This document shows positions 1 to 64,000 of a stretch of DNA of 64,000 nucleotides, piece by piece (within the stretch, counting starts at the first letter, position 1; every line of letters starts with the position of its first letter). The translations under genes and the position numbers were made by a program. Under the pieces are notes generated by a model, which did not search any database, was not told where the DNA came from, and was given only the letters and a program-made list of their open reading frames with translations. The DNA is taken from assembly GCA_903838295.1 (NCBI GenBank), contig CAILXX010000001.1, forward strand, positions 124,001-188,000, in the 5' to 3' direction. Origin of the DNA: an uncultured Actinomycetes bacterium (GTDB lineage Bacteria > Actinomycetota > Actinomycetes > Nanopelagicales > Nanopelagicaceae).

Positions 1-786
1 GTTCCAACCACTGCGCCTGCTCAAACTAACCTTGCCGCAAAGTCGAGCGGACCAGTTCCCGTCTCCCCACTACGTGGCACAACCGTCACGATGACGCGTC
101 TTCGTAAAGTTATAGCTGCTCGAATGGTTGAATCTCTTCAAACTAGTGCACAGCTCACCACGGTAATCGAAGTAGACGTTACAAAGATTGCTCGCCTTCG
201 GGAGAAAGCCAAGGCCTCCTTCATGGAACGCGAAGGAGTTAACTTAACCTTCCTTCCATTCTTTGGAATCGCGGTTTGCGAAGCACTTAAGCAACACCCA
301 GTTCTTAACTCATCCGTTGAGGGCGATCAGATTACTTATCACGGTACAGAACACCTAGGAATCGCGGTCGACACCGAACGTGGCCTCTTGGTTCCAGTAA
401 TCCGTGACGCTGGTGATTTGAATATCGGTGGTCTCTCGCGTCGTATTGCCGATGTTGCGGCAAGAACACGTGACAATAAGATCTCGCCAGACGAACTTGG
501 CGGCGGAACTTTCACCATCACAAATACTGGTAGCCGTGGTGCACTCTTTGATACTCCAATTATTAATCAGCCACAGGTAGCCATCTTGGGTATCGGAGCA
601 ATCGTTAAGCGCCCTATGGTGATGAAGGGAACCGACGGTGGCGAAACCATTGCGGTTCGATCCATGGTCTACCTTGCAATCTCTTACGATCATCGAATCG
701 TTGACGGGGCAGATGCGGCTCGTTTCCTAAGTACTCTCAAGGATCGCCTTGAAGAAGGTAGTTTCGAGTCGGACTTAGGTCTCTAA
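1..786 (+). CDS. sucB: Dihydrolipoamide succinyl/acyltransferase (E2), C-terminal part, 5' truncated by window edge
   Basis: E2 core of a 2-oxoacid dehydrogenase complex, which moves the acyl group from lipoyl-lysine to CoA. The frame is open from base 1; the first 30 codons encode an Ala/Pro/Thr linker and the start of the catalytic domain ([20 protein letters not shown]), so the ATG at 91 is internal. The catalytic domain is complete and ends with the active-site motif [15 protein letters not shown]. The lipoyl and E1/E3-binding domains lie outside the window. The linkage to lipB and lipA downstream is the usual actinobacterial one and makes the 2-oxoglutarate dehydrogenase E2 more likely than a branched-chain E2. 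TIGR01777 follows after 3 bases. Confidence 0.9.
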
Positions 787-789
787 TTC

Positions 790-1677
790 ATGAACGAGAA
801 GAAACGAATTGCAATAACTGGTTCTTCGGGGTTAATTGGTAGCGCACTCGTTGGTCACTTGAAATCGCAGGGCCATACAGTGCAACGAGTGGTTCGACGA
901 CAAGCTGTTGCGCCCGATGAAATATCGTGGAATCCAAGCACATCCGAAATAGATCTCAGCGCTCTTGAAGGGGTCGATGCGGTAATTCACTTGGCAGGCG
1001 CCGGTGTTGGCGATCATCGATGGACTAAAAAATATAAGGCAACAATTCTAAATTCCAGACTACTCGGGACCACCACTATTGCTCAGGCATGCGCGACTGT
1101 TAAGCCATCAGTATTTATATCTGCAAGCGCTATGGGCTGGTACGGCGAGACAGGTAATCGCGCCGTAGATGAGAACGATCGGGCTGGCGATGATTTTCTT
1201 GCGGCTGTTTGCCGTGAGTGGGAAGCCGCAGCTGATCTAGCGGTCGGAGTGCGTACCGTGAAGACTCGTACTGGTCTTGTCCTGGATCCAACCGGTGGTG
1301 CACTTGGAAAAATGCTTCCACTCTTCCGTCTTGGGGTTGGCGGGAGAATGGGAAGTGGCAAACAGTGGTGGTCTTGGATAACCCTTCACGATGAGGTAAA
1401 AGCAATTACCCACCTACTTAGTTCACAATTAGAAGGAGCTGTAAATATCACTTCACCAAATCCAGTTACTAACGAAGAGTTCACGGCCGCACTCGCTCGA
1501 GCTTTGCACCGACCAGCTCTTCTTCCTGTACCCGGATTTGCTCTCAGGCTTGCCCTAGGCGGTTTTTCAAGCGAAATTTTAGGTTCTAAAAAGGTACTAC
1601 CGAAAGCCCTAACGGATGACGGATTTCTCTTTGATTATCCGCACCTGACAACCGCGCTCAAAGAGCTAACCGCCTAA
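790..1677 (+). CDS. TIGR01777 family NAD(P)-binding epimerase-like protein
   Basis: SDR-type protein of 295 residues. The N-terminal nucleotide-binding motif TGSSGLIGSAL is at residues 10-20, and the family features GAGVGDHRW near residue 72 and SASAMGWYG near residue 112 are present; the C-terminal DUF1731-like part contains NPVTNEEF. No substrate is established for this family, so only a nucleotide-dependent epimerase or reductase role can be inferred. It starts 3 bases after the sucB stop, so it is probably co-transcribed. In actinobacteria this gene commonly sits between sucB and lipB, as here except for an inserted minus-strand oxidoreductase gene. Confidence 0.85.
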   Translation: MNEKKRIAITGSSGLIGSALVGHLKSQGHTVQRVVRRQAVAPDEISWNPSTSEIDLSALEGVDAVIHLAGAGVGDHRWTKKYKATILNSRLLGTTTIAQACATVKPSVFISASAMGWYGETGNRAVDENDRAGDDFLAAVCREWEAAADLAVGVRTVKTRTGLVLDPTGGALGKMLPLFRLGVGGRMGSGKQWWSWITLHDEVKAITHLLSSQLEGAVNITSPNPVTNEEFTAALARALHRPALLPVPGFALRLALGGFSSEILGSKKVLPKALTDDGFLFDYPHLTTALKELTA

Positions 1678-1682
1678 TATTT

Positions 1683-2696
1683 CTAGCGGATAGAAATCCT
1701 TCGAGCTTCTTCCAAGATCTCTGCGACGGCTAACGCGACTTGGCCCGATACCGGCCACGGCCCAGTACCAGCGATCGCATCACCCACTTGTTTGTAAAAG
1801 ATCGCGTAATTGCCTGGTTCGGCCGGGTAAGAAATTTCTTCCTCACCCATCTGCAGGTATGCAGGAGTAATAATTGCCGGATTCCACTCTCCCCCAGCTG
1901 GATACTTTCCTTCACGTAACAATGGTTCCTGTTGGTCTAATTCCTTAATAACAAGCGAGCCTTTACTTCCAGACAATCGAATTCTGGGACCACCAGCACC
2001 GATGATCGAACTCGCCGACAGATATGAATCGACGCCAGAATCATGCTTGAGATTCAAGACAATATCGTCGTCCGCTAATCCACGAATACTTCGAACGGAT
2101 GCATATGTTAATTTCGCAGGACCAAACCAATTAAGAGCTAATGAAACTAAATGGGGACCTAAGTCCAACAAGTTTCCGCCACCATCGGCGGCCGAATTCT
2201 TCTCACGCCAACTCTGCGGGTTGGAGTCTGGTCGAAATTTTTCGAAACGAGAATCTAACCGGAAAATCTCTCCTAGCACTCCCTCTTTGATGACTTTCTT
2301 GACCGTCAATGCATCGCTATCAAAGAGCCGATTGAAATACGTGGTAACTGCCACTCCGGTCTCGGCCGAGACTTTAAGAATTTCTTCGGTTTCGGCAACG
2401 GTACGTCCCATTGGTTTATCGATCACAACGGGAACTCCGGCACGCATCCCCGCGATTGCATCGCTGGCATGAGCCACATTGGCGCTGGCAACGACCAAGA
2501 AATCCAGATTAAGTTCTAATAGTTCTGCAACCGAAGCGCATGCTCGAGCCTGCGGAAAATCTTCTAGAAGATCCATAGCTCTCTGCGGATTTCTTGTGAG
2601 CGCCCCCACAACCTCAAAGCCACATCCCTTGAGCATGGGTGCATGAAAATAGCGGCCCGCAAGGCCATAACCGGTAATACCAACCCTTAGTGTCAT
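1683..2696 (-). CDS. Gfo/Idh/MocA family oxidoreductase
   Basis: NAD(P)-dependent dehydrogenase of 337 residues. It begins with the Rossmann motif GITGYGLAGRYFHAP; residues 90-100 hold the family lysine in IDKPMGRT (usually EKP), and the C-terminal domain contains the catalytic-region segment NLLDLGPHLVSLAL. The substrate, probably a sugar, inositol or related polyol, cannot be told from sequence. It is inserted between the sucB/TIGR01777 pair and lipBA and faces away from lipB across only 28 bases. A -10 element lies 7 bases before the ATG, which implies an almost leaderless transcript. Confidence 0.88.
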   Translation of the reverse strand: MTLRVGITGYGLAGRYFHAPMLKGCGFEVVGALTRNPQRAMDLLEDFPQARACASVAELLELNLDFLVVASANVAHASDAIAGMRAGVPVVIDKPMGRTVAETEEILKVSAETGVAVTTYFNRLFDSDALTVKKVIKEGVLGEIFRLDSRFEKFRPDSNPQSWREKNSAADGGGNLLDLGPHLVSLALNWFGPAKLTYASVRSIRGLADDDIVLNLKHDSGVDSYLSASSIIGAGGPRIRLSGSKGSLVIKELDQQEPLLREGKYPAGGEWNPAIITPAYLQMGEEEISYPAEPGNYAIFYKQVGDAIAGTGPWPVSGQVALAVAEILEEARRISIR

Positions 2697-2703
2697 GTGC
2701 GCA

Positions 2704-2709
2704 AACCTA
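2704..2709 (-). promoter_or_regulatory. -10 element TAGGTT of the Gfo/Idh gene (near-leaderless)
   Basis: TAGGTT on the minus strand lies 7 bases before the ATG at 2696, so transcription should begin one base upstream of the start codon. No Shine-Dalgarno is present. Any -35 would fall inside the opposing lipB gene. Confidence 0.55.
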
Positions 2710-2712
2710 CAT

Positions 2713-2718
2713 TAGGCT
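2713..2718 (+). promoter_or_regulatory. -10 element TAGGCT of lipB (leaderless)
   Basis: TAGGCT is followed by exactly 6 bases and the lipB ATG at 2725, which puts the expected transcription start on the A of the ATG. No Shine-Dalgarno is visible. Confidence 0.6.
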
Positions 2719-2724
2719 ACGGAT

Positions 2725-3390
2725 ATGACACTAGTTTCGGAGGTCACCGGTTTAGCTACCGCGGACATCTCCGTAGTTAATTGCGGGGTTATGGATTATC
2801 AGCGGGCATGGGACCTTCAAAAGTCTACGCTCGAATCCGTTGTCACCAGCCAGACTCCAAACACCTTGTTCTTTCTTGAGCATGCATCTGTTTATACGGC
2901 AGGACGCATGACCAAAATACACGAGCGTCCCATCGATGGCACCCAAGTTATCGATGTCGATCGTGGCGGGAAGATCACTTGGCATGGCTTAGGCCAGATT
3001 GTCGGTTATCCGATCATCAAATTGAAAAACCGAAATGATGTAGTTGGATTAGTCAGAGAAATTGAAAATGCATTAATCGACCTTTGTCAGAATTTCGGAA
3101 TCAACGCAGAAAGATTTTGTGAACGCTCCGGTGTCTGGATACGTGACGAAAGGGGCGATAGAAAGATTGCAGCTATTGGGTTACGAGTAGCTAAAGGGGT
3201 CACGATGCACGGCTTTGCACTAAATGTAAATCCTGATTTGAGCGCATATTCAAGAATCATCCCCTGTGGAATTTCGGATGCAGGGGTTACGTCGATGACA
3301 GAAGAACTAGGAAGAGAGATTACGATTTCCCAAATAATGCCAGATCTGGAAGTAATGATTCTTCAAGCGCTATCGAAAGTCTGCGCATGA
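2725..3390 (+). CDS. lipB: Octanoyltransferase LipB
   Basis: Transfers octanoyl from octanoyl-ACP to the lipoyl domains of 2-oxoacid dehydrogenase E2 and to GcvH. The 221 residues are normal for the family. Seen: [18 protein letters not shown] near residue 75, the catalytic-pair lysine in RKIAAIG (about Lys147) and cysteine in IIPCGISD (about Cys181). Its substrate protein SucB is encoded just upstream, and lipA overlaps its last four bases (ATGA), so the two lipoate genes are translationally coupled. The ATG is chosen because a -10 element sits exactly 6 bases before it. Confidence 0.95.
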
Positions 3391-4322
3391 GTATTGCACC
3401 TGAGGGCAGACGCCTGCTTCGCATTGAAGCTCGCAACGCGGCAGTACCAATCGAACGTAAACCAGAGTGGATCAAGACACGGGCAATCATGGGACCCGAA
3501 TACACCCAGCTGCGCTCCCTTGTCGTCAGTGAAGGATTGCACACCGTCTGCCAAGAAGCTGCTTGTCCAAATATTTTCGAGTGCTGGGAAGACCGTGAAG
3601 CAACTTTCTTAATCGGCGGCGAACGATGCACCCGACGTTGTGATTTCTGCAATATTGACACGGGTAAGCCGGATGCTCTGGATCGGGACGAGCCGCGTCG
3701 CGTCGCAGAATCCATTGTAAAAATGCAATTACGTTATGCAACTATCACTGGCGTAACTCGAGATGATCTAGAAGATGAAGGGGCTTGGCTCTATGCCGAG
3801 ACAATTCGTGCGGTTCACCAACTAAACCCCGATACCGGTGTAGAGATTTTGACTCCAGATTTCAGTGGGAAACCAGATTTGCTCAACGAAGTATTCGAAA
3901 CTCGGCCAGAAGTTTTTGCCCACAATCTAGAAACCGTTCCCAGAATATTCAAAGAGATCAGGCCGGCCTTTAGGTACGACCGATCCTTGGATGTCATTTC
4001 TCAAGCTCAAGCTTTTGGATTGGTGACAAAATCAAACTTGATACTTGGCATGGGTGAATCAAGAGAAGAAGTCACCCAAGCCCTAATGGATTTACGTTCG
4101 GCGGGTTGCGACCTGATTACTATCACTCAGTATCTACGCCCAACTCCCAAGCATCACCCTGTTATTCGCTGGGTTAAACCACAGGAATTCGTAGAACTTT
4201 CACACGAAGCCAACGAGATTGGATTCTTAGGAGTCATGAGCGGACCACTAGTCCGTTCTAGCTACCGTGCGGGACGTTTATATAAACAAGCCCAAGAGAA
4301 AAAGGCGTTACTTCGTGGCTGA
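3387..4322 (+). CDS. lipA: Lipoyl synthase LipA
   Basis: Radical-SAM enzyme that inserts two sulfurs into protein-bound octanoate. Both iron-sulfur sites are visible: the auxiliary cluster motif [13 protein letters not shown] and the radical-SAM motif [10 protein letters not shown], plus the C-terminal RSSYRAG serine ligand region. The length is 311 residues, full length. One segment, [16 protein letters not shown], matches the family position usually written VTSVxRDDLxDGG with one substitution, which is unlikely to matter. It overlaps lipB by four bases; the next acyltransferase gene starts inside its last codons, giving a coupled lipB-lipA-plsC-DUF4191 run. Confidence 0.96.
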
Positions 4323-5076
4323 ACTTGTTTATCCACCAGTAATTATCGCGATCAAAACCTTCTGGAAATATTTGGGTCTTAAATTTGATTTCCAAGGTGG
4401 TGAAAATCTGCCTTCAAAAGGTGGTGCGATCATTTGCATGAATCACATTGGTTACTTGGATTTCGCATTGGTTGGTACCGCAGCGCTTCCTGCGAGTCGC
4501 TACATCCGCTTCATGGCAAAGAAAGAGATCTTCAACCACAAATTAGCTGGGCCCCTGATGCGCGGAATGCACCATATAAGCGTAGATCGAGAGAATGGTT
4601 CTGGCTCTTTCGTCGCCGCGCTGCGAGCTTTGCGGGCAGGAGAAATTATCGGAATTTTTCCGGAGGGAACGGTCTCTCGTAGTTTTGAAATAGAAGATCT
4701 GAAAACCGGAGCGGTTCGGTTGGCGATGGGCTCTGGCGTACCAATAATCCCCACGGCCGTTTGGGGTAGTCAAAGAATTCTCACCAAGAAACGCAAACCT
4801 GATTTCAAGCGGAACAAGTACCCAGTTCATGTGACTTTTGGAGAACCTTTTTACGTGACAAAAGGTAGCGATGCAGATGCCGCTGAGGCCGAACTCCGGA
4901 ATCGGATGCTAAAACTTTTAGATTCTGTTCAATCCAAATATCCCGACTCGCATTTAGGTCAATGGTGGGCTCCTGCTAGATTAGGCGGAACCGCTATTAC
5001 CTCCGAAGAGCTTCGTAACGAGCGCAGTAAGACCGAAGAAATAGACCGAGAACAGAAGGAGCAAGAAAATGGCTGA
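4315..5076 (+). CDS. 1-acyl-sn-glycerol-3-phosphate acyltransferase (PlsC family)
   Basis: Adds the second acyl chain to lysophosphatidate in phospholipid synthesis, or acylates a related lipid. Motifs in order: NHIGYLDFA (catalytic H-x4-D), the Arg-containing [10 protein letters not shown] segment, FPEGTVSR and [11 protein letters not shown] hydrophobic start suggests membrane association. The start is placed at GTG 4315, 8 bases inside lipA; an in-frame upstream start at 4267 would add a basic peptide read in lipA sequence and is unlikely. It has 253 residues. The C-terminal tail is charged and glutamate/lysine rich. A second family member is encoded at 20522-21229. Confidence 0.88.
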
Positions 5077-5728
5077 ACCAGAGAAGCAAGGTCAGATGGC
5101 TGTCTTGAAAGATGCTTTTCGCATGGTTCGCAAAGAGAAGCCACTCTCCTTGGTGCTGTGTGGGTTTATCTTCATCATAGTAATCGTTGGAGGATATTTT
5201 GCTGGTGTAGGACTTCATCATCCGATCTACTTTGGCATCTTGGCTATCCCGCTAGGTCTCCTGGCTGCATTCTTTGCCTTTACACGCTTTGCAAATACGG
5301 CGGCATTCAGTTCGATTCAAGGACAAGTAGGAGCTGGTGCGAGTGTTTTGATGTCGATCCGAAAAGGTTTCACAACTACTCCGGCTGTTAGCGTTTCGCG
5401 TAATCAAGATATGGTTCATCGCACGGTCGGTCGCGCGGGAATTATTCTCGTCGGTGAAGGCACCTCGGCTGTTCGGCAATTAGTTATCGATGAAAAAAGA
5501 AAGATGGAGCGATTCGTTCCTGGAGTTCCCGTTCTTGAGCTATACGTCGGTGACTACGATGGCGCCGTAACTCTGCGCAAACTTCAAAAAGCGGTTAAGA
5601 AGTATCCTAAAAAACTAACCAAGGGACAGTTGCGAGAAGTTCGCAATCGCCTCAAGGGTGTCGGCGGAATGAATATGCCCGTACCTAAAGGACCAATGCC
5701 TAAGGGTGTAAAGCTTCCGAAAAGATAA
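5069..5728 (+). CDS. DUF4191 domain-containing membrane protein
   Basis: Conserved actinobacterial protein of unknown function, 219 residues. Two adjacent transmembrane segments occupy about residues 27-75, followed by a soluble basic region and a Lys/Pro-rich tail. The family normally sits beside lipA and an RDD protein in actinobacteria, as here. Its ATG overlaps the acyltransferase gene by 8 bases (ATGGCTGA), indicating translational coupling. The recognition is by sequence pattern and position; no function should be read into it. Confidence 0.85.
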   Translation: MAEPEKQGQMAVLKDAFRMVRKEKPLSLVLCGFIFIIVIVGGYFAGVGLHHPIYFGILAIPLGLLAAFFAFTRFANTAAFSSIQGQVGAGASVLMSIRKGFTTTPAVSVSRNQDMVHRTVGRAGIILVGEGTSAVRQLVIDEKRKMERFVPGVPVLELYVGDYDGAVTLRKLQKAVKKYPKKLTKGQLREVRNRLKGVGGMNMPVPKGPMPKGVKLPKR

Positions 5729-6118
5729 TTAATACCGGATCACTCTGCAATGTGTAACCCAATCGTGATATCCGCGCCCTTGCTTGTTCAATAGGGCAGG
5801 AAAAACTAAGCAGATCAATGCGGTCCGAAGAATTAGGCGACCAGGAGTCACGCGGCCGCCCGTATTACTATCGACGATCCGAAGACGCAGAATCCGTTGC
5901 CCGGCCGATGCGCCTTGCAGAGTGGTCAGGATTACAACATCCAAGAAGAAGACCCCAAGCGGCGTAAATTGCGCTCCACCGGCGGACCTAGGCGAGATAA
6001 ATGCCGCGATTGCCAGGCACATGAACCAATCCATGGTGACCGCTAACAGGCGACGGCCAAAGGAGGCAGGCTGGGGCACGGCTTGATCTGACACGGCTGA
6101 AGGGTAACATTGCGCCAT
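5729..6118 (-). CDS. RDD family membrane protein
   Basis: Small integral membrane protein with the RDD signature: an early Arg and two later Asp positions in [14 protein letters not shown] and the C-terminal half [11 protein letters not shown]...[10 protein letters not shown]. Three hydrophobic segments are visible in about 130 residues. The job of RDD proteins is mostly unknown. The start is uncertain: the ATG at 6118 is used; a TTG at 6148 would add ten residues. Neither has a convincing Shine-Dalgarno. It converges directly on the DUF4191 gene with no gap and faces away from glnA. Confidence 0.75.
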
Positions 6119-6185
6119 ACGCGGCCCGTTGATGTGCCTCGGCTCCAATTGTCTACACGGTCTTTACGGCCAAAACGGGAGAAAT

Positions 6186-7619
6186 ATGTTTAAGAATTCA
6201 GCTGAGATTTTTGCATACATCAAGAAAGAAGATGTGAAGCTTGTCGATGTTCGCTTCATAGATCTTCCAGGAGTCCAACAACACTTCAACGTACCGGTTG
6301 AATCATTCGACGAAGCAGTATTCACTGATGGCCTGATGTTCGATGGATCATCTGTCCGTGGCTTCCAGGCAATTCATGAGTCAGATATGAAACTGCTTCC
6401 AATTCCAAGCAGCGCCTTTATCGATCCATTCCGCAAAGAGAAGACGTTAGTCATCCTCTTCTCTGTTCACAATCCGATTGACAACACTCCTTACAGTCGC
6501 GATCCTCGTGGCGTTGTAGCAAAGGCGGTTGAATACCTAAAGTCAACGGGTATCGCAGATACCGCATTCTTCGCGCCAGAAGCCGAGTTCTATATATTTG
6601 ATGAAGTTAACTTCGCTACTTCACAAAATTCTTCTCATCACTTTATTGATTCAATTGAAGGCGCCTGGAATACGGGTAACGACATGGAAGCAGATGGTTC
6701 ACCAAACCGTGGCTACAAGACACGCTACAAGGGTGGGTACTTCCCAGTTTCTCCAACTGATCAACTTGCTGATTTACGTGACGAGATGACCATGGAACTT
6801 GGTCGTGCTGGACTTCTTGTCGAACGTTCACATCACGAAGTAGGAACAGCGGGACAGATGGAGATCAACTATCGCTTCGATGACATCCTGAAGGCGGGCG
6901 ATGATGTTATGAAGTTTAAGTACATCATCAAGAACGTTGCATGGAAGAACGGCAAGACCGCTACCTTCATGCCAAAACCACTATTTGGTGACAATGGATC
7001 GGGAATGCATGTCCACCAATCATTGTGGAAAGATGGAAAACCATTGTTCTTCCAGGACGGCACATACGGAGATTTGTCCGACATGGCACGCTGGTATATC
7101 GGCGGACTTTTGAAGCACGCTCCTGCGCTTCTTGCTTTCACTAATCCAACCGTCAACTCTTACCATCGCTTGGTTCCAGGTTATGAAGCTCCTGTAAACC
7201 TTGTTTACTCTGCTCGTAACCGTTCTGCTTGTATTCGTATCCCAATCACAGGGAAAAATCCAAAGGCTAAGCGGATTGAATTCCGTTGCCCTGATCCATC
7301 CTCAAACCCATACCTAGCCTTCGCAGCCATGCTTATGGCTGGTATCGATGGAATTCAGAACAAGATTGAGCCAATGTCTCCTGTCGATGTAGACCTTTAC
7401 GAGTTGGAAGGCGATGCAGCAGCAGCAATTCCACAAGTTCCGGGTTCACTTCCAGAAGTGCTTGCGGCTCTAGAAGCTAATAGCGACTTCCTGACAAAGG
7501 GTGGCGTTTTCACACCTGACTTAATCGAAACATGGATTAACTACAAGCGATCTGCAGAAGTTGATTATGTTCGCTTGCGACCACATCCAGCCGAGTTCGA
7601 ACTTTACTACGACATCTAA
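6186..7619 (+). CDS. glnA: Glutamine synthetase type I
   Basis: Makes glutamine from glutamate, ammonium and ATP. After the start at ATG 6186 (Shine-Dalgarno GGGAG at 6178-6182) the protein opens [16 protein letters not shown], the usual actinobacterial GlnA N-terminus; the longer frame from 6129 is rejected. It has 477 residues. Motifs seen: FDGSSVRGF, metal/ATP region [22 protein letters not shown], and RSACIRIP. The adenylylation tyrosine is retained in PVDVDLYEL (about Tyr405), so control by an adenylyltransferase is possible. A strong hairpin terminator follows. The PII sensor genes for the same pathway lie at 44.9-48.9 kb. Confidence 0.97.
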
Positions 7620-7644
7620 GCCGAACATCTGCGCTTAATCTGTC

Positions 7645-7681
7645 AAAAAGCCCCTGCAGCCTCTTGGTTGCGGGGGCTTTT
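7645..7681. terminator. Bidirectional rho-independent terminator after glnA
   Basis: AAAAAGCCCCTGCA pairs with TTGCGGGGGCTTTT around a 9-base loop. A-rich and T-rich flanks allow use in both directions, for glnA (+) and the converging oxidoreductase gene (-), whose stop codon overlaps the stem end. Confidence 0.88.
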
Positions 7682-8732
7682 AGCTTTGCACGCCGATTTG
7701 GCGACGAATCTCTTCCCCAATACCAATAATGGCGACCGTCTGATCATGTGTGTGCAAGGGGGATTCCAATAGACCCTGCGAAACATAAGAGGCTAAGTAA
7801 TTCGCTTGGTAACACAATCCTTCGTGGCCAGCAATTCCAGTTGCGTCCTTCCAGCTAGGACCTTGTCCGTTGAATACCGCTTCACGAAGACCGAGTCCGG
7901 ATGGCGTAAAGAATGGAGAATCAACCAGCAACACTCCTTCAGTTCCAGAAACAGAAGCACGAGTAGGGACGTGGCTATAACCAGTTGTAGTTATCACTGC
8001 ACGTGCACCGCTCTCGTATTCAAAAACTGCCGATGCCATGGCTTCTGAATGTGGACTATGCAACTGACCGGTCGCGGTTATCTTATTAGGCAAACCGAGT
8101 ATCTGTTCGGTGAATGCGATCGGATAAATCCCCATATCTTGAACAATGCTGGCGCCTGGCAACCACAAACGCGCGACATCGCGAGCATCTTGTCCAAAAT
8201 CTGCTTGTATTAATTCAATTCGACCAAGAGTGCCTCGATCCAACATCTTGCGAATCATGCTTGCTTGCGGCAAATACCTCGACCACATCGCCTCCATAGC
8301 AAAGACTCCAGCGCTTTTTGCTGCGTCATATAAAGTTTTGGCATCTGCGGCATTAATCGTGGTTGGTTTTTCAATCAATAGGTGTTTACCTGCGCCGATT
8401 GCTATTAAGGAATCCGCCAGATGAGTGCTCGGTAGCGTTGCTATGTATATAACGTCGACTTCTGGTTGCGCACAAAGATCCTCGTAGGAACTATATGTCT
8501 TTTCTACTCCATGTTTTCCGGCAAGGGCCTCGGCTTTGCCAGGTGTCTTGGAAGCAATCCCTACAACTTGCTGATTAGTATGCTTCTTAAGAGTGTTGAT
8601 GAATACATCTGCGATATCACCAGCCCCAACAATTCCCCAACGAAGAGTTGGGACCGATGCAGGATCGAGATGATCCGCCTCTGGAAAATCGCTGCTGGAA
8701 AAACTCTTTACTAAATCTGAAAACATAGCCAT
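7680..8732 (-). CDS. Gfo/Idh/MocA family oxidoreductase
   Basis: Predicted NAD(P)-dependent dehydrogenase, 350 residues. The Rossmann motif WGIVGAGDIADVF is at about residues 32-44, the family lysine in LIEKPTTINAADA near residue 119, and a C-terminal domain follows with AMEAMWSRYLPQ, typical of the trans-1,2-dihydrobenzene-1,2-diol / glucose-fructose oxidoreductase-like subgroup. The first 30 residues before the Rossmann fold look unstructured. The substrate is unknown. It is only distantly similar to the protein at 1683-2696. A TAGGCT -10 element exactly 6 bases before the ATG implies a leaderless transcript. Confidence 0.88.
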   Translation of the reverse strand: MAMFSDLVKSFSSSDFPEADHLDPASVPTLRWGIVGAGDIADVFINTLKKHTNQQVVGIASKTPGKAEALAGKHGVEKTYSSYEDLCAQPEVDVIYIATLPSTHLADSLIAIGAGKHLLIEKPTTINAADAKTLYDAAKSAGVFAMEAMWSRYLPQASMIRKMLDRGTLGRIELIQADFGQDARDVARLWLPGASIVQDMGIYPIAFTEQILGLPNKITATGQLHSPHSEAMASAVFEYESGARAVITTTGYSHVPTRASVSGTEGVLLVDSPFFTPSGLGLREAVFNGQGPSWKDATGIAGHEGLCYQANYLASYVSQGLLESPLHTHDQTVAIIGIGEEIRRQIGVQS

Positions 8733-8738
8733 ACCGAC

Positions 8739-8744
8739 AGCCTA
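8739..8744 (-). promoter_or_regulatory. -10 element TAGGCT of the second Gfo/Idh gene (leaderless)
   Basis: TAGGCT on the minus strand, 6 bases before the ATG at 8732. No Shine-Dalgarno is present. Confidence 0.6.
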
Positions 8745-8760
8745 TTTCATTTAGTTACTG

Positions 8761-8789
8761 TTCGACAGAGCGACTTTGACTGGCATAAT
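8761..8789 (+). promoter_or_regulatory. Promoter of the PLP decarboxylase gene (leaderless)
   Basis: TTCGAC at 8761-8766, a 17-base spacer and CATAAT at 8784-8789, then 6 bases to the ATG at 8796. This is one of the few leaderless promoters here with a recognisable -35. Confidence 0.55.
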
Positions 8790-8795
8790 GAAGGC

Positions 8796-10148
8796 ATGCA
8801 TGAATTCAACGATGAGGTCGAATCCTTAGCCCATGAAATTCTTGCTTACAGTCTTGAGCGATTAAAGGCCGACCCTCCGTTAGACGGTCCCCTCTCCGCC
8901 GAAGAGTTGTACGCAAAAGTTGGGAACACCATCACCAAGGATGGCCTCGGTGGACACGAAGCCCTTAAAGTCTTCACCGATGTGCTGGCATTGGCTTGTA
9001 TTTCCACCGACCATCCTCGCTACCTTTCCTTCATCCCATCGGCACCGAGCGAACACGCTAATCTCTTTGATCTTGTTGTTGGATCAACGGCTCTTTACGG
9101 CGGCTCATGGCTGGAAGGCGCTGGAGCCGTATTTGCAGAAAATCAAGCGCTTCGATGGATCAGTGACCTTGCTGGACTCCCCCAAGAATCCGGTGGGGTA
9201 TTTGTGCAGGGTGGAACTATCGGAAATTTATCGGCGCTTGTTGCTGCGCGAGTTCTGGCTCGCGAAAGAGAACCGGACATTACTCGCTGGGTCGTAGCAT
9301 TTTCTTCCGAAGCACATTCTTCTATAAAATCAGCAGCAGAGATTATGGATGTTCTAGTACTTGATGTCCCGGCCGAACCCGATGGCCACATGACAGGTCG
9401 TGCATTCGGAAAAGCAGTTGATGACTACCTATCCGCCAATCCCACCCATGGAATCTTTGCCGTTGTAGCTACTGCAGGAACAACCAATCTTGGAATCATC
9501 GATGACCTTGACTCTATCGGCCAAGAGGCTAAGAGTCGCGAAATCTGGTTCCATGTTGACGGTGCTTACGGCTTGGCAGCGTTATGTGCACCGAGTGTTC
9601 GACAACTTTTCAACGGTGTCCAGCGTGCAGATTCGCTGATAGTTGATCCGCACAAATGGTTGTTTGCACCATTTGATGCCTGCGCCTTGATCTATCGTGA
9701 CCCTTCCATCGCTAAAAGAGCACACACCCAGCACGCTTCTTATTTGGAGACTCTTGAAGAAGGGTCGGATTGGAATCCATCGGACTACGCGATTCACCTG
9801 ACTCGCAGGGCTCGCGGACTTCCTTTCTGGTTCTCTTTGGCGGCAAACGGAACTGACGAATATGCCACAGCAATGCAACAAACTCTAGATATAGCTAATT
9901 ATGCAGCGCAATTGATTAGGGAAAATCCCAATTTGGAGTTAGTCGCCGAGCCTCTACTTTCGATAGTTGCTTTTACTCGAACTGGCTGGGAGAAGGCAGA
10001 TTACGATCGATGGAGCGAGAAGTTGCTGGCTGATCAGATTGGCTTTGTTGTGCCATCTGCGCATCAAGGTCGGCCTATCTTGCGTTTTGCCATCGTCAAC
10101 CCGTGGACTACAGAGAAAGACATAGCAGATATCTTGAAAACGCTTTAA
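8796..10148 (+). CDS. PLP-dependent group II decarboxylase (aromatic-L-amino-acid/glutamate type)
   Basis: Pyridoxal-phosphate decarboxylase of 450 residues. Seen: GGSWLEGAGAVFAENQALRW (substrate-side region), FVQGGTIGNLSAL, the cofactor Asp-x-Ala region HVDGAYGLAAL and the Schiff-base lysine in VDPHKWLFAPFDACAL. This is the aromatic-amino-acid/tyrosine/histidine decarboxylase superfamily; the substrate cannot be fixed from sequence. It ends in a 4-base convergent overlap with an agmatinase-family gene, so a role in amine metabolism is plausible but not shown. A -10 element lies 6 bases before the ATG. Confidence 0.88.
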   Translation: MHEFNDEVESLAHEILAYSLERLKADPPLDGPLSAEELYAKVGNTITKDGLGGHEALKVFTDVLALACISTDHPRYLSFIPSAPSEHANLFDLVVGSTALYGGSWLEGAGAVFAENQALRWISDLAGLPQESGGVFVQGGTIGNLSALVAARVLAREREPDITRWVVAFSSEAHSSIKSAAEIMDVLVLDVPAEPDGHMTGRAFGKAVDDYLSANPTHGIFAVVATAGTTNLGIIDDLDSIGQEAKSREIWFHVDGAYGLAALCAPSVRQLFNGVQRADSLIVDPHKWLFAPFDACALIYRDPSIAKRAHTQHASYLETLEEGSDWNPSDYAIHLTRRARGLPFWFSLAANGTDEYATAMQQTLDIANYAAQLIRENPNLELVAEPLLSIVAFTRTGWEKADYDRWSEKLLADQIGFVVPSAHQGRPILRFAIVNPWTTEKDIADILKTL

Positions 10149-11143
10149 CGATCTAAAACATTCTTCTGTGCATCATATTTCTGACCTGTACGTTTATATG
10201 CGATGGCGCTAAGCGCTTCTAAAACTACTCGATTCGCAAGTATCGCCGTTATATCAGCATGATCAAATGCTGGAGCAACCTCAACAATATCCATTCCAAC
10301 AACTGGCAACTCTAGACAGATTCGACGCACAGCTTCGAGCAATTCACGACTTGTCATTCCACCAGGTTCTGGAGTCCCTGTACCTGGGGCCATCCCCGGG
10401 TCAACGACATCGATATCTACAGAGAGGAAGACGCCATCACAATCATCTGTCAGGATCTTGAATGATTCATCTAGAACTGCATTAAGTCCACGATTGTGAA
10501 TCTCAGTCATTTCGTAAGATCGCATCCCCTGATCGCGCATCCATTCAAAAGTAATGTCATCCGGCCAATACCCGCGCAGGCCAACTTGCAAGAATCGATC
10601 ACCACGAACCGCGCCAGAATGTATCAACTGTCGCATTGGTGTCCCATGACCAACCAAGGCACCGTACTGTGACTCTGCAGTATCTGCATGCGCATCAAAG
10701 TGCACCATAGATATTCGGCCTTTGCCACGGTGATTAGCGATACCTGTAACATCCGCAGAGGCAATCGAATGATCACCACCCAGAACGACCACAAAGGCCC
10801 CGCTACGAGAAACCTTTTCAGTTGCTTCCTCTAAAACTTTTAATGAGGAAACCAAGTCATGTCCCGGCATCAATAAATCGCCTGCATCAAAGACCTTAAG
10901 CTCCTTGAGCGCATCAACGCGGAGCGCCAAGTGTGGACGTTCGGCATCATGAGGTAAATAATCTCCACCACGAATCGCCTGGGGGCCAAACTTTGCACCA
11001 GAGCGATGAGAGGTCCCAGAATCTATGGGAGCGCCAATAATCACAACATCAGCATCGGCATAAGAAGAAGGTACATCTAGGTCACACTGCGGAACCCCTA
11101 GAAATGTAAAAGAAGGTCCATACATATTTCCCAAGTTAGCCAT
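10145..11143 (-). CDS. Agmatinase/arginase (ureohydrolase) family protein
   Basis: Binuclear metal hydrolase that splits a guanidino group, releasing urea. The 332 residues contain all metal-ligand motifs in order: VVLGGDHS, VHFDAHADT and SVDIDVVDP. Agmatinase is the default guess; guanidinobutyrase, guanidinopropionase or another ureohydrolase fits equally well, and some family members use nickel. Opposite and overlapping is a PLP decarboxylase; a class III aminotransferase and a Ni/Co transporter lie within 5 kb. TACGAT exactly 6 bases before the ATG suggests a leaderless mRNA. Confidence 0.88.
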   Translation of the reverse strand: MANLGNMYGPSFTFLGVPQCDLDVPSSYADADVVIIGAPIDSGTSHRSGAKFGPQAIRGGDYLPHDAERPHLALRVDALKELKVFDAGDLLMPGHDLVSSLKVLEEATEKVSRSGAFVVVLGGDHSIASADVTGIANHRGKGRISMVHFDAHADTAESQYGALVGHGTPMRQLIHSGAVRGDRFLQVGLRGYWPDDITFEWMRDQGMRSYEMTEIHNRGLNAVLDESFKILTDDCDGVFLSVDIDVVDPGMAPGTGTPEPGGMTSRELLEAVRRICLELPVVGMDIVEVAPAFDHADITAILANRVVLEALSAIAYKRTGQKYDAQKNVLDR

Positions 11144-11149
11144 GAATCA

Positions 11150-11155
11150 ATCGTA
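11150..11155 (-). promoter_or_regulatory. -10 element TACGAT of the ureohydrolase gene (leaderless)
   Basis: TACGAT on the minus strand, 6 bases before the ATG at 11143. Confidence 0.55.
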
Positions 11156-11223
11156 TCGCAGCCTAACGAATCAACCAGGAGTCCGATCTCCTTACGATGT
11201 AATCACTTCAATATTTAGACGGG

Positions 11224-11229
11224 TAAGAT
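11224..11229 (+). promoter_or_regulatory. -10 element TAAGAT of the ABC-F gene (leaderless)
   Basis: TAAGAT followed by 6 bases and the GTG start at 11236. Confidence 0.55.
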
Positions 11230-11235
11230 CACTCA

Positions 11236-12834
11236 GTGATTGCAACCCAGAGTGTCGAACTACGTGCTGGTGCGCGACTTCTTGTGAAAGATGTGACGGT
11301 CCGAATTAACCATGGAGATCGCATCGGTTTTGTTGGCCGAAATGGTGCTGGCAAAAGCACTCTTGCAAAAGTGTTGGCGGGCGAAGGACTTCCGGCTGGC
11401 GGCCAGGTAATAAGAACCGGAACCATCGGATATCTTCCTCAAGATCCCCGTACCGGAGACCAAGAAGAAACTGTTATCAATCGAATTCTTTCGGCACGTG
11501 GCTTAGATCTAATCGTTACCCGGATGCGTAAGGCCGAAGAAGCGATGGCGAATGCGAATCCCGACGAACTTGAAATTGCCATGGATCGCTATTCCCGCGT
11601 CGATCAGGAGTTCAATGTGGCTGGTGGATATGGGGCCTCTTCTGAAGCGGAAGCCATTGCTATGAACCTTGGATTACCAGAAAGAATATTTGAGGATTCC
11701 CTACTTGGGTTATCTGGTGGTCAACGCCGACGGGTAGAACTGGCTCGTCTGCTTTTCGGTGGATCAGAAACTTTAATCCTGGACGAACCTACTAACCACT
11801 TGGATGCCGAATCCATTAACTGGTTGCGTGAGTATTTAGGTAAGTACTCTGGTGGCCTGGTCATTATTTCCCACGATGTTAATTTGATTGAAACAGTGGT
11901 CAATAAGGTCTTTTACATCGATGGCAATCGAAACGTTATTGACGTATATAACATGGGCTGGAAAAAGTATCTACAACAACGTGAAGATGACGAACACCGT
12001 CGTAAAAAAGAGCGCGCAAACGCTGAGAAGAAAGCCGCGATTCTTGCTAAGCAGGGAGAAAAGATGCGTGCCAAAGCATCCAAGGCCACGGCAGCGCAGG
12101 GAATGTTACGTCGAGCAGATGCACTATTGGCCGGATTGGAAGATGTGCGAAAAGGTGACAAGGTTGCAAAACTTCGTTTTCCGACCCCAGCTCCTTGTGG
12201 CAAAACACCGCTTATGGCCCATGGATTGTCGAAGTCTTACGGATCACTAGAAATTTTCACTGACGTTGATCTAGCCATTGATCGAAGCTCTCGGGTAGTA
12301 ATTCTCGGGCTCAACGGAGCAGGTAAAACAACTCTTCTTAAAATGCTTGCTGGTGTTACAGAATCTGACACGGGTGCCATCGAACCAGGACACGGTTTAA
12401 AAATTGGCTATTACGCCCAAGAGCACGAAATGCTTGATTTCGAGCGATCCGTATTAGAGAACATGATCTCCTCTGGCGAAAACATTGGTGAACCTCAAGC
12501 CCGGCAGGTACTGGGATCATTCTTGTTTAGCGGCGATGATGTGCAGAAGCCAGTGAAGGTTCTTAGTGGTGGTGAAAGAACTCGATTGGCTCTGGCAACA
12601 TTGGTGGTCGGCGCAGCAAATTTGCTCTTGCTAGATGAGCCCACGAACAACTTAGATCCGGCTTCAAGAGATGAAATTCTGGCAGCACTGGGTGAATACC
12701 AAGGTGCCGTCGTCATGGTTACGCATGATATTGGCGCAGTTGCTGCACTGAAGCCTGAGCGGGTTTTGTTACTTCCAGATGGCGATGAAGACTTGTGGAA
12801 TGACGAGTATTACGACCTCATCGCCCTCGAATAA
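11236..12834 (+). CDS. ABC-F family ATP-binding protein (ribosome-associated)
   Basis: Soluble tandem ATPase of the ABC-F class, 532 residues, with no membrane segments. Domain 1: Walker A GRNGAGKST, signature LSGGQRRR, Walker B LILDEPTNHLD. A charged linker rich in Lys/Ala follows at about residues 250-300. Domain 2: GLNGAGKTT, LSGGERTR, LLLDEPTNNLD. ABC-F proteins act on the ribosome in translation control or antibiotic protection; which role applies here is open. GTG 11236 is chosen because a -10 element sits 6 bases before it. The stop codon lies in a short tandem repeat. Confidence 0.93.
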   Translation: MIATQSVELRAGARLLVKDVTVRINHGDRIGFVGRNGAGKSTLAKVLAGEGLPAGGQVIRTGTIGYLPQDPRTGDQEETVINRILSARGLDLIVTRMRKAEEAMANANPDELEIAMDRYSRVDQEFNVAGGYGASSEAEAIAMNLGLPERIFEDSLLGLSGGQRRRVELARLLFGGSETLILDEPTNHLDAESINWLREYLGKYSGGLVIISHDVNLIETVVNKVFYIDGNRNVIDVYNMGWKKYLQQREDDEHRRKKERANAEKKAAILAKQGEKMRAKASKATAAQGMLRRADALLAGLEDVRKGDKVAKLRFPTPAPCGKTPLMAHGLSKSYGSLEIFTDVDLAIDRSSRVVILGLNGAGKTTLLKMLAGVTESDTGAIEPGHGLKIGYYAQEHEMLDFERSVLENMISSGENIGEPQARQVLGSFLFSGDDVQKPVKVLSGGERTRLALATLVVGAANLLLLDEPTNNLDPASRDEILAALGEYQGAVVMVTHDIGAVAALKPERVLLLPDGDEDLWNDEYYDLIALE

Positions 12835-12855
12835 ACTCGAATAAACTCGAATAAA
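12826..12855. repeat. Three tandem copies of a 10-bp unit across the ABC-F stop codon
   Basis: CTCGAATAAA occurs three times in a row. The first copy contains the last codons and TAA of the ABC-F gene; because the unit is 10 bp, the three TAA triplets fall in three different frames. Confidence 0.9.
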
Positions 12856-12881
12856 TAAGCATAGATAAGAATGGATCTGGA

Positions 12882-14288
12882 TTAAGCTCGAAGCGCCTTC
12901 GCAAGTTCTGCAAAATCTTCAACCAATAAATCAATTTCGCGTTGACCATGGGCCAAGCTAATCAACCATTGCTCATCCAATCCTGGAGGGGTAATAATCC
13001 CCCGATTGAGTGACCATAACCAAGAAAGTTCTGCGATTTTAAAATCTGTTGCTTTGTAATCACGATAATTACGGACGGGTTCTACCGACCAGGTTATGCA
13101 ACCTTTGATTCCAAACCCCACAGTGTGCGCAGGTAGTTCGTACTCATTAATTATCTCACTGATGCGATCGAGCGCTTGAATATTAAATGCTTCAGCCCTA
13201 GCCATGGCTTCTTCAGTACAGACCATATCTGTAGCACGCACTCCAGCCATTGCTAGCGGATTCGCATTGAATGTCCCATAGTGCGCCATACGTCCATCTG
13301 AAATCACATCCATAATCTTTTTCACTCCACCAAATGCAGCAACAGGTATTCCTCCGCCGATTGATTTCGCTAGACAGATCAGATCTGGTTTGACGCCAAT
13401 GCGTTTGGCAGCCCCGTGTGGGCCTGCGGTTAAGCCAGTCTTTACTTCGTCGAAAATAAAAACAATTCCGTATTTATTGCAAAGCTCTCGAACTCCTTGG
13501 AGATAGCCATCATCTGGCAGAACGATTGCAAGATTTTCCAAGATTGGTTCCACAATGAAGCAGGCAATGTTTTTAGCATCTGAAGAAAAAACTCGCTCCA
13601 GGGCTTCAAGATTGTTATAAGGAACTACATGAACAACTCCGGTTGCGCCTCCGCCAGGGATGACAGGAGTTGGAGAGTCCGCTGGCCCAGCGAATTTCAG
13701 GTCAGGCTTAGCAGAAACTGTAAGTGGATCATAACTTCCGTGGTATCCACCTTCGACTTTAACAATGGCCTCTTTGCCGGTAAATGCCTTAGCGGTACGC
13801 ACCGCGTACATTGCGGCTTCGGTACCCGAATTCGCAAATCTCACCTGATCAATTTCAAAGCGCTTACAGATACGTTCTGCAGCATCGCGGGAGATTGGGC
13901 TAGGCGTTACAAATATTGTTCCAGTTGTTTTTAGCGCAAGTTCGGCCTCTTGGACAATTGTTGGATTCAAATGGCCAACCAACATGGCGCCAAAACCCAT
14001 CGAGAGATCAAGGAGCTGGCGACCATCGACATCTGTCATCCATGCACCCTTAGCGCTGACGATAGAAATTGGATATGGGTCCCAATGTTGAAAACTAGAT
14101 GGAACACCAAGTGGTGTCGATCCCAAAGCTAGGTCGTATTCGATGCGTGACGCAAAGGTCGATTCTGAGAAGCGTTCCCATTCTGCAGCTAGAAGCTGAT
14201 CCACTCGCCCTCTATCGACCGGACGAGGATTGTTACTTAACTTTCTGTACGTTTCTGATTGCAATTTTGGTTGTAGTTGTGAAGTCAT
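12882..14288 (-). CDS. Class III aminotransferase (glutamate-1-semialdehyde aminomutase-like)
   Basis: PLP enzyme of 468 residues. Seen: GTEAAMYAVRTAKAFTGK (phosphate-binding region), GGYHGSYD, FIFDEVKTGL (cofactor Asp) and the Schiff-base lysine in LAKSIGGGIPVAAFGG. It resembles glutamate-1-semialdehyde 2,1-aminomutase but has an N-terminal extension of about 60 residues and sits away from haem genes, so it is more likely a transaminase for an amine or omega-amino acid. No Shine-Dalgarno or close -10 was found before the ATG, unlike its neighbours; an 18-bp palindrome lies 25 bases upstream. Confidence 0.87.
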   Translation of the reverse strand: MTSQLQPKLQSETYRKLSNNPRPVDRGRVDQLLAAEWERFSESTFASRIEYDLALGSTPLGVPSSFQHWDPYPISIVSAKGAWMTDVDGRQLLDLSMGFGAMLVGHLNPTIVQEAELALKTTGTIFVTPSPISRDAAERICKRFEIDQVRFANSGTEAAMYAVRTAKAFTGKEAIVKVEGGYHGSYDPLTVSAKPDLKFAGPADSPTPVIPGGGATGVVHVVPYNNLEALERVFSSDAKNIACFIVEPILENLAIVLPDDGYLQGVRELCNKYGIVFIFDEVKTGLTAGPHGAAKRIGVKPDLICLAKSIGGGIPVAAFGGVKKIMDVISDGRMAHYGTFNANPLAMAGVRATDMVCTEEAMARAEAFNIQALDRISEIINEYELPAHTVGFGIKGCITWSVEPVRNYRDYKATDFKIAELSWLWSLNRGIITPPGLDEQWLISLAHGQREIDLLVEDFAELAKALRA

Positions 14289-14312
14289 TTAAAGCGTTGT
14301 GTCGTCGAGGAC

Positions 14313-14330
14313 TCTTGGCTGGTGCCAAGA
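14313..14330. promoter_or_regulatory. 18-bp perfect inverted repeat upstream of the aminotransferase gene
   Basis: TCTTGGC and GCCAAGA arms around TGGT, 25 bases upstream of the aminotransferase start on the minus strand. It could be an operator or a leader hairpin; the regulator is unknown. Confidence 0.45.
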
Positions 14331-14488
14331 CACGATGACAGTCTCCCTTAGAGTTTTCGCGCTTTTGCAGAATAAAGTGATTTATTCCTTAAAGTGCTAA
14401 CTACAAGTTATCAGAATTTCATGTGAAATACACCTCTAGCAGCCTTTTGAGCGCGCCATTTAGACCTTTTTCGAATATTATTCCACCC

Positions 14489-14516
14489 TTACGCATACAT
14501 ATTGAATAATTATATT
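14489..14516 (+). promoter_or_regulatory. Promoter of the DHA2 exporter gene
   Basis: TTACGC at 14489-14494, a 16-base spacer and TATATT at 14511-14516, inside an A+T-rich stretch. The gene also has a Shine-Dalgarno AAGGG at 14521-14525, so this start is not leaderless. Confidence 0.45.
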
Positions 14517-14530
14517 TTTGAAGGGTTCAC

Positions 14531-16012
14531 ATGTCGAAAATTGAAAACACTGAATGGATTCCTGGCGATCAAGGTTTGGATCCGAATCGTTGGCGCGCGC
14601 TATTTGTTATTGCAATTGCATCCTTGATGATAGTTCTAGATGCCTCAATCATTAACCTGGCGTTACCAAGTGCTCAGAAAGCACTCCATATTTCGAATGC
14701 CAATAGACAGTGGGTAGTAACTGCATACTCACTCGCTTTCGGAAGCCTCCTACTCTTGGGTGGAAGAGTTGCAGATTACGTAGGAAGAAAAAAAATATTC
14801 ATTATTGGTCTTTTAGGATTCGCGTTCGCTTCGCTCCTTGGTGGTTTCGCCGCTAATCAAGGTGAGTTGTTTGCCATGCGCGGACTTCAAGGATTGTTTG
14901 GCGCACTACTTGCACCATCTTCGTTGTCGTTGATAAATGTAACTTTCACCGTTCCAAAAGAGCGCGCGCGAGCTTTCGGAGTTTATGGTGGAATTTCTGG
15001 TGGCGGTGCGGCATTGGGATTGATTTTGGGTGGCTTCTTAACCGAATACGCAAACTGGCGCTGGTGCCTCTTTGTCAACGCTCCGATCTCATTACTAGCC
15101 GTCGCTTTGGCAGTGCCATTCCTTCACGAATCGAAAGCCAAAGGGGATAATAAATACGACATACCTGGCGCCGTCACCGTCACCCTTGGCTTGGTAAGTC
15201 TCGTCTATGGTTTCAGCCAGGCAGCCAACAATGGCTGGTTAAACATCCACACCTATCCGTACTTCATCGTGGCGGCGATATTGCTCTCTGCCTTCTTTAT
15301 TATCGAAGCCAAGGTCAAGAGCCCATTGTTGCCTTTGAGAGTCCTAGCCGAGCGCAACCGTGCCGGTTCCTATATTGGGTCACTGCTGGTTGGTGTTGGC
15401 CTTTTCGCGATGTTCTTGTTCCTCAGTATCTACATGCAGGGGTTCTTGCACTACTCCCCTCTCAAATCTGGCTTTGCCTTCCTGCCGTTTACGGCCGGGA
15501 TCATTGTTGGCGCTGGAGTCGCCTCACAATTACTGCCAAAGATCGGACCGCGACCTTTAATGGTCTTTGGAATGCTCCTGGCAACGGTCGGAATCTTGCT
15601 CTTCTCCCGCCTAACCCCAACTTCTGGGTATACCTCTCACCTCCTTGCTCCGATGCTGATCATGAGCTTTGGTTGTGCCCTGTACTTCATTCCCAATTCG
15701 AGCACGGGGTTGCATGATGCCGGTGAACACGATGCCGGAGTTGCAAGCGCAACCCTAAATACCGCGCAACAAATTGGCGGTTCGCTGGGGGCAGCACTTC
15801 TCAACACGATCGCTATCTCCTCCGCGGCCGCATACGTTAAAGGTCACACCAACATGGGCGGCTCACTTCAGGTATTTGCCCAAGTCCACGGATTCACCAC
15901 CACCTTCAAGTGGGGCGCCGCCTTCCTGTTTAGCTGCGCCATCGTTTCAGCGTTGATGGTCAATGTCGGTAAAGACTCACTCGTCGAACATGATCTTGGC
16001 GGTGCTGCTTAA
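14531..16012 (+). CDS. MFS transporter, DHA2 (EmrB/QacA) family
   Basis: Proton-driven multidrug-type exporter with 14 predicted transmembrane segments, 493 residues. Motif A appears as GGRVADYVGRKK between segments 2 and 3, and LDASIINLALPSAQ in segment 1 is typical of the DHA2 group. The start ATG has a Shine-Dalgarno (AAGGG, 5-base spacing). No regulator gene is adjacent. The drug or metabolite exported is unknown. The upstream region is markedly A+T rich compared with the gene. Confidence 0.9.
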   Translation: MSKIENTEWIPGDQGLDPNRWRALFVIAIASLMIVLDASIINLALPSAQKALHISNANRQWVVTAYSLAFGSLLLLGGRVADYVGRKKIFIIGLLGFAFASLLGGFAANQGELFAMRGLQGLFGALLAPSSLSLINVTFTVPKERARAFGVYGGISGGGAALGLILGGFLTEYANWRWCLFVNAPISLLAVALAVPFLHESKAKGDNKYDIPGAVTVTLGLVSLVYGFSQAANNGWLNIHTYPYFIVAAILLSAFFIIEAKVKSPLLPLRVLAERNRAGSYIGSLLVGVGLFAMFLFLSIYMQGFLHYSPLKSGFAFLPFTAGIIVGAGVASQLLPKIGPRPLMVFGMLLATVGILLFSRLTPTSGYTSHLLAPMLIMSFGCALYFIPNSSTGLHDAGEHDAGVASATLNTAQQIGGSLGAALLNTIAISSAAAYVKGHTNMGGSLQVFAQVHGFTTTFKWGAAFLFSCAIVSALMVNVGKDSLVEHDLGGAA

Positions 16013-16029
16013 TCTCAGCAGGAAATTCC

Positions 16030-16077
16030 CTCCTTATTGCGTTAGATTGGTACTTGCAAATCATTCGCAATAAGGAG
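16030..16077 (+). promoter_or_regulatory. Perfect 12-bp inverted repeat that includes the Shine-Dalgarno of the Ni/Co transporter gene
   Basis: CTCCTTATTGCG (16030-16041) and CGCAATAAGGAG (16066-16077) are exact reverse complements, 24 bases apart. The second arm contains the AAGGAG ribosome-binding site, 4 bases before the ATG. If both arms are transcribed the site would be closed in a hairpin; if transcription starts between them the repeat is a DNA operator. Confidence 0.65.
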
Positions 16078-16081
16078 AATC

Positions 16082-17278
16082 ATGAACGCACCGGTCAAGG
16101 GGCAGAGCACAAAACGCCCTAGAAACCCGTTTGCATCACTCTCTCGAGATGAATCTCGACGACTAGGTGCGATGTTTGCAGTGATTTTCTTTCTCCTCTT
16201 TGGCGGCCTGATTCTTATGGGCATTGCCACTTCCAGCCATTACCGCCTTGCTGATGGAACTCTCTTCGGCTGGGGTACCGGATTTTTAGCGCTAACTCTT
16301 GGAATGCGTCACGCATTCGATGCCGACCATATTTCCGCTATCGACAATACAACCCGAAAATTGATGGCGGAGGGTCAACGGCCAATGGGGGTTGGTTTTT
16401 TCTTTTCACTCGGCCACTCATCGGTTGTAACCGCACTAGCAATCATTCTGAATTTTGGAATCAAATCACTGGGTGGACAAGTCAAAGATCCACATTCCGC
16501 ACTTCATCACTACACCGGCCTTATAGGTACTTCCATTAGCGGTGCATTCTTGGTCTTGATTGCGCTGCTCAACTTGGTCGTACTTATCTCTGTCGTCAGA
16601 GTATTTAAAGCAATGCGAAAGGGTTTGTACGACGAAGCAGAGTTGGAGAAACATCTAGATTCACGCGGATTCATGATGCGCTTTTTTGGTCCAATCGCAC
16701 GCCGAATTGATGCCAGTTGGAAAATGTATCCACTAGGCATCCTCTTTGGCCTGGGCTTTGATACGGCTACAGAAGTCGCGCTTCTTGTTCTTGCCGGATC
16801 TTCAGTCGTCGCGGGATTGCCTTGGTGGGCGATTCTCTCTTTGCCGATGCTTTTTGCAGGTGGAATGAGTCTTTTAGACACAATCGATGGATCGTTTATG
16901 AATTTCGCATATGGTTGGGCATTCTCCAAGCCGGTACGTAAGGTGTACTACAACATAGTTATAACCGGACTATCAGTAGTGGTTGCATTATTTATTGGCG
17001 GCCTTGAAGTAGCTCAAGTCTTGGCCCAACAACTCAATTTAAATGGTGGGTTCTGGAACTACGCACTAGCTTTTAATATTAATAAGGCAGGGTTCATCAT
17101 AGTTCTTATATTTGTGGCGGTATGGGCCTCGGCTCTATTGATTTGGCGTTTTGGCCGGATCGAAAATCGCTGGCATGATCATGCTCACAAAGCCCAAATG
17201 TTGCGCGGGGATATTCAAAATCACGCAGCTGCCGGTATAGAACTGGGCCCGATTACTGATGGGTTCACCATCGATTAG
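16082..17278 (+). CDS. HoxN/HupN/NixA (NiCoT) family nickel/cobalt transporter
   Basis: Membrane permease for Ni2+ or Co2+, 398 residues with about eight transmembrane segments. The diagnostic segment-II motif is seen in MRHAFDADHISAIDNTTR (H-x4-D-H), and the second signature in GLGFDTATEVALL. A His-containing segment near the C-terminus (WHDHAHK) may help metal capture. Metal choice cannot be told. No urease, hydrogenase or cobalamin genes are in the window; an agmatinase-family enzyme that might use a metal is 5 kb away. The Shine-Dalgarno is inside an inverted repeat, suggesting control of translation or promoter. Confidence 0.92.
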   Translation: MNAPVKGQSTKRPRNPFASLSRDESRRLGAMFAVIFFLLFGGLILMGIATSSHYRLADGTLFGWGTGFLALTLGMRHAFDADHISAIDNTTRKLMAEGQRPMGVGFFFSLGHSSVVTALAIILNFGIKSLGGQVKDPHSALHHYTGLIGTSISGAFLVLIALLNLVVLISVVRVFKAMRKGLYDEAELEKHLDSRGFMMRFFGPIARRIDASWKMYPLGILFGLGFDTATEVALLVLAGSSVVAGLPWWAILSLPMLFAGGMSLLDTIDGSFMNFAYGWAFSKPVRKVYYNIVITGLSVVVALFIGGLEVAQVLAQQLNLNGGFWNYALAFNINKAGFIIVLIFVAVWASALLIWRFGRIENRWHDHAHKAQMLRGDIQNHAAAGIELGPITDGFTID

Positions 17279-17288
17279 TAATCGGGCC
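17246..17288 (+). terminator. Hairpin overlapping the 3' end of the Ni/Co transporter gene
   Basis: GGCCCGATTACT (17246-17257) pairs perfectly with AGTAATCGGGCC (17277-17288); inside it, GATGG and CCATC pair around GTTCA. There is no clear U-run right after it, so it is either a weak terminator or a 3'-end stabiliser. The stem includes the last codons and the stop. Confidence 0.6.
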
Positions 17289-17323
17289 AGAAGTTCAATT
17301 TCTTCTATATATTAATACTGCTA

Positions 17324-18427
17324 TTAACGCTCCAACTTTCCGGCGATGAACTCTTCTGTGCGCAGATGTGCAAGCTCATCGGTATATTGAGTTGGTGGTG
17401 ACTTCATAAAATAACTTGAAGGTGATAGCAATGGGCCACCAATCTTGCGATCAAGGGCAATCTTTGCGCATCGAAGCGCATCGATGATTACACCAGCCGA
17501 GTTTGGTGAATCCCATACTTCTAATTTGTATTCCAGATTTAGTGGCACATCACCGAAGGCACGACCTTCAAGACGCACATAGGCCCACTTGCGATCATCA
17601 AGCCATGGAATGTAATCAGATGGTCCGATATGGACGTTCTTGGCTCCCATGTCGTGATCAAGCTGAGATGTAACCGATTGAGTCTTGGAAATCTTCTTGG
17701 ACTCTAGGCGATCTCTTTCCAACATATTCTTAAAGTCCATGTTTCCACCAACGTTAAGTTGGTAGGTGCGATCTAAATGCACGCCACGATCCTGGAACAA
17801 CTTAGCCATGATGCGGTGAGTGATTGTTGCGCCGACTTGAGACTTAATGTCATCGCCAACAATTGGGATTCCTGCCTTTGTAAACTTTTCAGCCCACTCA
17901 GGATCTGATGCGATAAAGACTGGTAGAGCGTTTACAAAGGCTACGCCAGCGTCAATTGCACATTGTGCGTAGTACTTTGCAGCCGCTTCAGAGCCAACTG
18001 GCAAATAACAGATCAAGACATCGACTTTGCGCTCTTTAAGTGTTGCGACAATATCAACAGGAGTTGCATCTGATTCAACGATTGTTTCTCTGTAATATTT
18101 TCCTAAGCCATCGTAGGTGTGACCGCGTTGCACAATAAGGCCAGTCTTTGCGACGTTAGCGAACTTGATTGTGTTGTTCTCACTCGCCCACATTGCATCT
18201 GCAAGGTCGAGCCCAACCTTCTTCGCATCGACGTCGAATGCAGCAACGAAATTGACGTCGCTCACATGGTAACCACCAAGAACCGCATGCATGAGCCCAG
18301 GTATCTCTACATCTGGCGCAGCATCCTTGTAATAGGTCACTCCTTGGATAAGCGAATTTGCGCAGTTACCTACGCCGATAATCGCTACACGGATCTCTTT
18401 ACTGTTGGTCACATTATCGTTGCTCAC
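17324..18427 (-). CDS. ino1: Inositol-3-phosphate synthase (actinobacterial type)
   Basis: Converts glucose 6-phosphate to inositol 3-phosphate with NAD+, the first step to phosphatidylinositol. The NAD-binding motif [16 protein letters not shown] is at the N-terminus, and the family segments [25 protein letters not shown] and [16 protein letters not shown] are present. The start is set at GTG 18427: it has the Shine-Dalgarno AAAGGAAG and overlaps the PadR stop as GTGA; the longer frame from 18508 would run inside padR. It has 367 residues. Co-transcription with the PadR regulator is expected. Confidence 0.93.
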
Positions 18428-18966
18428 GTTGACTTCCTTTCGGTATTGATCATTTCTTGCAGCCAAGCGATTTCTCGTTCTGCTGATTCCAATGAGTGAC
18501 GACGCCACTCAACTAAATATTTATCTAATCCTTCTGGAGACTTCTCGAGTTCGGAGCGCAGAATTAGCGCCTTTTCTGCTAGCTTGCGATGGCGACCCTC
18601 GAGAATTTGTACACGATTTCCTTGTGGTGTTGGCCCAAAGAAGGCGAAGCGAACTTCAAAACTTTCATCTTCCCAACTATCAGGCCCGCTTGTTGCAGAT
18701 ATCGTTTCAAAGCGTTTGCGTCCCTTTGCAGAGATCGCATAGACAATTCGAGAGCGACGGCTAATACCCGGATCTTCTGAAATGCTCTCCTCAATCAAAC
18801 CCGCATCTAGCATTCGATGAAGTTGCGGATAGAGGACGGAGAAGGAGAGAGCCCGGAAGGGTCCATAAATAGCGATCATCCGCTTGCGGAGTTCGTACCC
18901 ATGGAGCGGTCCCTGGCTGAGCAGCCCAAGGAGGGCGAACTCTAGGGATTCACTACGCGAGCGCAT
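18424..18966 (-). CDS. PadR family transcriptional regulator
   Basis: Winged-helix repressor family, 180 residues. The N-terminal PadR HTH is clear: [19 protein letters not shown], followed by [19 protein letters not shown]; the C-terminal half is a charged helical dimerisation region. The ATG at 18966 is used; a TTG at 18978 would add four residues. It overlaps ino1 by 4 bases, an arrangement common in actinobacteria, and probably controls this operon. The upstream region 18979-19101 contains ACAT/ATGT-like half sites, but no convincing full operator was identified. Confidence 0.88.
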
Positions 18967-19089
18967 ATCTTCCGCCAATCAGGTTCAGTACCAGTCGATC
19001 TATCGAATCGATATAACATGGCAGAACCTATCGAAACGACATATGCCTGTCCACCCGGACACGCCGACGCCCTGCGCCCCAAAACCCCT

Positions 19090-19095
19090 TAGGCT
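19090..19095 (+). promoter_or_regulatory. -10 element TAGGCT of the LysE-type exporter gene (leaderless)
   Basis: TAGGCT followed by 6 bases and the ATG at 19102. Confidence 0.58.
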
Positions 19096-19101
19096 CTGGA
19101 G

Positions 19102-19752
19102 ATGATTGTCGTGCCAAGCAGGCTTTGGGAGTACCTAATAGCTGCCTACCTGATTATCTTGGCTCCAGGCCCCAGCGTCCTCTTTACGATCGCCAGGGCC
19201 ATCTCCTGGGGTCGCTCTACCGCCATTGCCACAGTCCTAGGCAATGCATTGGGAATGTTCACGATCTCAATCTTCGTGGCCTTAGGACTGGGCCCAATCC
19301 TCCAGAGGTCACACGCCGTCTACATAGGGGTTCAATGGCTTGGAGCCTTGTACCTGGTCTATCTTGGAATTCAAGCGATCCGGCACAGTGAAGATGACGC
19401 GGATTCCATGACAGACCTATCGGCTGGAAAACCATCAATTCGTAAAACGATCCGCGAAGGCTATCTAGTGGGGGTCTTGAATCCCAAGAGCATGGTTTTC
19501 TTCGCGGCCATTTTGCCACAATTCACCGACCGTCCCAAGGGGCATATGGCAGAGCAACTTCTGCTTCTAGGAGCAATCTTCTGTGTCATGTGTTTCTTCT
19601 CAGATGGGCTGTGGGGAATCATCGCCGGAACTATTCGCATCTGGCTTTCATCAGATTCACGCCGGCTTGTTCGCTTACGTCGGATAGGTGGCTACGTGAT
19701 GATTGGTCTGGGTTTAGTGACCTTTGTGAATTCAATTCTCCAGCGAAAATAG
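19102..19752 (+). CDS. LysE/RhtB family amino-acid exporter
   Basis: Inner-membrane exporter of amino acids or their analogues, 216 residues with about six transmembrane segments. The family N-terminal motif is seen as LIILAPGPSVLFTIARA and the second conserved block as GVLNPKSMVFFAAILPQF. The exported amino acid is not predictable. It is a single gene between the divergent padR gene and the nuclease gene, expressed from a TAGGCT promoter placed for a leaderless message. Confidence 0.9.
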   Translation: MIVVPSRLWEYLIAAYLIILAPGPSVLFTIARAISWGRSTAIATVLGNALGMFTISIFVALGLGPILQRSHAVYIGVQWLGALYLVYLGIQAIRHSEDDADSMTDLSAGKPSIRKTIREGYLVGVLNPKSMVFFAAILPQFTDRPKGHMAEQLLLLGAIFCVMCFFSDGLWGIIAGTIRIWLSSDSRRLVRLRRIGGYVMIGLGLVTFVNSILQRK

Positions 19753-19850
19753 CTGTGTGGCGAGTCCCTTAAATGTCAGTCATTAGGGGCAGACTTCGGT
19801 CAACAAAATAAATGCGGAGATCTGACTCCGCTCTAGAGGAGCAGCACACC

Positions 19851-20525
19851 ATGGGTGAACCACGCGCCGCAATTAGTCCAAGTCACTTGACCTATGCATG
19901 GGGAGATTGTCATCGCTGCCTATGGTTGCAATACAACCACCAAGTGGCAGCGCCAATGCAGATGCCGTTAATCGGAGATCTGGCCGATATGCAAGAGAAG
20001 TATTTTATCGGCGCTAAAACCTCGGATATGCATCCAGATTTGCCGGAAGGAAAAGTCCATTCCCACGGTGGATGGGTTGCCTCAAAGAACATTATCGTTG
20101 ATGGAGTCGATTCAGGACTCTTTATTCGTGGAAAATACGACTTGCTACTCGAATTTACGGATGGAACTTTTGGAATCGTTGATTGCAAACTTCAGAAAAA
20201 TGACTACGACAAAAGCAATTTTTACGCTCCACAATTGGAATCGTATGCCTTCTCGTTGGAGAACCCACAAAAAGATCAACCGAAGAAGATATCTCTAGTT
20301 GGACTCTATACATGGTCGCTAGATCGAGCATCCGGAAATTTGGCCGCCGGATTTGGCTATCGGGTGAATAGCGCTTGGTATCCAGCAGAGCGCAATCCCA
20401 ATGCATTGCAAGAGCGACTCTCGGATCTCGTTCGCATGATTAGAGGTGAGTGCCCGCCAGCAAAAGATAGCTGCGGGATCTGCAATTACATTCTTGCCCG
20501 TCGTGACGTTTTAGGAAATGGTTAA
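19851..20525 (+). CDS. PD-(D/E)XK nuclease, RecB/Cas4-like, with putative Fe-S cysteines
   Basis: Small nuclease-like protein of 224 residues. Catalytic pattern: Asp97 in RGKYDLLLEF, Asp111-x-Lys113 in GIVDCKLQ, and the RecB-family QxxxY in APQLESYAF. Five cysteines frame the domain: Cys20 and Cys23 (GDCHRC) near the start and Cys201, Cys208 and Cys211 (CPPAKDSCGIC) at the end, as in Cas4 and AddB iron-sulfur nucleases. The start at ATG 19851 has a GAGGAG Shine-Dalgarno; an upstream start at 19812 is less likely. No CRISPR or recombination genes are adjacent. It overlaps the converging acyltransferase gene by 4 bases. Confidence 0.75.
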   Translation: MGEPRAAISPSHLTYAWGDCHRCLWLQYNHQVAAPMQMPLIGDLADMQEKYFIGAKTSDMHPDLPEGKVHSHGGWVASKNIIVDGVDSGLFIRGKYDLLLEFTDGTFGIVDCKLQKNDYDKSNFYAPQLESYAFSLENPQKDQPKKISLVGLYTWSLDRASGNLAAGFGYRVNSAWYPAERNPNALQERLSDLVRMIRGECPPAKDSCGICNYILARRDVLGNG

Positions 20526-21229
20526 TCTAACTCTGGCTTCTTCTTCTCTTTTGATTTTAATTCTGCCGCTAAAGCACTCTTCGCATCAGATGCATACATA
20601 TCTACGTACACCTGTCCAGATATCTTCTGAATCGCTTCCATAATTTGATCTGTCACTCTTCGCAGATGGGCGAAGTCGCTGGAATCTCCTGAAAAATAGA
20701 GCGGTTCTCCAAAAATCATCTCGACTCGGCGAACTTTGGGAACTACCTGACCGGTCGGCTGAATTTCTGCGGTGTTGAACATTGCTACCGGCACGACCGG
20801 TGCTCCTGATTCGATCGCCATCCGAGCGATTCCGGTGCGGCCCTTATAAAGGCGACCATCAGGAGAACGTGTTCCTTCAGGGTATATGCCAATGCACTGA
20901 TCTTCTTCTAAAAGTTTTAGGCCGGTGCTTATAGCCGCTTCACTTCGGCGACCACCAGATCGATCCACTGGAACCTGGCCCAGTGCTTGAAATGTCAATT
21001 TCTTGATGAAGCCTTTAAGGCCTGGAGAGGTGAAGTACTCACTCTTAGCCATAAAGGTAACTTTTCTGGGTACTACCAGGGGCATGAATATCGAATCGCT
21101 AAATGAAAGATGGTTCGATGCCACGATTACTGGTCCCATATTTGGGACATTTCTTAAGCCGGTCACTTTGGGGCGGAAAAGCACCATGAGGATTGGGGTC
21201 AGAAATGACTTCAGAAATGTATATGCCAT
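20522..21229 (-). CDS. 1-acyl-sn-glycerol-3-phosphate acyltransferase (PlsC family)
   Basis: Second acyltransferase of this family in the window, 235 residues. Motifs in order: SNHLSFSDSIF (H-x4-D), VPVDRSGGRR, YPEGTRSPDGRLYKG and VPVAMFN. Probable role: acylation of lysophosphatidate or another glycerolipid at the membrane. The start at ATG 21229 is chosen from the family N-terminus (MAYTFLKSF) and a G-rich ribosome site just before it; the open frame reaches 21337 but would then overlap the opposite gene. The C-terminus ends in a Lys/Glu-rich tail. In mycobacteria a PlsC gene also lies close to fadD15 and pimB. Confidence 0.87.
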   Translation of the reverse strand: MAYTFLKSFLTPILMVLFRPKVTGLRNVPNMGPVIVASNHLSFSDSIFMPLVVPRKVTFMAKSEYFTSPGLKGFIKKLTFQALGQVPVDRSGGRRSEAAISTGLKLLEEDQCIGIYPEGTRSPDGRLYKGRTGIARMAIESGAPVVPVAMFNTAEIQPTGQVVPKVRRVEMIFGEPLYFSGDSSDFAHLRRVTDQIMEAIQKISGQVYVDMYASDAKSALAAELKSKEKKKPELD

Positions 21230-21321
21230 ACCCCGCCCCCTTTTCCAACTCATCCAACTTTTTGCAGAAGTTGAGGAGACTAATTTAGGGGTTAATGGCC
21301 ACTCTGTGACACCATCTGAGC

Positions 21322-22434
21322 GTGACGGAGATATCAAACTCAGAAAGTCTCTTCCTCCAAGGCGGAAAGACTGGAGTTCTGATTCTCCATGGGTTCACAG
21401 GATCACCAGCATCGGTTCGCCCATGGGCCCTTGGAATCCATGAATCTGGTTACACCGTCTCTGCCCCACGAATAGCTGGACACGGAACCCGCTGGGAAGA
21501 TCTCAATTATACAAGCTGGCGCGAAATGTATGCATCTGCTGAAAGCGCATTTTTAACTCTGAAAGAGAGCTGTGATCGTGTATTCGTAGCAGGATTTTCT
21601 GTTGGTGGCGCCCTTGCGCTACGTCTATCTCAAATACGTGGCAGTGAAATTGAAGGACTAATCCTGTTGAACCCTTCAATATTTGATGACCGAAAATTCT
21701 TCCGTGCCCTGCCGGTGCTAAAACACATACTTCCTTCGATACCTGGCGGCAAGAGTGATATCGCACAACCAAATCCAATTAGGCATGGTTATGATCGAAT
21801 TCCGTTAAAGGCTCTGGACTCAGTGCGCAAATTGTGGGCACAAGTTGAAGAAGATCTATATCTTGTTGATCTGCCGCTATTGATCGGCTACTCAATTAAT
21901 GATCACGTCGTAGCTCCAGCCTGTAGCCAAACCATTATTGATAATGTCTTCTCACCGAGCATTCGTGAAATTATTTTTGAAAAGTCCTTTCACAATGTCT
22001 CACTCGATTATGAAGTCGACGATCTTATTGCTGAAAGTACAGAGTTTTTGGAAGATGTGCTGGCTGGTACCTTTGAAAGTACCAATGAAGATGATGAAAC
22101 TCAATTGATAAATGCCGAATTCGAATCGATTATTTCGGGGCTATCACTCGATGAATCTACCCCAAATACTTTCTTGGACGAACTGGACGCAGTTGATGAT
22201 GAACACTTCGTGCAACCAAATCCTCCAATGCCGCACGTAGATCAACTTGCCCGGTGGGCAATTATTGGGTTGCTCGGAGGGCCGGCTTATTTGCTGCTTG
22301 AGTTCTTCACAGGGTTTAGCTTTTTCGGTACAGGTCCGTGGATTGGAATTCTAGGTTTTATCGGTGGCGTGGTCGCCTCTATCATGAAATTTGCGCGCAA
22401 CGATGATGATTACGACGATGGTGCTATTCTCTAA
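21322..22434 (+). CDS. Alpha/beta hydrolase (carboxylesterase type) with C-terminal membrane domain
   Basis: 370 residues in two parts. Residues 1-250 form a serine hydrolase like bacterial carboxylesterase/monoacylglycerol lipases: oxyanion region LILHGFTGSP, nucleophile in VAGFSVGGAL, Asp in SINDHVVAP and His in KSFHNVSLD. An acidic linker of about 60 residues follows, then two hydrophobic segments (about residues 312-360) and a D-rich tail (NDDDYDDGA). The tail would anchor the enzyme in the membrane. The start is GTG 21322; there is no strong ribosome site. The substrate is unknown; nearby lipid genes make a lipid ester reasonable. Confidence 0.8.
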   Translation: MTEISNSESLFLQGGKTGVLILHGFTGSPASVRPWALGIHESGYTVSAPRIAGHGTRWEDLNYTSWREMYASAESAFLTLKESCDRVFVAGFSVGGALALRLSQIRGSEIEGLILLNPSIFDDRKFFRALPVLKHILPSIPGGKSDIAQPNPIRHGYDRIPLKALDSVRKLWAQVEEDLYLVDLPLLIGYSINDHVVAPACSQTIIDNVFSPSIREIIFEKSFHNVSLDYEVDDLIAESTEFLEDVLAGTFESTNEDDETQLINAEFESIISGLSLDESTPNTFLDELDAVDDEHFVQPNPPMPHVDQLARWAIIGLLGGPAYLLLEFFTGFSFFGTGPWIGILGFIGGVVASIMKFARNDDDYDDGAIL

Positions 22435-22458
22435 AATAAAGCAAAAGCTCAGAGAAAA

Positions 22459-23406
22459 CTACCGACGAGCCAGATCTGCAGCGCCGACTAAGCCAGCATC
22501 ATTACCGAGTTGAGCCATAAAGAACTTTGGAGATGGGTGTTTTCCCTGAAATGGCATGTATTTTTCGAAGGAAGCTTTTAGGGGTCTCATTAACAAATCC
22601 CCGGCATCAACTACTCCCCCACCAATAACAACGCACGCTGGATCAATAATTAGGCAGAGCGAAGCGATTCCCACTCCCAACCATTCTGAAGTTGTATTAA
22701 ATACCTCGATCGCCAAAGCATCGCCTTCTCGTGCGGCAGAAGTGATGTGACTTCCCTTTATGCCTTGAGAAGTTCCGTTACCCAACTCCAAAATCTTCTT
22801 ACCGCTTTCGGGATTTAATGCAATGGCATCGACGGCATATCTCACCAACGCGCTTCCAGATGCATATTGCTCAAAACAACCTTTTGCTCCGCATCCGCAT
22901 TGAATTCCATCCGGGACCACACGCATGTGCCCAAACTCGGAGGCCACGCCAAATGCGCCGCGAAAAAGTTCACCCCCAGCAATAAAACCGCCACCGATTC
23001 CGGTACCCACAGTAATAATCATGATGTCGTCTTCGCCGCGTCCTGCTCCGTACTTGGCTTCGCCCCATGCCGCCGCATTTGCGTCATTCTCAATAACCAC
23101 CGGAAGTTTGATCTCCCGACCGATCTCCTCTTTTAGATTTACGCCATTCCACCCAGCAATATTCGGGGTAGCCAACATAGTTTCCCGATCAGATGAGACA
23201 AAGCCTGCGGCAGAGACACCGACATATCTGGCGGGAAATTGCACAAGTAGTTCTTGGATCACCCCGACAATCGTCCGAGTTAGCGCTACTCCGCCCGACT
23301 TTGGAGTCTCTTCACGGTGAGTTGTGAGGATATTTCCCTCTGAGTCGACCACGCCGCCCAGCACCTTTGTGCCACCAATATCTACGCCGATGCTCAAATT
23401 TTCCAC
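22459..23406 (-). CDS. ROK family glucokinase
   Basis: ATP-dependent sugar kinase, most likely glucokinase, 315 residues. Phosphate-binding motif GVDIGGTKVLGGVVD at the N-terminus, catalytic Asp in VIENDANAAAWGE, and the ROK zinc motif CGCGAKGCFEQYASG. There is no N-terminal HTH, so it is an enzyme and not a ROK repressor. In Streptomyces and relatives a ROK glucokinase gene lies near the fadD and mannosyltransferase genes, as here. GTG 23406 is preceded by TAATCT at exactly 6 bases. Confidence 0.9.
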   Translation of the reverse strand: MENLSIGVDIGGTKVLGGVVDSEGNILTTHREETPKSGGVALTRTIVGVIQELLVQFPARYVGVSAAGFVSSDRETMLATPNIAGWNGVNLKEEIGREIKLPVVIENDANAAAWGEAKYGAGRGEDDIMIITVGTGIGGGFIAGGELFRGAFGVASEFGHMRVVPDGIQCGCGAKGCFEQYASGSALVRYAVDAIALNPESGKKILELGNGTSQGIKGSHITSAAREGDALAIEVFNTTSEWLGVGIASLCLIIDPACVVIGGGVVDAGDLLMRPLKASFEKYMPFQGKHPSPKFFMAQLGNDAGLVGAADLARR

Positions 23407-23412
23407 TGACGA

Positions 23413-23418
23413 AGATTA
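23413..23418 (-). promoter_or_regulatory. -10 element TAATCT of the glucokinase gene (leaderless)
   Basis: TAATCT on the minus strand, 6 bases before the GTG at 23406. Confidence 0.58.
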
Positions 23419-23455
23419 CCGTCTCAGAAGCTAGGAAAATTCCCTATTGGCACAC

Positions 23456-23461
23456 TAGCGT
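23456..23461 (+). promoter_or_regulatory. -10 element TAGCGT of fadD (leaderless)
   Basis: TAGCGT followed by 6 bases and the ATG at 23468. Confidence 0.55.
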
Positions 23462-23467
23462 TCTCGC

Positions 23468-25252
23468 ATGATCGAAATCCATATCCCGGCGATGATCGAA
23501 CCCCCAACGTCAGGCAACATCACCGACATCATCACTCAAAGAGCTTTGAGCGAGCCCCACCACGTGCTGCTCTCAAGGCCTGTCGGGACGGGTTGGCAGA
23601 CCGTAACTGCGTCAGAACTAGATCAAGAGGTACGCAGCGTTGCTAAAGGTTTAATAGGCCATGGCGTAAAAAAGGGTGACCGCGTCGCCATAATGGCAAA
23701 AACGCGTTATGAGTGGACCATTCTAGATTTTGCAATCATTTATGTTGGTGGAGTAACTGTTCCTATTTATGAAACATCAAGCGCAGAACAAATTAAATGG
23801 ATTCTTGAGGATTCTGGGGCGGTGCTGGTAATCGTTGAATCTCCAACCATGGCAGAAATAACTCGAGAAGTGCTCCCTGATACATGTAAAGAAATTTTAG
23901 TTATAACAGAAGATGCTGTTCCGGTTCTGGTTTCAGTAGGACGAGATATAACCGATTCAACCCTTGATCAACGTATGCAGAATTTGGGCCCAGATGATTT
24001 GATGACTCTTATTTACACTTCTGGAACTACTGGAAATCCTAAGGGCGTTACCTTCACTCATTCTAATTTTATCTCCGAATGTACGAACGTGGTCCAATAT
24101 GCGCAAACAGAATTTTTACGACCAGGTGGCTCAACCTTATTGTTTCTCCCAATCGCGCATGTATTCGGACGTATGATTCAATTTGGTGCGATCTATGCTG
24201 GTCTGCACCTAGCGCACTGTGGAGATATCAATCGATTGCCTCAAGATCTTGGAACTTTCAAACCAACGCTAGTTCTTGCTGTGCCAAGAATTTTCGAAAA
24301 AGTTTACAACGGTGCCGAGAATAGAGCGATTGAAGCTGGCAAGGGAAAAATCTTCAAGAAGGCGGTAGAGGTTGCTGTTGCGTACTCGCAGGCCCTAGAT
24401 GAACGCTCTATCCCCGTGAAGGTACGTGTGCTTCAACTCCTCTTTGATCGCCTTTTATATTCCAAGATACGCAACGGTTTAGGCGGACGAGTGGTTGGTG
24501 CAATTTCTGGTGGCGCGCCCTTAAGCCCACGTCTGGGCCATTTCTTCAGAGGCGCAGGTATAAATATCCTTGAAGGTTACGGCTTAACTGAGACCACCGC
24601 TGCTTCGACGTTAAATGTCCGTTACGCTCAAAAAATCGGAAGTGTAGGACGACCAATTCCAGGTACTACTATAAAAATTGCCGAAGATGGAGAGATCCTT
24701 ATCAAAGGAGCAATCATCATGCAACGGTATTGGCAAAATCAATCGGCAACAGCTGAAGCCATGACATCTGATGGATTTTTTAGGTCTGGGGACCTTGGTT
24801 CCATTGACGAAGATGGATTCTTGTTTATTGTTGGACGCAAAAAGGAACTTATCGTTACATCGGGCGGAAAGAATGTAGCGCCAGAAGTATTAGAGGATCG
24901 ACTTCGTTCTCATCCACTAGTAAGCCAATGCATGGTAGTTGGAGATAACAAGCCATATATTGCAGCAGTCATCACTTTGGACCCCGATGCGCTTCGAAGC
25001 TGGGCAATCACAAATAAGAAGGGCGATGCCTCAGTCGCAGCTCTCACTACTGACTCAACACTGTTAGATGTCATCCAAACTGCTGTTGATGATGCGAACA
25101 AGGCCGTCAGTCGGGCAGAGTCAATAAGGAAATTCACCATCCTCCCGGTGGATTTCACTGTTGCCGGTGGACAATTAACAGCAAAACTTTCGGTTAAGCG
25201 CCACGTGGTTAACCAGCAGTTCGCAAAAGAGATCGCCGACTTGTTTGCTTGA
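23468..25252 (+). CDS. Long-chain acyl-CoA synthetase (FadD15-like)
   Basis: Activates fatty acids to acyl-CoA via acyl-AMP. The 594 residues are full length. Motifs: AMP-binding P-loop LIYTSGTTGNPKGVTFTH, EGYGLTETTAAS, hinge FRSGDLGSIDEDGFLFIVGRKK and the C-terminal catalytic-lysine region near QLTAKLSVKR. The last 8 bases overlap the TTG start of a histidine kinase gene, so fadD, kinase and response regulator form one coupled operon. A FadD gene beside a PimB-like glycosyltransferase matches the order in mycobacteria and Streptomyces. Confidence 0.93.
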   Translation: MIEIHIPAMIEPPTSGNITDIITQRALSEPHHVLLSRPVGTGWQTVTASELDQEVRSVAKGLIGHGVKKGDRVAIMAKTRYEWTILDFAIIYVGGVTVPIYETSSAEQIKWILEDSGAVLVIVESPTMAEITREVLPDTCKEILVITEDAVPVLVSVGRDITDSTLDQRMQNLGPDDLMTLIYTSGTTGNPKGVTFTHSNFISECTNVVQYAQTEFLRPGGSTLLFLPIAHVFGRMIQFGAIYAGLHLAHCGDINRLPQDLGTFKPTLVLAVPRIFEKVYNGAENRAIEAGKGKIFKKAVEVAVAYSQALDERSIPVKVRVLQLLFDRLLYSKIRNGLGGRVVGAISGGAPLSPRLGHFFRGAGINILEGYGLTETTAASTLNVRYAQKIGSVGRPIPGTTIKIAEDGEILIKGAIIMQRYWQNQSATAEAMTSDGFFRSGDLGSIDEDGFLFIVGRKKELIVTSGGKNVAPEVLEDRLRSHPLVSQCMVVGDNKPYIAAVITLDPDALRSWAITNKKGDASVAALTTDSTLLDVIQTAVDDANKAVSRAESIRKFTILPVDFTVAGGQLTAKLSVKRHVVNQQFAKEIADLFA

Positions 25253-25802
25253 TATCGATGACGAGAGGGCTCGCATAGCCCGCGAACTTCACGACGGAGT
25301 CGCGCAAGACTTAATTGCCATGGGGTATCTCATCGACAATGCAATTGGCCGTTCTGGAACGAGCAAGGAATCACGTTCTGAGCTACGATCGATTCGGTCA
25401 GAAATCACCCGGATCAACGAAAATCTTCGAGAAGAGATCTTCTCTCTTCGCTCTAAGCGGCCTCTAAATATGACTGATAGCTTGAAAATGGCCCTAGAGA
25501 ATCTCTTTCCTAACGCCGACATTAAAGGATCCTTGCCCGCAACACAGGCTGGGATAGAACTCATTAAAGTGATAAAAGAGTTGAGTTTTAATGCTTTTCG
25601 CCATGGGTCTGCCACCAACATCTCCATCACTATAAGTGAATCAGAAATTTTGTTCAGTGATGATGGGATCGGAAGGTTCGACGAGGAGATCGATAGATTT
25701 GGATTGAAGGGAATTCGTGAACGCCTCCATAAAATCCGGGCCACCATCGAGTTTGACTCCCCTACCAAGACGGCAAAAATCTCGTTAGACCCACAATGCT
25801 GA
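25245..25802 (+). CDS. Sensorless NarL-family histidine kinase
   Basis: Cytoplasmic kinase of 185 residues with only a HisKA_3 dimerisation segment and an HATPase domain. Phospho-acceptor His16 in IARELHDGVAQDL, N-box ELSFNAFRHG, G1 box FSDDGIGRFD and G2 region GLKGIRERL are all present, so it should be active. No transmembrane or input domain is encoded. The start is TTG 25245, overlapping the fadD stop by 8 bases; no in-frame ATG lies near. It overlaps the response regulator by 7 bases. Its signal must come from another protein or a ligand bound to the short domain. Confidence 0.8.
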   Translation: MLDIDDERARIARELHDGVAQDLIAMGYLIDNAIGRSGTSKESRSELRSIRSEITRINENLREEIFSLRSKRPLNMTDSLKMALENLFPNADIKGSLPATQAGIELIKVIKELSFNAFRHGSATNISITISESEILFSDDGIGRFDEEIDRFGLKGIRERLHKIRATIEFDSPTKTAKISLDPQC

Positions 25803-26371
25803 TTTTTCTGGTTGATGATCACGAACTGATTCGAGAAGGACTCTCTCAAGCTTTGCGCAGCGCTGGCCACAATATAGTTGGACAAGCAGCTTCCCTTGCA
25901 GATGCCAAAGTGCAGCTCACCTTCGCTCAACCAGAATTGATTATCGTCGATGTCCAATTACCTGATGGGTCTGGATTAGATCTCGTGCATCCGGCTATGA
26001 AATTCATTGTGCTAACGATTGGGGACGATCCATTATCGCTCTCCGAAGCCCACAAACGTGGAGCTTCTGCATACGTTCTTAAAGGTGAGCCGATTTCACA
26101 CCTACTCAATATCGTGGACCAGGTGGGTGATTCGACCTACCATTTTGCCGCCCCAGCGATGCCGAATAATCGCTTCGATCTCACGCAGCGAGAATTAGAT
26201 GTGCTTCACATCTTGCAAACTGGCTGGAGCTCCAAGGAGATGGCTGCACATTTATTTTTATCTGAAGCAACCGTTAAAACTCATCTTTCTTCGATTTACA
26301 GAAAACTGGGTGCATCAAATCGAACTCAAGCGGTAGTAATTGCACTCTCCAATCACTTAATTGCCGAATAG
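25796..26371 (+). CDS. NarL/FixJ-type response regulator with LuxR HTH
   Basis: Partner of the kinase just upstream. Receiver domain in residues 1-115: acidic pair Asp7-Asp8, phospho-Asp52 in IIVDVQLPDG, Thr74 and Lys96 in YVLKGEP. The LuxR-type HTH at about residues 130-190 reads LTQRELDVLHILQTGWSSKEMA...TVKTHLSSIYRKL. Its 191 residues are a little short of the usual 210 because of a compact receiver and linker. Targets are unknown; the operon suggests a link to fatty-acid activation. The 3' end overlaps the opposite glycosyltransferase gene by 15 bases. Confidence 0.9.
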   Translation: MLIFLVDDHELIREGLSQALRSAGHNIVGQAASLADAKVQLTFAQPELIIVDVQLPDGSGLDLVHPAMKFIVLTIGDDPLSLSEAHKRGASAYVLKGEPISHLLNIVDQVGDSTYHFAAPAMPNNRFDLTQRELDVLHILQTGWSSKEMAAHLFLSEATVKTHLSSIYRKLGASNRTQAVVIALSNHLIAE

Positions 26372-27499
26372 TACTTCCCTGAATCTGGCGCCCCAGAAAT
26401 TCCAACTCCAGTTTTCTGTGGTCCACACGCGACCGGCGGCGCCCATTTCTTGCATACGAGATGGATGATCTAGTAAATGGTTGATTGCATCTGCGATTGC
26501 ACTGACATTCCTCCCATCGATCGTGACTCCGGTCTTACCTTCGAGCACCGCATCAGGAGCACCACCAGAGGCACCTGCGATTACCGGAATTCCACTTGCG
26601 CTGGCTTCTAGATAAACGATTCCGAGGCCTTCGACTTCAAGCCCCGCGAATCGAGAACGCGATGGCATCACAAACAAATCTGCCAACCGAAAATATGACG
26701 GTAGCTCGGCATAGTGGATTCGACCGACAAAACGCACATAATCAGTAACTTTGTATTGCCTGACAAGCTGATCCAATTTTTTACGGCGTGGACCAACTCC
26801 AACAAAAATAAGTACGACATCGGGGTGGATCGCAATTACCGCTGGTAACGCTCTAACGAGTTGATCTTGCCCTTTGCGATGCACCAGCCGTCCAACCGAG
26901 ACGATTACCTGCTTATTGTTAAGGTGTAATTCGCAAACCAAGCTCTCTGATTTCTCACCTGGTGAAAAATGTTCTACCGATATTCCAGGAGCGATCTGCA
27001 CCAGCTGACAGTTTTTTGATACCGAAGGAGTAATTGCTTTGCGGGTAAATTCTCCAAGGTATGTCAGGACATCCATTGATCGAGTACTCTGCTTGAGAAT
27101 CCAGGAAAATGGTCGGACCTTTGCCCACCAAACTTCGTGTCCATGGGTCAGGGAGACTATGCGCTTTGCGCCATTGCGCTTTAAATAACCAGACATCCAT
27201 CCAAGTGGCATTGCTGCGCCGAACCAAATGATTTCGGAGCCATTTTCTTTCATAACTCGAAGTACGGAGCGATTTACCCTGGGGGTTGGGAGTAAAACTT
27301 TGCCTCTGTCTCTAACTACGACAACTCCATAATCCTGATTCAATTTCTTATCGAAAGCTTCACTTCCCTCTTGAGCGGATGTGTAAATAACGCAATCGGA
27401 ACCATCGAGTTGACTCAAAAGTCCGAGGATAAAAGTTTCGATCCCGCCAGCCCGAGGACCTAAGTCATTGGTCACTAATAAAACGCGCCGCGCGGACAT
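26357..27499 (-). CDS. Glycosyltransferase family 4, PimB-like mannosyltransferase
   Basis: GT-B glycosyltransferase of 380 residues. The N-terminal domain starts RRVLLVTNDLGPRAGGIETF, a pattern shared with phosphatidylinositol-monomannoside mannosyltransferase PimB. The C-terminal donor domain has IVSVGRLVHRKGQDQLVRA and the EX7E-type region EGLGIVYLEASASGIPVIAG. Assignment to PimB rests on this pattern, on the neighbouring fadD and plsC genes (as in mycobacteria) and on Ino1 at 17.3 kb; another glycolipid mannosyltransferase remains possible. TAACCT is exactly 6 bases before the ATG. Confidence 0.82.
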   Translation of the reverse strand: MSARRVLLVTNDLGPRAGGIETFILGLLSQLDGSDCVIYTSAQEGSEAFDKKLNQDYGVVVVRDRGKVLLPTPRVNRSVLRVMKENGSEIIWFGAAMPLGWMSGYLKRNGAKRIVSLTHGHEVWWAKVRPFSWILKQSTRSMDVLTYLGEFTRKAITPSVSKNCQLVQIAPGISVEHFSPGEKSESLVCELHLNNKQVIVSVGRLVHRKGQDQLVRALPAVIAIHPDVVLIFVGVGPRRKKLDQLVRQYKVTDYVRFVGRIHYAELPSYFRLADLFVMPSRSRFAGLEVEGLGIVYLEASASGIPVIAGASGGAPDAVLEGKTGVTIDGRNVSAIADAINHLLDHPSRMQEMGAAGRVWTTENWSWNFWGARFREVLFGN

Positions 27500-27505
27500 G
27501 CCGCA

Positions 27506-27511
27506 AGGTTA
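27506..27511 (-). promoter_or_regulatory. -10 element TAACCT of the GT4 gene (leaderless)
   Basis: TAACCT on the minus strand, 6 bases before the ATG at 27499. Confidence 0.55.
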
Positions 27512-27517
27512 TAGAGG

Positions 27518-27688
27518 TTAAGCGTGAAAGCGAAGCGGAGGAACTATCCCAGATTCGGCGAGCGTGTTTATCGCTCGAATGGCCTTAGGTGTAATCACCT
27601 CTCGTGCGGTGGCTGAAATAATGACAGAAACCACGCAATCATCACATGCCAGATTGCGCATAGTGCAGGTATCACAATTAATTATCAT
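27518..27688 (-). CDS. Small conserved cysteine-rich protein (CDTC...CDDC)
   Basis: 56-residue protein beginning MIINCDTCTMRNLACDDC: four cysteines in two CxxC pairs within 18 residues, then a short helical region ending LRFHA. Similar small proteins occur at this place in many actinobacteria, but I know of no function; a zinc or iron-sulfur site is an inference. The open frame extends to 27718, but the ATG at 27688 is preferred because the cysteine block is then N-terminal and a -10 (TACCCT) sits 7 bases upstream. It ends 18 bases before the glycosyltransferase start. Confidence 0.65.
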   Translation of the reverse strand: MIINCDTCTMRNLACDDCVVSVIISATAREVITPKAIRAINTLAESGIVPPLRFHA

Positions 27689-27695
27689 GATTATG

Positions 27696-27701
27696 AGGGT
27701 A
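27696..27701 (-). promoter_or_regulatory. -10 element TACCCT of the small Cys-rich gene (near-leaderless)
   Basis: TACCCT on the minus strand, 7 bases before the ATG at 27688. Confidence 0.4.
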
Positions 27702-27719
27702 CGGGCGGCCACTGACATT

Positions 27720-27725
27720 TAAGGT
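27720..27725 (+). promoter_or_regulatory. -10 element TAAGGT of the RibD-like reductase gene (leaderless)
   Basis: TAAGGT followed by 6 bases and the ATG at 27732. Confidence 0.55.
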
Positions 27726-27731
27726 TGACCC

Positions 27732-28241
27732 ATGGGCATGGTGACTGCGAACATCGCGATCGGGGCAGATGGCTCAACCACGATTAAAGCCAGTTCCAGC
27801 GGGCTCTCATTTCTGGCCGACCGTACAAGATTTCATGCTCTGCGATCAGAATCCGATGTGATCATCATCGGTGGGAACACAGCGAGAAACGAACCCTATG
27901 GTTCGACCCCAATCCCCCTGATAGTTCTGAGTAAATCTCCGTTATCCCCACCAGTATCCGATAATCCATTAGCCGAGCATTGGCACATGAACATTCTTGA
28001 AGCGCTCACGAGGGCAAGAACTCAGTATTCAAGAATCCTCCTCGAAGGCGGTCCGGCTCTGCTTACCCCCGCATTGGCGGCTGGCCAGATCGATCGCCTT
28101 TACCTGACCATCTCGGATGCATCCGGTGGTGAGAACAGAGTGGATTACATTCCTTTGGTGGCTGGATATACAGAAATCGAAAGAACTGTTAACCCTGGTG
28201 GCACATTTCTCACCTATGACCTCGCGCCTTCCCATCAATAA
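27732..28241 (+). CDS. RibD C-terminal / dihydrofolate reductase-like protein
   Basis: Short member (169 residues) of the pyrimidine-reductase/DHFR fold group, which reduces substrates with NADPH. Seen: MVTANIAIGADGSTT at the N-terminus, DVIIIGGNTARNEPYG, and ILLEGGPALLTPAL, matching the RibD reductase pattern (S/T at start, GG pair near the end). No deaminase domain is present and no other riboflavin genes are nearby, so a riboflavin role is not implied. It is adjacent to DUF3000 and RNase D as in other actinobacteria. Confidence 0.8.
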   Translation: MGMVTANIAIGADGSTTIKASSSGLSFLADRTRFHALRSESDVIIIGGNTARNEPYGSTPIPLIVLSKSPLSPPVSDNPLAEHWHMNILEALTRARTQYSRILLEGGPALLTPALAAGQIDRLYLTISDASGGENRVDYIPLVAGYTEIERTVNPGGTFLTYDLAPSHQ

Positions 28242-28254
28242 GTAGGGCACAAAT

Positions 28255-28260
28255 TAGGCT
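28255..28260 (+). promoter_or_regulatory. -10 element TAGGCT of the DUF3000 gene (leaderless)
   Basis: TAGGCT followed by 6 bases and the ATG at 28267. Confidence 0.58.
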
Positions 28261-28266
28261 TCGTTT

Positions 28267-28848
28267 ATGGCCCGCGAAAAGACTTTTGACGAGATCGTCA
28301 CAGAACTTCGGGCGATAAAGACTCGGGCAGAAATTCTGATCGAAGAAGTCCCAGCTCCACAAAAATTGGCACCTTTTGCTTTCGCCATGACGGCAGATGT
28401 AGTCGCCGATCCAGGAGATCCAGAAAATAGTGAAGATATTGCAACCGCTAGATTCGTCCTGTTACATGACCCGCAGGGACAAGATGGCTGGAGTGGAAAA
28501 TTTAGGTGTGTCACTTTCGTTCGAGCCGCGGTTGACCACGAAATGGCATCGGACCCCATGGTGGCAAATGTTGGCTGGTCTTGGCTTTTGGAATCGCTAG
28601 CGAAATTTGGATGCAGTTATCAACAACCCAGCGGAACAGTTACCCGAGTTGCGAGTGCATCATTTGGGGCATTGGACAAACGCGAAGATGACTCAGAGCT
28701 AGAAGTCAGAGCTTCCTGGACACCGTTAGATGGCAACGACATAACTCACCATGTAATGGCTTGGCTCGAACTTATAGAGCAATGTTCCGGGTTAGAGCCA
28801 ATCCCTGATGGCGTTACACAGCTTTCGCGTTCAACGCTTGCGCAGTAA
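28267..28848 (+). CDS. DUF3000 domain-containing protein
   Basis: Actinobacterial conserved protein of 193 residues with unknown function, recognised by its content (PAPQKLAPFAFAMTADVV, DPMVANVGWSWLLESL) and its fixed position before RNase D. No membrane segments or signal peptide are visible. It has a TAGGCT -10 six bases before its ATG and is followed after 7 bases by the RNase D gene, so both are probably on one transcript. Confidence 0.87.
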   Translation: MAREKTFDEIVTELRAIKTRAEILIEEVPAPQKLAPFAFAMTADVVADPGDPENSEDIATARFVLLHDPQGQDGWSGKFRCVTFVRAAVDHEMASDPMVANVGWSWLLESLAKFGCSYQQPSGTVTRVASASFGALDKREDDSELEVRASWTPLDGNDITHHVMAWLELIEQCSGLEPIPDGVTQLSRSTLAQ

Positions 28849-28855
28849 TTGAATC

Positions 28856-30109
28856 ATGCCCGAACCCTTACTTACACCCCGTGCTGGCCTTCCAGAATTA
28901 ATTGTTACTAACTCTGCTTTCGAAGCGGCTCTTACTGAATTGCAAAACGGGACCGGGCCGATCGCAGTTGATGCCGAGAGAGCTTCGGGCTACAAATACA
29001 GTCAACGGGCGTATTTAATTCAAATCTTTAGACGTGGTGGCGGTTTACATTTGATCGATCCAATTGCGGTCGATTCGCCAGAACTCTGGCAACGGATGGA
29101 TTCGCTCTTTAAAGAGTGCGAATGGATTATTCATGCAAGCACACAAGATTTGCCCTGTCTACGTGAGCTTGGGATTTATCCTGAGCACCTCTTTGATACC
29201 GAGCTCGGTGGGCGAATTGCGGGATGTGAAAGAGTTGGCTTGGGACCGCTGAGCGAATCTTTACTGGAACTCCAGCTGGCAAAAGAACACAGTGCCGTCG
29301 ATTGGTCCATCCGCCCATTAAAGCAAGAATGGTTGACCTATGCTGCGCTAGATGTCGATGTACTCATCGATCTTAGAGATGCTGTCGAATCGCTTCTTCG
29401 AGAGAAGAAGAAACTTCATTGGGCGCAGGCAGATTTTGCACAGATATTAAAGAATCCACCTAATCCTCCTCGCATCGATCCTTGGCGGAAGACATCAGGT
29501 ATTCACAAGATAAAGGACCGTATGACTCTTGCAATCGTGCGATCGCTTTGGACGGCGCGCGATGAATTTGCTCGTAGTGTAGATATCGCTGCGGGGCGAA
29601 TCTTTAATGATGAAGCGCTCATGGAGATCGCCGTAAAACGCCCAACCAAGATCGAAGATTTTTTGAAGATAGTACACAGGCGTTCTCGGGCGACGAATCC
29701 GCCAACAACAGAATGGTTTGCTTTATTGCAAAGTACATTGGAATTGCCGCTGGAAGAACTTCCCGCCTTACGGGTTCCATCCGTCGGCCTGCCTCCCGTA
29801 AAACTTTGGAAAGAGAGAAATCCACTTGGCCATGCTCGTCTCTCACATGCTCGTGCAGCTGTTTTAACGTTAGCCCACGAACTAGAATTACCCGCGGAGA
29901 ATTTGGTTTCTCCCGAAGTAATACGCCAATTGGTTTGGCGAACCCCTCCAACCGAAGGATTATCGGAGTACATCAAGACCACTATGGCAGCCCATGGGGC
30001 ACGTCCTTGGCAGATCTCTGAGCTCCTTCCCCACCTTCTGCAGCCCCTCCTGGAGACTGAGCCGCTTGTGATTGTGGTCGAAGAAAGTCCAGACGCCACC
30101 GAAGAGTGA
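28856..30109 (+). CDS. Ribonuclease D-like 3'-5' exonuclease with HRDC domain
   Basis: DEDD-type exonuclease of 417 residues that trims RNA 3' ends. Exonuclease motifs in order: Exo I AVDAERASG (D and E), Exo II STQDLPCLRELG and Exo III with YAALDVDVL. The HRDC nucleic-acid-binding domain lies at about residues 215-295, and a C-terminal helical region of actinobacterial type follows. It starts 7 bases after the DUF3000 stop. The acidic end (EESPDATEE) has no known role. Confidence 0.9.
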   Translation: MPEPLLTPRAGLPELIVTNSAFEAALTELQNGTGPIAVDAERASGYKYSQRAYLIQIFRRGGGLHLIDPIAVDSPELWQRMDSLFKECEWIIHASTQDLPCLRELGIYPEHLFDTELGGRIAGCERVGLGPLSESLLELQLAKEHSAVDWSIRPLKQEWLTYAALDVDVLIDLRDAVESLLREKKKLHWAQADFAQILKNPPNPPRIDPWRKTSGIHKIKDRMTLAIVRSLWTARDEFARSVDIAAGRIFNDEALMEIAVKRPTKIEDFLKIVHRRSRATNPPTTEWFALLQSTLELPLEELPALRVPSVGLPPVKLWKERNPLGHARLSHARAAVLTLAHELELPAENLVSPEVIRQLVWRTPPTEGLSEYIKTTMAAHGARPWQISELLPHLLQPLLETEPLVIVVEESPDATEE

Positions 30110-30113
30110 GGGG

Positions 30114-30141
30114 AATTACGCAACATATAAGTTGCGTAATT
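30114..30141. promoter_or_regulatory. 28-bp perfect palindrome, probable operator of the FTR1 gene
   Basis: AATTACGCAAC (30114-30124) and GTTGCGTAATT (30131-30141) are exact reverse complements around ATATAA. The right arm contains the probable -35 (TTGCGT, 30132-30137) of the FTR1 promoter. No U-run follows, so it is not a terminator of the RNase D gene. It matches neither the Fur nor the DtxR/IdeR consensus that I know. Confidence 0.65.
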
Positions 30142-30160
30142 GGCTCCATAAACCTAGGCT
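30132..30160 (+). promoter_or_regulatory. Promoter of the FTR1 gene (leaderless)
   Basis: TTGCGT at 30132-30137, a 17-base spacer, TAGGCT at 30155-30160, then 6 bases to the ATG at 30167. The -35 lies inside the palindrome. Confidence 0.62.
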
Positions 30161-30166
30161 CGGTTC

Positions 30167-31006
30167 ATGCTCAGCACCTTCCTCATATCGCTCCGAGAGG
30201 GGCTTGAGGCAGCCTTAATTATTGGAATTCTGGTCGCCTACTTGGTCCGCTCTGCGCGAACCAATGCACTCAAATATCTATGGGCTGGCGTGGCTACGGC
30301 TGGAATCTTGGCGCTTCTCTTCGGCGGTCTGCTCACTTATACATCCCTGAACTTGTCGGTGCGCGGAGAGCAACTTTTTGCTGGGACTACCTCTTTGGCT
30401 GCTGTTGTGTTGGTTACCGCCATGGTGTTCTGGATGAAGCGAAGTGCCCGAAGCATTGCTGGTCAGCTTCATGGAAAAGTAGATACCGCTTTAACCATGG
30501 GAAATTTTGCCTTAGCTGCGGTGGCATTTTTATCCGTTGGTCGGGAAGGGCTAGAAACTTCGCTCTTCTTATACGCAGATTTCAAGACAGTTAATCACGA
30601 TACCGCTCCACTAGCTGGACTGTTGTTGGGATTGGCATCCGCGGTAATTCTTGGAGTACTCCTTTACAAACGGAGTATCAAGATTAATCTAAGTAAGTTT
30701 TTTAGAGTCACGGGGTTGGCTCTGCTTGTGGTCGCAGCCGGCGTCTTGATACATGGTATCGGCGAACTTCAGAATAGAGGAAGTATCCCCGGATCGCACT
30801 CTTTCGCCTGGAACTTTAGCGCTGGCTCGGGCATATTGATTACGGTGCTGGATGGCACATTTGGAATTGCAAACGCGATGACCGTGCTGCAATTATCTAT
30901 CTATATTTTATATCTAGCTCTTACTCTGACCTGGTTTTTGAAGGCTCTACCTCTTTCAGCTCCAACTCCTTTAGAGTCAAAGACCACGTCACAAGCGAAC
31001 GCGTAA
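30167..31006 (+). CDS. FTR1 family iron permease (EfeU-like)
   Basis: High-affinity iron permease of 279 residues with seven likely transmembrane segments. Both iron-transport signatures are seen: [11 protein letters not shown] near the start and [11 protein letters not shown] near residue 126. The companion genes efeO and efeB are not adjacent, so it either works alone or with a distant partner. A palindromic operator covers its promoter, which suggests control by a metal- or stress-responsive repressor. The last 86 bases overlap the converging dxs gene. Confidence 0.9.
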
Positions 31007-32849
31007 CGTTCTGAACTGTAATACCCAGATCAGCTAAAACTTGATCCCTCTTTGAATGTTCAATAAATTCAAGTGGCACGCCGATAGAATGAATTGGAAT
31101 ACTTAACTCTTCTTCGCGAAGTAACTCTGAAATCGTGCTGGCAATGCCACCATGCTTTATGCCATCTTCGATAACCACAATACTTTTATACCTGCGAGCC
31201 ATAGTTACTAGCGAACGTGGCAGAGGCTTTACCCAACGTGGATCGATAACAGTTACTCCAACGCCTTCGCGATAGGCCTGCGAAGCAGCTTCGACCGCTA
31301 TCCCAGCCATCGCGCCAACGCTGACCAAGAGAATGTCTGCGCTTTCCCCGCGATACAGAACGTCTATTCCATCGCGTCGCTCAAATGCCGGTATATCTTC
31401 GTTTACCTTTCCCTTAGGAAAGCGCAAAAGTGTTGGGGCATCATTTACAGCCACTGCTTCTCGTAGCGTCTCTTTAACTCGAGCCCCATCACGTGGTGCA
31501 GCAACTCGAAGCGTTGGAACTATGCCGGTGAGAGCCAAATCCCAGATTCCGTTGTGCGAAGGTCCGTCATCCCCGGTTACGCCAGCGCGGTCTAGCACAA
31601 AGGTCACGCCAGCTTTATGAAGCGCTACATCCAATAAAAGTTGATCGAAGGCACGATTGAGGAAGGTGGAATAAATCGCAACAACAGGATGCAACCCAGT
31701 GAAAGCCATTCCTGCTGCAGATGTAGTCGCATGCTGTTCGGCGATACCAACATCAAAAGTTCTATCAGGGTAGGCAGCGTGGAATTGATCTAGTCCAGTA
31801 GGCCCAAGCATGGCGGCCGTGAGGGCAACTACGTCGCTTCGCTCTCTGCCAATTTCGACTAATTCACGAGCAAAGATATCTGTCCACGTTGTGGAAGCCT
31901 TATTGATTGGCAGTCCAGTCTCTGGGTCAACTACGCCAACTGAATGAAACTTCTCAGCCGTATCATTTATCGCAGGAGAATACCCACGGCCTTTTTCGGT
32001 AATGACATGGACTAGAACCGGGACTCCAAAATTCTTTGCCTGTTTAAAAGCGCTCTCAAGGGCTTCGATATTGTGACCATCTACCGGTCCAAAATATTTT
32101 AAGCCAAGGTCCTGAAACATGCCTTGTGGAACAATGATGTCTTTAATACCCTTTTTGACTCCATGCAAGGTTTCATAGATAGGTTGACCTACAACTGGTG
32201 TGCGATCTAGGACAGATTTTCCCCAGTCTAAGAATTTTTCGTAGCCACTTGTTGTCCTCAAGGTTGATAAGTAAGTCGCAACCCCGCCAATCGTCGGTGA
32301 GTACGAACGTTCATTATCATTAACAATAATTACCAGGGGTAGTTCGGGACTTGCAGCAATATTATTCAAGGCTTCCCAAGACATTCCACCGGTGAGGGAG
32401 CCATCGCCTACAACACAAACAACCGTTCTATCTTTGATCCCCTGAACATAAAAACCACGCGCAACGCCATCTGCCCAAGAGAGAGCTCCTGAAGCATGAG
32501 AATTTTCAATAACGTCATGTTCGGATTCTCCTCGATTGGGATAACCTGCCAAACCTCCGCGCTGGCGTAACATGTCGAATCCCGCTTGCCGCCCTGTTAA
32601 AAGTTTGTGGACATATGTTTGATGCCCTGTATCAAATAAAAGGACGTCCTTAGGAGACTGGAAGGCGCGGTGCAATGCGATTGTTAGCTCAACGACGCCA
32701 AGATTTGGACCTAAGTGACCACCAGTTTTTGAAACTTTGTCGATTAAAAAAGTTCGAATTTCTGCTGCCAGTTGATTGAGCTCGGTCGGATTTAAATCTG
32801 CAAGGTCGGATGGCTCATGGATCTTGGGAAGAAAAACCGGTTCAGACAT
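30921..32849 (-). CDS. dxs: 1-deoxy-D-xylulose-5-phosphate synthase
   Basis: TPP enzyme that condenses pyruvate and glyceraldehyde 3-phosphate, the first step of the MEP isoprenoid pathway. 642 residues: [17 protein letters not shown], the TPP motif [33 protein letters not shown], and the transketolase C-terminal region with [16 protein letters not shown]. The C-terminus extends some 15 residues beyond the usual end and is encoded within FTR1 antisense sequence. TAGAAT lies exactly 6 bases before the ATG, so a leaderless mRNA is likely. Confidence 0.96.
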
Positions 32850-32855
32850 ATCCCA

Positions 32856-32861
32856 ATTCTA
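32856..32861 (-). promoter_or_regulatory. -10 element TAGAAT of dxs (leaderless)
   Basis: TAGAAT on the minus strand, 6 bases before the ATG at 32849. Confidence 0.6.
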
Positions 32862-32902
32862 GAGCCCAAGGCAGGGTGAGGCGACGCAGAAAAGTTGCAT
32901 TT

Positions 32903-35563
32903 TTATGAGTTGAGCAGTGAGCGCAGCACATACTGCATGATACCGCCATGACGATAGTAATCAGCCTCGCCAGGCGTATCGATGCGTAGTTTGGCATCGA
33001 AGGTGACTTCCCCTGCTTTGACTTTGAGGAGCTTGGGAATTCCACCATCGTTTAACTCTTCTATACCCGTGATATCGAAGGTCTCTGAGCCACTAAGCCC
33101 AAGGCTCTTTGCGCTCTGACCTTCGAGATATTGAAGTGGCAATACACCCATTCCTATTAAATTTGAACGGTGAATCCTTTCAAATGATTCGGCAATCACT
33201 GCCCTGACTCCTAGAAGAGCCGTTCCCTTTGCGGCCCAATCTCGAGATGATCCAGATCCATATTCTTTTCCAGCCAAGATGACCAAGGGAATACCGGCGG
33301 CTTGATATAGAACCGATGCATCATAAATTGTCATCTGCTCGCCATTGTTCAAGAAATTGCGAGTAAAACCACCCTCTACTCCATCAAGCAATAAATTCTT
33401 CAAACGAATATTTGCAAAAGTGCCACGAATCATTACTTCGTGATTCCCGCGACGAGACCCATACGAGTTGAAATCCACACGTTCGATGCCGTTCGCCGCT
33501 AGATATTTACCTGCCGGAGAATCAACTTTTATATTGCCGGCTGGAGAAATATGGTCCGTGGTTACTGAATCCCCCAAGATTGCAAGGACTCGACCGCCAG
33601 AAATATTTGTTACCGGCTTTGGTTCCCGTGGCATTCCATCAAAATAGGGAGGCTTGCGCACATATGTTGAATCAGACTCCCATTCAAAAGTCTTTCCCGA
33701 AGGCGTCTCTAAAGATTTCCAGCGATGGTCGCCATCGAATACCGTTGCATAATCCTTCTTAAACATATCTGAAGAGATACTTGAGGAAACAACTTCGTCA
33801 ATCTCTTTTGCAGATGGCCAAATATCCCGCAGGTACACCGAATTGCCGGTGGCATCTAATCCAATAGGATCGTTGTCAAAATCATGGTCCATGGTTCCGG
33901 CCAGTGCATACGCAACCACCAAGGGCGGAGAGGCGAGGTAATTCATCTTGATGTCAGGACTAATTCGACCTTCAAAGTTGCGGTTTCCCGAGAGTACGGC
34001 GGTGACTGCAAGATCGTTCTCATTGATTGCCTGGCTAATCTCTACCGGCAGCGGTCCAGAATTGCCGATACAAGTAACACACCCATAACCTACGAGATTG
34101 AATCCAAGCTTCTCCATATATGGCGTTAGGCCAGCTTTGTCATAATAGTCAGTAACAACTTTAGATCCCGGTGCAAGTGTGGTTTTAACCCATGGTTTGC
34201 TTCGCAAGCCTTTTTCTACCGCCTTCTTGGCCAATAACGCGGCACCAATCATCACAGAGGGGTTGGAAGTATTAGTACATGATGTGATCGAAGCGATGGC
34301 GACATATCCATTACCGATTGATGTGGCCACGCCATTGACCGAGACATCAATTGATTCACGAGATGTTTTCTCGCCCATATACGTCGGAATAATTTCGTTA
34401 AAGGCCTGCTTTGAATTCGAGAGTGAAATACGATCTTGTGGACGCTTGGGCCCAGAGATTGATGGGACTACTTCTGCCAAATCCAACTCCACGTATTCAG
34501 AGAAGCGAGGTTCAATTGAAGGGTCATGCCATAATCCATTTCGCTTGGCATATTTTTCAACTAATTCGATCTGTTCAGATTCGCGTCCCGTGAGTTCTAG
34601 GTAGCGAAGTGTCTCTTCGTCGATAGGAAAAATCGCACAGGTCGAACCATACTCTGGTGACATGTTCCCGATCGCTGTCCGATTGGCCATCGGTAGCGCC
34701 GCAACACCAGGTCCATAAAATTCAACAAATTTGCCCACCACACCGTGCTTACGTAATCGTTCTGTAATTGTTAGCACTAGATCCGTCGCTGTGGTGCCAA
34801 CCGGAAGTTCACCTTTAAGTTTGAAACCCACTACACGTGGAATCAGCATGGAGACCGGTTGCCCCAAGAGCGCTGCTTCCGCTTCGATTCCGCCTACACC
34901 CCAGCCAAGGACACCAAGACCATTAACCATTGTTGTATGTGAATCGGTTCCGACGACCGTGTCTGGATAAGCACGTAGAACCCCAGCGACCGTGCGAGTC
35001 ATGACCACCCGAGCTAAGAATTCAATATTTACTTGGTGAACAATTCCAGTTCCAGGAGGCACAACCTTGAATTCATCAAACGCGCTCTGCCCCCAACGTA
35101 AGAAGCGATACCGCTCTTTGTTACGTTGATATTCAATATCTGTATTCTCTTCAAAAGATGTAACTGTCCCGAAGAGATCAGCAATTACCGAGTGATCGAT
35201 GACCAATTCTGCTGGAGCAAGTGGGTTTACTTTTGCTGGGTCTCCACCAAGATCCGCGATCGCCTCCCGCATCGTTGCTAAATCTACGACGCAAGGAACT
35301 CCTGTGAAGTCCTGCATAATTACGCGAGCTGGCGTGAATTGAATTTCGGTATCAGGCTCTACCGATGGATCCCACTGTGCCAGGGAAGTTATCTGTGACG
35401 CAGTGATGTTTGCCCCATCTTCTGTTCGCAGAAGGTTCTCAAGCAAAATCTTTAGACTAAAAGGAAGAGTCTTGGCTCCTTCTAGCCCCGTGATATCAAA
35501 GATTTCGTAGGTCTTGCCTGCGGCATCAATTGTGCTCTTTGCGTTAAAGGTGTTTTTGCTCAT
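32903..35563 (-). CDS. acnA: Aconitate hydratase A
   Basis: [4Fe-4S] enzyme that isomerises citrate and isocitrate in the TCA cycle; 886 residues. Cluster cysteines are seen in [13 protein letters not shown] and VTCIGNSGP, with substrate-binding segments [22 protein letters not shown] and the C-terminal [10 protein letters not shown]. The ATG at 35563 is used: a TAGGAT -10 at 35573-35578 would start the mRNA 3 bases before it and after the alternative TTG at 35572. The only other TCA-cycle gene in the window is the sucB fragment. Confidence 0.96.
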
Positions 35564-35572
35564 CGTAGCCAA

Positions 35573-35578
35573 ATCCTA
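35573..35578 (-). promoter_or_regulatory. -10 element TAGGAT of acnA
   Basis: TAGGAT on the minus strand, 9 bases before the ATG at 35563; the predicted leader is 3 bases. Confidence 0.4.
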
Positions 35579-35612
35579 TCTCAGGAAATAACGAGGATTT
35601 TGGCACTTGCAC

Positions 35613-36869
35613 CTAGGCAGGAATGAAACGTGCCACACATTCAACGTGTTGGGTCTGAGGGAAAAGGTCGTACCCGACGATTTGATCCAACTTGTACCCA
35701 TTCGCCAGCAACAACTTTGCATCCCGTGCCATCGAAGCAGGGTCACACGAGACATAGACAATTGCCCGAGGATGCATGCGAGACATCACGATCACTACTT
35801 CCTCGCCGGCTCCCGTTCGAGGAGGGTCGAGCAGGATTAGATCAGGATCGGCAATTTTTGGAAGTTGTGCCTCAACCCTTCCCTCATGAATTTCTACATT
35901 TCCAAAGCCTTTAAAGATCCGCTGGGCATCAGAAATAGCCCTTCGGTCGGATTCAATCAGATGCACCTTCCCTTTATCTCCAACTGCCTTAGCAAGCGGG
36001 GCGCTAAAGAGTCCGGCTCCGCCATACAGGTCGCACACAACTTCACCGGTTTCAATCTGCAGTTGGTTCAGCACTTCATCGATCAATGTACTTGGCGCTG
36101 ATTTGTGTGCCTGCCAAAAACTTTGTGGAGAGACCTGATAAGTGAAATCCCCGATCTTCTCTACTAATTGCGTAGGGCCAGAAATACTTCTTCCAGCACG
36201 CGAAACGCTGACCTGTCCACTACTGGTGCTAGCGACTTCGATTCGATCATCGCCATTCCACTTACGAGCAGCCAGAGTCACAATATTCATTTGCTGATCA
36301 GCAATTAAACAGTCAGAAACTTCCACTACCTCGTTGGTGCGATTGGTATATAGACCTATTCGCCCCATCTCCCCAATTGCAAAATCCATCCGAGTACGCC
36401 AATGCAAACCATCGTCTGGCTTCACAGCTTTGACTTCACAAGAAATCGTGAGTCCGCCAAGCCTTTGGAATTGTTCCACAATGACTTCGGACTTCAAGGT
36501 GCGTTGATATCCAAGGTCGATATGTTGGAAATCGCAACCACCGCAACCACCAGGGTGTGAATACTGACATGGCGCTTCGACTCGGTATGGAGATTTTTTG
36601 AGGATTTCAATCGCATCACCACGAGCCATCTTCGAATTAACCGAAGTAATTTCCACCACTGCGCTCTCGCCAGGAATTGCATATCGAACGAAGATCACTT
36701 GGCCGGCATAGCGCGCAACGCAATGGCCACCATGTGCGATAGCGCCGATCTCCACAGTCACGGTCTGCCCGACCTGCAATCTTTCTGAGTTTTCTGAGTT
36801 TTCTGAGTTTTCTGAGTTTTCTGAGTTTTCTGAGGTGATCTCTAACGTTTCTATCGGCTTATCATCCAT
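35613..36869 (-). CDS. TRAM-domain class I SAM-dependent RNA methyltransferase (RlmD/TrmA type)
   Basis: 5-methyluridine-type RNA methyltransferase, 418 residues. Order: an Asn/Ser/Glu repeat tail (about residues 13-29), TRAM domain with VEIGAIAHGGHCVARY, Fe-S cysteines in CQYSHPGGCGGCDFQ plus Cys in VSDCLIAD, SAM site VCDLYGGAGLFSAPLA, LLDPPRTGAGEE and the catalytic Cys in VYVSCDPASMARD. The target (23S rRNA or tRNA) is not resolved. The ATG at 36869 has Shine-Dalgarno AAGGTG with 5-base spacing; GTG 36875 is part of that site and is rejected. The gene is divergent from the TrkA pair, as usual in actinobacteria. Confidence 0.9.
   Translation of the reverse strand: MDDKPIETLEITSENSENSENSENSENSERLQVGQTVTVEIGAIAHGGHCVARYAGQVIFVRYAIPGESAVVEITSVNSKMARGDAIEILKKSPYRVEAPCQYSHPGGCGGCDFQHIDLGYQRTLKSEVIVEQFQRLGGLTISCEVKAVKPDDGLHWRTRMDFAIGEMGRIGLYTNRTNEVVEVSDCLIADQQMNIVTLAARKWNGDDRIEVASTSSGQVSVSRAGRSISGPTQLVEKIGDFTYQVSPQSFWQAHKSAPSTLIDEVLNQLQIETGEVVCDLYGGAGLFSAPLAKAVGDKGKVHLIESDRRAISDAQRIFKGFGNVEIHEGRVEAQLPKIADPDLILLDPPRTGAGEEVVIVMSRMHPRAIVYVSCDPASMARDAKLLLANGYKLDQIVGYDLFPQTQHVECVARFIPA
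36782..36834. repeat. In-frame 9-bp tandem repeat in the methyltransferase N-terminus
   Basis: Six consecutive units of TTTTCTGAG (the first with one mismatch). On the minus strand they read Ser-Glu-Asn repeatedly. Copy-number change would keep the frame. Confidence 0.92.
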
Positions 36870-36887
36870 GGTCACACCTTAAGGGTG

Positions 36888-36893
36888 TAAGTT
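36888..36893 (+). promoter_or_regulatory. -10 element TAAGTT of the first TrkA gene (near-leaderless)
   Basis: TAAGTT followed by 7 bases and the GTG at 36901. Confidence 0.42.
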
Positions 36894-36900
36894 CTCCTCC

Positions 36901-37563
36901 GTGCATGTAGTCATCATGGGATGTGGTCGCGTCGGAGCAGGTCTTGCAAAGGAACTCGAGACAGCTGGTCATACGGTCTCAGTTATTGACCAAAATCGAG
37001 AGGCTTTCCGCCGCCTAGGGCCTGACTTTAAAGGTCGGACAATTACTGGCGTTGGCTTTGACCGAGACATTTTGCTAGAAGCCGGAATCGACAATGCTGG
37101 TGCCTTTGCCGCGGTCTCTAACGGTGATAACTCAAATATTCTTGCCGCCAGAGTCGCTCGTGAGTCTTACAACGTCACAAATGTGGTCGCCCGTATTTAT
37201 GATCCAGAACGTGCCGAAATTTATCAGCGCCTGGGAATCCCTACCGTTGCAACTGTTCTCTGGACCACTGACCAAATGATCCGCCGGCTTACCCCAGAGG
37301 GTTCTCGCTCTGAATGGAGAGACGCGAGTGGGACGATTCAGTTATGTGAAATCTCATTACATAAAGCGTGGTTTGGGAAGCCAGTACTTTTGATCGAAGA
37401 AGCAACAAATGCTCGGGTTGCATTTATTACACGACTCGGTGAAGGTCTGATTCCTAATTCCCATACAGTTTTGCAGGAAGGCGATCTTGTTCACGTCTCC
37501 CTTCTTGAGTCAGAGCGAGTTATGATCGATGAGATCCTTACCCGTGAACCAGAAGTGAACTAG
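36901..37563 (+). CDS. TrkA family potassium uptake regulatory protein (CeoB-like)
   Basis: Cytosolic NAD(H)-binding gating subunit of a Trk/Ktr potassium channel, 220 residues. The RCK_N nucleotide motif VVIMGCGRVGAGLAKEL starts the protein, followed by an Asp that binds the ribose (SVIDQN); an RCK_C domain occupies about residues 140-215. It is the first of two tandem TrkA proteins typical of actinobacteria (CeoB/CeoC). The start is GTG 36901. The channel subunit TrkH is not in the window. Confidence 0.92.
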   Translation: MHVVIMGCGRVGAGLAKELETAGHTVSVIDQNREAFRRLGPDFKGRTITGVGFDRDILLEAGIDNAGAFAAVSNGDNSNILAARVARESYNVTNVVARIYDPERAEIYQRLGIPTVATVLWTTDQMIRRLTPEGSRSEWRDASGTIQLCEISLHKAWFGKPVLLIEEATNARVAFITRLGEGLIPNSHTVLQEGDLVHVSLLESERVMIDEILTREPEVN

Positions 37564-37572
37564 GCGGAGATT

Positions 37573-38229
37573 ATGAAAATTGCTATCGCGGGTGCCGGAA
37601 ATGTTGGTCGTGCTATTGCCCGCGAACTTATCGAAAATGGTCACCTCGTTCTTTTGATGGACCGCGATCCTGCAGCCCTCAAGATGGATAGCGTTCCTCA
37701 AGCCGAATGGTTGCTCGCAGATGCTTGCGAGATCGCTTCACTAGACAATGCAAAACTGTCAGGTTGTCAGGTGCTCGTGGCCGCAACTGGAGATGACAAA
37801 GTGAATTTAGTCTGCTCCTTGCTGGCCAAGACCGAGTATGGCGTTCCCCGCGTAGTGGCCCGCATCAACCACCCAAAAAATGAGTGGCTTTTCGATAGCG
37901 CATGGGGCGTTGATGTTGCTGTCTCTACTCCAAGAATCATCTCAGCATTAGTAGAAGAAGCAGTCACCGTTGGCGACGTAGTACGTCTCTTCTCGCTCAA
38001 GCGCGGTGGCGCAAATCTTGTAGAAATTACTCTTCCGGATGGGGCATCCGCGGCCGGAAAGACCGTGGCCGAAGTTCAATTTCCTGAAGAAACTTCATTG
38101 GCCTCTATCGTCCGCGACGGGCACGTCATCACACCAAATCCGCAAGACTTGCTTATGGCAGGAGACGAGCTAATTTTCGTCGCTACCAATGCCTCCGAAG
38201 TTGAATTGAAAAACTGCCTCTTAGGCTGA
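37573..38229 (+). CDS. TrkA family potassium uptake regulatory protein (CeoC-like)
   Basis: Second TrkA-type subunit, 218 residues, with the same layout: MKIAIAGAGNVGRAIARELI, LLMDRD for ribose binding, and an RCK_C domain from about residue 135. It follows its partner after 9 bases with Shine-Dalgarno GGCGGAG, so the two are co-expressed and probably form a mixed ring. Its end overlaps the converging DUF3159 gene by 9 bases. Confidence 0.92.
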   Translation: MKIAIAGAGNVGRAIARELIENGHLVLLMDRDPAALKMDSVPQAEWLLADACEIASLDNAKLSGCQVLVAATGDDKVNLVCSLLAKTEYGVPRVVARINHPKNEWLFDSAWGVDVAVSTPRIISALVEEAVTVGDVVRLFSLKRGGANLVEITLPDGASAAGKTVAEVQFPEETSLASIVRDGHVITPNPQDLLMAGDELIFVATNASEVELKNCLLG

Positions 38230-38850
38230 TTCCTCTATTTTTACTGTTGGGACTTTTCGTATTATCAACCACGTCCCCCACGCAACAGCGAAGAAGAGTG
38301 GGTAACCCATAACTAATCGTGCGCTCCCAAGCCAATTAAGATGATTGGTTTTATATAATGGGTACTGCACAATCAATCGCGATCCAAACAATGCAACCCA
38401 TAGCCAACCGGCGCGACGGTAGGCGGCCTTACGGGCAGGGTTTGTCCGCCAGGCAAGGTTTTCTCCCAAGATCGGACCCAAAAGCAAGCCAATAATCGGC
38501 CAGCCCGCGATATTCCCGACTGCATAAACGCATGCATAAATAACATTGATGATAAGACCAGGCAGATAAAAATCAGCAGCTTTCCCAGTATGACGAGCCA
38601 ATAGCGCACAAAAGAGAACACCGACTACTCCAGAAATTGCGTGCTGCAAAGTTTCTCTCTTGAATAAGCGGACAATAGCAAAGATCAGAGACAGTGCTAC
38701 AGCCGCAACTGCCGCACGACTAATGTTGTGCCAAATATTGAATGTGATTAAGAAGATTATTGATGGTAATCCGCTGTCTATCAATCCACGAGTACCGCCA
38801 ATTGCTGAGAGAACTTTCGCCTTATCTTCTTGATGGCCTTCGTAACTCAT
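38221..38850 (-). CDS. DUF3159 membrane protein
   Basis: Actinobacterial integral membrane protein, 209 residues with about six hydrophobic segments; recognisable stretch SAIGGTRGLIDSGLPSIIF near the N-terminus. The function is unknown; the family sits next to dut and the TrkA genes. It overlaps dut by 4 bases (ATGA), so dut and this gene are coupled. In many relatives DUF3710 and an OB-fold gene lie between dut and DUF3159; both are missing here. Confidence 0.85.
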   Translation of the reverse strand: MSYEGHQEDKAKVLSAIGGTRGLIDSGLPSIIFLITFNIWHNISRAAVAAVALSLIFAIVRLFKRETLQHAISGVVGVLFCALLARHTGKAADFYLPGLIINVIYACVYAVGNIAGWPIIGLLLGPILGENLAWRTNPARKAAYRRAGWLWVALFGSRLIVQYPLYKTNHLNWLGSARLVMGYPLFFAVAWGTWLIIRKVPTVKIEESA

Positions 38851-39287
38851 GATTGAACGCCCGTCGACCCGAAGCCGCCTGTTGCCCTTTCTGAGCCTGG
38901 CAACTCATCTACTTCAACAAAGTCAGCTGCTTCAACTCGCTGAATCACGAGCTGGGCGATCCGGTCCCCCTTAACAAATGAGATCGCTTCTCTCAAGTCG
39001 TGGTTAATTAAAATAATTTGGAGTTCCCCCCGAAATCCCGCATCGATAGTCCCCGGAGTATTAACCATAGAAACTCCGTGCTTAATAGCCAGACCCGATC
39101 GAGGATGAACAAATGCAGCGAATCCGAAGGGTAAGGCGATCGACAATCCTGTTGGCACTAATACTCGTTCGCCAGGTTGCAGTGTTACATCTACCCTCGT
39201 AGTAATATCAGCGCCGGCGTCACCAGCCTTCCCATATTTTGGGAGTGGCACATCCGGATAAAGTCGTTTCACCAATACTTGAACCAT
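38847..39287 (-). CDS. dut: dUTP diphosphatase
   Basis: Hydrolyses dUTP to dUMP, keeping uracil out of DNA and feeding dTMP synthesis. The true protein is 146 residues starting MVQVLVKRLYPDVPLP. All five trimeric dUTPase motifs are seen: AGDAGADITTR, HPRSGLAIKHG, NTPGTIDAGFRGE, GDRIAQLVIQ and RATGGFGSTG. The frame stays open to 39548, but that part is antisense to DUF3093 and not protein-like for this family. TACGAT exactly 6 bases before the ATG supports this start. Confidence 0.95.
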   Translation of the reverse strand: MVQVLVKRLYPDVPLPKYGKAGDAGADITTRVDVTLQPGERVLVPTGLSIALPFGFAAFVHPRSGLAIKHGVSMVNTPGTIDAGFRGELQIILINHDLREAISFVKGDRIAQLVIQRVEAADFVEVDELPGSERATGGFGSTGVQS

Positions 39288-39293
39288 GGAGGG

Positions 39294-39299
39294 ATCGTA
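39294..39299 (-). promoter_or_regulatory. -10 element TACGAT of dut (leaderless)
   Basis: TACGAT on the minus strand, 6 bases before the ATG at 39287. Confidence 0.6.
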
Positions 39300-39303
39300 A
39301 CGG

Positions 39304-39309
39304 TACGGT
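39304..39309 (+). promoter_or_regulatory. -10 element TACGGT of the DUF3093 gene (leaderless)
   Basis: TACGGT followed by 6 bases and the ATG at 39316. It lies 4 bases from the opposite dut -10. Confidence 0.55.
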
Positions 39310-39315
39310 ACGGGG

Positions 39316-39750
39316 ATGAGCCAAAATTTTAAGGAGAAAATCGCGTGGCCATTCTGGTTGTGGCTATTTCTTCTCTTCTTGGCCGCTTCGCTAGCCCTTG
39401 CTTTCTGGGCAGCCCTGGGAAATCTCTGGGCCGCTCTTTCGATGATCGTGCAACTACTTGGTTTACTCCTTCTCTCCCGCAAATCACTGCTAGAAGTATC
39501 GGTAGAAGGTGACTGGCTCCACGTCGGTCGCGCAAAGATCGACCGCAAATTTATAGTCCAGACAACGGAATTAGATTCCGTGGCGATGCGTGCCTTGCGA
39601 GGGCCACGTGCGGACCCTGCTAGCTACGTACAGATCAGATTTTGGATTCCTGCAGGAATTAAAATTGAGATTAGTGATCCAGAAGATTCAACACCCTACT
39701 GGCTTGTGAGCAGCAAAAAAGCGCAACTGCTAGCAGCTGCGCTCTCGTAA
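39316..39750 (+). CDS. DUF3093 domain-containing membrane protein
   Basis: 144-residue protein with two adjacent transmembrane segments (about residues 10-55) and a soluble C-terminal part that includes the family pattern RGPRADPASYVQIRFW...STPYWLVSSKK. The function is unknown. It is found divergent from dut in actinobacteria, as here, with only 28 bases between the two start codons. Confidence 0.85.
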   Translation: MSQNFKEKIAWPFWLWLFLLFLAASLALAFWAALGNLWAALSMIVQLLGLLLLSRKSLLEVSVEGDWLHVGRAKIDRKFIVQTTELDSVAMRALRGPRADPASYVQIRFWIPAGIKIEISDPEDSTPYWLVSSKKAQLLAAALS

Positions 39751-39794
39751 AACTCTATTTACTTCGCCTTTACTTCATCCATGCTTCTCTATAT

Positions 39795-40091
39795 TTAGTC
39801 GCAATCTTTACAAACAGATTTTGCGCCTTCACCGCGAGCCAATTGTGAGCTGTGGTGAACCAAGAAGCAGCGTGAACAGGTAAATTCATCAGTCTGCTTT
39901 GGTACTACCCGCACAGTTAATTCTTCGCCCGACAAATCAGCGCCAGGAAGTTCGAGATTCTCCGCAGCATCTTCTTCATCGATATCAACTTGTCCTGATT
40001 GCGCATCCGCTCTCCGAGCTTTTAGCTCTTCAAGGGATTCCTCATGAAGTTCTTCATCAGTTTTTCTGGGTGTGTCGTAATCAGTTGCCAT
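39795..40091 (-). CDS. DUF4193 domain-containing zinc-ribbon-like protein
   Basis: 98-residue actinobacterial protein. The N-terminal half is acidic and helical (EESLEELKARR), and the C-terminal half holds two cysteine pairs, FTCSRCFLVHH and SVCKDCD, likely binding zinc. The function is unknown. It has a strong Shine-Dalgarno AAGGAGGTG. The 148-base gap to the desaturase gene holds its promoter region; no other feature was identified there. Confidence 0.88.
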   Translation of the reverse strand: MATDYDTPRKTDEELHEESLEELKARRADAQSGQVDIDEEDAAENLELPGADLSGEELTVRVVPKQTDEFTCSRCFLVHHSSQLARGEGAKSVCKDCD

Positions 40092-40239
40092 GCTGCACCT
40101 CCTTCACATCACTGGTCGTATCAAAGATCGATCTCGGGAGAAATTATTCAACCCAACGTGGCGGATACTGTCCTATAACCCCCCACTATGCCTAATCAAC
40201 GCTCGGCGTGTCGGGATTATTCCCTCTTGGTGGTGTCAA

Positions 40240-41205
40240 CTAGAGAAGGCGCACTGGCTCCTGGCCACGGGCGATCAAGCGATCGAAATAAGTCTCACGT
40301 TTATCGACGAAGAGGGCTACCTCTTCTGTGCTTTTCTTGAGAAAGGCCGAAAGTTCTTCGCGAGCAGCAGCTCCGTCGCCAGTTAAGGTTTCTAAATCAA
40401 AGATTCCCCATGCGCGAAGCACTGGCATCACAACATCCTCAAGATGCAATTTCAAGTCATAGATGCCGGCCAGTGCAATCTGTACTGACTTACGTCCCCA
40501 ACCAGGCATACCAGCACCAGGCATCTGAAAATTAATGAGCACGTTGGTGATGGCCCGCATGGCTGCATTCGGTTCTAACTTGATTGCCTCGGCAAGTAAG
40601 TTACGATAAAAAAGCATATGTAGATTTTCATCCAAGGCGACTCTCGCAAGCATGCCTTCGCAAATTGCATCATTTGATATGCGCCCGGTGTTTCGATGAG
40701 AGATACGTGTAGCTAACTCTTGAAAAGTTACGTAGGCAACAGTGTGCAACATGTCATTGGGGTACGGAGTCTCGTATCCAACTTGCATGTGAGCCATTCG
40801 CAGATCTTCTAACTCATCAGGATTTACGCCTCGCGTAGCCATAAGGTAATCGCGCAAGACAATTGAGTGACGAGCTTCTTCTGCCGTCCAGCGATTAATC
40901 CACGTATTCCAGGCGCCATCGCGGCCCATCGATAGAGCAATTTCGGTGTGGTACGACGGCAAATTATCTTCTGTTAACAAATTGAGCACCAACGAGTCCT
41001 GAGCGAGTGGTGTCAGTTTGGAATCTTTAGCTTCCCATGCGTCGCCGTTAAGTGGGCCAGCGAAAGTACGTCCTTCCGACCACGGGACATATTCGTGCGG
41101 ATACCAATCCTTGGTGGTGCTGATGTGACGTTCTAACTCAATCGCCACTGCTGGCTCTAAATCGCGGATGAGGCGACTTTGAACTGAAGGATTGCTTTCG
41201 GCCAT
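40240..41205 (-). CDS. Acyl-[acyl-carrier-protein] desaturase (soluble diiron type)
   Basis: Introduces a double bond in acyl-ACP; 321 residues with the ferritin-like diiron ligands E-x2-H in EEARHSIVLRD and again in DENLHMLFYRN. It is the soluble plant/DesA type, not membrane bound. It needs ferredoxin-type electron donors, not in this window. Together with two PlsC enzymes and FadD it suggests adjustment of membrane fluidity. TACCTT sits exactly 6 bases before the ATG. It follows trmD on the minus strand after 27 bases but has its own promoter. Confidence 0.9.
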   Translation of the reverse strand: MAESNPSVQSRLIRDLEPAVAIELERHISTTKDWYPHEYVPWSEGRTFAGPLNGDAWEAKDSKLTPLAQDSLVLNLLTEDNLPSYHTEIALSMGRDGAWNTWINRWTAEEARHSIVLRDYLMATRGVNPDELEDLRMAHMQVGYETPYPNDMLHTVAYVTFQELATRISHRNTGRISNDAICEGMLARVALDENLHMLFYRNLLAEAIKLEPNAAMRAITNVLINFQMPGAGMPGWGRKSVQIALAGIYDLKLHLEDVVMPVLRAWGIFDLETLTGDGAAAREELSAFLKKSTEEVALFVDKRETYFDRLIARGQEPVRLL

Positions 41206-41211
41206 GAGGCA

Positions 41212-41217
41212 AAGGTA
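41212..41217 (-). promoter_or_regulatory. -10 element TACCTT of the desaturase gene (leaderless)
   Basis: TACCTT on the minus strand, 6 bases before the ATG at 41205 and just beyond the trmD stop. Confidence 0.55.
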
Positions 41218-41232
41218 GTGCCTTAGTGCGGG

Positions 41233-41943
41233 TTACTCGCCAGTCCGCTCTCCCAAAATACGAGTACGTTCCTGTGCTTGTTCCAAACGCCACCTCTTAA
41301 TGAGGGCGTGGTTGCCAGATAATAAGACTTCCGGCACTTCAAGGCCACGCCAGTTCGCTGGCTTGGTGTAGTTGGGATATTCAACAATATCTTCATCCAT
41401 TGAATGTGACTCTTCGACCAGCGAATCGGGGTTGCCAAGCACTCCGGGGATCAGGCGAATCACCGCTTCCAAGATTGTCAAAGTAGCGACTTCTCCACCA
41501 TTTAAAACATAGTCACCAATAGAGAGTTCTCGAACTCTGACACCAGGTATTAGTCGGTAATAGTCCGTAATCCGTTGATCAATACCTTCGTAACGTCCAC
41601 AGGCAAAAATCATGTGATGACTCTGCGAAAGTTCTTCTGCAATTTTCTGGCTGAATTTCTCGCCGGCGGGAGTCAAGATAATCAAATCATGGGTCGGAGA
41701 ATCAACTTCACCCAATACCTGATCAATTGCACTTCCCCACGGTTCCGGCGACATCACCATGCCAGCGCCACCACCATAAGGTGTGTCATCTACGCTTTTA
41801 TGGACCCCAGTGGCTTGATCACGAAGATCATGTACTTTTATATCTACTAGACCATTTTCTATTGCTTTGCCGATCAGCGACAACTGCAAAGGCGCAAAGT
41901 ACTCTGGGAAAATTGATATTGCATCACACCGTAATTTATTCAT
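41233..41943 (-). CDS. trmD: tRNA (guanine37-N1)-methyltransferase
   Basis: SPOUT-fold enzyme that methylates G37 of tRNAs, preventing frameshifts; 236 residues. Seen: [10 protein letters not shown] at the start, [10 protein letters not shown] in the SAM-binding region and the trefoil-knot segment [13 protein letters not shown]. Its ATG overlaps the rimM stop by 8 bases, so translation is coupled. It is the last gene of the rpsP-KH-rimM-trmD operon; rplS, the usual next gene, is absent here. Confidence 0.96.
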
Positions 41944-42460
41944 CTGCGGACTCGGTCAAGTGGAGCAAGCCAGGAGGCGGGGAGACGATTATGCGTCCTG
42001 ATTCGATATCTACTTCTGGAACAAACTCTGCAACAAATGGAATAAGAATTTCTCCCGTTGGAGTTTTCACTGCTAGGAGATCCTGGCCGGGAAGATTTAA
42101 GACATCGGAGAGCTCCCCGATCAATTCTCCGGTTTCGTTGATCACGGAAAGTCCAATCAATTGCTGAACATGAAACTCATCTTCAAACTGTGCCTCGTTA
42201 GCCATATCGATATCTGCAACGAGCAAGGTATCTCGCAGCTTTTCAATAGAGGTACGGTCGTGGGCTTCTCGGAATTTCAAGAGCAAAATTCCATTGTGAT
42301 AGCGCAAAGATTCGATAGTTAGGGGGCCACGCTCAGCTGGATCGGTCACCAACTGACTCCCGACGATGAAACGATCGTCGGGAAGGTCGGTACGAATTTC
42401 TATTGTTGCTTCACCCAGTACGCCGTGCGCTCGACCAATTCGGCCGACCACCAACAACAC
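41936..42460 (-). CDS. rimM: Ribosome maturation factor RimM
   Basis: Assists assembly of the 30S head around S19. The 174 residues contain the N-terminal barrel opening [14 protein letters not shown] and the C-terminal PRC-barrel with [17 protein letters not shown]. The start is GTG 42460; TTG codons directly after are alternatives. It lies 2 bases after the KH gene and overlaps trmD by 8, a standard ribosome-maturation operon. Confidence 0.93.
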
Positions 42461-42462
42461 TG

Positions 42463-42702
42463 TTAACGGACCTCGTCAGCCTCGATGAGATCTACACGGA
42501 CGGAACGTCCTGCGATTGCACTGATCACTGTGCGAAGAGCGCGAGCAGTGCGACCATTGCGGCCAATAACCTTGCCAATATCTTCGGGATGCACGCGCAC
42601 TTCTAATGTTGTTCCACGACGATGGGTTTTTTCAGTGATAACTACCTCTTCAGGGTTATCGACAATTCCCTTAACAAGATGCTCGAGCGCCTCGTCAATC
42701 AT
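42463..42702 (-). CDS. khpA: KH-domain RNA-binding protein (KhpA)
   Basis: Single-KH RNA-binding protein of 79 residues, with the GxxG loop in KVIGRNGRTARAL. KhpA proteins bind many RNAs and can influence ribosome assembly and cell size. It sits between rpsP and rimM with 2-base gaps on each side, the conserved position in actinobacteria and firmicutes. Confidence 0.92.
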   Translation of the reverse strand: MIDEALEHLVKGIVDNPEEVVITEKTHRRGTTLEVRVHPEDIGKVIGRNGRTARALRTVISAIAGRSVRVDLIEADEVR

Positions 42703-42704
42703 GG

Positions 42705-43277
42705 TTATTCAGCACTCGCTTCGTCATTAACAATCGCTTGCGCTTCTGCAACCACTTCTTCCGCAACTGCCTCTACGACCGCTTCGACTACAGCTTCCGT
42801 AACAATCTCTGCGACAGCTTCGACTACAGCTTCCGTAACAATCTCTGCGACTGCTTCTGCAGCAGGAGCGCTCTTAGCAGCTAGCTTTTCCGCAGCCTTC
42901 TTCTTAAGAGTCGTAGCACCATCAGCAGGCTCATTCATTGCCTCTTTTACGGCTGCTTCGTAAGCAAGACGCTTATCTGCCTTCACGGGAACGCTCTTTA
43001 ATGTTCCCTCTGTGCCCGGTAGACCTTTGTGCTTCTGCCAGTCTCCGGTGATCTTCAAGAGAGCTGCAACAGCATCAGTTGGCTGCGCACCAACACTTAG
43101 CCAGTAAGCAGCACGAGCGCCATCAATCTGAATAAATGAAGGTTCTGAATTTGGGTTGTAGCGACCGATCTCTTCAATTGCACGGCTGTTACGAGCGGTG
43201 CGAGCATCGGATACAACAACACGGTAATGCGGGGTGCGAATCTTTCCGAGACGCATCAATTTAATTTTTACGGCCAC
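42705..43277 (-). CDS. rpsP: Ribosomal protein S16 with long Ala/Val/Glu-rich C-terminal extension
   Basis: Small-subunit protein S16; the core ([41 protein letters not shown]) fills about the first 85 residues. The protein has 190 residues because of a tail of alternating Ala, Val, Glu and Thr that should form a long helix; part of it is encoded by a 36-bp tandem duplication. Longer S16 tails are known in actinobacteria. GTG 43277 has the Shine-Dalgarno AAGGAG. The 161-base gap to ffh holds the promoter and leader; no firm element was found. Confidence 0.93.
42781..42852. repeat. 36-bp tandem duplication in the rpsP tail
   Basis: Two copies, 42781-42816 and 42817-42852, differ only in the last base. 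Each codes for 12 residues ([12 protein letters not shown]-type), so the frame is kept. Confidence 0.92.
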
Positions 43278-43438
43278 GAGTGTGGTTACTCCTTGAATGA
43301 TTCGGTTCGATCATCAGGCTGTCAGTGGGAGCGACAGGTGAATCTCAATCCATAATGGATGGGTCTGGCAAAGGGGTAGAGGGCCCTTATGCAGGAGGCC
43401 AATCCTGCCATCTCTGCGAGCCAGCGCCAAATTGGGAT

Positions 43439-44881
43439 TTATCCCTCTTCGACCGCCCGCTTAGCTGGGTTTCCAGAGCGCGATTTCTTCTTGGCCGGTT
43501 GCTGCTTATTGAATTTTGGCATCGCCGGCATTCCTGGAACCGGCGGCATTCCTGCTGGCATACCCCCACCATTACGCATCTGGCGCATCATCTTCTGCGC
43601 AGCAGTAAACCGATCGACCAAATTATTTACTTCAGAGACTGCCCGACCACTCCCCTTGGCGATTCGCGACCGCCGCGTACCATTTAAAATTTTTACATCT
43701 TCGCGCTCAGCTGGCGTCATTGATTGAATAATGGCTTCGGTCTTAATTAATTCACCATCATCCAAACTTTCTAACTGCTTCTTCATCGCTCCACTATTCA
43801 TCCCAGGCAACATCCCAAGCATCTTGCTCATAGAACCCATCTTCTTAATAGCCTGCAACTGGCCTAGAAAATCGAGCAATGTAAAATCGTCACCTCGGGC
43901 AAATTTTTCTTCAAACCGCTTCGTTAAGTCCGGATCCATTGCAGCTTTGGCTTGCTCCGCCAGAGTCTGAACATCTCCAAGTCCAAGGATACGAGAGGCC
44001 ATGCGATCTGGGTAGAAGAGATCAAAATCAGTTGGATTTTCCCCGGTTGCTGCGAACATGATTGGTCGGTTTGTGCGCGTGAGAATCGAAAGTGCCGCAC
44101 CACCGCGAGCATCTCCATCAAGTTTTGTCAGTACAACTGCATCAAATCCAAGACCGCTCAAGAAGGCTTCTGCGGTACGAACCGCATCTTGTCCAACCAT
44201 GGCGTCAACAACTAAAAGAATTTCATCGGGCTTCACTGCATCTCTTATTCGTGCAGCTTGTTCCATTAGCTCATAATCGACACCTAATCGACCCGCTGTA
44301 TCGACGATGACAAAGTTATGCAGCTTCTCTTCTGCAAATTTTTTACCCGCTTTAGCAACCGCTACTGGATCCCCGACACCATTGCCAGGTTCTGGAGCAA
44401 AAACTGGAACACCGACTGACGCACCAACTTGCTGTAGCTGTGTTACAGCATTTGGACGCTGCAGGTCTGAGGCGATAAGGATCGGAGTATTTCCTTGATT
44501 CTTTAAATAGAGAGCTAACTTTCCGGCAAGCGAAGTTTTACCAGCACCTTGCAATCCAGCCAACATAATTACTGTAGGCGGATTCTTTGCCATGCGAATA
44601 CGCCTAGCTTGCCCACCTAGGATTCGAACCAATTCCTTGTTCACAATGTCGAATATGCCTTGTGATGGGTTGACGCTCTTATTCACTTGTTCGAGTTCTG
44701 CTAAGGAAATCTCCTTAATCGAATCCGCAAAAGTGTCAGCCACCTGTAGGGCAACATCTGATTCGATTAGGGCGCTCCGAATTTCAGCGACAATTTCCTC
44801 AATATCCGAAGGCTTTAAACGACCGCGAGAGCGCAGCGAAGAGAACGCTGAAGCAAATTTAGAGGTCAGGGAATCGAACAC
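43439..44881 (-). CDS. ffh: Signal recognition particle protein Ffh
   Basis: SRP GTPase that delivers nascent membrane proteins to FtsY. 480 residues: N domain, G domain with GLQGAGKT (109-116), DTAGR, TKLDGDARGG, then the M domain, which binds SRP RNA and ends in a Met/Pro/Gly-rich tail (GGGMPAGMPPVPGMPAMP). GTG 44881 is preceded by TACCCT at exactly 6 bases, next to the glnD stop codon, so ffh appears to have its own leaderless promoter although it follows glnD after 12 bases. The receptor FtsY is encoded 4 kb upstream. Confidence 0.96.
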   Translation of the reverse strand: MFDSLTSKFASAFSSLRSRGRLKPSDIEEIVAEIRSALIESDVALQVADTFADSIKEISLAELEQVNKSVNPSQGIFDIVNKELVRILGGQARRIRMAKNPPTVIMLAGLQGAGKTSLAGKLALYLKNQGNTPILIASDLQRPNAVTQLQQVGASVGVPVFAPEPGNGVGDPVAVAKAGKKFAEEKLHNFVIVDTAGRLGVDYELMEQAARIRDAVKPDEILLVVDAMVGQDAVRTAEAFLSGLGFDAVVLTKLDGDARGGAALSILTRTNRPIMFAATGENPTDFDLFYPDRMASRILGLGDVQTLAEQAKAAMDPDLTKRFEEKFARGDDFTLLDFLGQLQAIKKMGSMSKMLGMLPGMNSGAMKKQLESLDDGELIKTEAIIQSMTPAEREDVKILNGTRRSRIAKGSGRAVSEVNNLVDRFTAAQKMMRQMRNGGGMPAGMPPVPGMPAMPKFNKQQPAKKKSRSGNPAKRAVEEG

Positions 44882-44887
44882 GGGGTA

Positions 44888-44893
44888 AGGGTA
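44888..44893 (-). promoter_or_regulatory. -10 element TACCCT of ffh (leaderless)
   Basis: TACCCT on the minus strand, 6 bases before the GTG at 44881, immediately after the glnD stop. Confidence 0.55.
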
Positions 44894-47155
44894 CTAGTCC
44901 TCTGCGCTAAGAATTATCTGCAGCTCTGTCGCAAGTTCCGATGCCTTATCCTCACCGAGCGGTGCCCCGGTCGAGTCTGTGACGTACAGGGTGTCAAAAG
45001 CCTCCGCTCCTAGCGTGGAAACAATGGCTCCTTTGATATCCACTCCAAATCCAGATATCGCGGTTGTCACTGTATAAAGAAGTGCTGGACGGTCGTGCAT
45101 CCGCACCTCAATGATTGTGGCATCAGTAACAATTTGTGTAATTGCCGTGACAACCGGCGGAGGTACCAAAATTCCCGGTCGTCTTCTATAGGAACGAATT
45201 CGCTCATTTATCCGAATCTGCAGATCTTCAGTCCCGACGAGTGCGCTCTCAATGAGATTAATCAAACCAGAAGTTGATGGAATCGCCGCATTAATATCTA
45301 CATTGACGATCCAATTCATTACCGCTGTTACTCCCACTGTCCTGGTTTTAGCTGAACGAACATCCATTCGCGTTACAGTAAATACAGCGGTAATCGCAGC
45401 CAGTAAGCCAGTTCGATCTGGGGCGATAATTTCGATCTCGAGGGTATCACCGCGATCAACGACATCCACCGACAATTCACCCGTTGCAGCTTTCTCCAAC
45501 TGCTGAGGTGATAACTCTGGCTGAGGTGCAGGGGCGATGCCTTGCATCGCCAATAAAGTCTTCTTAACTAGATTCTCGACTAGACCCGCTTTCCAATCAC
45601 TCCATGCAGTTCGACCAGTCGCCTCGCCATCAGCAATGCTAAGTGCGTGAAGCAACTCCAATAATTGGGCGTTACCTACCAAGTTGCGAACATATTCGAT
45701 TGTTTGTGGATCATCAATATCCCGTCGAGTTGCAACAGTTGGCAAAAGTAGATGATGTAAAACCATCTTGGAAAGAAGCGATGCATCCTCTTCACTAAAT
45801 CCAATGCGAAGGGCAAGGGGATAAATCAGTTCTGCACCATATTCTGAATGGTCTTTATGCTCATAACCCTTACCAATATCGTGAAATAGCGCGCCGACCA
45901 GAAGCAGGTCGGGCCTGTGAACTTCACGAGTAAGCGCGGCTGCACGAACAGCGGTTTCGAGCATATGTCGATCAACAGTGTGGTGATGTAGCACATTTCG
46001 TTGCGGCAAGAACCGGACATGCTCCCACTCTGGAATCCATTTTTCTATGAGATTTTCCTGATCTAACGATTCAAACACATCCACCATTGCAGCGCCTGCA
46101 CCAATAAAAGCAACTAAATCTTCGCGAGATTGTCGCGGCCATGGCGTCGTCAGCGACTGAAAATCTGCCGCAATTTTAACAACTGTTTCCAGCGATAATC
46201 GCACACCCCTTTGAGCAGCGAAGGAAGCTGCACGCAAACCTAGGCCCCCATCTTCAGAGATGGCATAACCACCAATAACACCTATTTCATTTCTATATCG
46301 CTCTAGCCCTTTAGCAATTGGCACTCTGCGGCTTCGCCGAAACCTAGATTCGCGCGTTTGCTCGTCAATACGATGCCACGTCAACTGCATCACATAGTCG
46401 ACCGCACGAGCCGCTTTAGATAATTGCAGCATTAAAATATCAGCATTTTCAATCGACATACTGACGGCGACGGCATCCTGCTCGGTCAAGAGCAATTGAT
46501 CTCTTGTCCGTCTCGTCACTCCATGTAAAGCATCGCGAGTAGAAGCAATCAGCGCTTCAGATTCTGCTAACCGATCTAACGCAACCGGAACAAATTCACT
46601 AATGGCAATCGCTCGCAATGCTGTTATGTCCCGAAGTCCACCCCTAGATTCCTTGAGATCCGGTTCTAACAGAAAAGCCATCTCCCCAAAAATATTTGTG
46701 CGATCTTCGATGGCAGCCTTCAGCATCACAAGATAATCCTCAATATGCTTGCGCCATTGCTTTACCGCATCCCCACCAACAGCATCACTCAAATCTTGCC
46801 TACCTGCTAGGTGGCGGATATCTAGAAGACCTAACGCAACTTTTATATCTCCCCGCGCTACTTGCTTGGTCTCTTTGCGGGTTCTTACAGAGTAATCAAT
46901 CTGTTTACCTTCGCTCCAGAGTGGATTGAGCATCGCCTTGACGAAGATCGAAAGTTTCTCTTCGCTTAGCCCAGTATGAATGAAAATGATATCGAGATCT
47001 GACCCAGGTGAAAGTTCACCACGTCCAAAACCACCGACCGCAGCAAGAGCAATCTCTTCCTCAGAGGTATTTGAAACGCGCAGAGCGCCACGAAAGAGTT
47101 CTGCAAGTAATTCATCGCTTGCATTGGATCTTTCGCGGCGCTCTCTCGTACCCAT
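44894..47155 (-). CDS. glnD: Bifunctional PII uridylyltransferase / uridylyl-removing protein
   Basis: Main glutamine sensor, which modifies and demodifies GlnB. 753 residues, somewhat shorter than the 800 or more of related GlnD proteins because of a brief N-terminus. The nucleotidyltransferase site GGFGRGELSPGSDLDI (residues 41-56) with its two Asp, HD-domain pair His425-Asp426 in FHDIGKGYEHKDH, and two C-terminal ACT domains (about 575-650 and 685-750) are intact. In some actinobacteria GlnD adenylylates the PII homologue instead. A TAGGCT lies 7 bases before the ATG, a possible separate near-leaderless start. Confidence 0.94.
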   Translation of the reverse strand: MGTRERRERSNASDELLAELFRGALRVSNTSEEEIALAAVGGFGRGELSPGSDLDIIFIHTGLSEEKLSIFVKAMLNPLWSEGKQIDYSVRTRKETKQVARGDIKVALGLLDIRHLAGRQDLSDAVGGDAVKQWRKHIEDYLVMLKAAIEDRTNIFGEMAFLLEPDLKESRGGLRDITALRAIAISEFVPVALDRLAESEALIASTRDALHGVTRRTRDQLLLTEQDAVAVSMSIENADILMLQLSKAARAVDYVMQLTWHRIDEQTRESRFRRSRRVPIAKGLERYRNEIGVIGGYAISEDGGLGLRAASFAAQRGVRLSLETVVKIAADFQSLTTPWPRQSREDLVAFIGAGAAMVDVFESLDQENLIEKWIPEWEHVRFLPQRNVLHHHTVDRHMLETAVRAAALTREVHRPDLLLVGALFHDIGKGYEHKDHSEYGAELIYPLALRIGFSEEDASLLSKMVLHHLLLPTVATRRDIDDPQTIEYVRNLVGNAQLLELLHALSIADGEATGRTAWSDWKAGLVENLVKKTLLAMQGIAPAPQPELSPQQLEKAATGELSVDVVDRGDTLEIEIIAPDRTGLLAAITAVFTVTRMDVRSAKTRTVGVTAVMNWIVNVDINAAIPSTSGLINLIESALVGTEDLQIRINERIRSYRRRPGILVPPPVVTAITQIVTDATIIEVRMHDRPALLYTVTTAISGFGVDIKGAIVSTLGAEAFDTLYVTDSTGAPLGEDKASELATELQIILSAED

Positions 47156-47181
47156 AAGGGTTAGCCTAACTATTTAACTTA

Positions 47182-48851
<1,670 letters not shown>

Positions 48852-48886
48852 AGATTTCTCCGTTTTATTTTAAAAAGGTGAGGAGA

Positions 48887-48900
48887 TCTCAACATTGAGA
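48887..48900. promoter_or_regulatory. 14-bp inverted repeat in the amt leader
   Basis: TCTCAA and TTGAGA arms around CA, about 35 bases upstream of the amt start. It could be an operator or a small leader hairpin. No clear -10 or -35 was assigned. Confidence 0.3.
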
Positions 48901-48983
48901 GGCTCGAAGAAAGTGGACCGACACTGGCACGCACTTTTAACTCTTACGAACGGCAGAAATTTAACACGAGATTTCGTTGTTGG

Positions 48984-49820
48984 CTACTCCAACAGGCTAG
49001 AAATATAGATCGAAGCCTCGAAGGTGGAAAAATCTTCGGCCCGCTCCCCCGTCCCCACAAATTTGATCGGGAGCCTAGTCTCGCGCTCTATCGCCAGCGC
49101 AATGCCACCTTTGGCAGATCCATCCATCTTGGTCAGGACCAGGCCCGTGACTCCTACCGCCTCGAGAAAACTCCTTGCCTGCACAATCCCGTTTTGGCCT
49201 GTTGTCGCATCTACAACCAACAGAACTTCATCGATTGGAGAGCTCTTCTCGAGGACTCTTCGAATCTTAGAGAGTTCGTCCATCAGATTGGACTTGGTGT
49301 GTAAGCGTCCAGCCGTATCAATAATTAAATAATCAACCTTCTCACGAATCGCCAATGTCGCCGCATCAAAGACAACCGATGCCGGATCTCCTTGAAATTT
49401 ACCCGCTACTACCTCAACGCCAATTTTTTCACCCCAGGTCTGCAGCTGTTCAATAGCTGCAGCTCGAAAAGTATCTGCAGCCGCGACGACGACCGAGTTA
49501 CCGGATTGTTTAATCAAACTCATTAATTTTGCAACGGAGGTTGTTTTACCAGTGCCATTTACCCCAACCACCATGACTGTAGTGGGACGTCCCTGTGCTC
49601 GCGCGAGTGAGCGGTCAACACTAGTTAATGCCGATTCCAATGCATGCGTTAGCGCAACCTCACAATCTTCTACCTTTTCACGACGAGCGATCTCAATCAA
49701 TTCATCGCAAAGGGTGGCGCCGAGATCAGCCTCAATCAAAGTTGTTCGTAGCTCATCCCAATCTGCATCCGATGTCGAACCGCCACGGAGTTTTGCAAGA
49801 ATCTTTGAGAATAAAGCCAT
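48984..49820 (-). CDS. ftsY: Signal recognition particle receptor FtsY (short form)
   Basis: SRP receptor GTPase, 278 residues: N domain then G domain with GVNGTGKTT (86-94), DTAGRLHTK, TKMDGSAKGG. The acidic A domain found in many FtsY proteins is missing; membrane contact must come from the short N-terminal segment MALFSKILAKLR. Such short forms are known. It begins 12 bases after the smc stop, so smc and ftsY share a transcript, as in most actinobacteria. Confidence 0.95.
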   Translation of the reverse strand: MALFSKILAKLRGGSTSDADWDELRTTLIEADLGATLCDELIEIARREKVEDCEVALTHALESALTSVDRSLARAQGRPTTVMVVGVNGTGKTTSVAKLMSLIKQSGNSVVVAAADTFRAAAIEQLQTWGEKIGVEVVAGKFQGDPASVVFDAATLAIREKVDYLIIDTAGRLHTKSNLMDELSKIRRVLEKSSPIDEVLLVVDATTGQNGIVQARSFLEAVGVTGLVLTKMDGSAKGGIALAIERETRLPIKFVGTGERAEDFSTFEASIYISSLLE

Positions 49821-49832
49821 AATGTAGCTCTC

Positions 49833-52800
49833 TTACGAGACGGATTCAGATTCGCGCAAACGTTGCGAAATGACTTCCGATACTCCGTCGCCGCGCATCG
49901 TCACACCATAAAGCGCATCTGCTATCTCCATTGTGCGCTTCTGGTGAGTAATAATGATTAATTGAGATTTTTCACGTAGCTCTTCGAAAACCCCCAAGAG
50001 TCGACTCAAATTGGTGTCATCAAGGGCGGCCTCAACTTCGTCCATGACATAGAACGGACTTGGACGTGCTTTGAATATCGCCACAAGCATGGCAACAGCC
50101 ACCAACGAACGTTCTCCGCCAGAGAGCAAGGAGAGCCGCTTAATGCGCTTACCTGGTGGCCGCGCTTCGACATCCACGCCAGTTGTCATCATGTTGCTCG
50201 GATCGGTCAATATTAACTTTCCGTCACCACCCGGGAACAATCGAGCAAATATTTGTTCGAACTCGCGAGCAGTATCAAAATAAGCATCACTAAAGATCTG
50301 AACTACTTTGTCATCAACTTCTTTTATGATGTCCAACAGATCCTTCTTGGTCTTCTTAAGATCTTCCAACTGTTCGGCAAGATAAAGAAGGCGTTCTTCA
50401 AGAGCCGAGTATTCTTCGAGAGCCAACGGGTTGATTTTACCCAACATTGCTAAGCCACGTTCTGCCTGAATCAATCGCTTCTCTTGCTGATCGCGGCGAT
50501 AAGGAATCAAATCACCTGGAACAAAGGTTCCATTCTCATCTTCAACAAAGGTCGGTACATCATTATCTGGACCGTATTCGGTTAACAGCGTATTAACATC
50601 CACGCCTAGCTCTTCAATAGCGCGATTTTCAAGTTGTTCAATCCGCAAACGTTGTTCGGCGCGAACAATTTCATCGCGGTGAACACTCGAAGTGAGCTGG
50701 TCTAGTTCTGCAGAGAGCTCACGAATTTTCCCGCGGACTGCAAGTGTTTCGCCTTCGCGTTCGGTGCGGCGACTCTCAAGACGTTCACGTTCGGTCAGCG
50801 CCTTAGAAATCGTCACTTCAATTTGAATCAGTGTTTCGTAGGCAAGATCGGCTATTTGTTGCGCACTCTTCGCAGCAACGGCGCGTTGTTCTAACCGGCC
50901 CACAGCCTTGACGGCGTTCTCGCGCTCTGCTTGTGCAGCAATTTCTAGCGCGCGGGCACGATCTGCAACAGCGGTAATTCGCTCTTCCATAGTTCGAAGT
51001 TCCAGTCGAGCTTCTACTTCCGTAGAGCGAGCCGCAGAAACTTTAGACCGCAAATCTTCTAAATGAGTTAAATCTGGCTCTACTGGAACTTGATGAGATT
51101 GGAACTGGGAAGCGGCTGCATCCAAATCTCTCTCATCAGAACTTCGTTGGGCAGTGGCAGCATCCAGGGAGGTGTTCAATCGATCAAGCTCTGCTTGTGC
51201 GCTCTTAACATTCTGACCTGCCACCGCCATCTGTTCTGCCAGACCAGAAATCTTCGCATCCGATTCATTCAGGCCAGCAAGTGCCACATCGTGTGCCCTC
51301 TGAGCGGCTTGGGCATTTGCTTGCGCCTGAGAAAGTTCGAACTTCAATGAATCACATGTAGCAACTATCGCATTGAGTTCTAGTCGCGTACGTTCGATGA
51401 GCGCGGAAATTTCAATTGCGCTATTTGATCCTACTGAACCCCCACGGACACGATTTCGACTGATCAAGTCCCCGTCTTGAGTAACCGCAATCAATTGTGG
51501 ATATTGTGCGATAGCTCTTTGCGCCTCTTCAACATCCCGCACGGCAATAACGCCACCGAGCAAGGCTTCGATCATAGATTCAAGTCCGTCGGTTTTTATC
51601 AAAGATGATAAAGAATCAAATCCCTGAGGAATCGATTGATGTGTACCGAATTCTCCATCAACCACCAATAACTCGGACTGGCCCGCGGATTCTGATTTGA
51701 GCATAGCAACCGCTTTTACCGCCGAGTGTAAATCAGCAACAACTATCGAATCCGCTAATGAACCTAACGCAGCAGCCACTGCAGATTCCCAACCTGATGT
51801 AACGCTTATTAGTGAAGATAATCGGCCACGAGAACTTGCGCCACCACGACCAGAGAGAATGGCTTCTCCGCCATCGCGGTGCGTGAGGGATTCTTCAAGC
51901 GCAGTCAATCGCGCATTTAGTCCGGCACGGTCACGAGTTGCGCCCTGTTCTTTCTCGAGTAATTCTGCGCGTTTGGAATTCGCTTCGTTCAATTGCGCCA
52001 GCGCTTTTTCGTAACCTGCGTCTAGTTCTGGCTCAAAGCGATCAACTCCTGCGATTTCGGATTCAAGGGATGCAAATTCGGTCCGAAAGCTCTGGAGGCG
52101 AGCCAACGCTTCATCTCGGGCAGCGGTCAATCTCGATATTTCCCCGTTGGTCGCATCAATTCGAGCACGTAGGCCATTGATATGGCCCTCTTGCCGTGCC
52201 GTCCCTTCGCGAGCATCCGCAATTGCCCGCAATGCCGCAGAGACTTGATTCTCTTCAAGTGCGAGAGCGGCTTCTGCATTTCGCAACTGCTGAGTGATCT
52301 CTTCTAGTGTTGCTCGAGCTCTCACGCCTTGACTTTTAAGTGCTAATTCCTCATTTCGCAAGACGCCTGCTTCGGCATCCATGCTCTCTGGATCTCGCCC
52401 GCTCGCACGTGCCTCATCGCGTTCCTCCGATAAGAATCGCGCGCGCTCTGAAGAGAGCGACTGAATTCCACGAAACTTTTCTCGTTGAGCAGTCAGGCGA
52501 TAAAAGTTCTCTTGTGCATGTACTAGAAGTGGATTTTCAACAAGTGAAATTGCTTCAATCTCTTCTTCACGACTTCTAGCTTCCGTAAGCGCAGCTTCAA
52601 CTTGATCCCGGCGAGCACGCAAAGTCGTTTCATCAGCAATTTCTGCTGCGAACGATGATTTGAGTTGGATTAAATCATCAGCAAGAAGCCGTAACCGTGA
52701 ATCGCGAACATCAGATTGAATAGTCGATGCCTTACGAGCGACTTCTGCTTGTTTGCCCAACGGCTTTAATTGACGCCGCAGCTCGACCGTAAGGTCTTGA

Positions 52801-53372
52801 ATACGTGCAAGGTTTGCTTGCATCGAATCAAGTTTGCGAAGAGCTTTCTCTTTGCGCTTACGATGCTTCAGAACTCCAGCGGCTTCTTCGATAAATGCGC
52901 GACGCTCTTCTGGGTTTGCCAAAAGAATCGCATCAAGCTGACCTTGACCTACAATCACATGCATTTCTCGACCAATACCGCTATCGCTCAACAATTCTTG
53001 AATATCGAGTAACCGTGTCGTCTCACCATTAAGTTGATATTCGCTAGTTCCGTTGCGGAACAAAATACGAGTAATAGTCACTTCTGAAAATTCAATGGGT
53101 AGGACATTGTCCGAATTGTCGATGGTGACGGAAACTTCCGCACGGCCCAGTGGGGCACGACCAGTAGTACCTGCGAAAATAACATCTTCCATCTTGCCGC
53201 CGCGAAGAGATTTTGCCCCTTGTTCACCCATCACCCATGACAAGGCATCGACTACATTGGATTTACCGGATCCATTTGGACCCACCACGCAGGTGATGCC
53301 ACGCTCAAATAGCAGGGTCGTTGAAGAGGCGAAGGACTTGAATCCCTTGAGATTTACACTCTTCAAATACAC
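49833..53372 (-). CDS. smc: Chromosome segregation protein SMC
   Basis: Condensin ATPase of 1179 residues. Walker A GPNGSGKSN at residues 31-39, long coiled coils (about 170-500 and 670-1020) flanking a hinge with the GRGGASSRGRLSSLI region near residue 520, and the C-terminal signature LSLLSGGERSLVAVA with Walker B YVMDEVEAALDD. It is intact. GTG 53372 has TAGGTT exactly 6 bases upstream, so it is probably translated from a leaderless mRNA. The fpg gene often found between rnc and smc is absent. Confidence 0.96.
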   Translation of the reverse strand: MYLKSVNLKGFKSFASSTTLLFERGITCVVGPNGSGKSNVVDALSWVMGEQGAKSLRGGKMEDVIFAGTTGRAPLGRAEVSVTIDNSDNVLPIEFSEVTITRILFRNGTSEYQLNGETTRLLDIQELLSDSGIGREMHVIVGQGQLDAILLANPEERRAFIEEAAGVLKHRKRKEKALRKLDSMQANLARIQDLTVELRRQLKPLGKQAEVARKASTIQSDVRDSRLRLLADDLIQLKSSFAAEIADETTLRARRDQVEAALTEARSREEEIEAISLVENPLLVHAQENFYRLTAQREKFRGIQSLSSERARFLSEERDEARASGRDPESMDAEAGVLRNEELALKSQGVRARATLEEITQQLRNAEAALALEENQVSAALRAIADAREGTARQEGHINGLRARIDATNGEISRLTAARDEALARLQSFRTEFASLESEIAGVDRFEPELDAGYEKALAQLNEANSKRAELLEKEQGATRDRAGLNARLTALEESLTHRDGGEAILSGRGGASSRGRLSSLISVTSGWESAVAAALGSLADSIVVADLHSAVKAVAMLKSESAGQSELLVVDGEFGTHQSIPQGFDSLSSLIKTDGLESMIEALLGGVIAVRDVEEAQRAIAQYPQLIAVTQDGDLISRNRVRGGSVGSNSAIEISALIERTRLELNAIVATCDSLKFELSQAQANAQAAQRAHDVALAGLNESDAKISGLAEQMAVAGQNVKSAQAELDRLNTSLDAATAQRSSDERDLDAAASQFQSHQVPVEPDLTHLEDLRSKVSAARSTEVEARLELRTMEERITAVADRARALEIAAQAERENAVKAVGRLEQRAVAAKSAQQIADLAYETLIQIEVTISKALTERERLESRRTEREGETLAVRGKIRELSAELDQLTSSVHRDEIVRAEQRLRIEQLENRAIEELGVDVNTLLTEYGPDNDVPTFVEDENGTFVPGDLIPYRRDQQEKRLIQAERGLAMLGKINPLALEEYSALEERLLYLAEQLEDLKKTKKDLLDIIKEVDDKVVQIFSDAYFDTAREFEQIFARLFPGGDGKLILTDPSNMMTTGVDVEARPPGKRIKRLSLLSGGERSLVAVAMLVAIFKARPSPFYVMDEVEAALDDTNLSRLLGVFEELREKSQLIIITHQKRTMEIADALYGVTMRGDGVSEVISQRLRESESVS

Positions 53373-53378
53373 GGGGAA

Positions 53379-53384
53379 AACCTA
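53379..53384 (-). promoter_or_regulatory. -10 element TAGGTT of smc (leaderless)
   Basis: TAGGTT on the minus strand, 6 bases before the GTG at 53372. Confidence 0.58.
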
Positions 53385-53480
53385 TCTCTAACGGAGGCCG
53401 CATCCGCCCATTTCAGCAATCCGCCACCTTCAACCAGTGCTTGAGACATTTAAGGCTTCCATCCCGTTGTTAAAGGGGAA

Positions 53481-54161
53481 TTAAGATTTTCGCTCCTGCA
53501 GAATTTCTAGCGCAATCTTTGCGGCAATTTGTTCGGCTTCACGCTTACTCTTGCCTGAGCCAATATCGAAACGCTCACCAGAGAGAATTGCGACTGCAGT
53601 GAAAGATTTATCATGATCAGGCCCGGACTCAGAAATTTCATATGCAGGTGGGGTGAGCCCCAGTGCTGATGCCAACTCCTGAAGAGCGGTTTTTCCATCG
53701 ATTCCAGCGCCTTGAGCATTCGCGCTCTCGATCATGGGTCCAAACCATTGCATCACCTTTTGGTGGGTGAGGGTTAAACCTTTTTCTAGATAGATCGCGC
53801 CAACAAGTGCTTCAAAAGAATCGGCAAGAATGGAATTTTTCTCGCGACCACCAGAACTTTCTTCGCCTTTTCCAATGCGCACAAATTCGCCTAGGTGTAA
53901 CTCTCTGGCAATTTGCGCTAGCGCCTTGGTATTAACTACGCCAGACCGCAACGGAGATAGGCGACTTTCATCTAGTTCAGGAAATTTTTCATAGAGAACT
54001 TCGGTGATGATTAAACCTATGACACTATCCCCAAGAAATTCCAGGCGTTCGTTGGTTGGTAAACCACCAGATTCATACGCATATGAACGATGAGTCAGGG
54101 CAAGTTCAAGCAAATCGGCAGATACCGAAATGCCTAAGCGATCGGTAAGGCCAGCGAACAG
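53481..54161 (-). CDS. rnc: Ribonuclease III, probable CTG start
   Basis: Cleaves double-stranded RNA in rRNA and mRNA processing. RNase III domain with NERLEFLGDSVIGLIITE and the second acidic site DSFEALVGAIYLEKG, then a dsRNA-binding domain (KTALQELASALG). The start is unusual: after the rpmF stop there is no ATG, GTG or TTG until TTG 54113, which would remove the first helix. CTG at 54161, one base after the rpmF TGA and 6 bases after GAGG, gives a normal 226-residue protein (LFAGLTDRLGISV). The open frame to 54371 would run antiparallel in function through rpmF and is rejected. Confidence 0.88.
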   Translation of the reverse strand: MFAGLTDRLGISVSADLLELALTHRSYAYESGGLPTNERLEFLGDSVIGLIITEVLYEKFPELDESRLSPLRSGVVNTKALAQIARELHLGEFVRIGKGEESSGGREKNSILADSFEALVGAIYLEKGLTLTHQKVMQWFGPMIESANAQGAGIDGKTALQELASALGLTPPAYEISESGPDHDKSFTAVAILSGERFDIGSGKSKREAEQIAAKIALEILQERKS

Positions 54162-54162
54162 A

Positions 54163-54336
54163 TCAGACCTCGATAACCTGACGGCGGTTATATGTTCCGC
54201 ACGTAGGACATGCCGTGTGCTGAAGCTTTGGTTGTTGGCATTGTGAACAGAGTGAAGTTGCGGCAGGAGTTGTCTTCCAAGAACTACGACGTGAACGTGT
54301 GCGCGAACGCGACATCTTTCGCTTTGGGACTGGCAT
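54163..54336 (-). CDS. rpmF: 50S ribosomal protein L32
   Basis: 57-residue protein, MPVPKRKMSRSRTRSRR at the start and two cysteine pairs, LCSQCQQP and ACPTCGTY, of the zinc-binding L32 form; it ends NRRQVIEV. It is below the usual size cut for open frames. The ATG at 54336 has Shine-Dalgarno AAGGAG. It lies between the DUF177 and rnc genes, the universal bacterial order, with a 116-base gap upstream that may hold its own promoter. Confidence 0.95.
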   Translation of the reverse strand: MPVPKRKMSRSRTRSRRSSWKTTPAATSLCSQCQQPKLQHTACPTCGTYNRRQVIEV

Positions 54337-54452
54337 AGTTTTTTACTCCTTGTTGACGATCTTATTGACACTCTTGCTCTGTACGGGACTATTAGAGGAC
54401 CGTAGGAGGAAAAGTATCCCCCATAGAGCCAAAATAGTAAAAACGAGGGTTA

Positions 54453-55025
54453 TCAAGAGTTTGGACCTTGCCAGCCATCCAATTGCGCCCAGCGGATATC
54501 CCCAACCAGGTGTTCATGGCCATCAGGTAGGTCAATCCATTTGAGGCCACAGCCGGGGCACAATCCTTCGCAATCTTCTTTGCACAACGGGTTAATTGGG
54601 AGGTTCAAGATAAGAGCATCTCGAATCGGGCCATCTAAATCGATGAAATCTCCCTCCATCGCGAGGAGTTCATCCTCATCCTCAACGACTATTTCTTTGC
54701 CTTTTGGTTTTTGGCGATAATCAACTTCATAGTAAAAAAGCTCCTGGAACTCCTCTTGCACAAAGAAAGTGAGAGGTTCTAGACAGCGCGTGCACTCTCC
54801 TACAGCTTCACCGGAAACCGTGGCCGTAGCTAAAACTCCTTGAGCGACTGCTTCTAAACGTAGATCCACATCAATCGGAGCATCCCCTGGAATTGCCAGA
54901 AGGTCAACCCCTATCGAACCATGATCTTCAAAGGTGAGTTCGTACTCCCGCATCTCCCCGGCTCGCCTAGGCAATTCATGGCAATTAAAGAGAAAGGGTG
55001 ATTTTTCTGCAGCAGTACTCATCAT
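54453..55025 (-). CDS. DUF177 (YceD) family protein
   Basis: Protein of 190 residues linked to large-subunit rRNA metabolism in plants and bacteria. The cysteine motifs ECTRCLEPL and CKEDCEGLCPGCG and the acidic linker are typical of YceD proteins. Position before rpmF is conserved. It starts 6 bases after the SepIVA-like gene. Zinc binding by the cysteines is inferred. Confidence 0.88.
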   Translation of the reverse strand: MMSTAAEKSPFLFNCHELPRRAGEMREYELTFEDHGSIGVDLLAIPGDAPIDVDLRLEAVAQGVLATATVSGEAVGECTRCLEPLTFFVQEEFQELFYYEVDYRQKPKGKEIVVEDEDELLAMEGDFIDLDGPIRDALILNLPINPLCKEDCEGLCPGCGLKWIDLPDGHEHLVGDIRWAQLDGWQGPNS

Positions 55026-55031
55026 ATTGAT

Positions 55032-55508
55032 TTACTCAGATAGCTCGGAAAGTACTTGGTTGCCATCTGCACCTTGAAGTTTTTCGCGCCCACGGTTTAC
55101 AACATCCAAGGTCTTATTTAAAACTACTTCTAGTGTGGCCAGTCGTGAATCAATATATGTCTCGATCTCTTCTCTCTGCGCTCGAGCGTCATCTTCGACT
55201 TCTCTCAATATTCGCTTTGCTTCAGCTCGTGCGGCGGTAACAATTTCGGTCTGTTCAACCATCCGTGAAACTTCTTCGCGCGCATGGCCAATGAGCGAAT
55301 CAGCACTACTGCGTGCCTCTTCCAAGATTTGCTCTCTAGTATTGATTATTTCTTGAGCGGCCGAGAGATCTTTGGGAAATGAACTCCGCACGGCATCAAG
55401 CACTTCTAGCAATTCACCTCGATGAACAACGCAGCTGGCCGATAGAGGAACACCTCGCGCCTCTTCCACCATTAAGATTGCACTTTCTACGCGCTCGACT
55501 ACTTCCAT
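55032..55508 (-). CDS. SepIVA-like coiled-coil cell division protein (DivIVA-type)
   Basis: 158-residue mostly helical protein. A short N-terminal segment (EVVERVESAILMVEEARGVPLSASCVVHR split by a turn) resembles DivIVA family starts, and residues 60-140 form a charged coiled coil. Mycobacterial SepIVA (Rv2927c), needed for division, occupies the same place before DUF177. Databases sometimes mislabel it as ATP synthase subunit B. Its ATG overlaps the coaD stop by one base, so it is coupled to coaD. Confidence 0.8.
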   Translation of the reverse strand: MEVVERVESAILMVEEARGVPLSASCVVHRGELLEVLDAVRSSFPKDLSAAQEIINTREQILEEARSSADSLIGHAREEVSRMVEQTEIVTAARAEAKRILREVEDDARAQREEIETYIDSRLATLEVVLNKTLDVVNRGREKLQGADGNQVLSELSE

Positions 55509-55999
55509 TATTTACCTCCGTTGACGAGCGCTAAACGTGCTCGCAATCTCTCTACAAGTGGTTCTGGGATGTAATTAGAAACGTCTCCGCCATAGTTTGC
55601 GATCTCTTTAACCAAAGACGAGGAGAGGAAAGAATGTGCAGGTGCGGTTGACATAAAGAGCGTCTCGACCCCCTTTAACTGAAGATTAATCTGAGACATT
55701 TGAAGTTCGTAGTCAAAATCTGTGACAGCGCGAAGCCCCTTGATGATGATCGAAATCTTGTTTCTCTCGCAATAATCAACCAGCAACCCAGACCACGAAT
55801 CAACTCTGACATTGGGAAACTTGGCAGTCACTTCGGCAATCATCGAAATTCTCTCTTCGACGGTGAATAGAGTGGTTTTAGTATTATTCACCAGCACTGC
55901 AATAACTACCTCATCGAACATTCCACTGGCTCGCGCGATGATATCTAGGTGTCCAAAAGTAATGGGATCGAACGATCCTGGGCATACAACTCGTTTCAC
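55508..55999 (-). CDS. coaD: Phosphopantetheine adenylyltransferase
   Basis: Penultimate step of coenzyme A synthesis, joining ATP and 4'-phosphopantetheine. 163 residues; the nucleotidyltransferase motif GSFDPITFGHLDII (T/HxGH) lies at the start, and the second family motif is STAPAHSFLSSSLVKEIA. It overlaps rsmD by 4 bases. All expected active-site segments are present. Confidence 0.96.
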   Translation of the reverse strand: MKRVVCPGSFDPITFGHLDIIARASGMFDEVVIAVLVNNTKTTLFTVEERISMIAEVTAKFPNVRVDSWSGLLVDYCERNKISIIIKGLRAVTDFDYELQMSQINLQLKGVETLFMSTAPAHSFLSSSLVKEIANYGGDVSNYIPEPLVERLRARLALVNGGK

Positions 56000-56583
56000 G
56001 GTAAAACGCTAGCAGAGTAGTTGCCGTAGAAGATACTCCCTTGCCCATATGAGCGTACTTTCAACTCTTCCATGGTGGGTGGCCAAGCAAAGGGCAATTT
56101 CTTGGTCTTTCGTTCAATAGCAATTACTCCCCTTGGTTGTAAGAGTTTTCGCTCCACAATAATTTTTAGTAGCTCTTCGATATCCGAATTACCAAGTTCG
56201 TAAGGTGGGTCCATGAAAATAATGTCATAGGCTCCCTGCATGCCAGCATGATCCGACTCTAGAAAGCGAGCTGCCTTACTGTGGAAAACTCGAAATTTTC
56301 CAGATGGCTTCTTGATTAACTCAAAATTCTCAATCGCTAATTGTGAAATATCAGATTCAGATTCAACGGCGTGCACAAGTTTTGCACCTCGTGAAAGCGC
56401 TTCCACACCGACTGCTCCGCTACCAGCAAAGAGATCAAGAAAGTAAAGATCTTGGAGCGAAGAAAATTCTGACTCCAAGGATGAGAACAGACCTTCGCGG
56501 GCGCGATCTGATGTTGGGCGGGTCCGTATATCTGTGGGCGAGATCAGGGTCTTCCCCTTCGCAGAGCCTGCGATGATCCGCAT
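55996..56583 (-). CDS. rsmD: 16S rRNA (guanine966-N2)-methyltransferase
   Basis: Rossmann-fold methyltransferase, 195 residues. Start MRIIAGSAKGKTL, SAM motif LDLFAGSGAVGVEALSRGA and the catalytic DPPY in IIFMDPPYELG. It lies between recG (3-base gap) and coaD (4-base overlap) as in many bacteria. Confidence 0.94.
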   Translation of the reverse strand: MRIIAGSAKGKTLISPTDIRTRPTSDRAREGLFSSLESEFSSLQDLYFLDLFAGSGAVGVEALSRGAKLVHAVESESDISQLAIENFELIKKPSGKFRVFHSKAARFLESDHAGMQGAYDIIFMDPPYELGNSDIEELLKIIVERKLLQPRGVIAIERKTKKLPFAWPPTMEELKVRSYGQGSIFYGNYSASVLP

Positions 56584-56586
56584 AAT

Positions 56587-58797
56587 TTACCCCTTATCCA
56601 TGTAAGTACTTGCTTCTTCCTGTCGAAGAGCCTGCACCGCTCTGGCCAATTCTGGCATCTTTTCAAGGTGTGGATCCAACGAAATTATTCCGATCGCGAC
56701 TGTGCGCGCTTTTTCGATCAGCGGTTCATCACGCAATACTTTTAACAATCTGAGGTGCGAACGAACTCCCGATTGCGCTTTGCCCAACACGTCGCCTTCG
56801 CTACGTTGGTCTAGATCAATTCTCGAAAGTTCAAAGCCATCTAGCGTTCCAGCAACTGCGTTGAGCCTTTCCATTGCAAGTGAGTCCTCGGCGACTGCAG
56901 AGACCAAAAGGCATAATCCAGGGACGTTTCCTCTGCCAACTCGACCACGTAATTGATGCAACTGTGAAACACCAAATCGATCTCCATCCATAATCACCAT
57001 CATGGAGGCATTCGGGACATCTACACCAACTTCGATAACTGTCGTCGCGACCAAGACATCTATTTCGCCTTGGGCAAAGGCAGACATAGTTGCCTCTTTA
57101 AGTTCGATGCTCTGGCGACCATGCAATGGTGCAATTTTCAATCCTTTTAGTGGACCAGTAGCCAAGCGTGGTGCCAACTCTTCTACTGAGGTCATGGGCA
57201 CCTTGGTCTCTGCATCCGCTGCTGCATCTAACAGTTTGGCTATTTCGCGATCCTGATCCGTCATTCCTTCAGGCTCAGATTCCCCTTCTGTAATACGCGG
57301 AGCCACAATGTAGGCCTGATGCCCCTTTGCAACTTCCTCTTTGATTCGCTGCCAGGCACGGTCTAAAAAGTGCGGCTTCTCCAGAACCGGAACGACATGT
57401 GTTGAAATGGGAATTCTGCCCGAAGGAAGTTGGCGGAGCGTAGAAATTTCCAGGTCCCCAAAGATTGTCATTGCGACGGTTCGTGGAATCGGGGTTGCCG
57501 TCATCACTAATACATGCGGTGGTACCTTCGCCTTGCTTCGCAGAGCATCACGTTGTTCCACACCAAAACGATGTTGCTCATCAACAACGACCAATCCCAA
57601 ATCTTTAAACTCCACCCCCGTGCTTAATAAGGCATGTGTGCCAATGACGATGCCAGCATCACCGGAAGCAATTTTTGCAAGCGCTTCACGTTTTGCACTA
57701 GCTGACATAGAACCAGTTAATAAAACAACCTGAGTACCATCAGTTGAACCATCCAAGGTCCCGGCTTCTGCCAATGGTCCTAAAAGTTTTACAATAGTTT
57801 TGTAATGCTGTTGGGCTAAGACTTCAGTTGGAGCCAGCAATACAGACTGACCTCCAGAATCCACCACCGTCAACATCGCCCGCAACGCAACTACTGTCTT
57901 TCCAGAGCCAACTTCGCCCTGCAGTAAACGGTGCATGGGATAAGACGCTTGCATGTCTAGTTCGATCTCTTTACTTACTTCACGCTGTCCATCGGTCAGC
58001 GTGAATGGCAATAGCGATTCCAACTTTGACACCAAGCCATCTGGAAGAATTCTGCGAGAGATGGCGCTATGAGTTCGATATTCGGCTCGACGTTGCGCTA
58101 ATAGCAATTGCAAAAGTAGCGCCTCATCAAATGTAAGTCGCTCTCGAGCGAGCGCAGCGGCATCCAGGGAGGTTGGTTGATGAATTTCTCGGATAGCACG
58201 TGTGTAATCCGGATATCCAAGATCTTTAAGCAACTCTTTCGTCATGTGCTCTGGAAGCTCTTCAAGCCCATCAAGAACTATCTCAACGCATTGCGCCACT
58301 TTCCACGAAGGTAACTTTGAAGCGGATGGGTAAACCGGCAAAAACTTCCCAGCAAAGCCGGCGACGGCTTCATCAACATCGTTGCCATCAGGGATTAATT
58401 GGTAATCGGGGTGTGAGAGTTGGCGCTTTCCGTTGAAGGATCCGATCTTGCCCGCAAACATTCCGGTCCGGCCAACCCGTAACTCTTTTTCGCGCCACGG
58501 CTGATTAAAAAAAGTTAACCACAACTTTGCAGAGCCGTCGGTGACCACAACTTCCAAGATCGTCCGCCCCGATGCGCGGCGTAGATTAACGGCAGATATC
58601 TCGGCCAATACAGTCGCTTCTTCTCCCTCAGGTAGTTCTGCTAGTTCTGCGATGTCAGAGAGTTCTCCTCTGACTACATAGCGCCGGGGGTAATGTCGGA
58701 GCAGGTCTCCAACGCTCTCCATACCGAAGGCTTTCCCCAGAGCGTTAGCCGTGCGGTCCCCAAGCTCCTTCTTCAGCGGGGTCTCTAGCGTGGACAT
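56587..58797 (-). CDS. recG: ATP-dependent DNA helicase RecG
   Basis: Remodels stalled replication forks and branched DNA; 736 residues. N-terminal wedge/OB-fold region (about 60-150), then superfamily 2 helicase motifs: GEVGSGKTVVALRA (I), APTEVLAQQH (Ia), VVDEQHRFGVEQR (II, DEQH), MTATPIPRT (III) and QLRGRVGRGN (VI). CAGAAT sits exactly 6 bases before the ATG, a weaker leaderless -10 candidate. It is divergent from rpmB across 127 bases. Confidence 0.95.
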   Translation of the reverse strand: MSTLETPLKKELGDRTANALGKAFGMESVGDLLRHYPRRYVVRGELSDIAELAELPEGEEATVLAEISAVNLRRASGRTILEVVVTDGSAKLWLTFFNQPWREKELRVGRTGMFAGKIGSFNGKRQLSHPDYQLIPDGNDVDEAVAGFAGKFLPVYPSASKLPSWKVAQCVEIVLDGLEELPEHMTKELLKDLGYPDYTRAIREIHQPTSLDAAALARERLTFDEALLLQLLLAQRRAEYRTHSAISRRILPDGLVSKLESLLPFTLTDGQREVSKEIELDMQASYPMHRLLQGEVGSGKTVVALRAMLTVVDSGGQSVLLAPTEVLAQQHYKTIVKLLGPLAEAGTLDGSTDGTQVVLLTGSMSASAKREALAKIASGDAGIVIGTHALLSTGVEFKDLGLVVVDEQHRFGVEQRDALRSKAKVPPHVLVMTATPIPRTVAMTIFGDLEISTLRQLPSGRIPISTHVVPVLEKPHFLDRAWQRIKEEVAKGHQAYIVAPRITEGESEPEGMTDQDREIAKLLDAAADAETKVPMTSVEELAPRLATGPLKGLKIAPLHGRQSIELKEATMSAFAQGEIDVLVATTVIEVGVDVPNASMMVIMDGDRFGVSQLHQLRGRVGRGNVPGLCLLVSAVAEDSLAMERLNAVAGTLDGFELSRIDLDQRSEGDVLGKAQSGVRSHLRLLKVLRDEPLIEKARTVAIGIISLDPHLEKMPELARAVQALRQEEASTYMDKG

Positions 58798-58924
58798 GTG
58801 AGCATTCTGCCAACAGGAGGGCCCTGGATTAGCGTTTTAAGCCTGTGGGGCGGTAATCTTCCCCACTCGAACACTTATAGGTCGTATCTGAATTTCTCAG
58901 TACCCGTGAATCAAAGGAGTCATC

Positions 58925-59110
58925 GTGGCATCAAACTGCGATATCTGTGGCAAAGGCCCCAGCTTTGGCAATAATGTCTCGCACTCCATGCGTAAGACCC
59001 GCCGCCGCTGGAATCCAAATATCCAACGCGTGCGCACTCTGGTAGCTGGTGCAACCAAGCGTCAGAACGTCTGCTCCTCCTGCCTTAAGGCTGGAAAAGT
59101 CACCCGCTAA
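58925..59110 (+). CDS. rpmB: 50S ribosomal protein L28
   Basis: 61-residue L28 with two cysteine pairs, NCDICGKG and VCSSCLKAG, so the zinc-binding form. Conserved core [16 protein letters not shown]. The start is GTG 58925 with Shine-Dalgarno AAAGGAG. It is the usual neighbour of recG in actinobacteria, divergent here. Confidence 0.95.
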
Positions 59111-59159
59111 CTAGGGATTTTTTCACCGGCTTCTTCGCGCTCTTATCTATAGGTCTTAT

Positions 59160-59834
59160 ATGCCTCCTCTGATATACGCGCATCGCGGTGCCTCTTTTGA
59201 TTTTCCCGAAATGTCCATGGCGGCTTATCAAGCAGCTGTTGACCAAGGAGCCGATGGCTTTGAATGTGATCTGCGCTTAACCAAAGATGGGGTCATGGTC
59301 TGCTGGCATGACGCCGACATGGCTCGAATCGCGAATTCAAAGAAGGTAATTTCGCAAAGTACGTACTCTGAAATAAACGCTATCTATCCAATAGTCACCT
59401 TAGAAGAACTCCTTACTTTGGCGCTTAAACACAAAAAGAATCTCGCTCTGGAAACCAAACACCCAGTACCCAAGGGTGGCTTAATAGAGAATCAGTTGCT
59501 TGCACATTTGGATTCACATAAATCAGAGATTGCAGCACAAGAGATACACATTGCGATCATGTCATTCTCGTGGCGAGCAGTATGGCGAATCCGGCGTCAG
59601 GGATGGGATTCGGTTTATCTTACGGGGCACTCATTTCTCGCAAGGTTTAGCCCGGGCAACGCTCTTGGTCCTTGGATTAAAATCCTCGATGGAATTCGGC
59701 CAAAAAAGAATCAAAAGATTTTTGTTTGGACCGTCAATGAGCCAGAAGAGGCGCTCTTATGTCTTCGCAGAAATGTAGATGTCATCATTACCGATAAACC
59801 AGCTCTCATTCGATCTACTCTGGAAAGTGCGTAA
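59160..59834 (+). CDS. Glycerophosphodiester phosphodiesterase
   Basis: Cleaves glycerophosphodiesters to glycerol 3-phosphate and an alcohol; 224 residues. Motifs: YAHRGASFDFPEMSM (catalytic His and Arg), FECDLRLTKDG (metal-binding Glu and Asp), CWHDADMARI (second His) and VWTVNEPEE near the end. There is no signal peptide, so it is cytosolic and could recycle phospholipid headgroups. It converges on thiL with a 20-base overlap. Confidence 0.9.
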   Translation: MPPLIYAHRGASFDFPEMSMAAYQAAVDQGADGFECDLRLTKDGVMVCWHDADMARIANSKKVISQSTYSEINAIYPIVTLEELLTLALKHKKNLALETKHPVPKGGLIENQLLAHLDSHKSEIAAQEIHIAIMSFSWRAVWRIRRQGWDSVYLTGHSFLARFSPGNALGPWIKILDGIRPKKNQKIFVWTVNEPEEALLCLRRNVDVIITDKPALIRSTLESA

Positions 59835-60678
59835 AACCCCTATGGACTGCCGGAGAACCATTAATACGCACTCCCTTACCTAAGACCACTCGACCGATCT
59901 CAATTGCCTGTCTAGGGAAAGGTAGGTGCGGAGAGATTGTTGCTAGAAAAATATGATCTTCTCCCCCGTCAAAATCGATCTCTTCTTCGGTCGTAATTTC
60001 TATCCCTAAGCCAGAGGCACGAGAAATATGCCAGAGTTCTGAAATCAAACTATCGCTGATATCGCACATTGCTGATACGCCGGCTAACGCGAAATCCTGC
60101 GCGGCAGCATAGTTAACCGTTGGGCGGCGATGCTCGCTCGTTCGTTCGTCCTTAATCCCTGCCTTCAATAGGCTCAGCCCCAAGGCCGATTTACCAGGCA
60201 GATCCGAAATAATTACTAGATCCCCAACCTTTGCGCCGCTGCGAAGAATCGGATCCTTGATTGAGCCATAAGCGGCTATCGATAATGTCATAACAGTGGA
60301 AACCGTAAGGTCGCCACCGATGACAACGGCGCCAACTTTCTTTGCCTCATCCATAATCCCCTGTGCTAATTCTGTTATCTCTTCGACCGAAAAATTATTC
60401 GGCAGCGCGGCGGCTACCAACAGGTATTGGGGCTTGCCTCCCATCGCAAAAATATCTGCCAAGTTGGCTGCCGTGACTTTTGCTCCAATTTCAAATAGCG
60501 ATGACCATTGTCTGTTGAAATGGACACCTTCAACCGCCATATCGGTCGTCATCGCGACTTTCCCTTTGGGTTGAGCAACCACGGCTGCGTCATCCCCAAT
60601 TCCTACGAGGATTTGCTCATCGCCAGTGCTGTCGAAGACCGCTTTTAGAGCTGCGATCAGTTCGAATTCGCTCGCCAT
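59815..60678 (-). CDS. thiL: Thiamine-monophosphate kinase
   Basis: Phosphorylates thiamine monophosphate to the cofactor TPP, used here by Dxs and the 2-oxoacid dehydrogenases. 287 residues, slightly below the usual 310-330. Seen: LVGIGDDAAVV, TTDMAVEGVHF, GGDLTVS and a C-terminal ATP-site variant FDGGEDHIFLATI, where the usual EDYELL is altered. The C-terminus is short; activity is still likely. The ATG at 60678 has no clear Shine-Dalgarno. Its position beside a RAM-domain gene is common in actinobacteria. Confidence 0.88.
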   Translation of the reverse strand: MASEFELIAALKAVFDSTGDEQILVGIGDDAAVVAQPKGKVAMTTDMAVEGVHFNRQWSSLFEIGAKVTAANLADIFAMGGKPQYLLVAAALPNNFSVEEITELAQGIMDEAKKVGAVVIGGDLTVSTVMTLSIAAYGSIKDPILRSGAKVGDLVIISDLPGKSALGLSLLKAGIKDERTSEHRRPTVNYAAAQDFALAGVSAMCDISDSLISELWHISRASGLGIEITTEEEIDFDGGEDHIFLATISPHLPFPRQAIEIGRVVLGKGVRINGSPAVHRGFTHFPE

Positions 60679-60823
60679 CTCAAATTCCGTTCCCTTGTGC
60701 TCGTCTAACGGTTATCGAAATTTATCCAACTGGGAGTAGCCTAGGCCTCTCAGGCAGGCTCATATGCGAACCACCTGAATGATTAAAAGTTTATTTAAAA
60801 TATTGATTAAAAAGGGAGTCGAC

Positions 60824-61063
60824 ATGTCAGTCCAGGTTTATATCTTGATCCAAACCGATGTTGGCAAGGCTTCTGCTGTTGCTAAGGCTGTATCTGCCAT
60901 TGCTGGCGTTAATCTTGCCGAAGGAGTAACTGGCCCGTACGACGTCATCATGCGCGCCGAAGCTCCCAGCATGGAAGAGCTTGGTCGAGCAATTCTTTCG
61001 AAGGTCCAAGCGGTTCCCGGTATCACTCGGACTCTCACCTGCCCCGTCACAACTTATAATTAA
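60824..61063 (+). CDS. Stand-alone Lrp/AsnC ligand-binding (RAM) domain protein
   Basis: 79-residue protein that is only the effector-binding half of an Lrp regulator: VQVYILIQTDVGKASAV, then the RAM turn GVTGPYDVIMRAEA and VPGITRTLTCPVT. It has no HTH, so it may oligomerise with full Lrp proteins or act as an amino-acid sensor. ATG 60824 has Shine-Dalgarno AAAGGGAG; the frame also opens at 60779 but the added residues are not family-like. Confidence 0.9.
   Translation: MSVQVYILIQTDVGKASAVAKAVSAIAGVNLAEGVTGPYDVIMRAEAPSMEELGRAILSKVQAVPGITRTLTCPVTTYN
61055..61060 (+). promoter_or_regulatory. -10 element TATAAT of the GATase gene (leaderless)
   Basis: Perfect consensus TATAAT, followed by 6 bases and the ATG at 61067. 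It lies over the last codons of the RAM gene, whose stop codon falls in the 6-base spacer. Confidence 0.65.
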
Positions 61064-61066
61064 AAT

Positions 61067-61777
61067 ATGGCGGTTGGTCAACGTAAGATTCTTGCAATCC
61101 AAAATGATAAAACAGATCCGCCTCACTTAGTCGGCCTCTGGTTGGAAGAACTCGGATTCACTGTCGAAGTTATTCATGCCTATGCAGGTTCTCCAGTCCC
61201 GAACAGAGTTCCTCCAAGTATTCTTGCTGTGATTCCATTGGGCGGACACATGAATGCCAACGACGATGCGAACTATCCATGGTTACCGATCGAACGGGCC
61301 CTTCTCAAGGATGCCATTGATCGCGACATTCCTATATTCGCTATCTGTCTTGGGACCCAACTGTTGGCAGTTGCTGGTGGTGGACGTGTTGAAAAGGCGG
61401 ATACCGGAGAAGTTGGAGTTTATAAAGTGAAATCCAACAAAATCAAAGATTCAATCTTTAATTTTGATGGTGAATTGCCCGTTGCGCAATGGCATGAAGA
61501 TATTGTGACGGAGTTACCAGCTGGCGCTACAAGGCTTGCCTCAAGTGAACTATGCGACAATCAGATTTACCGTATTGGCACTAATAGTTATGGGGTTCAG
61601 TTCCATCCAGAGATAGATCTATCCATAGTAAAAACCTGGGAAAGAGATGCCGATGACGCTTTCCTAGATTCAGGCAAGGCCACGATTGAGCCAGAATTTG
61701 CAAAGATGGAATCAGAACTTGCGCGAGTATGGAAACCCTTTGTGCAGCATTGGGGACGATTAGTTTTAGAGCAATAA
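61067..61777 (+). CDS. Class I glutamine amidotransferase-like protein
   Basis: 236-residue single-domain glutaminase of the GMP-synthase-like type. Nucleophile Cys in FAICLGTQLLA, and the His-Glu pair in YGVQFHPEID. There is no synthase domain, so the acceptor of the ammonia is unknown; it could also hydrolyse a gamma-glutamyl compound. It is flanked downstream by a terminator and, beyond the permease gene, by a glutamine-synthetase-like gene, so a link to gamma-glutamyl metabolism is possible but only inferred. Confidence 0.85.
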   Translation: MAVGQRKILAIQNDKTDPPHLVGLWLEELGFTVEVIHAYAGSPVPNRVPPSILAVIPLGGHMNANDDANYPWLPIERALLKDAIDRDIPIFAICLGTQLLAVAGGGRVEKADTGEVGVYKVKSNKIKDSIFNFDGELPVAQWHEDIVTELPAGATRLASSELCDNQIYRIGTNSYGVQFHPEIDLSIVKTWERDADDAFLDSGKATIEPEFAKMESELARVWKPFVQHWGRLVLEQ

Positions 61778-61807
61778 AAAAGGGCCCAATTTTCTGGACC
61801 CTTTTTT
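61776..61807. terminator. Bidirectional rho-independent terminator between GATase and permease genes
   Basis: AAAAAAGGG pairs with CCCTTTTTT around a loop of about 14 bases that can add further G-C pairs. The A and T runs suit termination in both directions. Confidence 0.85.
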
Positions 61808-61836
61808 ATTATTTGCTAATTTTTATCATTGCATAC

Positions 61837-63381
61837 TTAGATGTTCTTAATTGGTCCTTTGAACCACTTCTTCACTGATAAATGCCACCAGATCCATAAG
61901 AAGACCAGAGCGCCACCAGTAACCAGAGGTGCATAGTTAACCGCGGTCCAGTTGAAGCCCTTGGCTCCCGGAACTCCGATTGGAGAAGTTGGCATGATGA
62001 AGTAAATCGAAATTGCAATAATTTCGATTACTGCCACGGTGCACATCCATTTGTACTTAGAACCAAGAGTCCATTCACCAGGTGTGAATTTATCTCCAGC
62101 ACGCAAGCGCAAGAAGATCGGGATCAAGAAGGCCAGATAGAGTGAAATCACGCAGACTGCGACCACTGCATAGAACGCGGTAGGTACTCCAGCAGATGAC
62201 TTCCATAGAGCGGGAAGTGTCATGACAACACCAGCAATCGCAGATGCAATGATCGCATTCGCAGGCACGCCGTTCTTGTTGACCTTCTTCCATTTGTCGT
62301 GTCCTGGCACAGCGCCGTCACGAGAGAACGCATACATCATGCGCGAACACGATGTTAAGCAAGCAGTAACACAGAAAAGTTGGCCAAGTGTCGTAATGAT
62401 GATGACGAACTTGAATAGCGCTCCCCCGCCTAATGCATTATAAATAATTTCGATAACCGATCCGATACCGAATGGATTAACTTTCGGATCAATTGAGTTC
62501 ACCATTTCTGGCTTATTTGCTGCGTACAAGAATGCGAGTAGCAAAATATAACCGCCAATGCCTGAGTACAGGATTGACTTCCAGATACCACGAGCAGAAG
62601 CTAAGTGCGCCCCTTGGGTTTCCTCTGATAAGTGTGCGGATGCGTCGAATCCAGTAATCGTATATTGCGTCAATAAGAATCCCAACGGCAATACGTACAA
62701 CCAGTAGCTGTGGTTAGAGAAACCAGAGTTGTTTATCCTGGTCGTAAACATCCAATTAAGTGAAGCATGGTGAGCTGGAGCAAAGATCAGAATTCCAACA
62801 ATCGCTGCCGACCCAAAGACGTGCCACCAGACTGAAACATTGTTAATCATGGCGATCACATGGTGGCCATACAAGTTAATCAATGTAACCAAAACCATAA
62901 TAATCAGGAAGAGAGCGAATTGCTGCTTGATGAAGTCCCCACCCATAAATCCAGCGGAATAACTCTTAAAGAAGGTGCCCAAGATAATATTTAGGTAAGC
63001 CGTTGCGCCATATCCGACCGATGCTGTTACTGAAACTAGCCCGATCAAGTTGAGCCAGCCCGTGTAATACCCGGCCTTGGCTCCGCCAAGCTTTGAAGCC
63101 CACCAATAAATTCCACCTGATGTAGGGAACGCTGAGGCGAGTTCTGACATGCAAAGACCGATGATCAAGATAAGGCCGGCAATGATTGGCCAGCCAAGGG
63201 ATATGGCTACTGGCCCGCCGTTATTCCAGGCTTGAGCAAAGGTGGTGAAGCATCCGGAGAGGATAGAAATGATTGAGAAGGAAATTGCAAAGTTGGAGAA
63301 GCCTGACCAGGTACGTTTTAGCTCTTGTTTGTAGCCAAGTGCCGCTAGTCGGCTTTCGTCATCGGTTTGCGAAGTAGACAT
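61837..63381 (-). CDS. APC family amino-acid/amine permease
   Basis: 514-residue permease with 12 transmembrane segments of the amino acid/choline transporter group. The start YKQELKRTWSGFSNFAISFS and the following SGCFTTFAQAW are typical of the GABA/amino-acid branch of that group; FDASAHLSEETQGA lies in the middle. GGAAG 7 bases before the ATG serves as Shine-Dalgarno. It is divergent from a glutamine-synthetase-like gene, which suggests uptake of an amine or amino acid that is then gamma-glutamylated. Confidence 0.9.
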   Translation of the reverse strand: MSTSQTDDESRLAALGYKQELKRTWSGFSNFAISFSIISILSGCFTTFAQAWNNGGPVAISLGWPIIAGLILIIGLCMSELASAFPTSGGIYWWASKLGGAKAGYYTGWLNLIGLVSVTASVGYGATAYLNIILGTFFKSYSAGFMGGDFIKQQFALFLIIMVLVTLINLYGHHVIAMINNVSVWWHVFGSAAIVGILIFAPAHHASLNWMFTTRINNSGFSNHSYWLYVLPLGFLLTQYTITGFDASAHLSEETQGAHLASARGIWKSILYSGIGGYILLLAFLYAANKPEMVNSIDPKVNPFGIGSVIEIIYNALGGGALFKFVIIITTLGQLFCVTACLTSCSRMMYAFSRDGAVPGHDKWKKVNKNGVPANAIIASAIAGVVMTLPALWKSSAGVPTAFYAVVAVCVISLYLAFLIPIFLRLRAGDKFTPGEWTLGSKYKWMCTVAVIEIIAISIYFIMPTSPIGVPGAKGFNWTAVNYAPLVTGGALVFLWIWWHLSVKKWFKGPIKNI

Positions 63382-63508
63382 GTACGTTCTTCCGCCCTTC
63401 TAGAAGTTAGGGAAAGTGTGCCTTGAGTCTCATCAATTTGGAAGCACAAAAGTAACTATTTTCTAAAAATTTGCCTTGAATTGATTTCAGATGGTCCCCA
63501 TTGTGGGT

Positions 63509-63537
63509 TATTGAGCGCACGGGTAGCCTCGTAGAAT
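63509..63537 (+). promoter_or_regulatory. Promoter of the glutamine-synthetase-like gene
   Basis: TATTGA at 63509-63514, a 17-base spacer and TAGAAT at 63532-63537. The predicted leader is about 27 bases and contains the Shine-Dalgarno GGAGG at 63561-63565. Confidence 0.45.
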
Positions 63538-63570
63538 GTATCCGGAGCTTTTTAGATACTGGAGGATTGA

Positions 63571-64000
63571 ATGACACTTTCACTGGAGCAACTCAAGGCT
63601 GACGTTGCCAGCGGCAAGATCGACACTGTTGTGGTGGGAGCTACGGATATGCAGGGCCGCCTTCAAGGCAAACGAATTCACGCCCCCTTTTTTATCCAAG
63701 ACACAATCAAAAATGGCACCGAAGGGTGCAACTACCTTCTAGCCGTCGATATCGACATGAACACGGTGCAAGGCTATGACGTCTCTTCGTGGGAGACCGG
63801 ATACGCCGACATGGGTATGTCCCCTGACTTTGATACTTTGCGATACCTTCCATGGCACGAAGGTACAGCGATGGTTATCGCAGATTTCGTCGACCACCAC
63901 AAAGATGGGATTTCTGTTTCGCCTCGAACAATCTTAAAAAATCAACTCGCTCGACTTGATAAAGCCGGAATGATGGCTCTATCTGGCACAGAACTCGAAT
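63571..64000 (+). CDS. Glutamine synthetase family protein, N-terminal part (cut by window edge)
   Basis: Open frame from ATG 63571 to the end, 143 codons seen, starting MTLSLEQLKADVASGKIDTV. The segment VVGATDMQGRLQGKRIHAPFF and the following acidic region match the N-terminal beta-grasp domain of GS-like enzymes, which differ from GlnA in acting on amines such as polyamines or ethanolamine. The catalytic half is outside the window, so the substrate is open. The permease gene on the opposite strand fits an amine-assimilation locus. Confidence 0.82.
   Translation, partial: MTLSLEQLKADVASGKIDTVVVGATDMQGRLQGKRIHAPFFIQDTIKNGTEGCNYLLAVDIDMNTVQGYDVSSWETGYADMGMSPDFDTLRYLPWHEGTAMVIADFVDHHKDGISVSPRTILKNQLARLDKAGMMALSGTELE

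Follow-up and report, generated by a model that had tools for sequence, protein, structure and literature searches.

Our analysis points to a Nur-type repressor of the Fur family that very probably controls the NicT nickel transporter gene, its nickel-loaded form being predicted to block transcription from a conserved 17-bp palindrome at 16054-16070. Judged from the DNA, the region would mainly be an operator for nickel control of the Nur type, and the hairpin that overlaps it is specific to the lineage, a local addition. The features concerned are given below in the coordinates of the window, that is, the whole 64,000-nucleotide stretch of DNA that was analysed, except for the regulator gene, which lies elsewhere in the genome.

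14531 to 16012, plus strand: co-directional MFS efflux-type transporter gene upstream of NicT (PF07690; TIGR00711 above cut-off), ending 41 nt before the operator
16030 to 16041, plus strand: left arm of the inverted repeat, CTCCTTATTGCG, whose CCTTATTGC core is conserved in the window's own lineage
16043 to 16048, plus strand: TAGATT, a -10-like hexamer lying between the arms of the repeat; TANNNT occurs near the operator in orthologues
16054 to 16070, no strand assigned: Nur-box-like operator TTGCAA-ATCAT-TCGCAA, 11 of 12 consensus positions, the element conserved in orthologues
16066 to 16077, plus strand: right arm of the inverted repeat, CGCAATAAGGAG, made of an operator half-site plus the Shine-Dalgarno (SD) sequence AAGGAG
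16082 to 17278, plus strand: gene for the NicT nickel transporter (NicO family), 398 aa (PF03824, E = 1.3e-97; NCBIfam NF052500 NicT, 488.8 bits, cut-off 450)
G000:C4:18835-19248: gene for a Nur-like Fur-family protein, the single FUR-family match in the genome

A protein search matched NicT in 100 of 151 family genomes and in 28 of 32 genus genomes, and 80 further NicT loci were taken from GTDB contigs. Ten of the loci L002-L128 had no search motif for the gene start and were dropped, L038-L040 being cut genes and L041-L047 a divergent NicO type that was treated apart; the 117 loci gave 107 distinct upstream regions, and the close set L002-L089 accounts for 68 of these. Because the operator was picked as the 17-mer with the highest score within 270 nt, the shuffled baseline was run by the same rule. 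Every one of the 68 distinct close orthologues carries the palindrome TTGCAA-N5-TTGCAA at 9/12 positions or better, and 64 carry it at 10/12 or better, with the shuffles reaching these levels in 13.8% and 2.2% of cases, respectively. A conserved spaced DNA site, which the sequence-only reading had proposed to look for upstream of orthologues, is present. Outside the window's own lineage, positions T1, G2, C3, G13, C14 and A15 are invariant (54/54), and the palindrome also precedes 7 of 7 divergent NicO genes of the genus (44 to 45% identical) and, at 10/12 or better, 11 of the 39 more distant loci L090-L128. The genome contains 28 near-consensus sites, and among the 12 examined the NicT site is the only one that does not lie inside another gene. 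The Nur box consensus of Streptomyces is given as tTGCaa-N5-ttGCAA in PMC3919588, and the NicT operator matches this published box at 11 of 12 positions.

Several observations concern the surroundings of such boxes. In the 54 other orthologues, CTAG is strongly conserved right after the box (positions +17 to +20; 44 to 53 of 54), and CTAC precedes it. In the divergent type L041-L047 the box lies only about 12 nt before the ATG, so that a near-leaderless mRNA is possible there. A candidate Nur site at the Sod_Ni locus was rejected, as the near match (G000:C4:236570) sits past the 3' end of the gene.

The genome also encodes a suitable regulator. Compared with solved Fur-family structures, the Nur-like protein matches PDB entry 3eyy best, with an E-value of 4e-44, 68 of 130 residues being identical, followed by a next best match at 8e-16 and weaker ones; 3eyy we take to be Nur of S. 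coelicolor. The Nur-like gene is followed by a GCV_T-domain, YgfZ-like gene, and S. coelicolor nur is likewise described as co-located with YgfZ in PMC4531530. According to PMC2464607, SCO4180 binds nickel and regulates an Fe-SOD together with nickel-uptake genes. Matches to the Nur-like protein occur in 83 of 83 family genomes (those with a completeness of 90% or more and a contamination of 5% or less); some of these matches may be to other Fur-family proteins, since there are weak E-values among them. As to residues for nickel binding, histidines are found at the positions aligned to His33, 70, 72, 88, 90 and 126 of 3eyy, and isoleucine replaces the aligned His86, so that the metal specificity of the protein is not certain. 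Literature searches of limited scope for the Nur box, for Nur in Nanopelagicales, for Nur with nickel transporters in actinobacteria and for the Nur histidines matched no paper with these terms.

The hexamer TAGATT, placed by the sequence-only reading at 16043-16048, is indeed found there, and 64 of 68 orthologues have a TANNNT motif that begins 10 to 13 nt ahead of the operator, compared with 30 of 612 background windows (4.9%). At the site itself a scan for consensus promoters and terminators found neither, and no TTGACA-like hexamer is recognisable in the -35 region. With TAGATT as the -10 element, the usual spacing from -10 to start would put the start of transcription close to the left end of the operator, inside the loop of the repeat. 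The operator would overlap the predicted promoter, and normal NicT mRNA would lack the left arm, as its predicted start falls within the loop. The earlier suggestion of a DNA operator with a start in the loop holds in substance, except that the operator is the 17-bp palindrome and not the 12-bp repeat.

That Nur binds here, which metal it senses, in which direction it regulates and where transcription starts are our inferences from these elements, as follows. When nickel is plentiful, nickel-loaded Nur would sit on the promoter start region and block transcription; when nickel is short, Nur would release the DNA and the transporter would be made. Imported nickel would probably supply the Ni superoxide dismutase, for which the genome carries a Sod_Ni gene; urease alpha was searched for in the genome and not found. 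This scenario resembles the Nur and Nur box system of Streptomyces coelicolor (sodF, nikABCDE) in the sequence of the box, in the Nur-like protein encoded beside a YgfZ-like gene and in having nickel uptake as a target. It differs in that S. coelicolor Nur targets NikABCDE, whereas the target here is a single-component NicT permease and the operator is a predicted one, and in that isoleucine stands at the His86 position. With this assignment, a regulator, a site and a metal that can be put to the test are proposed for the nickel transporter in a freshwater lineage that is known chiefly through metagenomes, and the transporter is linked with a Ni superoxide dismutase.

The 12-bp perfect inverted repeat that first drew attention to this region was confirmed. 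CGCAATAAGGAG is the exact reverse complement of CTCCTTATTGCG, a loop of 24 nt separates the arms, and the right arm does carry the ribosome-binding site, with its complement 24 bases upstream and the ATG at 16082. When the dinucleotides of the 69-nt intergenic stretch were shuffled 20,000 times, a perfect repeat of at least 12 bp arose in 2 shuffles, and the count was again 2 of 20,000 when the 17-bp operator was kept fixed and its flanks were shuffled. As so few shuffles reach such a length, the repeat is above chance and no plain accident of composition. The 64-kb window holds four perfect repeats of at least 12 bp (loops of up to 60), while 50 shuffled windows hold 0.26 on average. Repeat and operator have only CGCAA, in the right arm, in common. 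The left-arm columns -22 to -14 are kept in 10 to 14 of the 14 lineage members, and the 12-bp repeat would arise where the right half of the operator and the adjoining SD complement the lineage-conserved upstream block CCTTATTGCG. The repeat is a real feature, but it is neither the conserved element nor the sensor.

Perfect repeats of at least 10 bp within -45 to +57 of the operator occur in 14 of 14 lineage members versus 1 of 54 others. Those of the lineage are species-specific, 10 to 15 bp long and linked to the operator or the SD. In the window and in L008, a TTGCG block further upstream is the pairing partner of the right half-site and SD (over 12 and 10 bp, respectively); in L007, AAGGG of the SD pairs with an upstream CCCTT (10 bp); in L009, the same pairing extends over 9 bp and is accompanied by a 14-bp operator palindrome; and in the remaining 10 members the operator's own palindrome is lengthened to 12 to 15 bp. 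Across the 13 distinct closest rows of the alignment, the 12-bp stem is paired in 65% of cells with 8 double-changed cells, two of its pairs forming in only 1 and 3 rows, and the stem on the operator axis is paired in 81% with 14 double-changed cells. The covariation score of the former (0.123) was reached by 0 of 500 shuffles and that of the latter also lies above all 500, in a control that ignores kinship between rows. The operator alone does not explain why lineage operators sit in repeats of 10 to 15 bp with covarying arms.

All 14 lineage members have an MFS gene 37 to 60 nt upstream on the same strand. Co-directional upstream ORFs occur at 15 non-lineage loci, of which L072 and L087 were left out (ORF more than 300 nt away); none of the other 13 has this MFS gene as its neighbor, and 8 have a separate hairpin of 7 to 13 bp in the gap.

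One explanation, which we hold to be quite possible without expecting it, is that the repeats are by-products of replication. In this scenario, replication would switch template at the operator palindrome (quasipalindrome correction) and so copy the sequence beside one half-site to another half-site, and the repeat would have no function of its own. On two different axes, what lies to the right of the operator is the reverse complement of the sequence flanking a half-site upstream: the window and L008 use TTGCG 17 nt upstream, and 11 of 14 members use the operator's own left half. In the sister loci L034 and L035, a change in one arm is matched in the other. According to PMC8604942 and PMC7202029, template switching homogenises the arms of inverted repeats, and our putative case resembles such quasipalindrome sites in having arms that were made similar in different species. 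Against a mere by-product stand the conservation of the left block CCTTATTGC also in those lineage members whose repeats do not involve it and the association of the repeats with the MFS neighbor. Template switching accounts for the repeats about as well as the functional explanation that follows, and does so without needing a function.

That functional explanation, which we regard as rather doubtful, would add to the Nur operator without replacing it. RNA reading through from the MFS gene would fold the repeat into a hairpin that hides the SD, so that translation would proceed only from transcripts begun at the Nur-controlled promoter inside the loop; in other forms of the idea, the hairpin would end or stabilise the MFS transcript. 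The coincidence of upstream MFS gene and 10- to 15-bp repeat throughout the lineage fits this idea, as does the fact that no other hairpin of more than 7 bp lies between MFS end and operator in these 14 members; the separate hairpins at 8 of the 13 other co-directional loci also count in its favor. The predicted probability that the SD is unpaired is 0.00 in read-through RNA and 0.79 in promoter-started RNA for the window, 0.01 and 0.85 for L007, 0.00 and 0.76 for L009, 0.12 and 0.70 for L033 and, as a partial case, 0.00 and 0.40 for L008. Furthermore, the upstream block pairs with its own leader better than with foreign ones; across 13 loci, 16 of 5000 permutations did equally well, L048 being excluded both from this test and from the gene tree. 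The window and L008 are set apart by a double change, A-T to C-G, in the stem; in the gene tree the two do not group as sisters, though the fork with L008 has weak support (80/65).

Other results argue against the insulating hairpin. In the remaining 9 of 14 lineage members the SD is predicted not to be specially hidden, and the group mean for read-through RNA is 0.27, the means of the two other groups being 0.34 and 0.31. In L034 and L035, pairing with the own leader is on average worse than with foreign leaders, the tree shows no more than one or two joint changes of synteny and repeat, the window's own site has no terminator-like T run, and the lineage group was chosen after its repeats had been seen. 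The read-through and pairing results are compatible with an insulating hairpin but do not prove it. In L007 and L009, the SD AAGGG(G) is followed by a T run and preceded by the complementary CCCTT arm, which gives the look of an intrinsic terminator directly before the start codon.

An SD-hiding read-through hairpin with a promoter inside is familiar from gene e of phage T4. Our case is alike in that the SD is predicted to be sealed only in upstream transcripts and the promoter lies between the arms; it differs in that 4 to 5 of the 14 relatives show the sealing, by prediction, and in that the loop also holds a repressor site. The broader proposal that the freshwater acI lineage has rebuilt its operator species by species into a hairpin, acting as a Nur site in DNA and as a seal on NicT in MFS read-through RNA, appears unlikely to us. 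If the insulating hairpin were real, it would show that 50 bases can be enough for a streamlined genome to hold an operator, a promoter, an SD and a barrier to read-through.

A metal-sensing RNA switch that opens the 12-bp stem, as the sequence-only reading had suggested, is highly improbable. The intergenic stretch does fold stably as RNA (z = -2.94), the SD lies in an arm and the covariation score exceeds all shuffles, but the stem is missing in most orthologues, the predicted start falls in the loop, and the loop, consisting of promoter and operator, has no space for a separate aptamer. A repeat of at least 10 bp that pairs the SD region is present in 3 of 68 distinct orthologues (the window, L008 and L007), with 9 bp in L009. 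The switch fails by the refuting condition that the sequence-only reading had itself set, namely orthologues that keep the gene yet lack the complementary arm, and we likewise reject a metal riboswitch on the orthologues, with their partly paired stem. In the 64-kb window, no Rfam family reached its gathering score, metal riboswitches (NiCo, cobalamin) included.

The sharing of TTGCG/CGCAA between the repeat arms and a palindrome at the iron permease gene had also been noted.

30114 to 30141: near-perfect FTR1 palindrome AATTACGCAACATATAAGTTGCGTAATT, followed after 25 nt by the gene for the FTR1 iron permease (30167 to 31006)

We reject a link between the two, as the FTR1 palindrome still fails to match the Nur-type pattern when 2 mismatches are allowed and the common letters are hence no evidence of a common site. 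The FTR1 palindrome is not a Nur-type site, and the genome has a single Fur-family protein. At the other end of the transporter gene, a terminator-like 15-bp inverted repeat (93%), which has no clear T run, extends across the NicT stop codon at 17246-17288, between converging genes.
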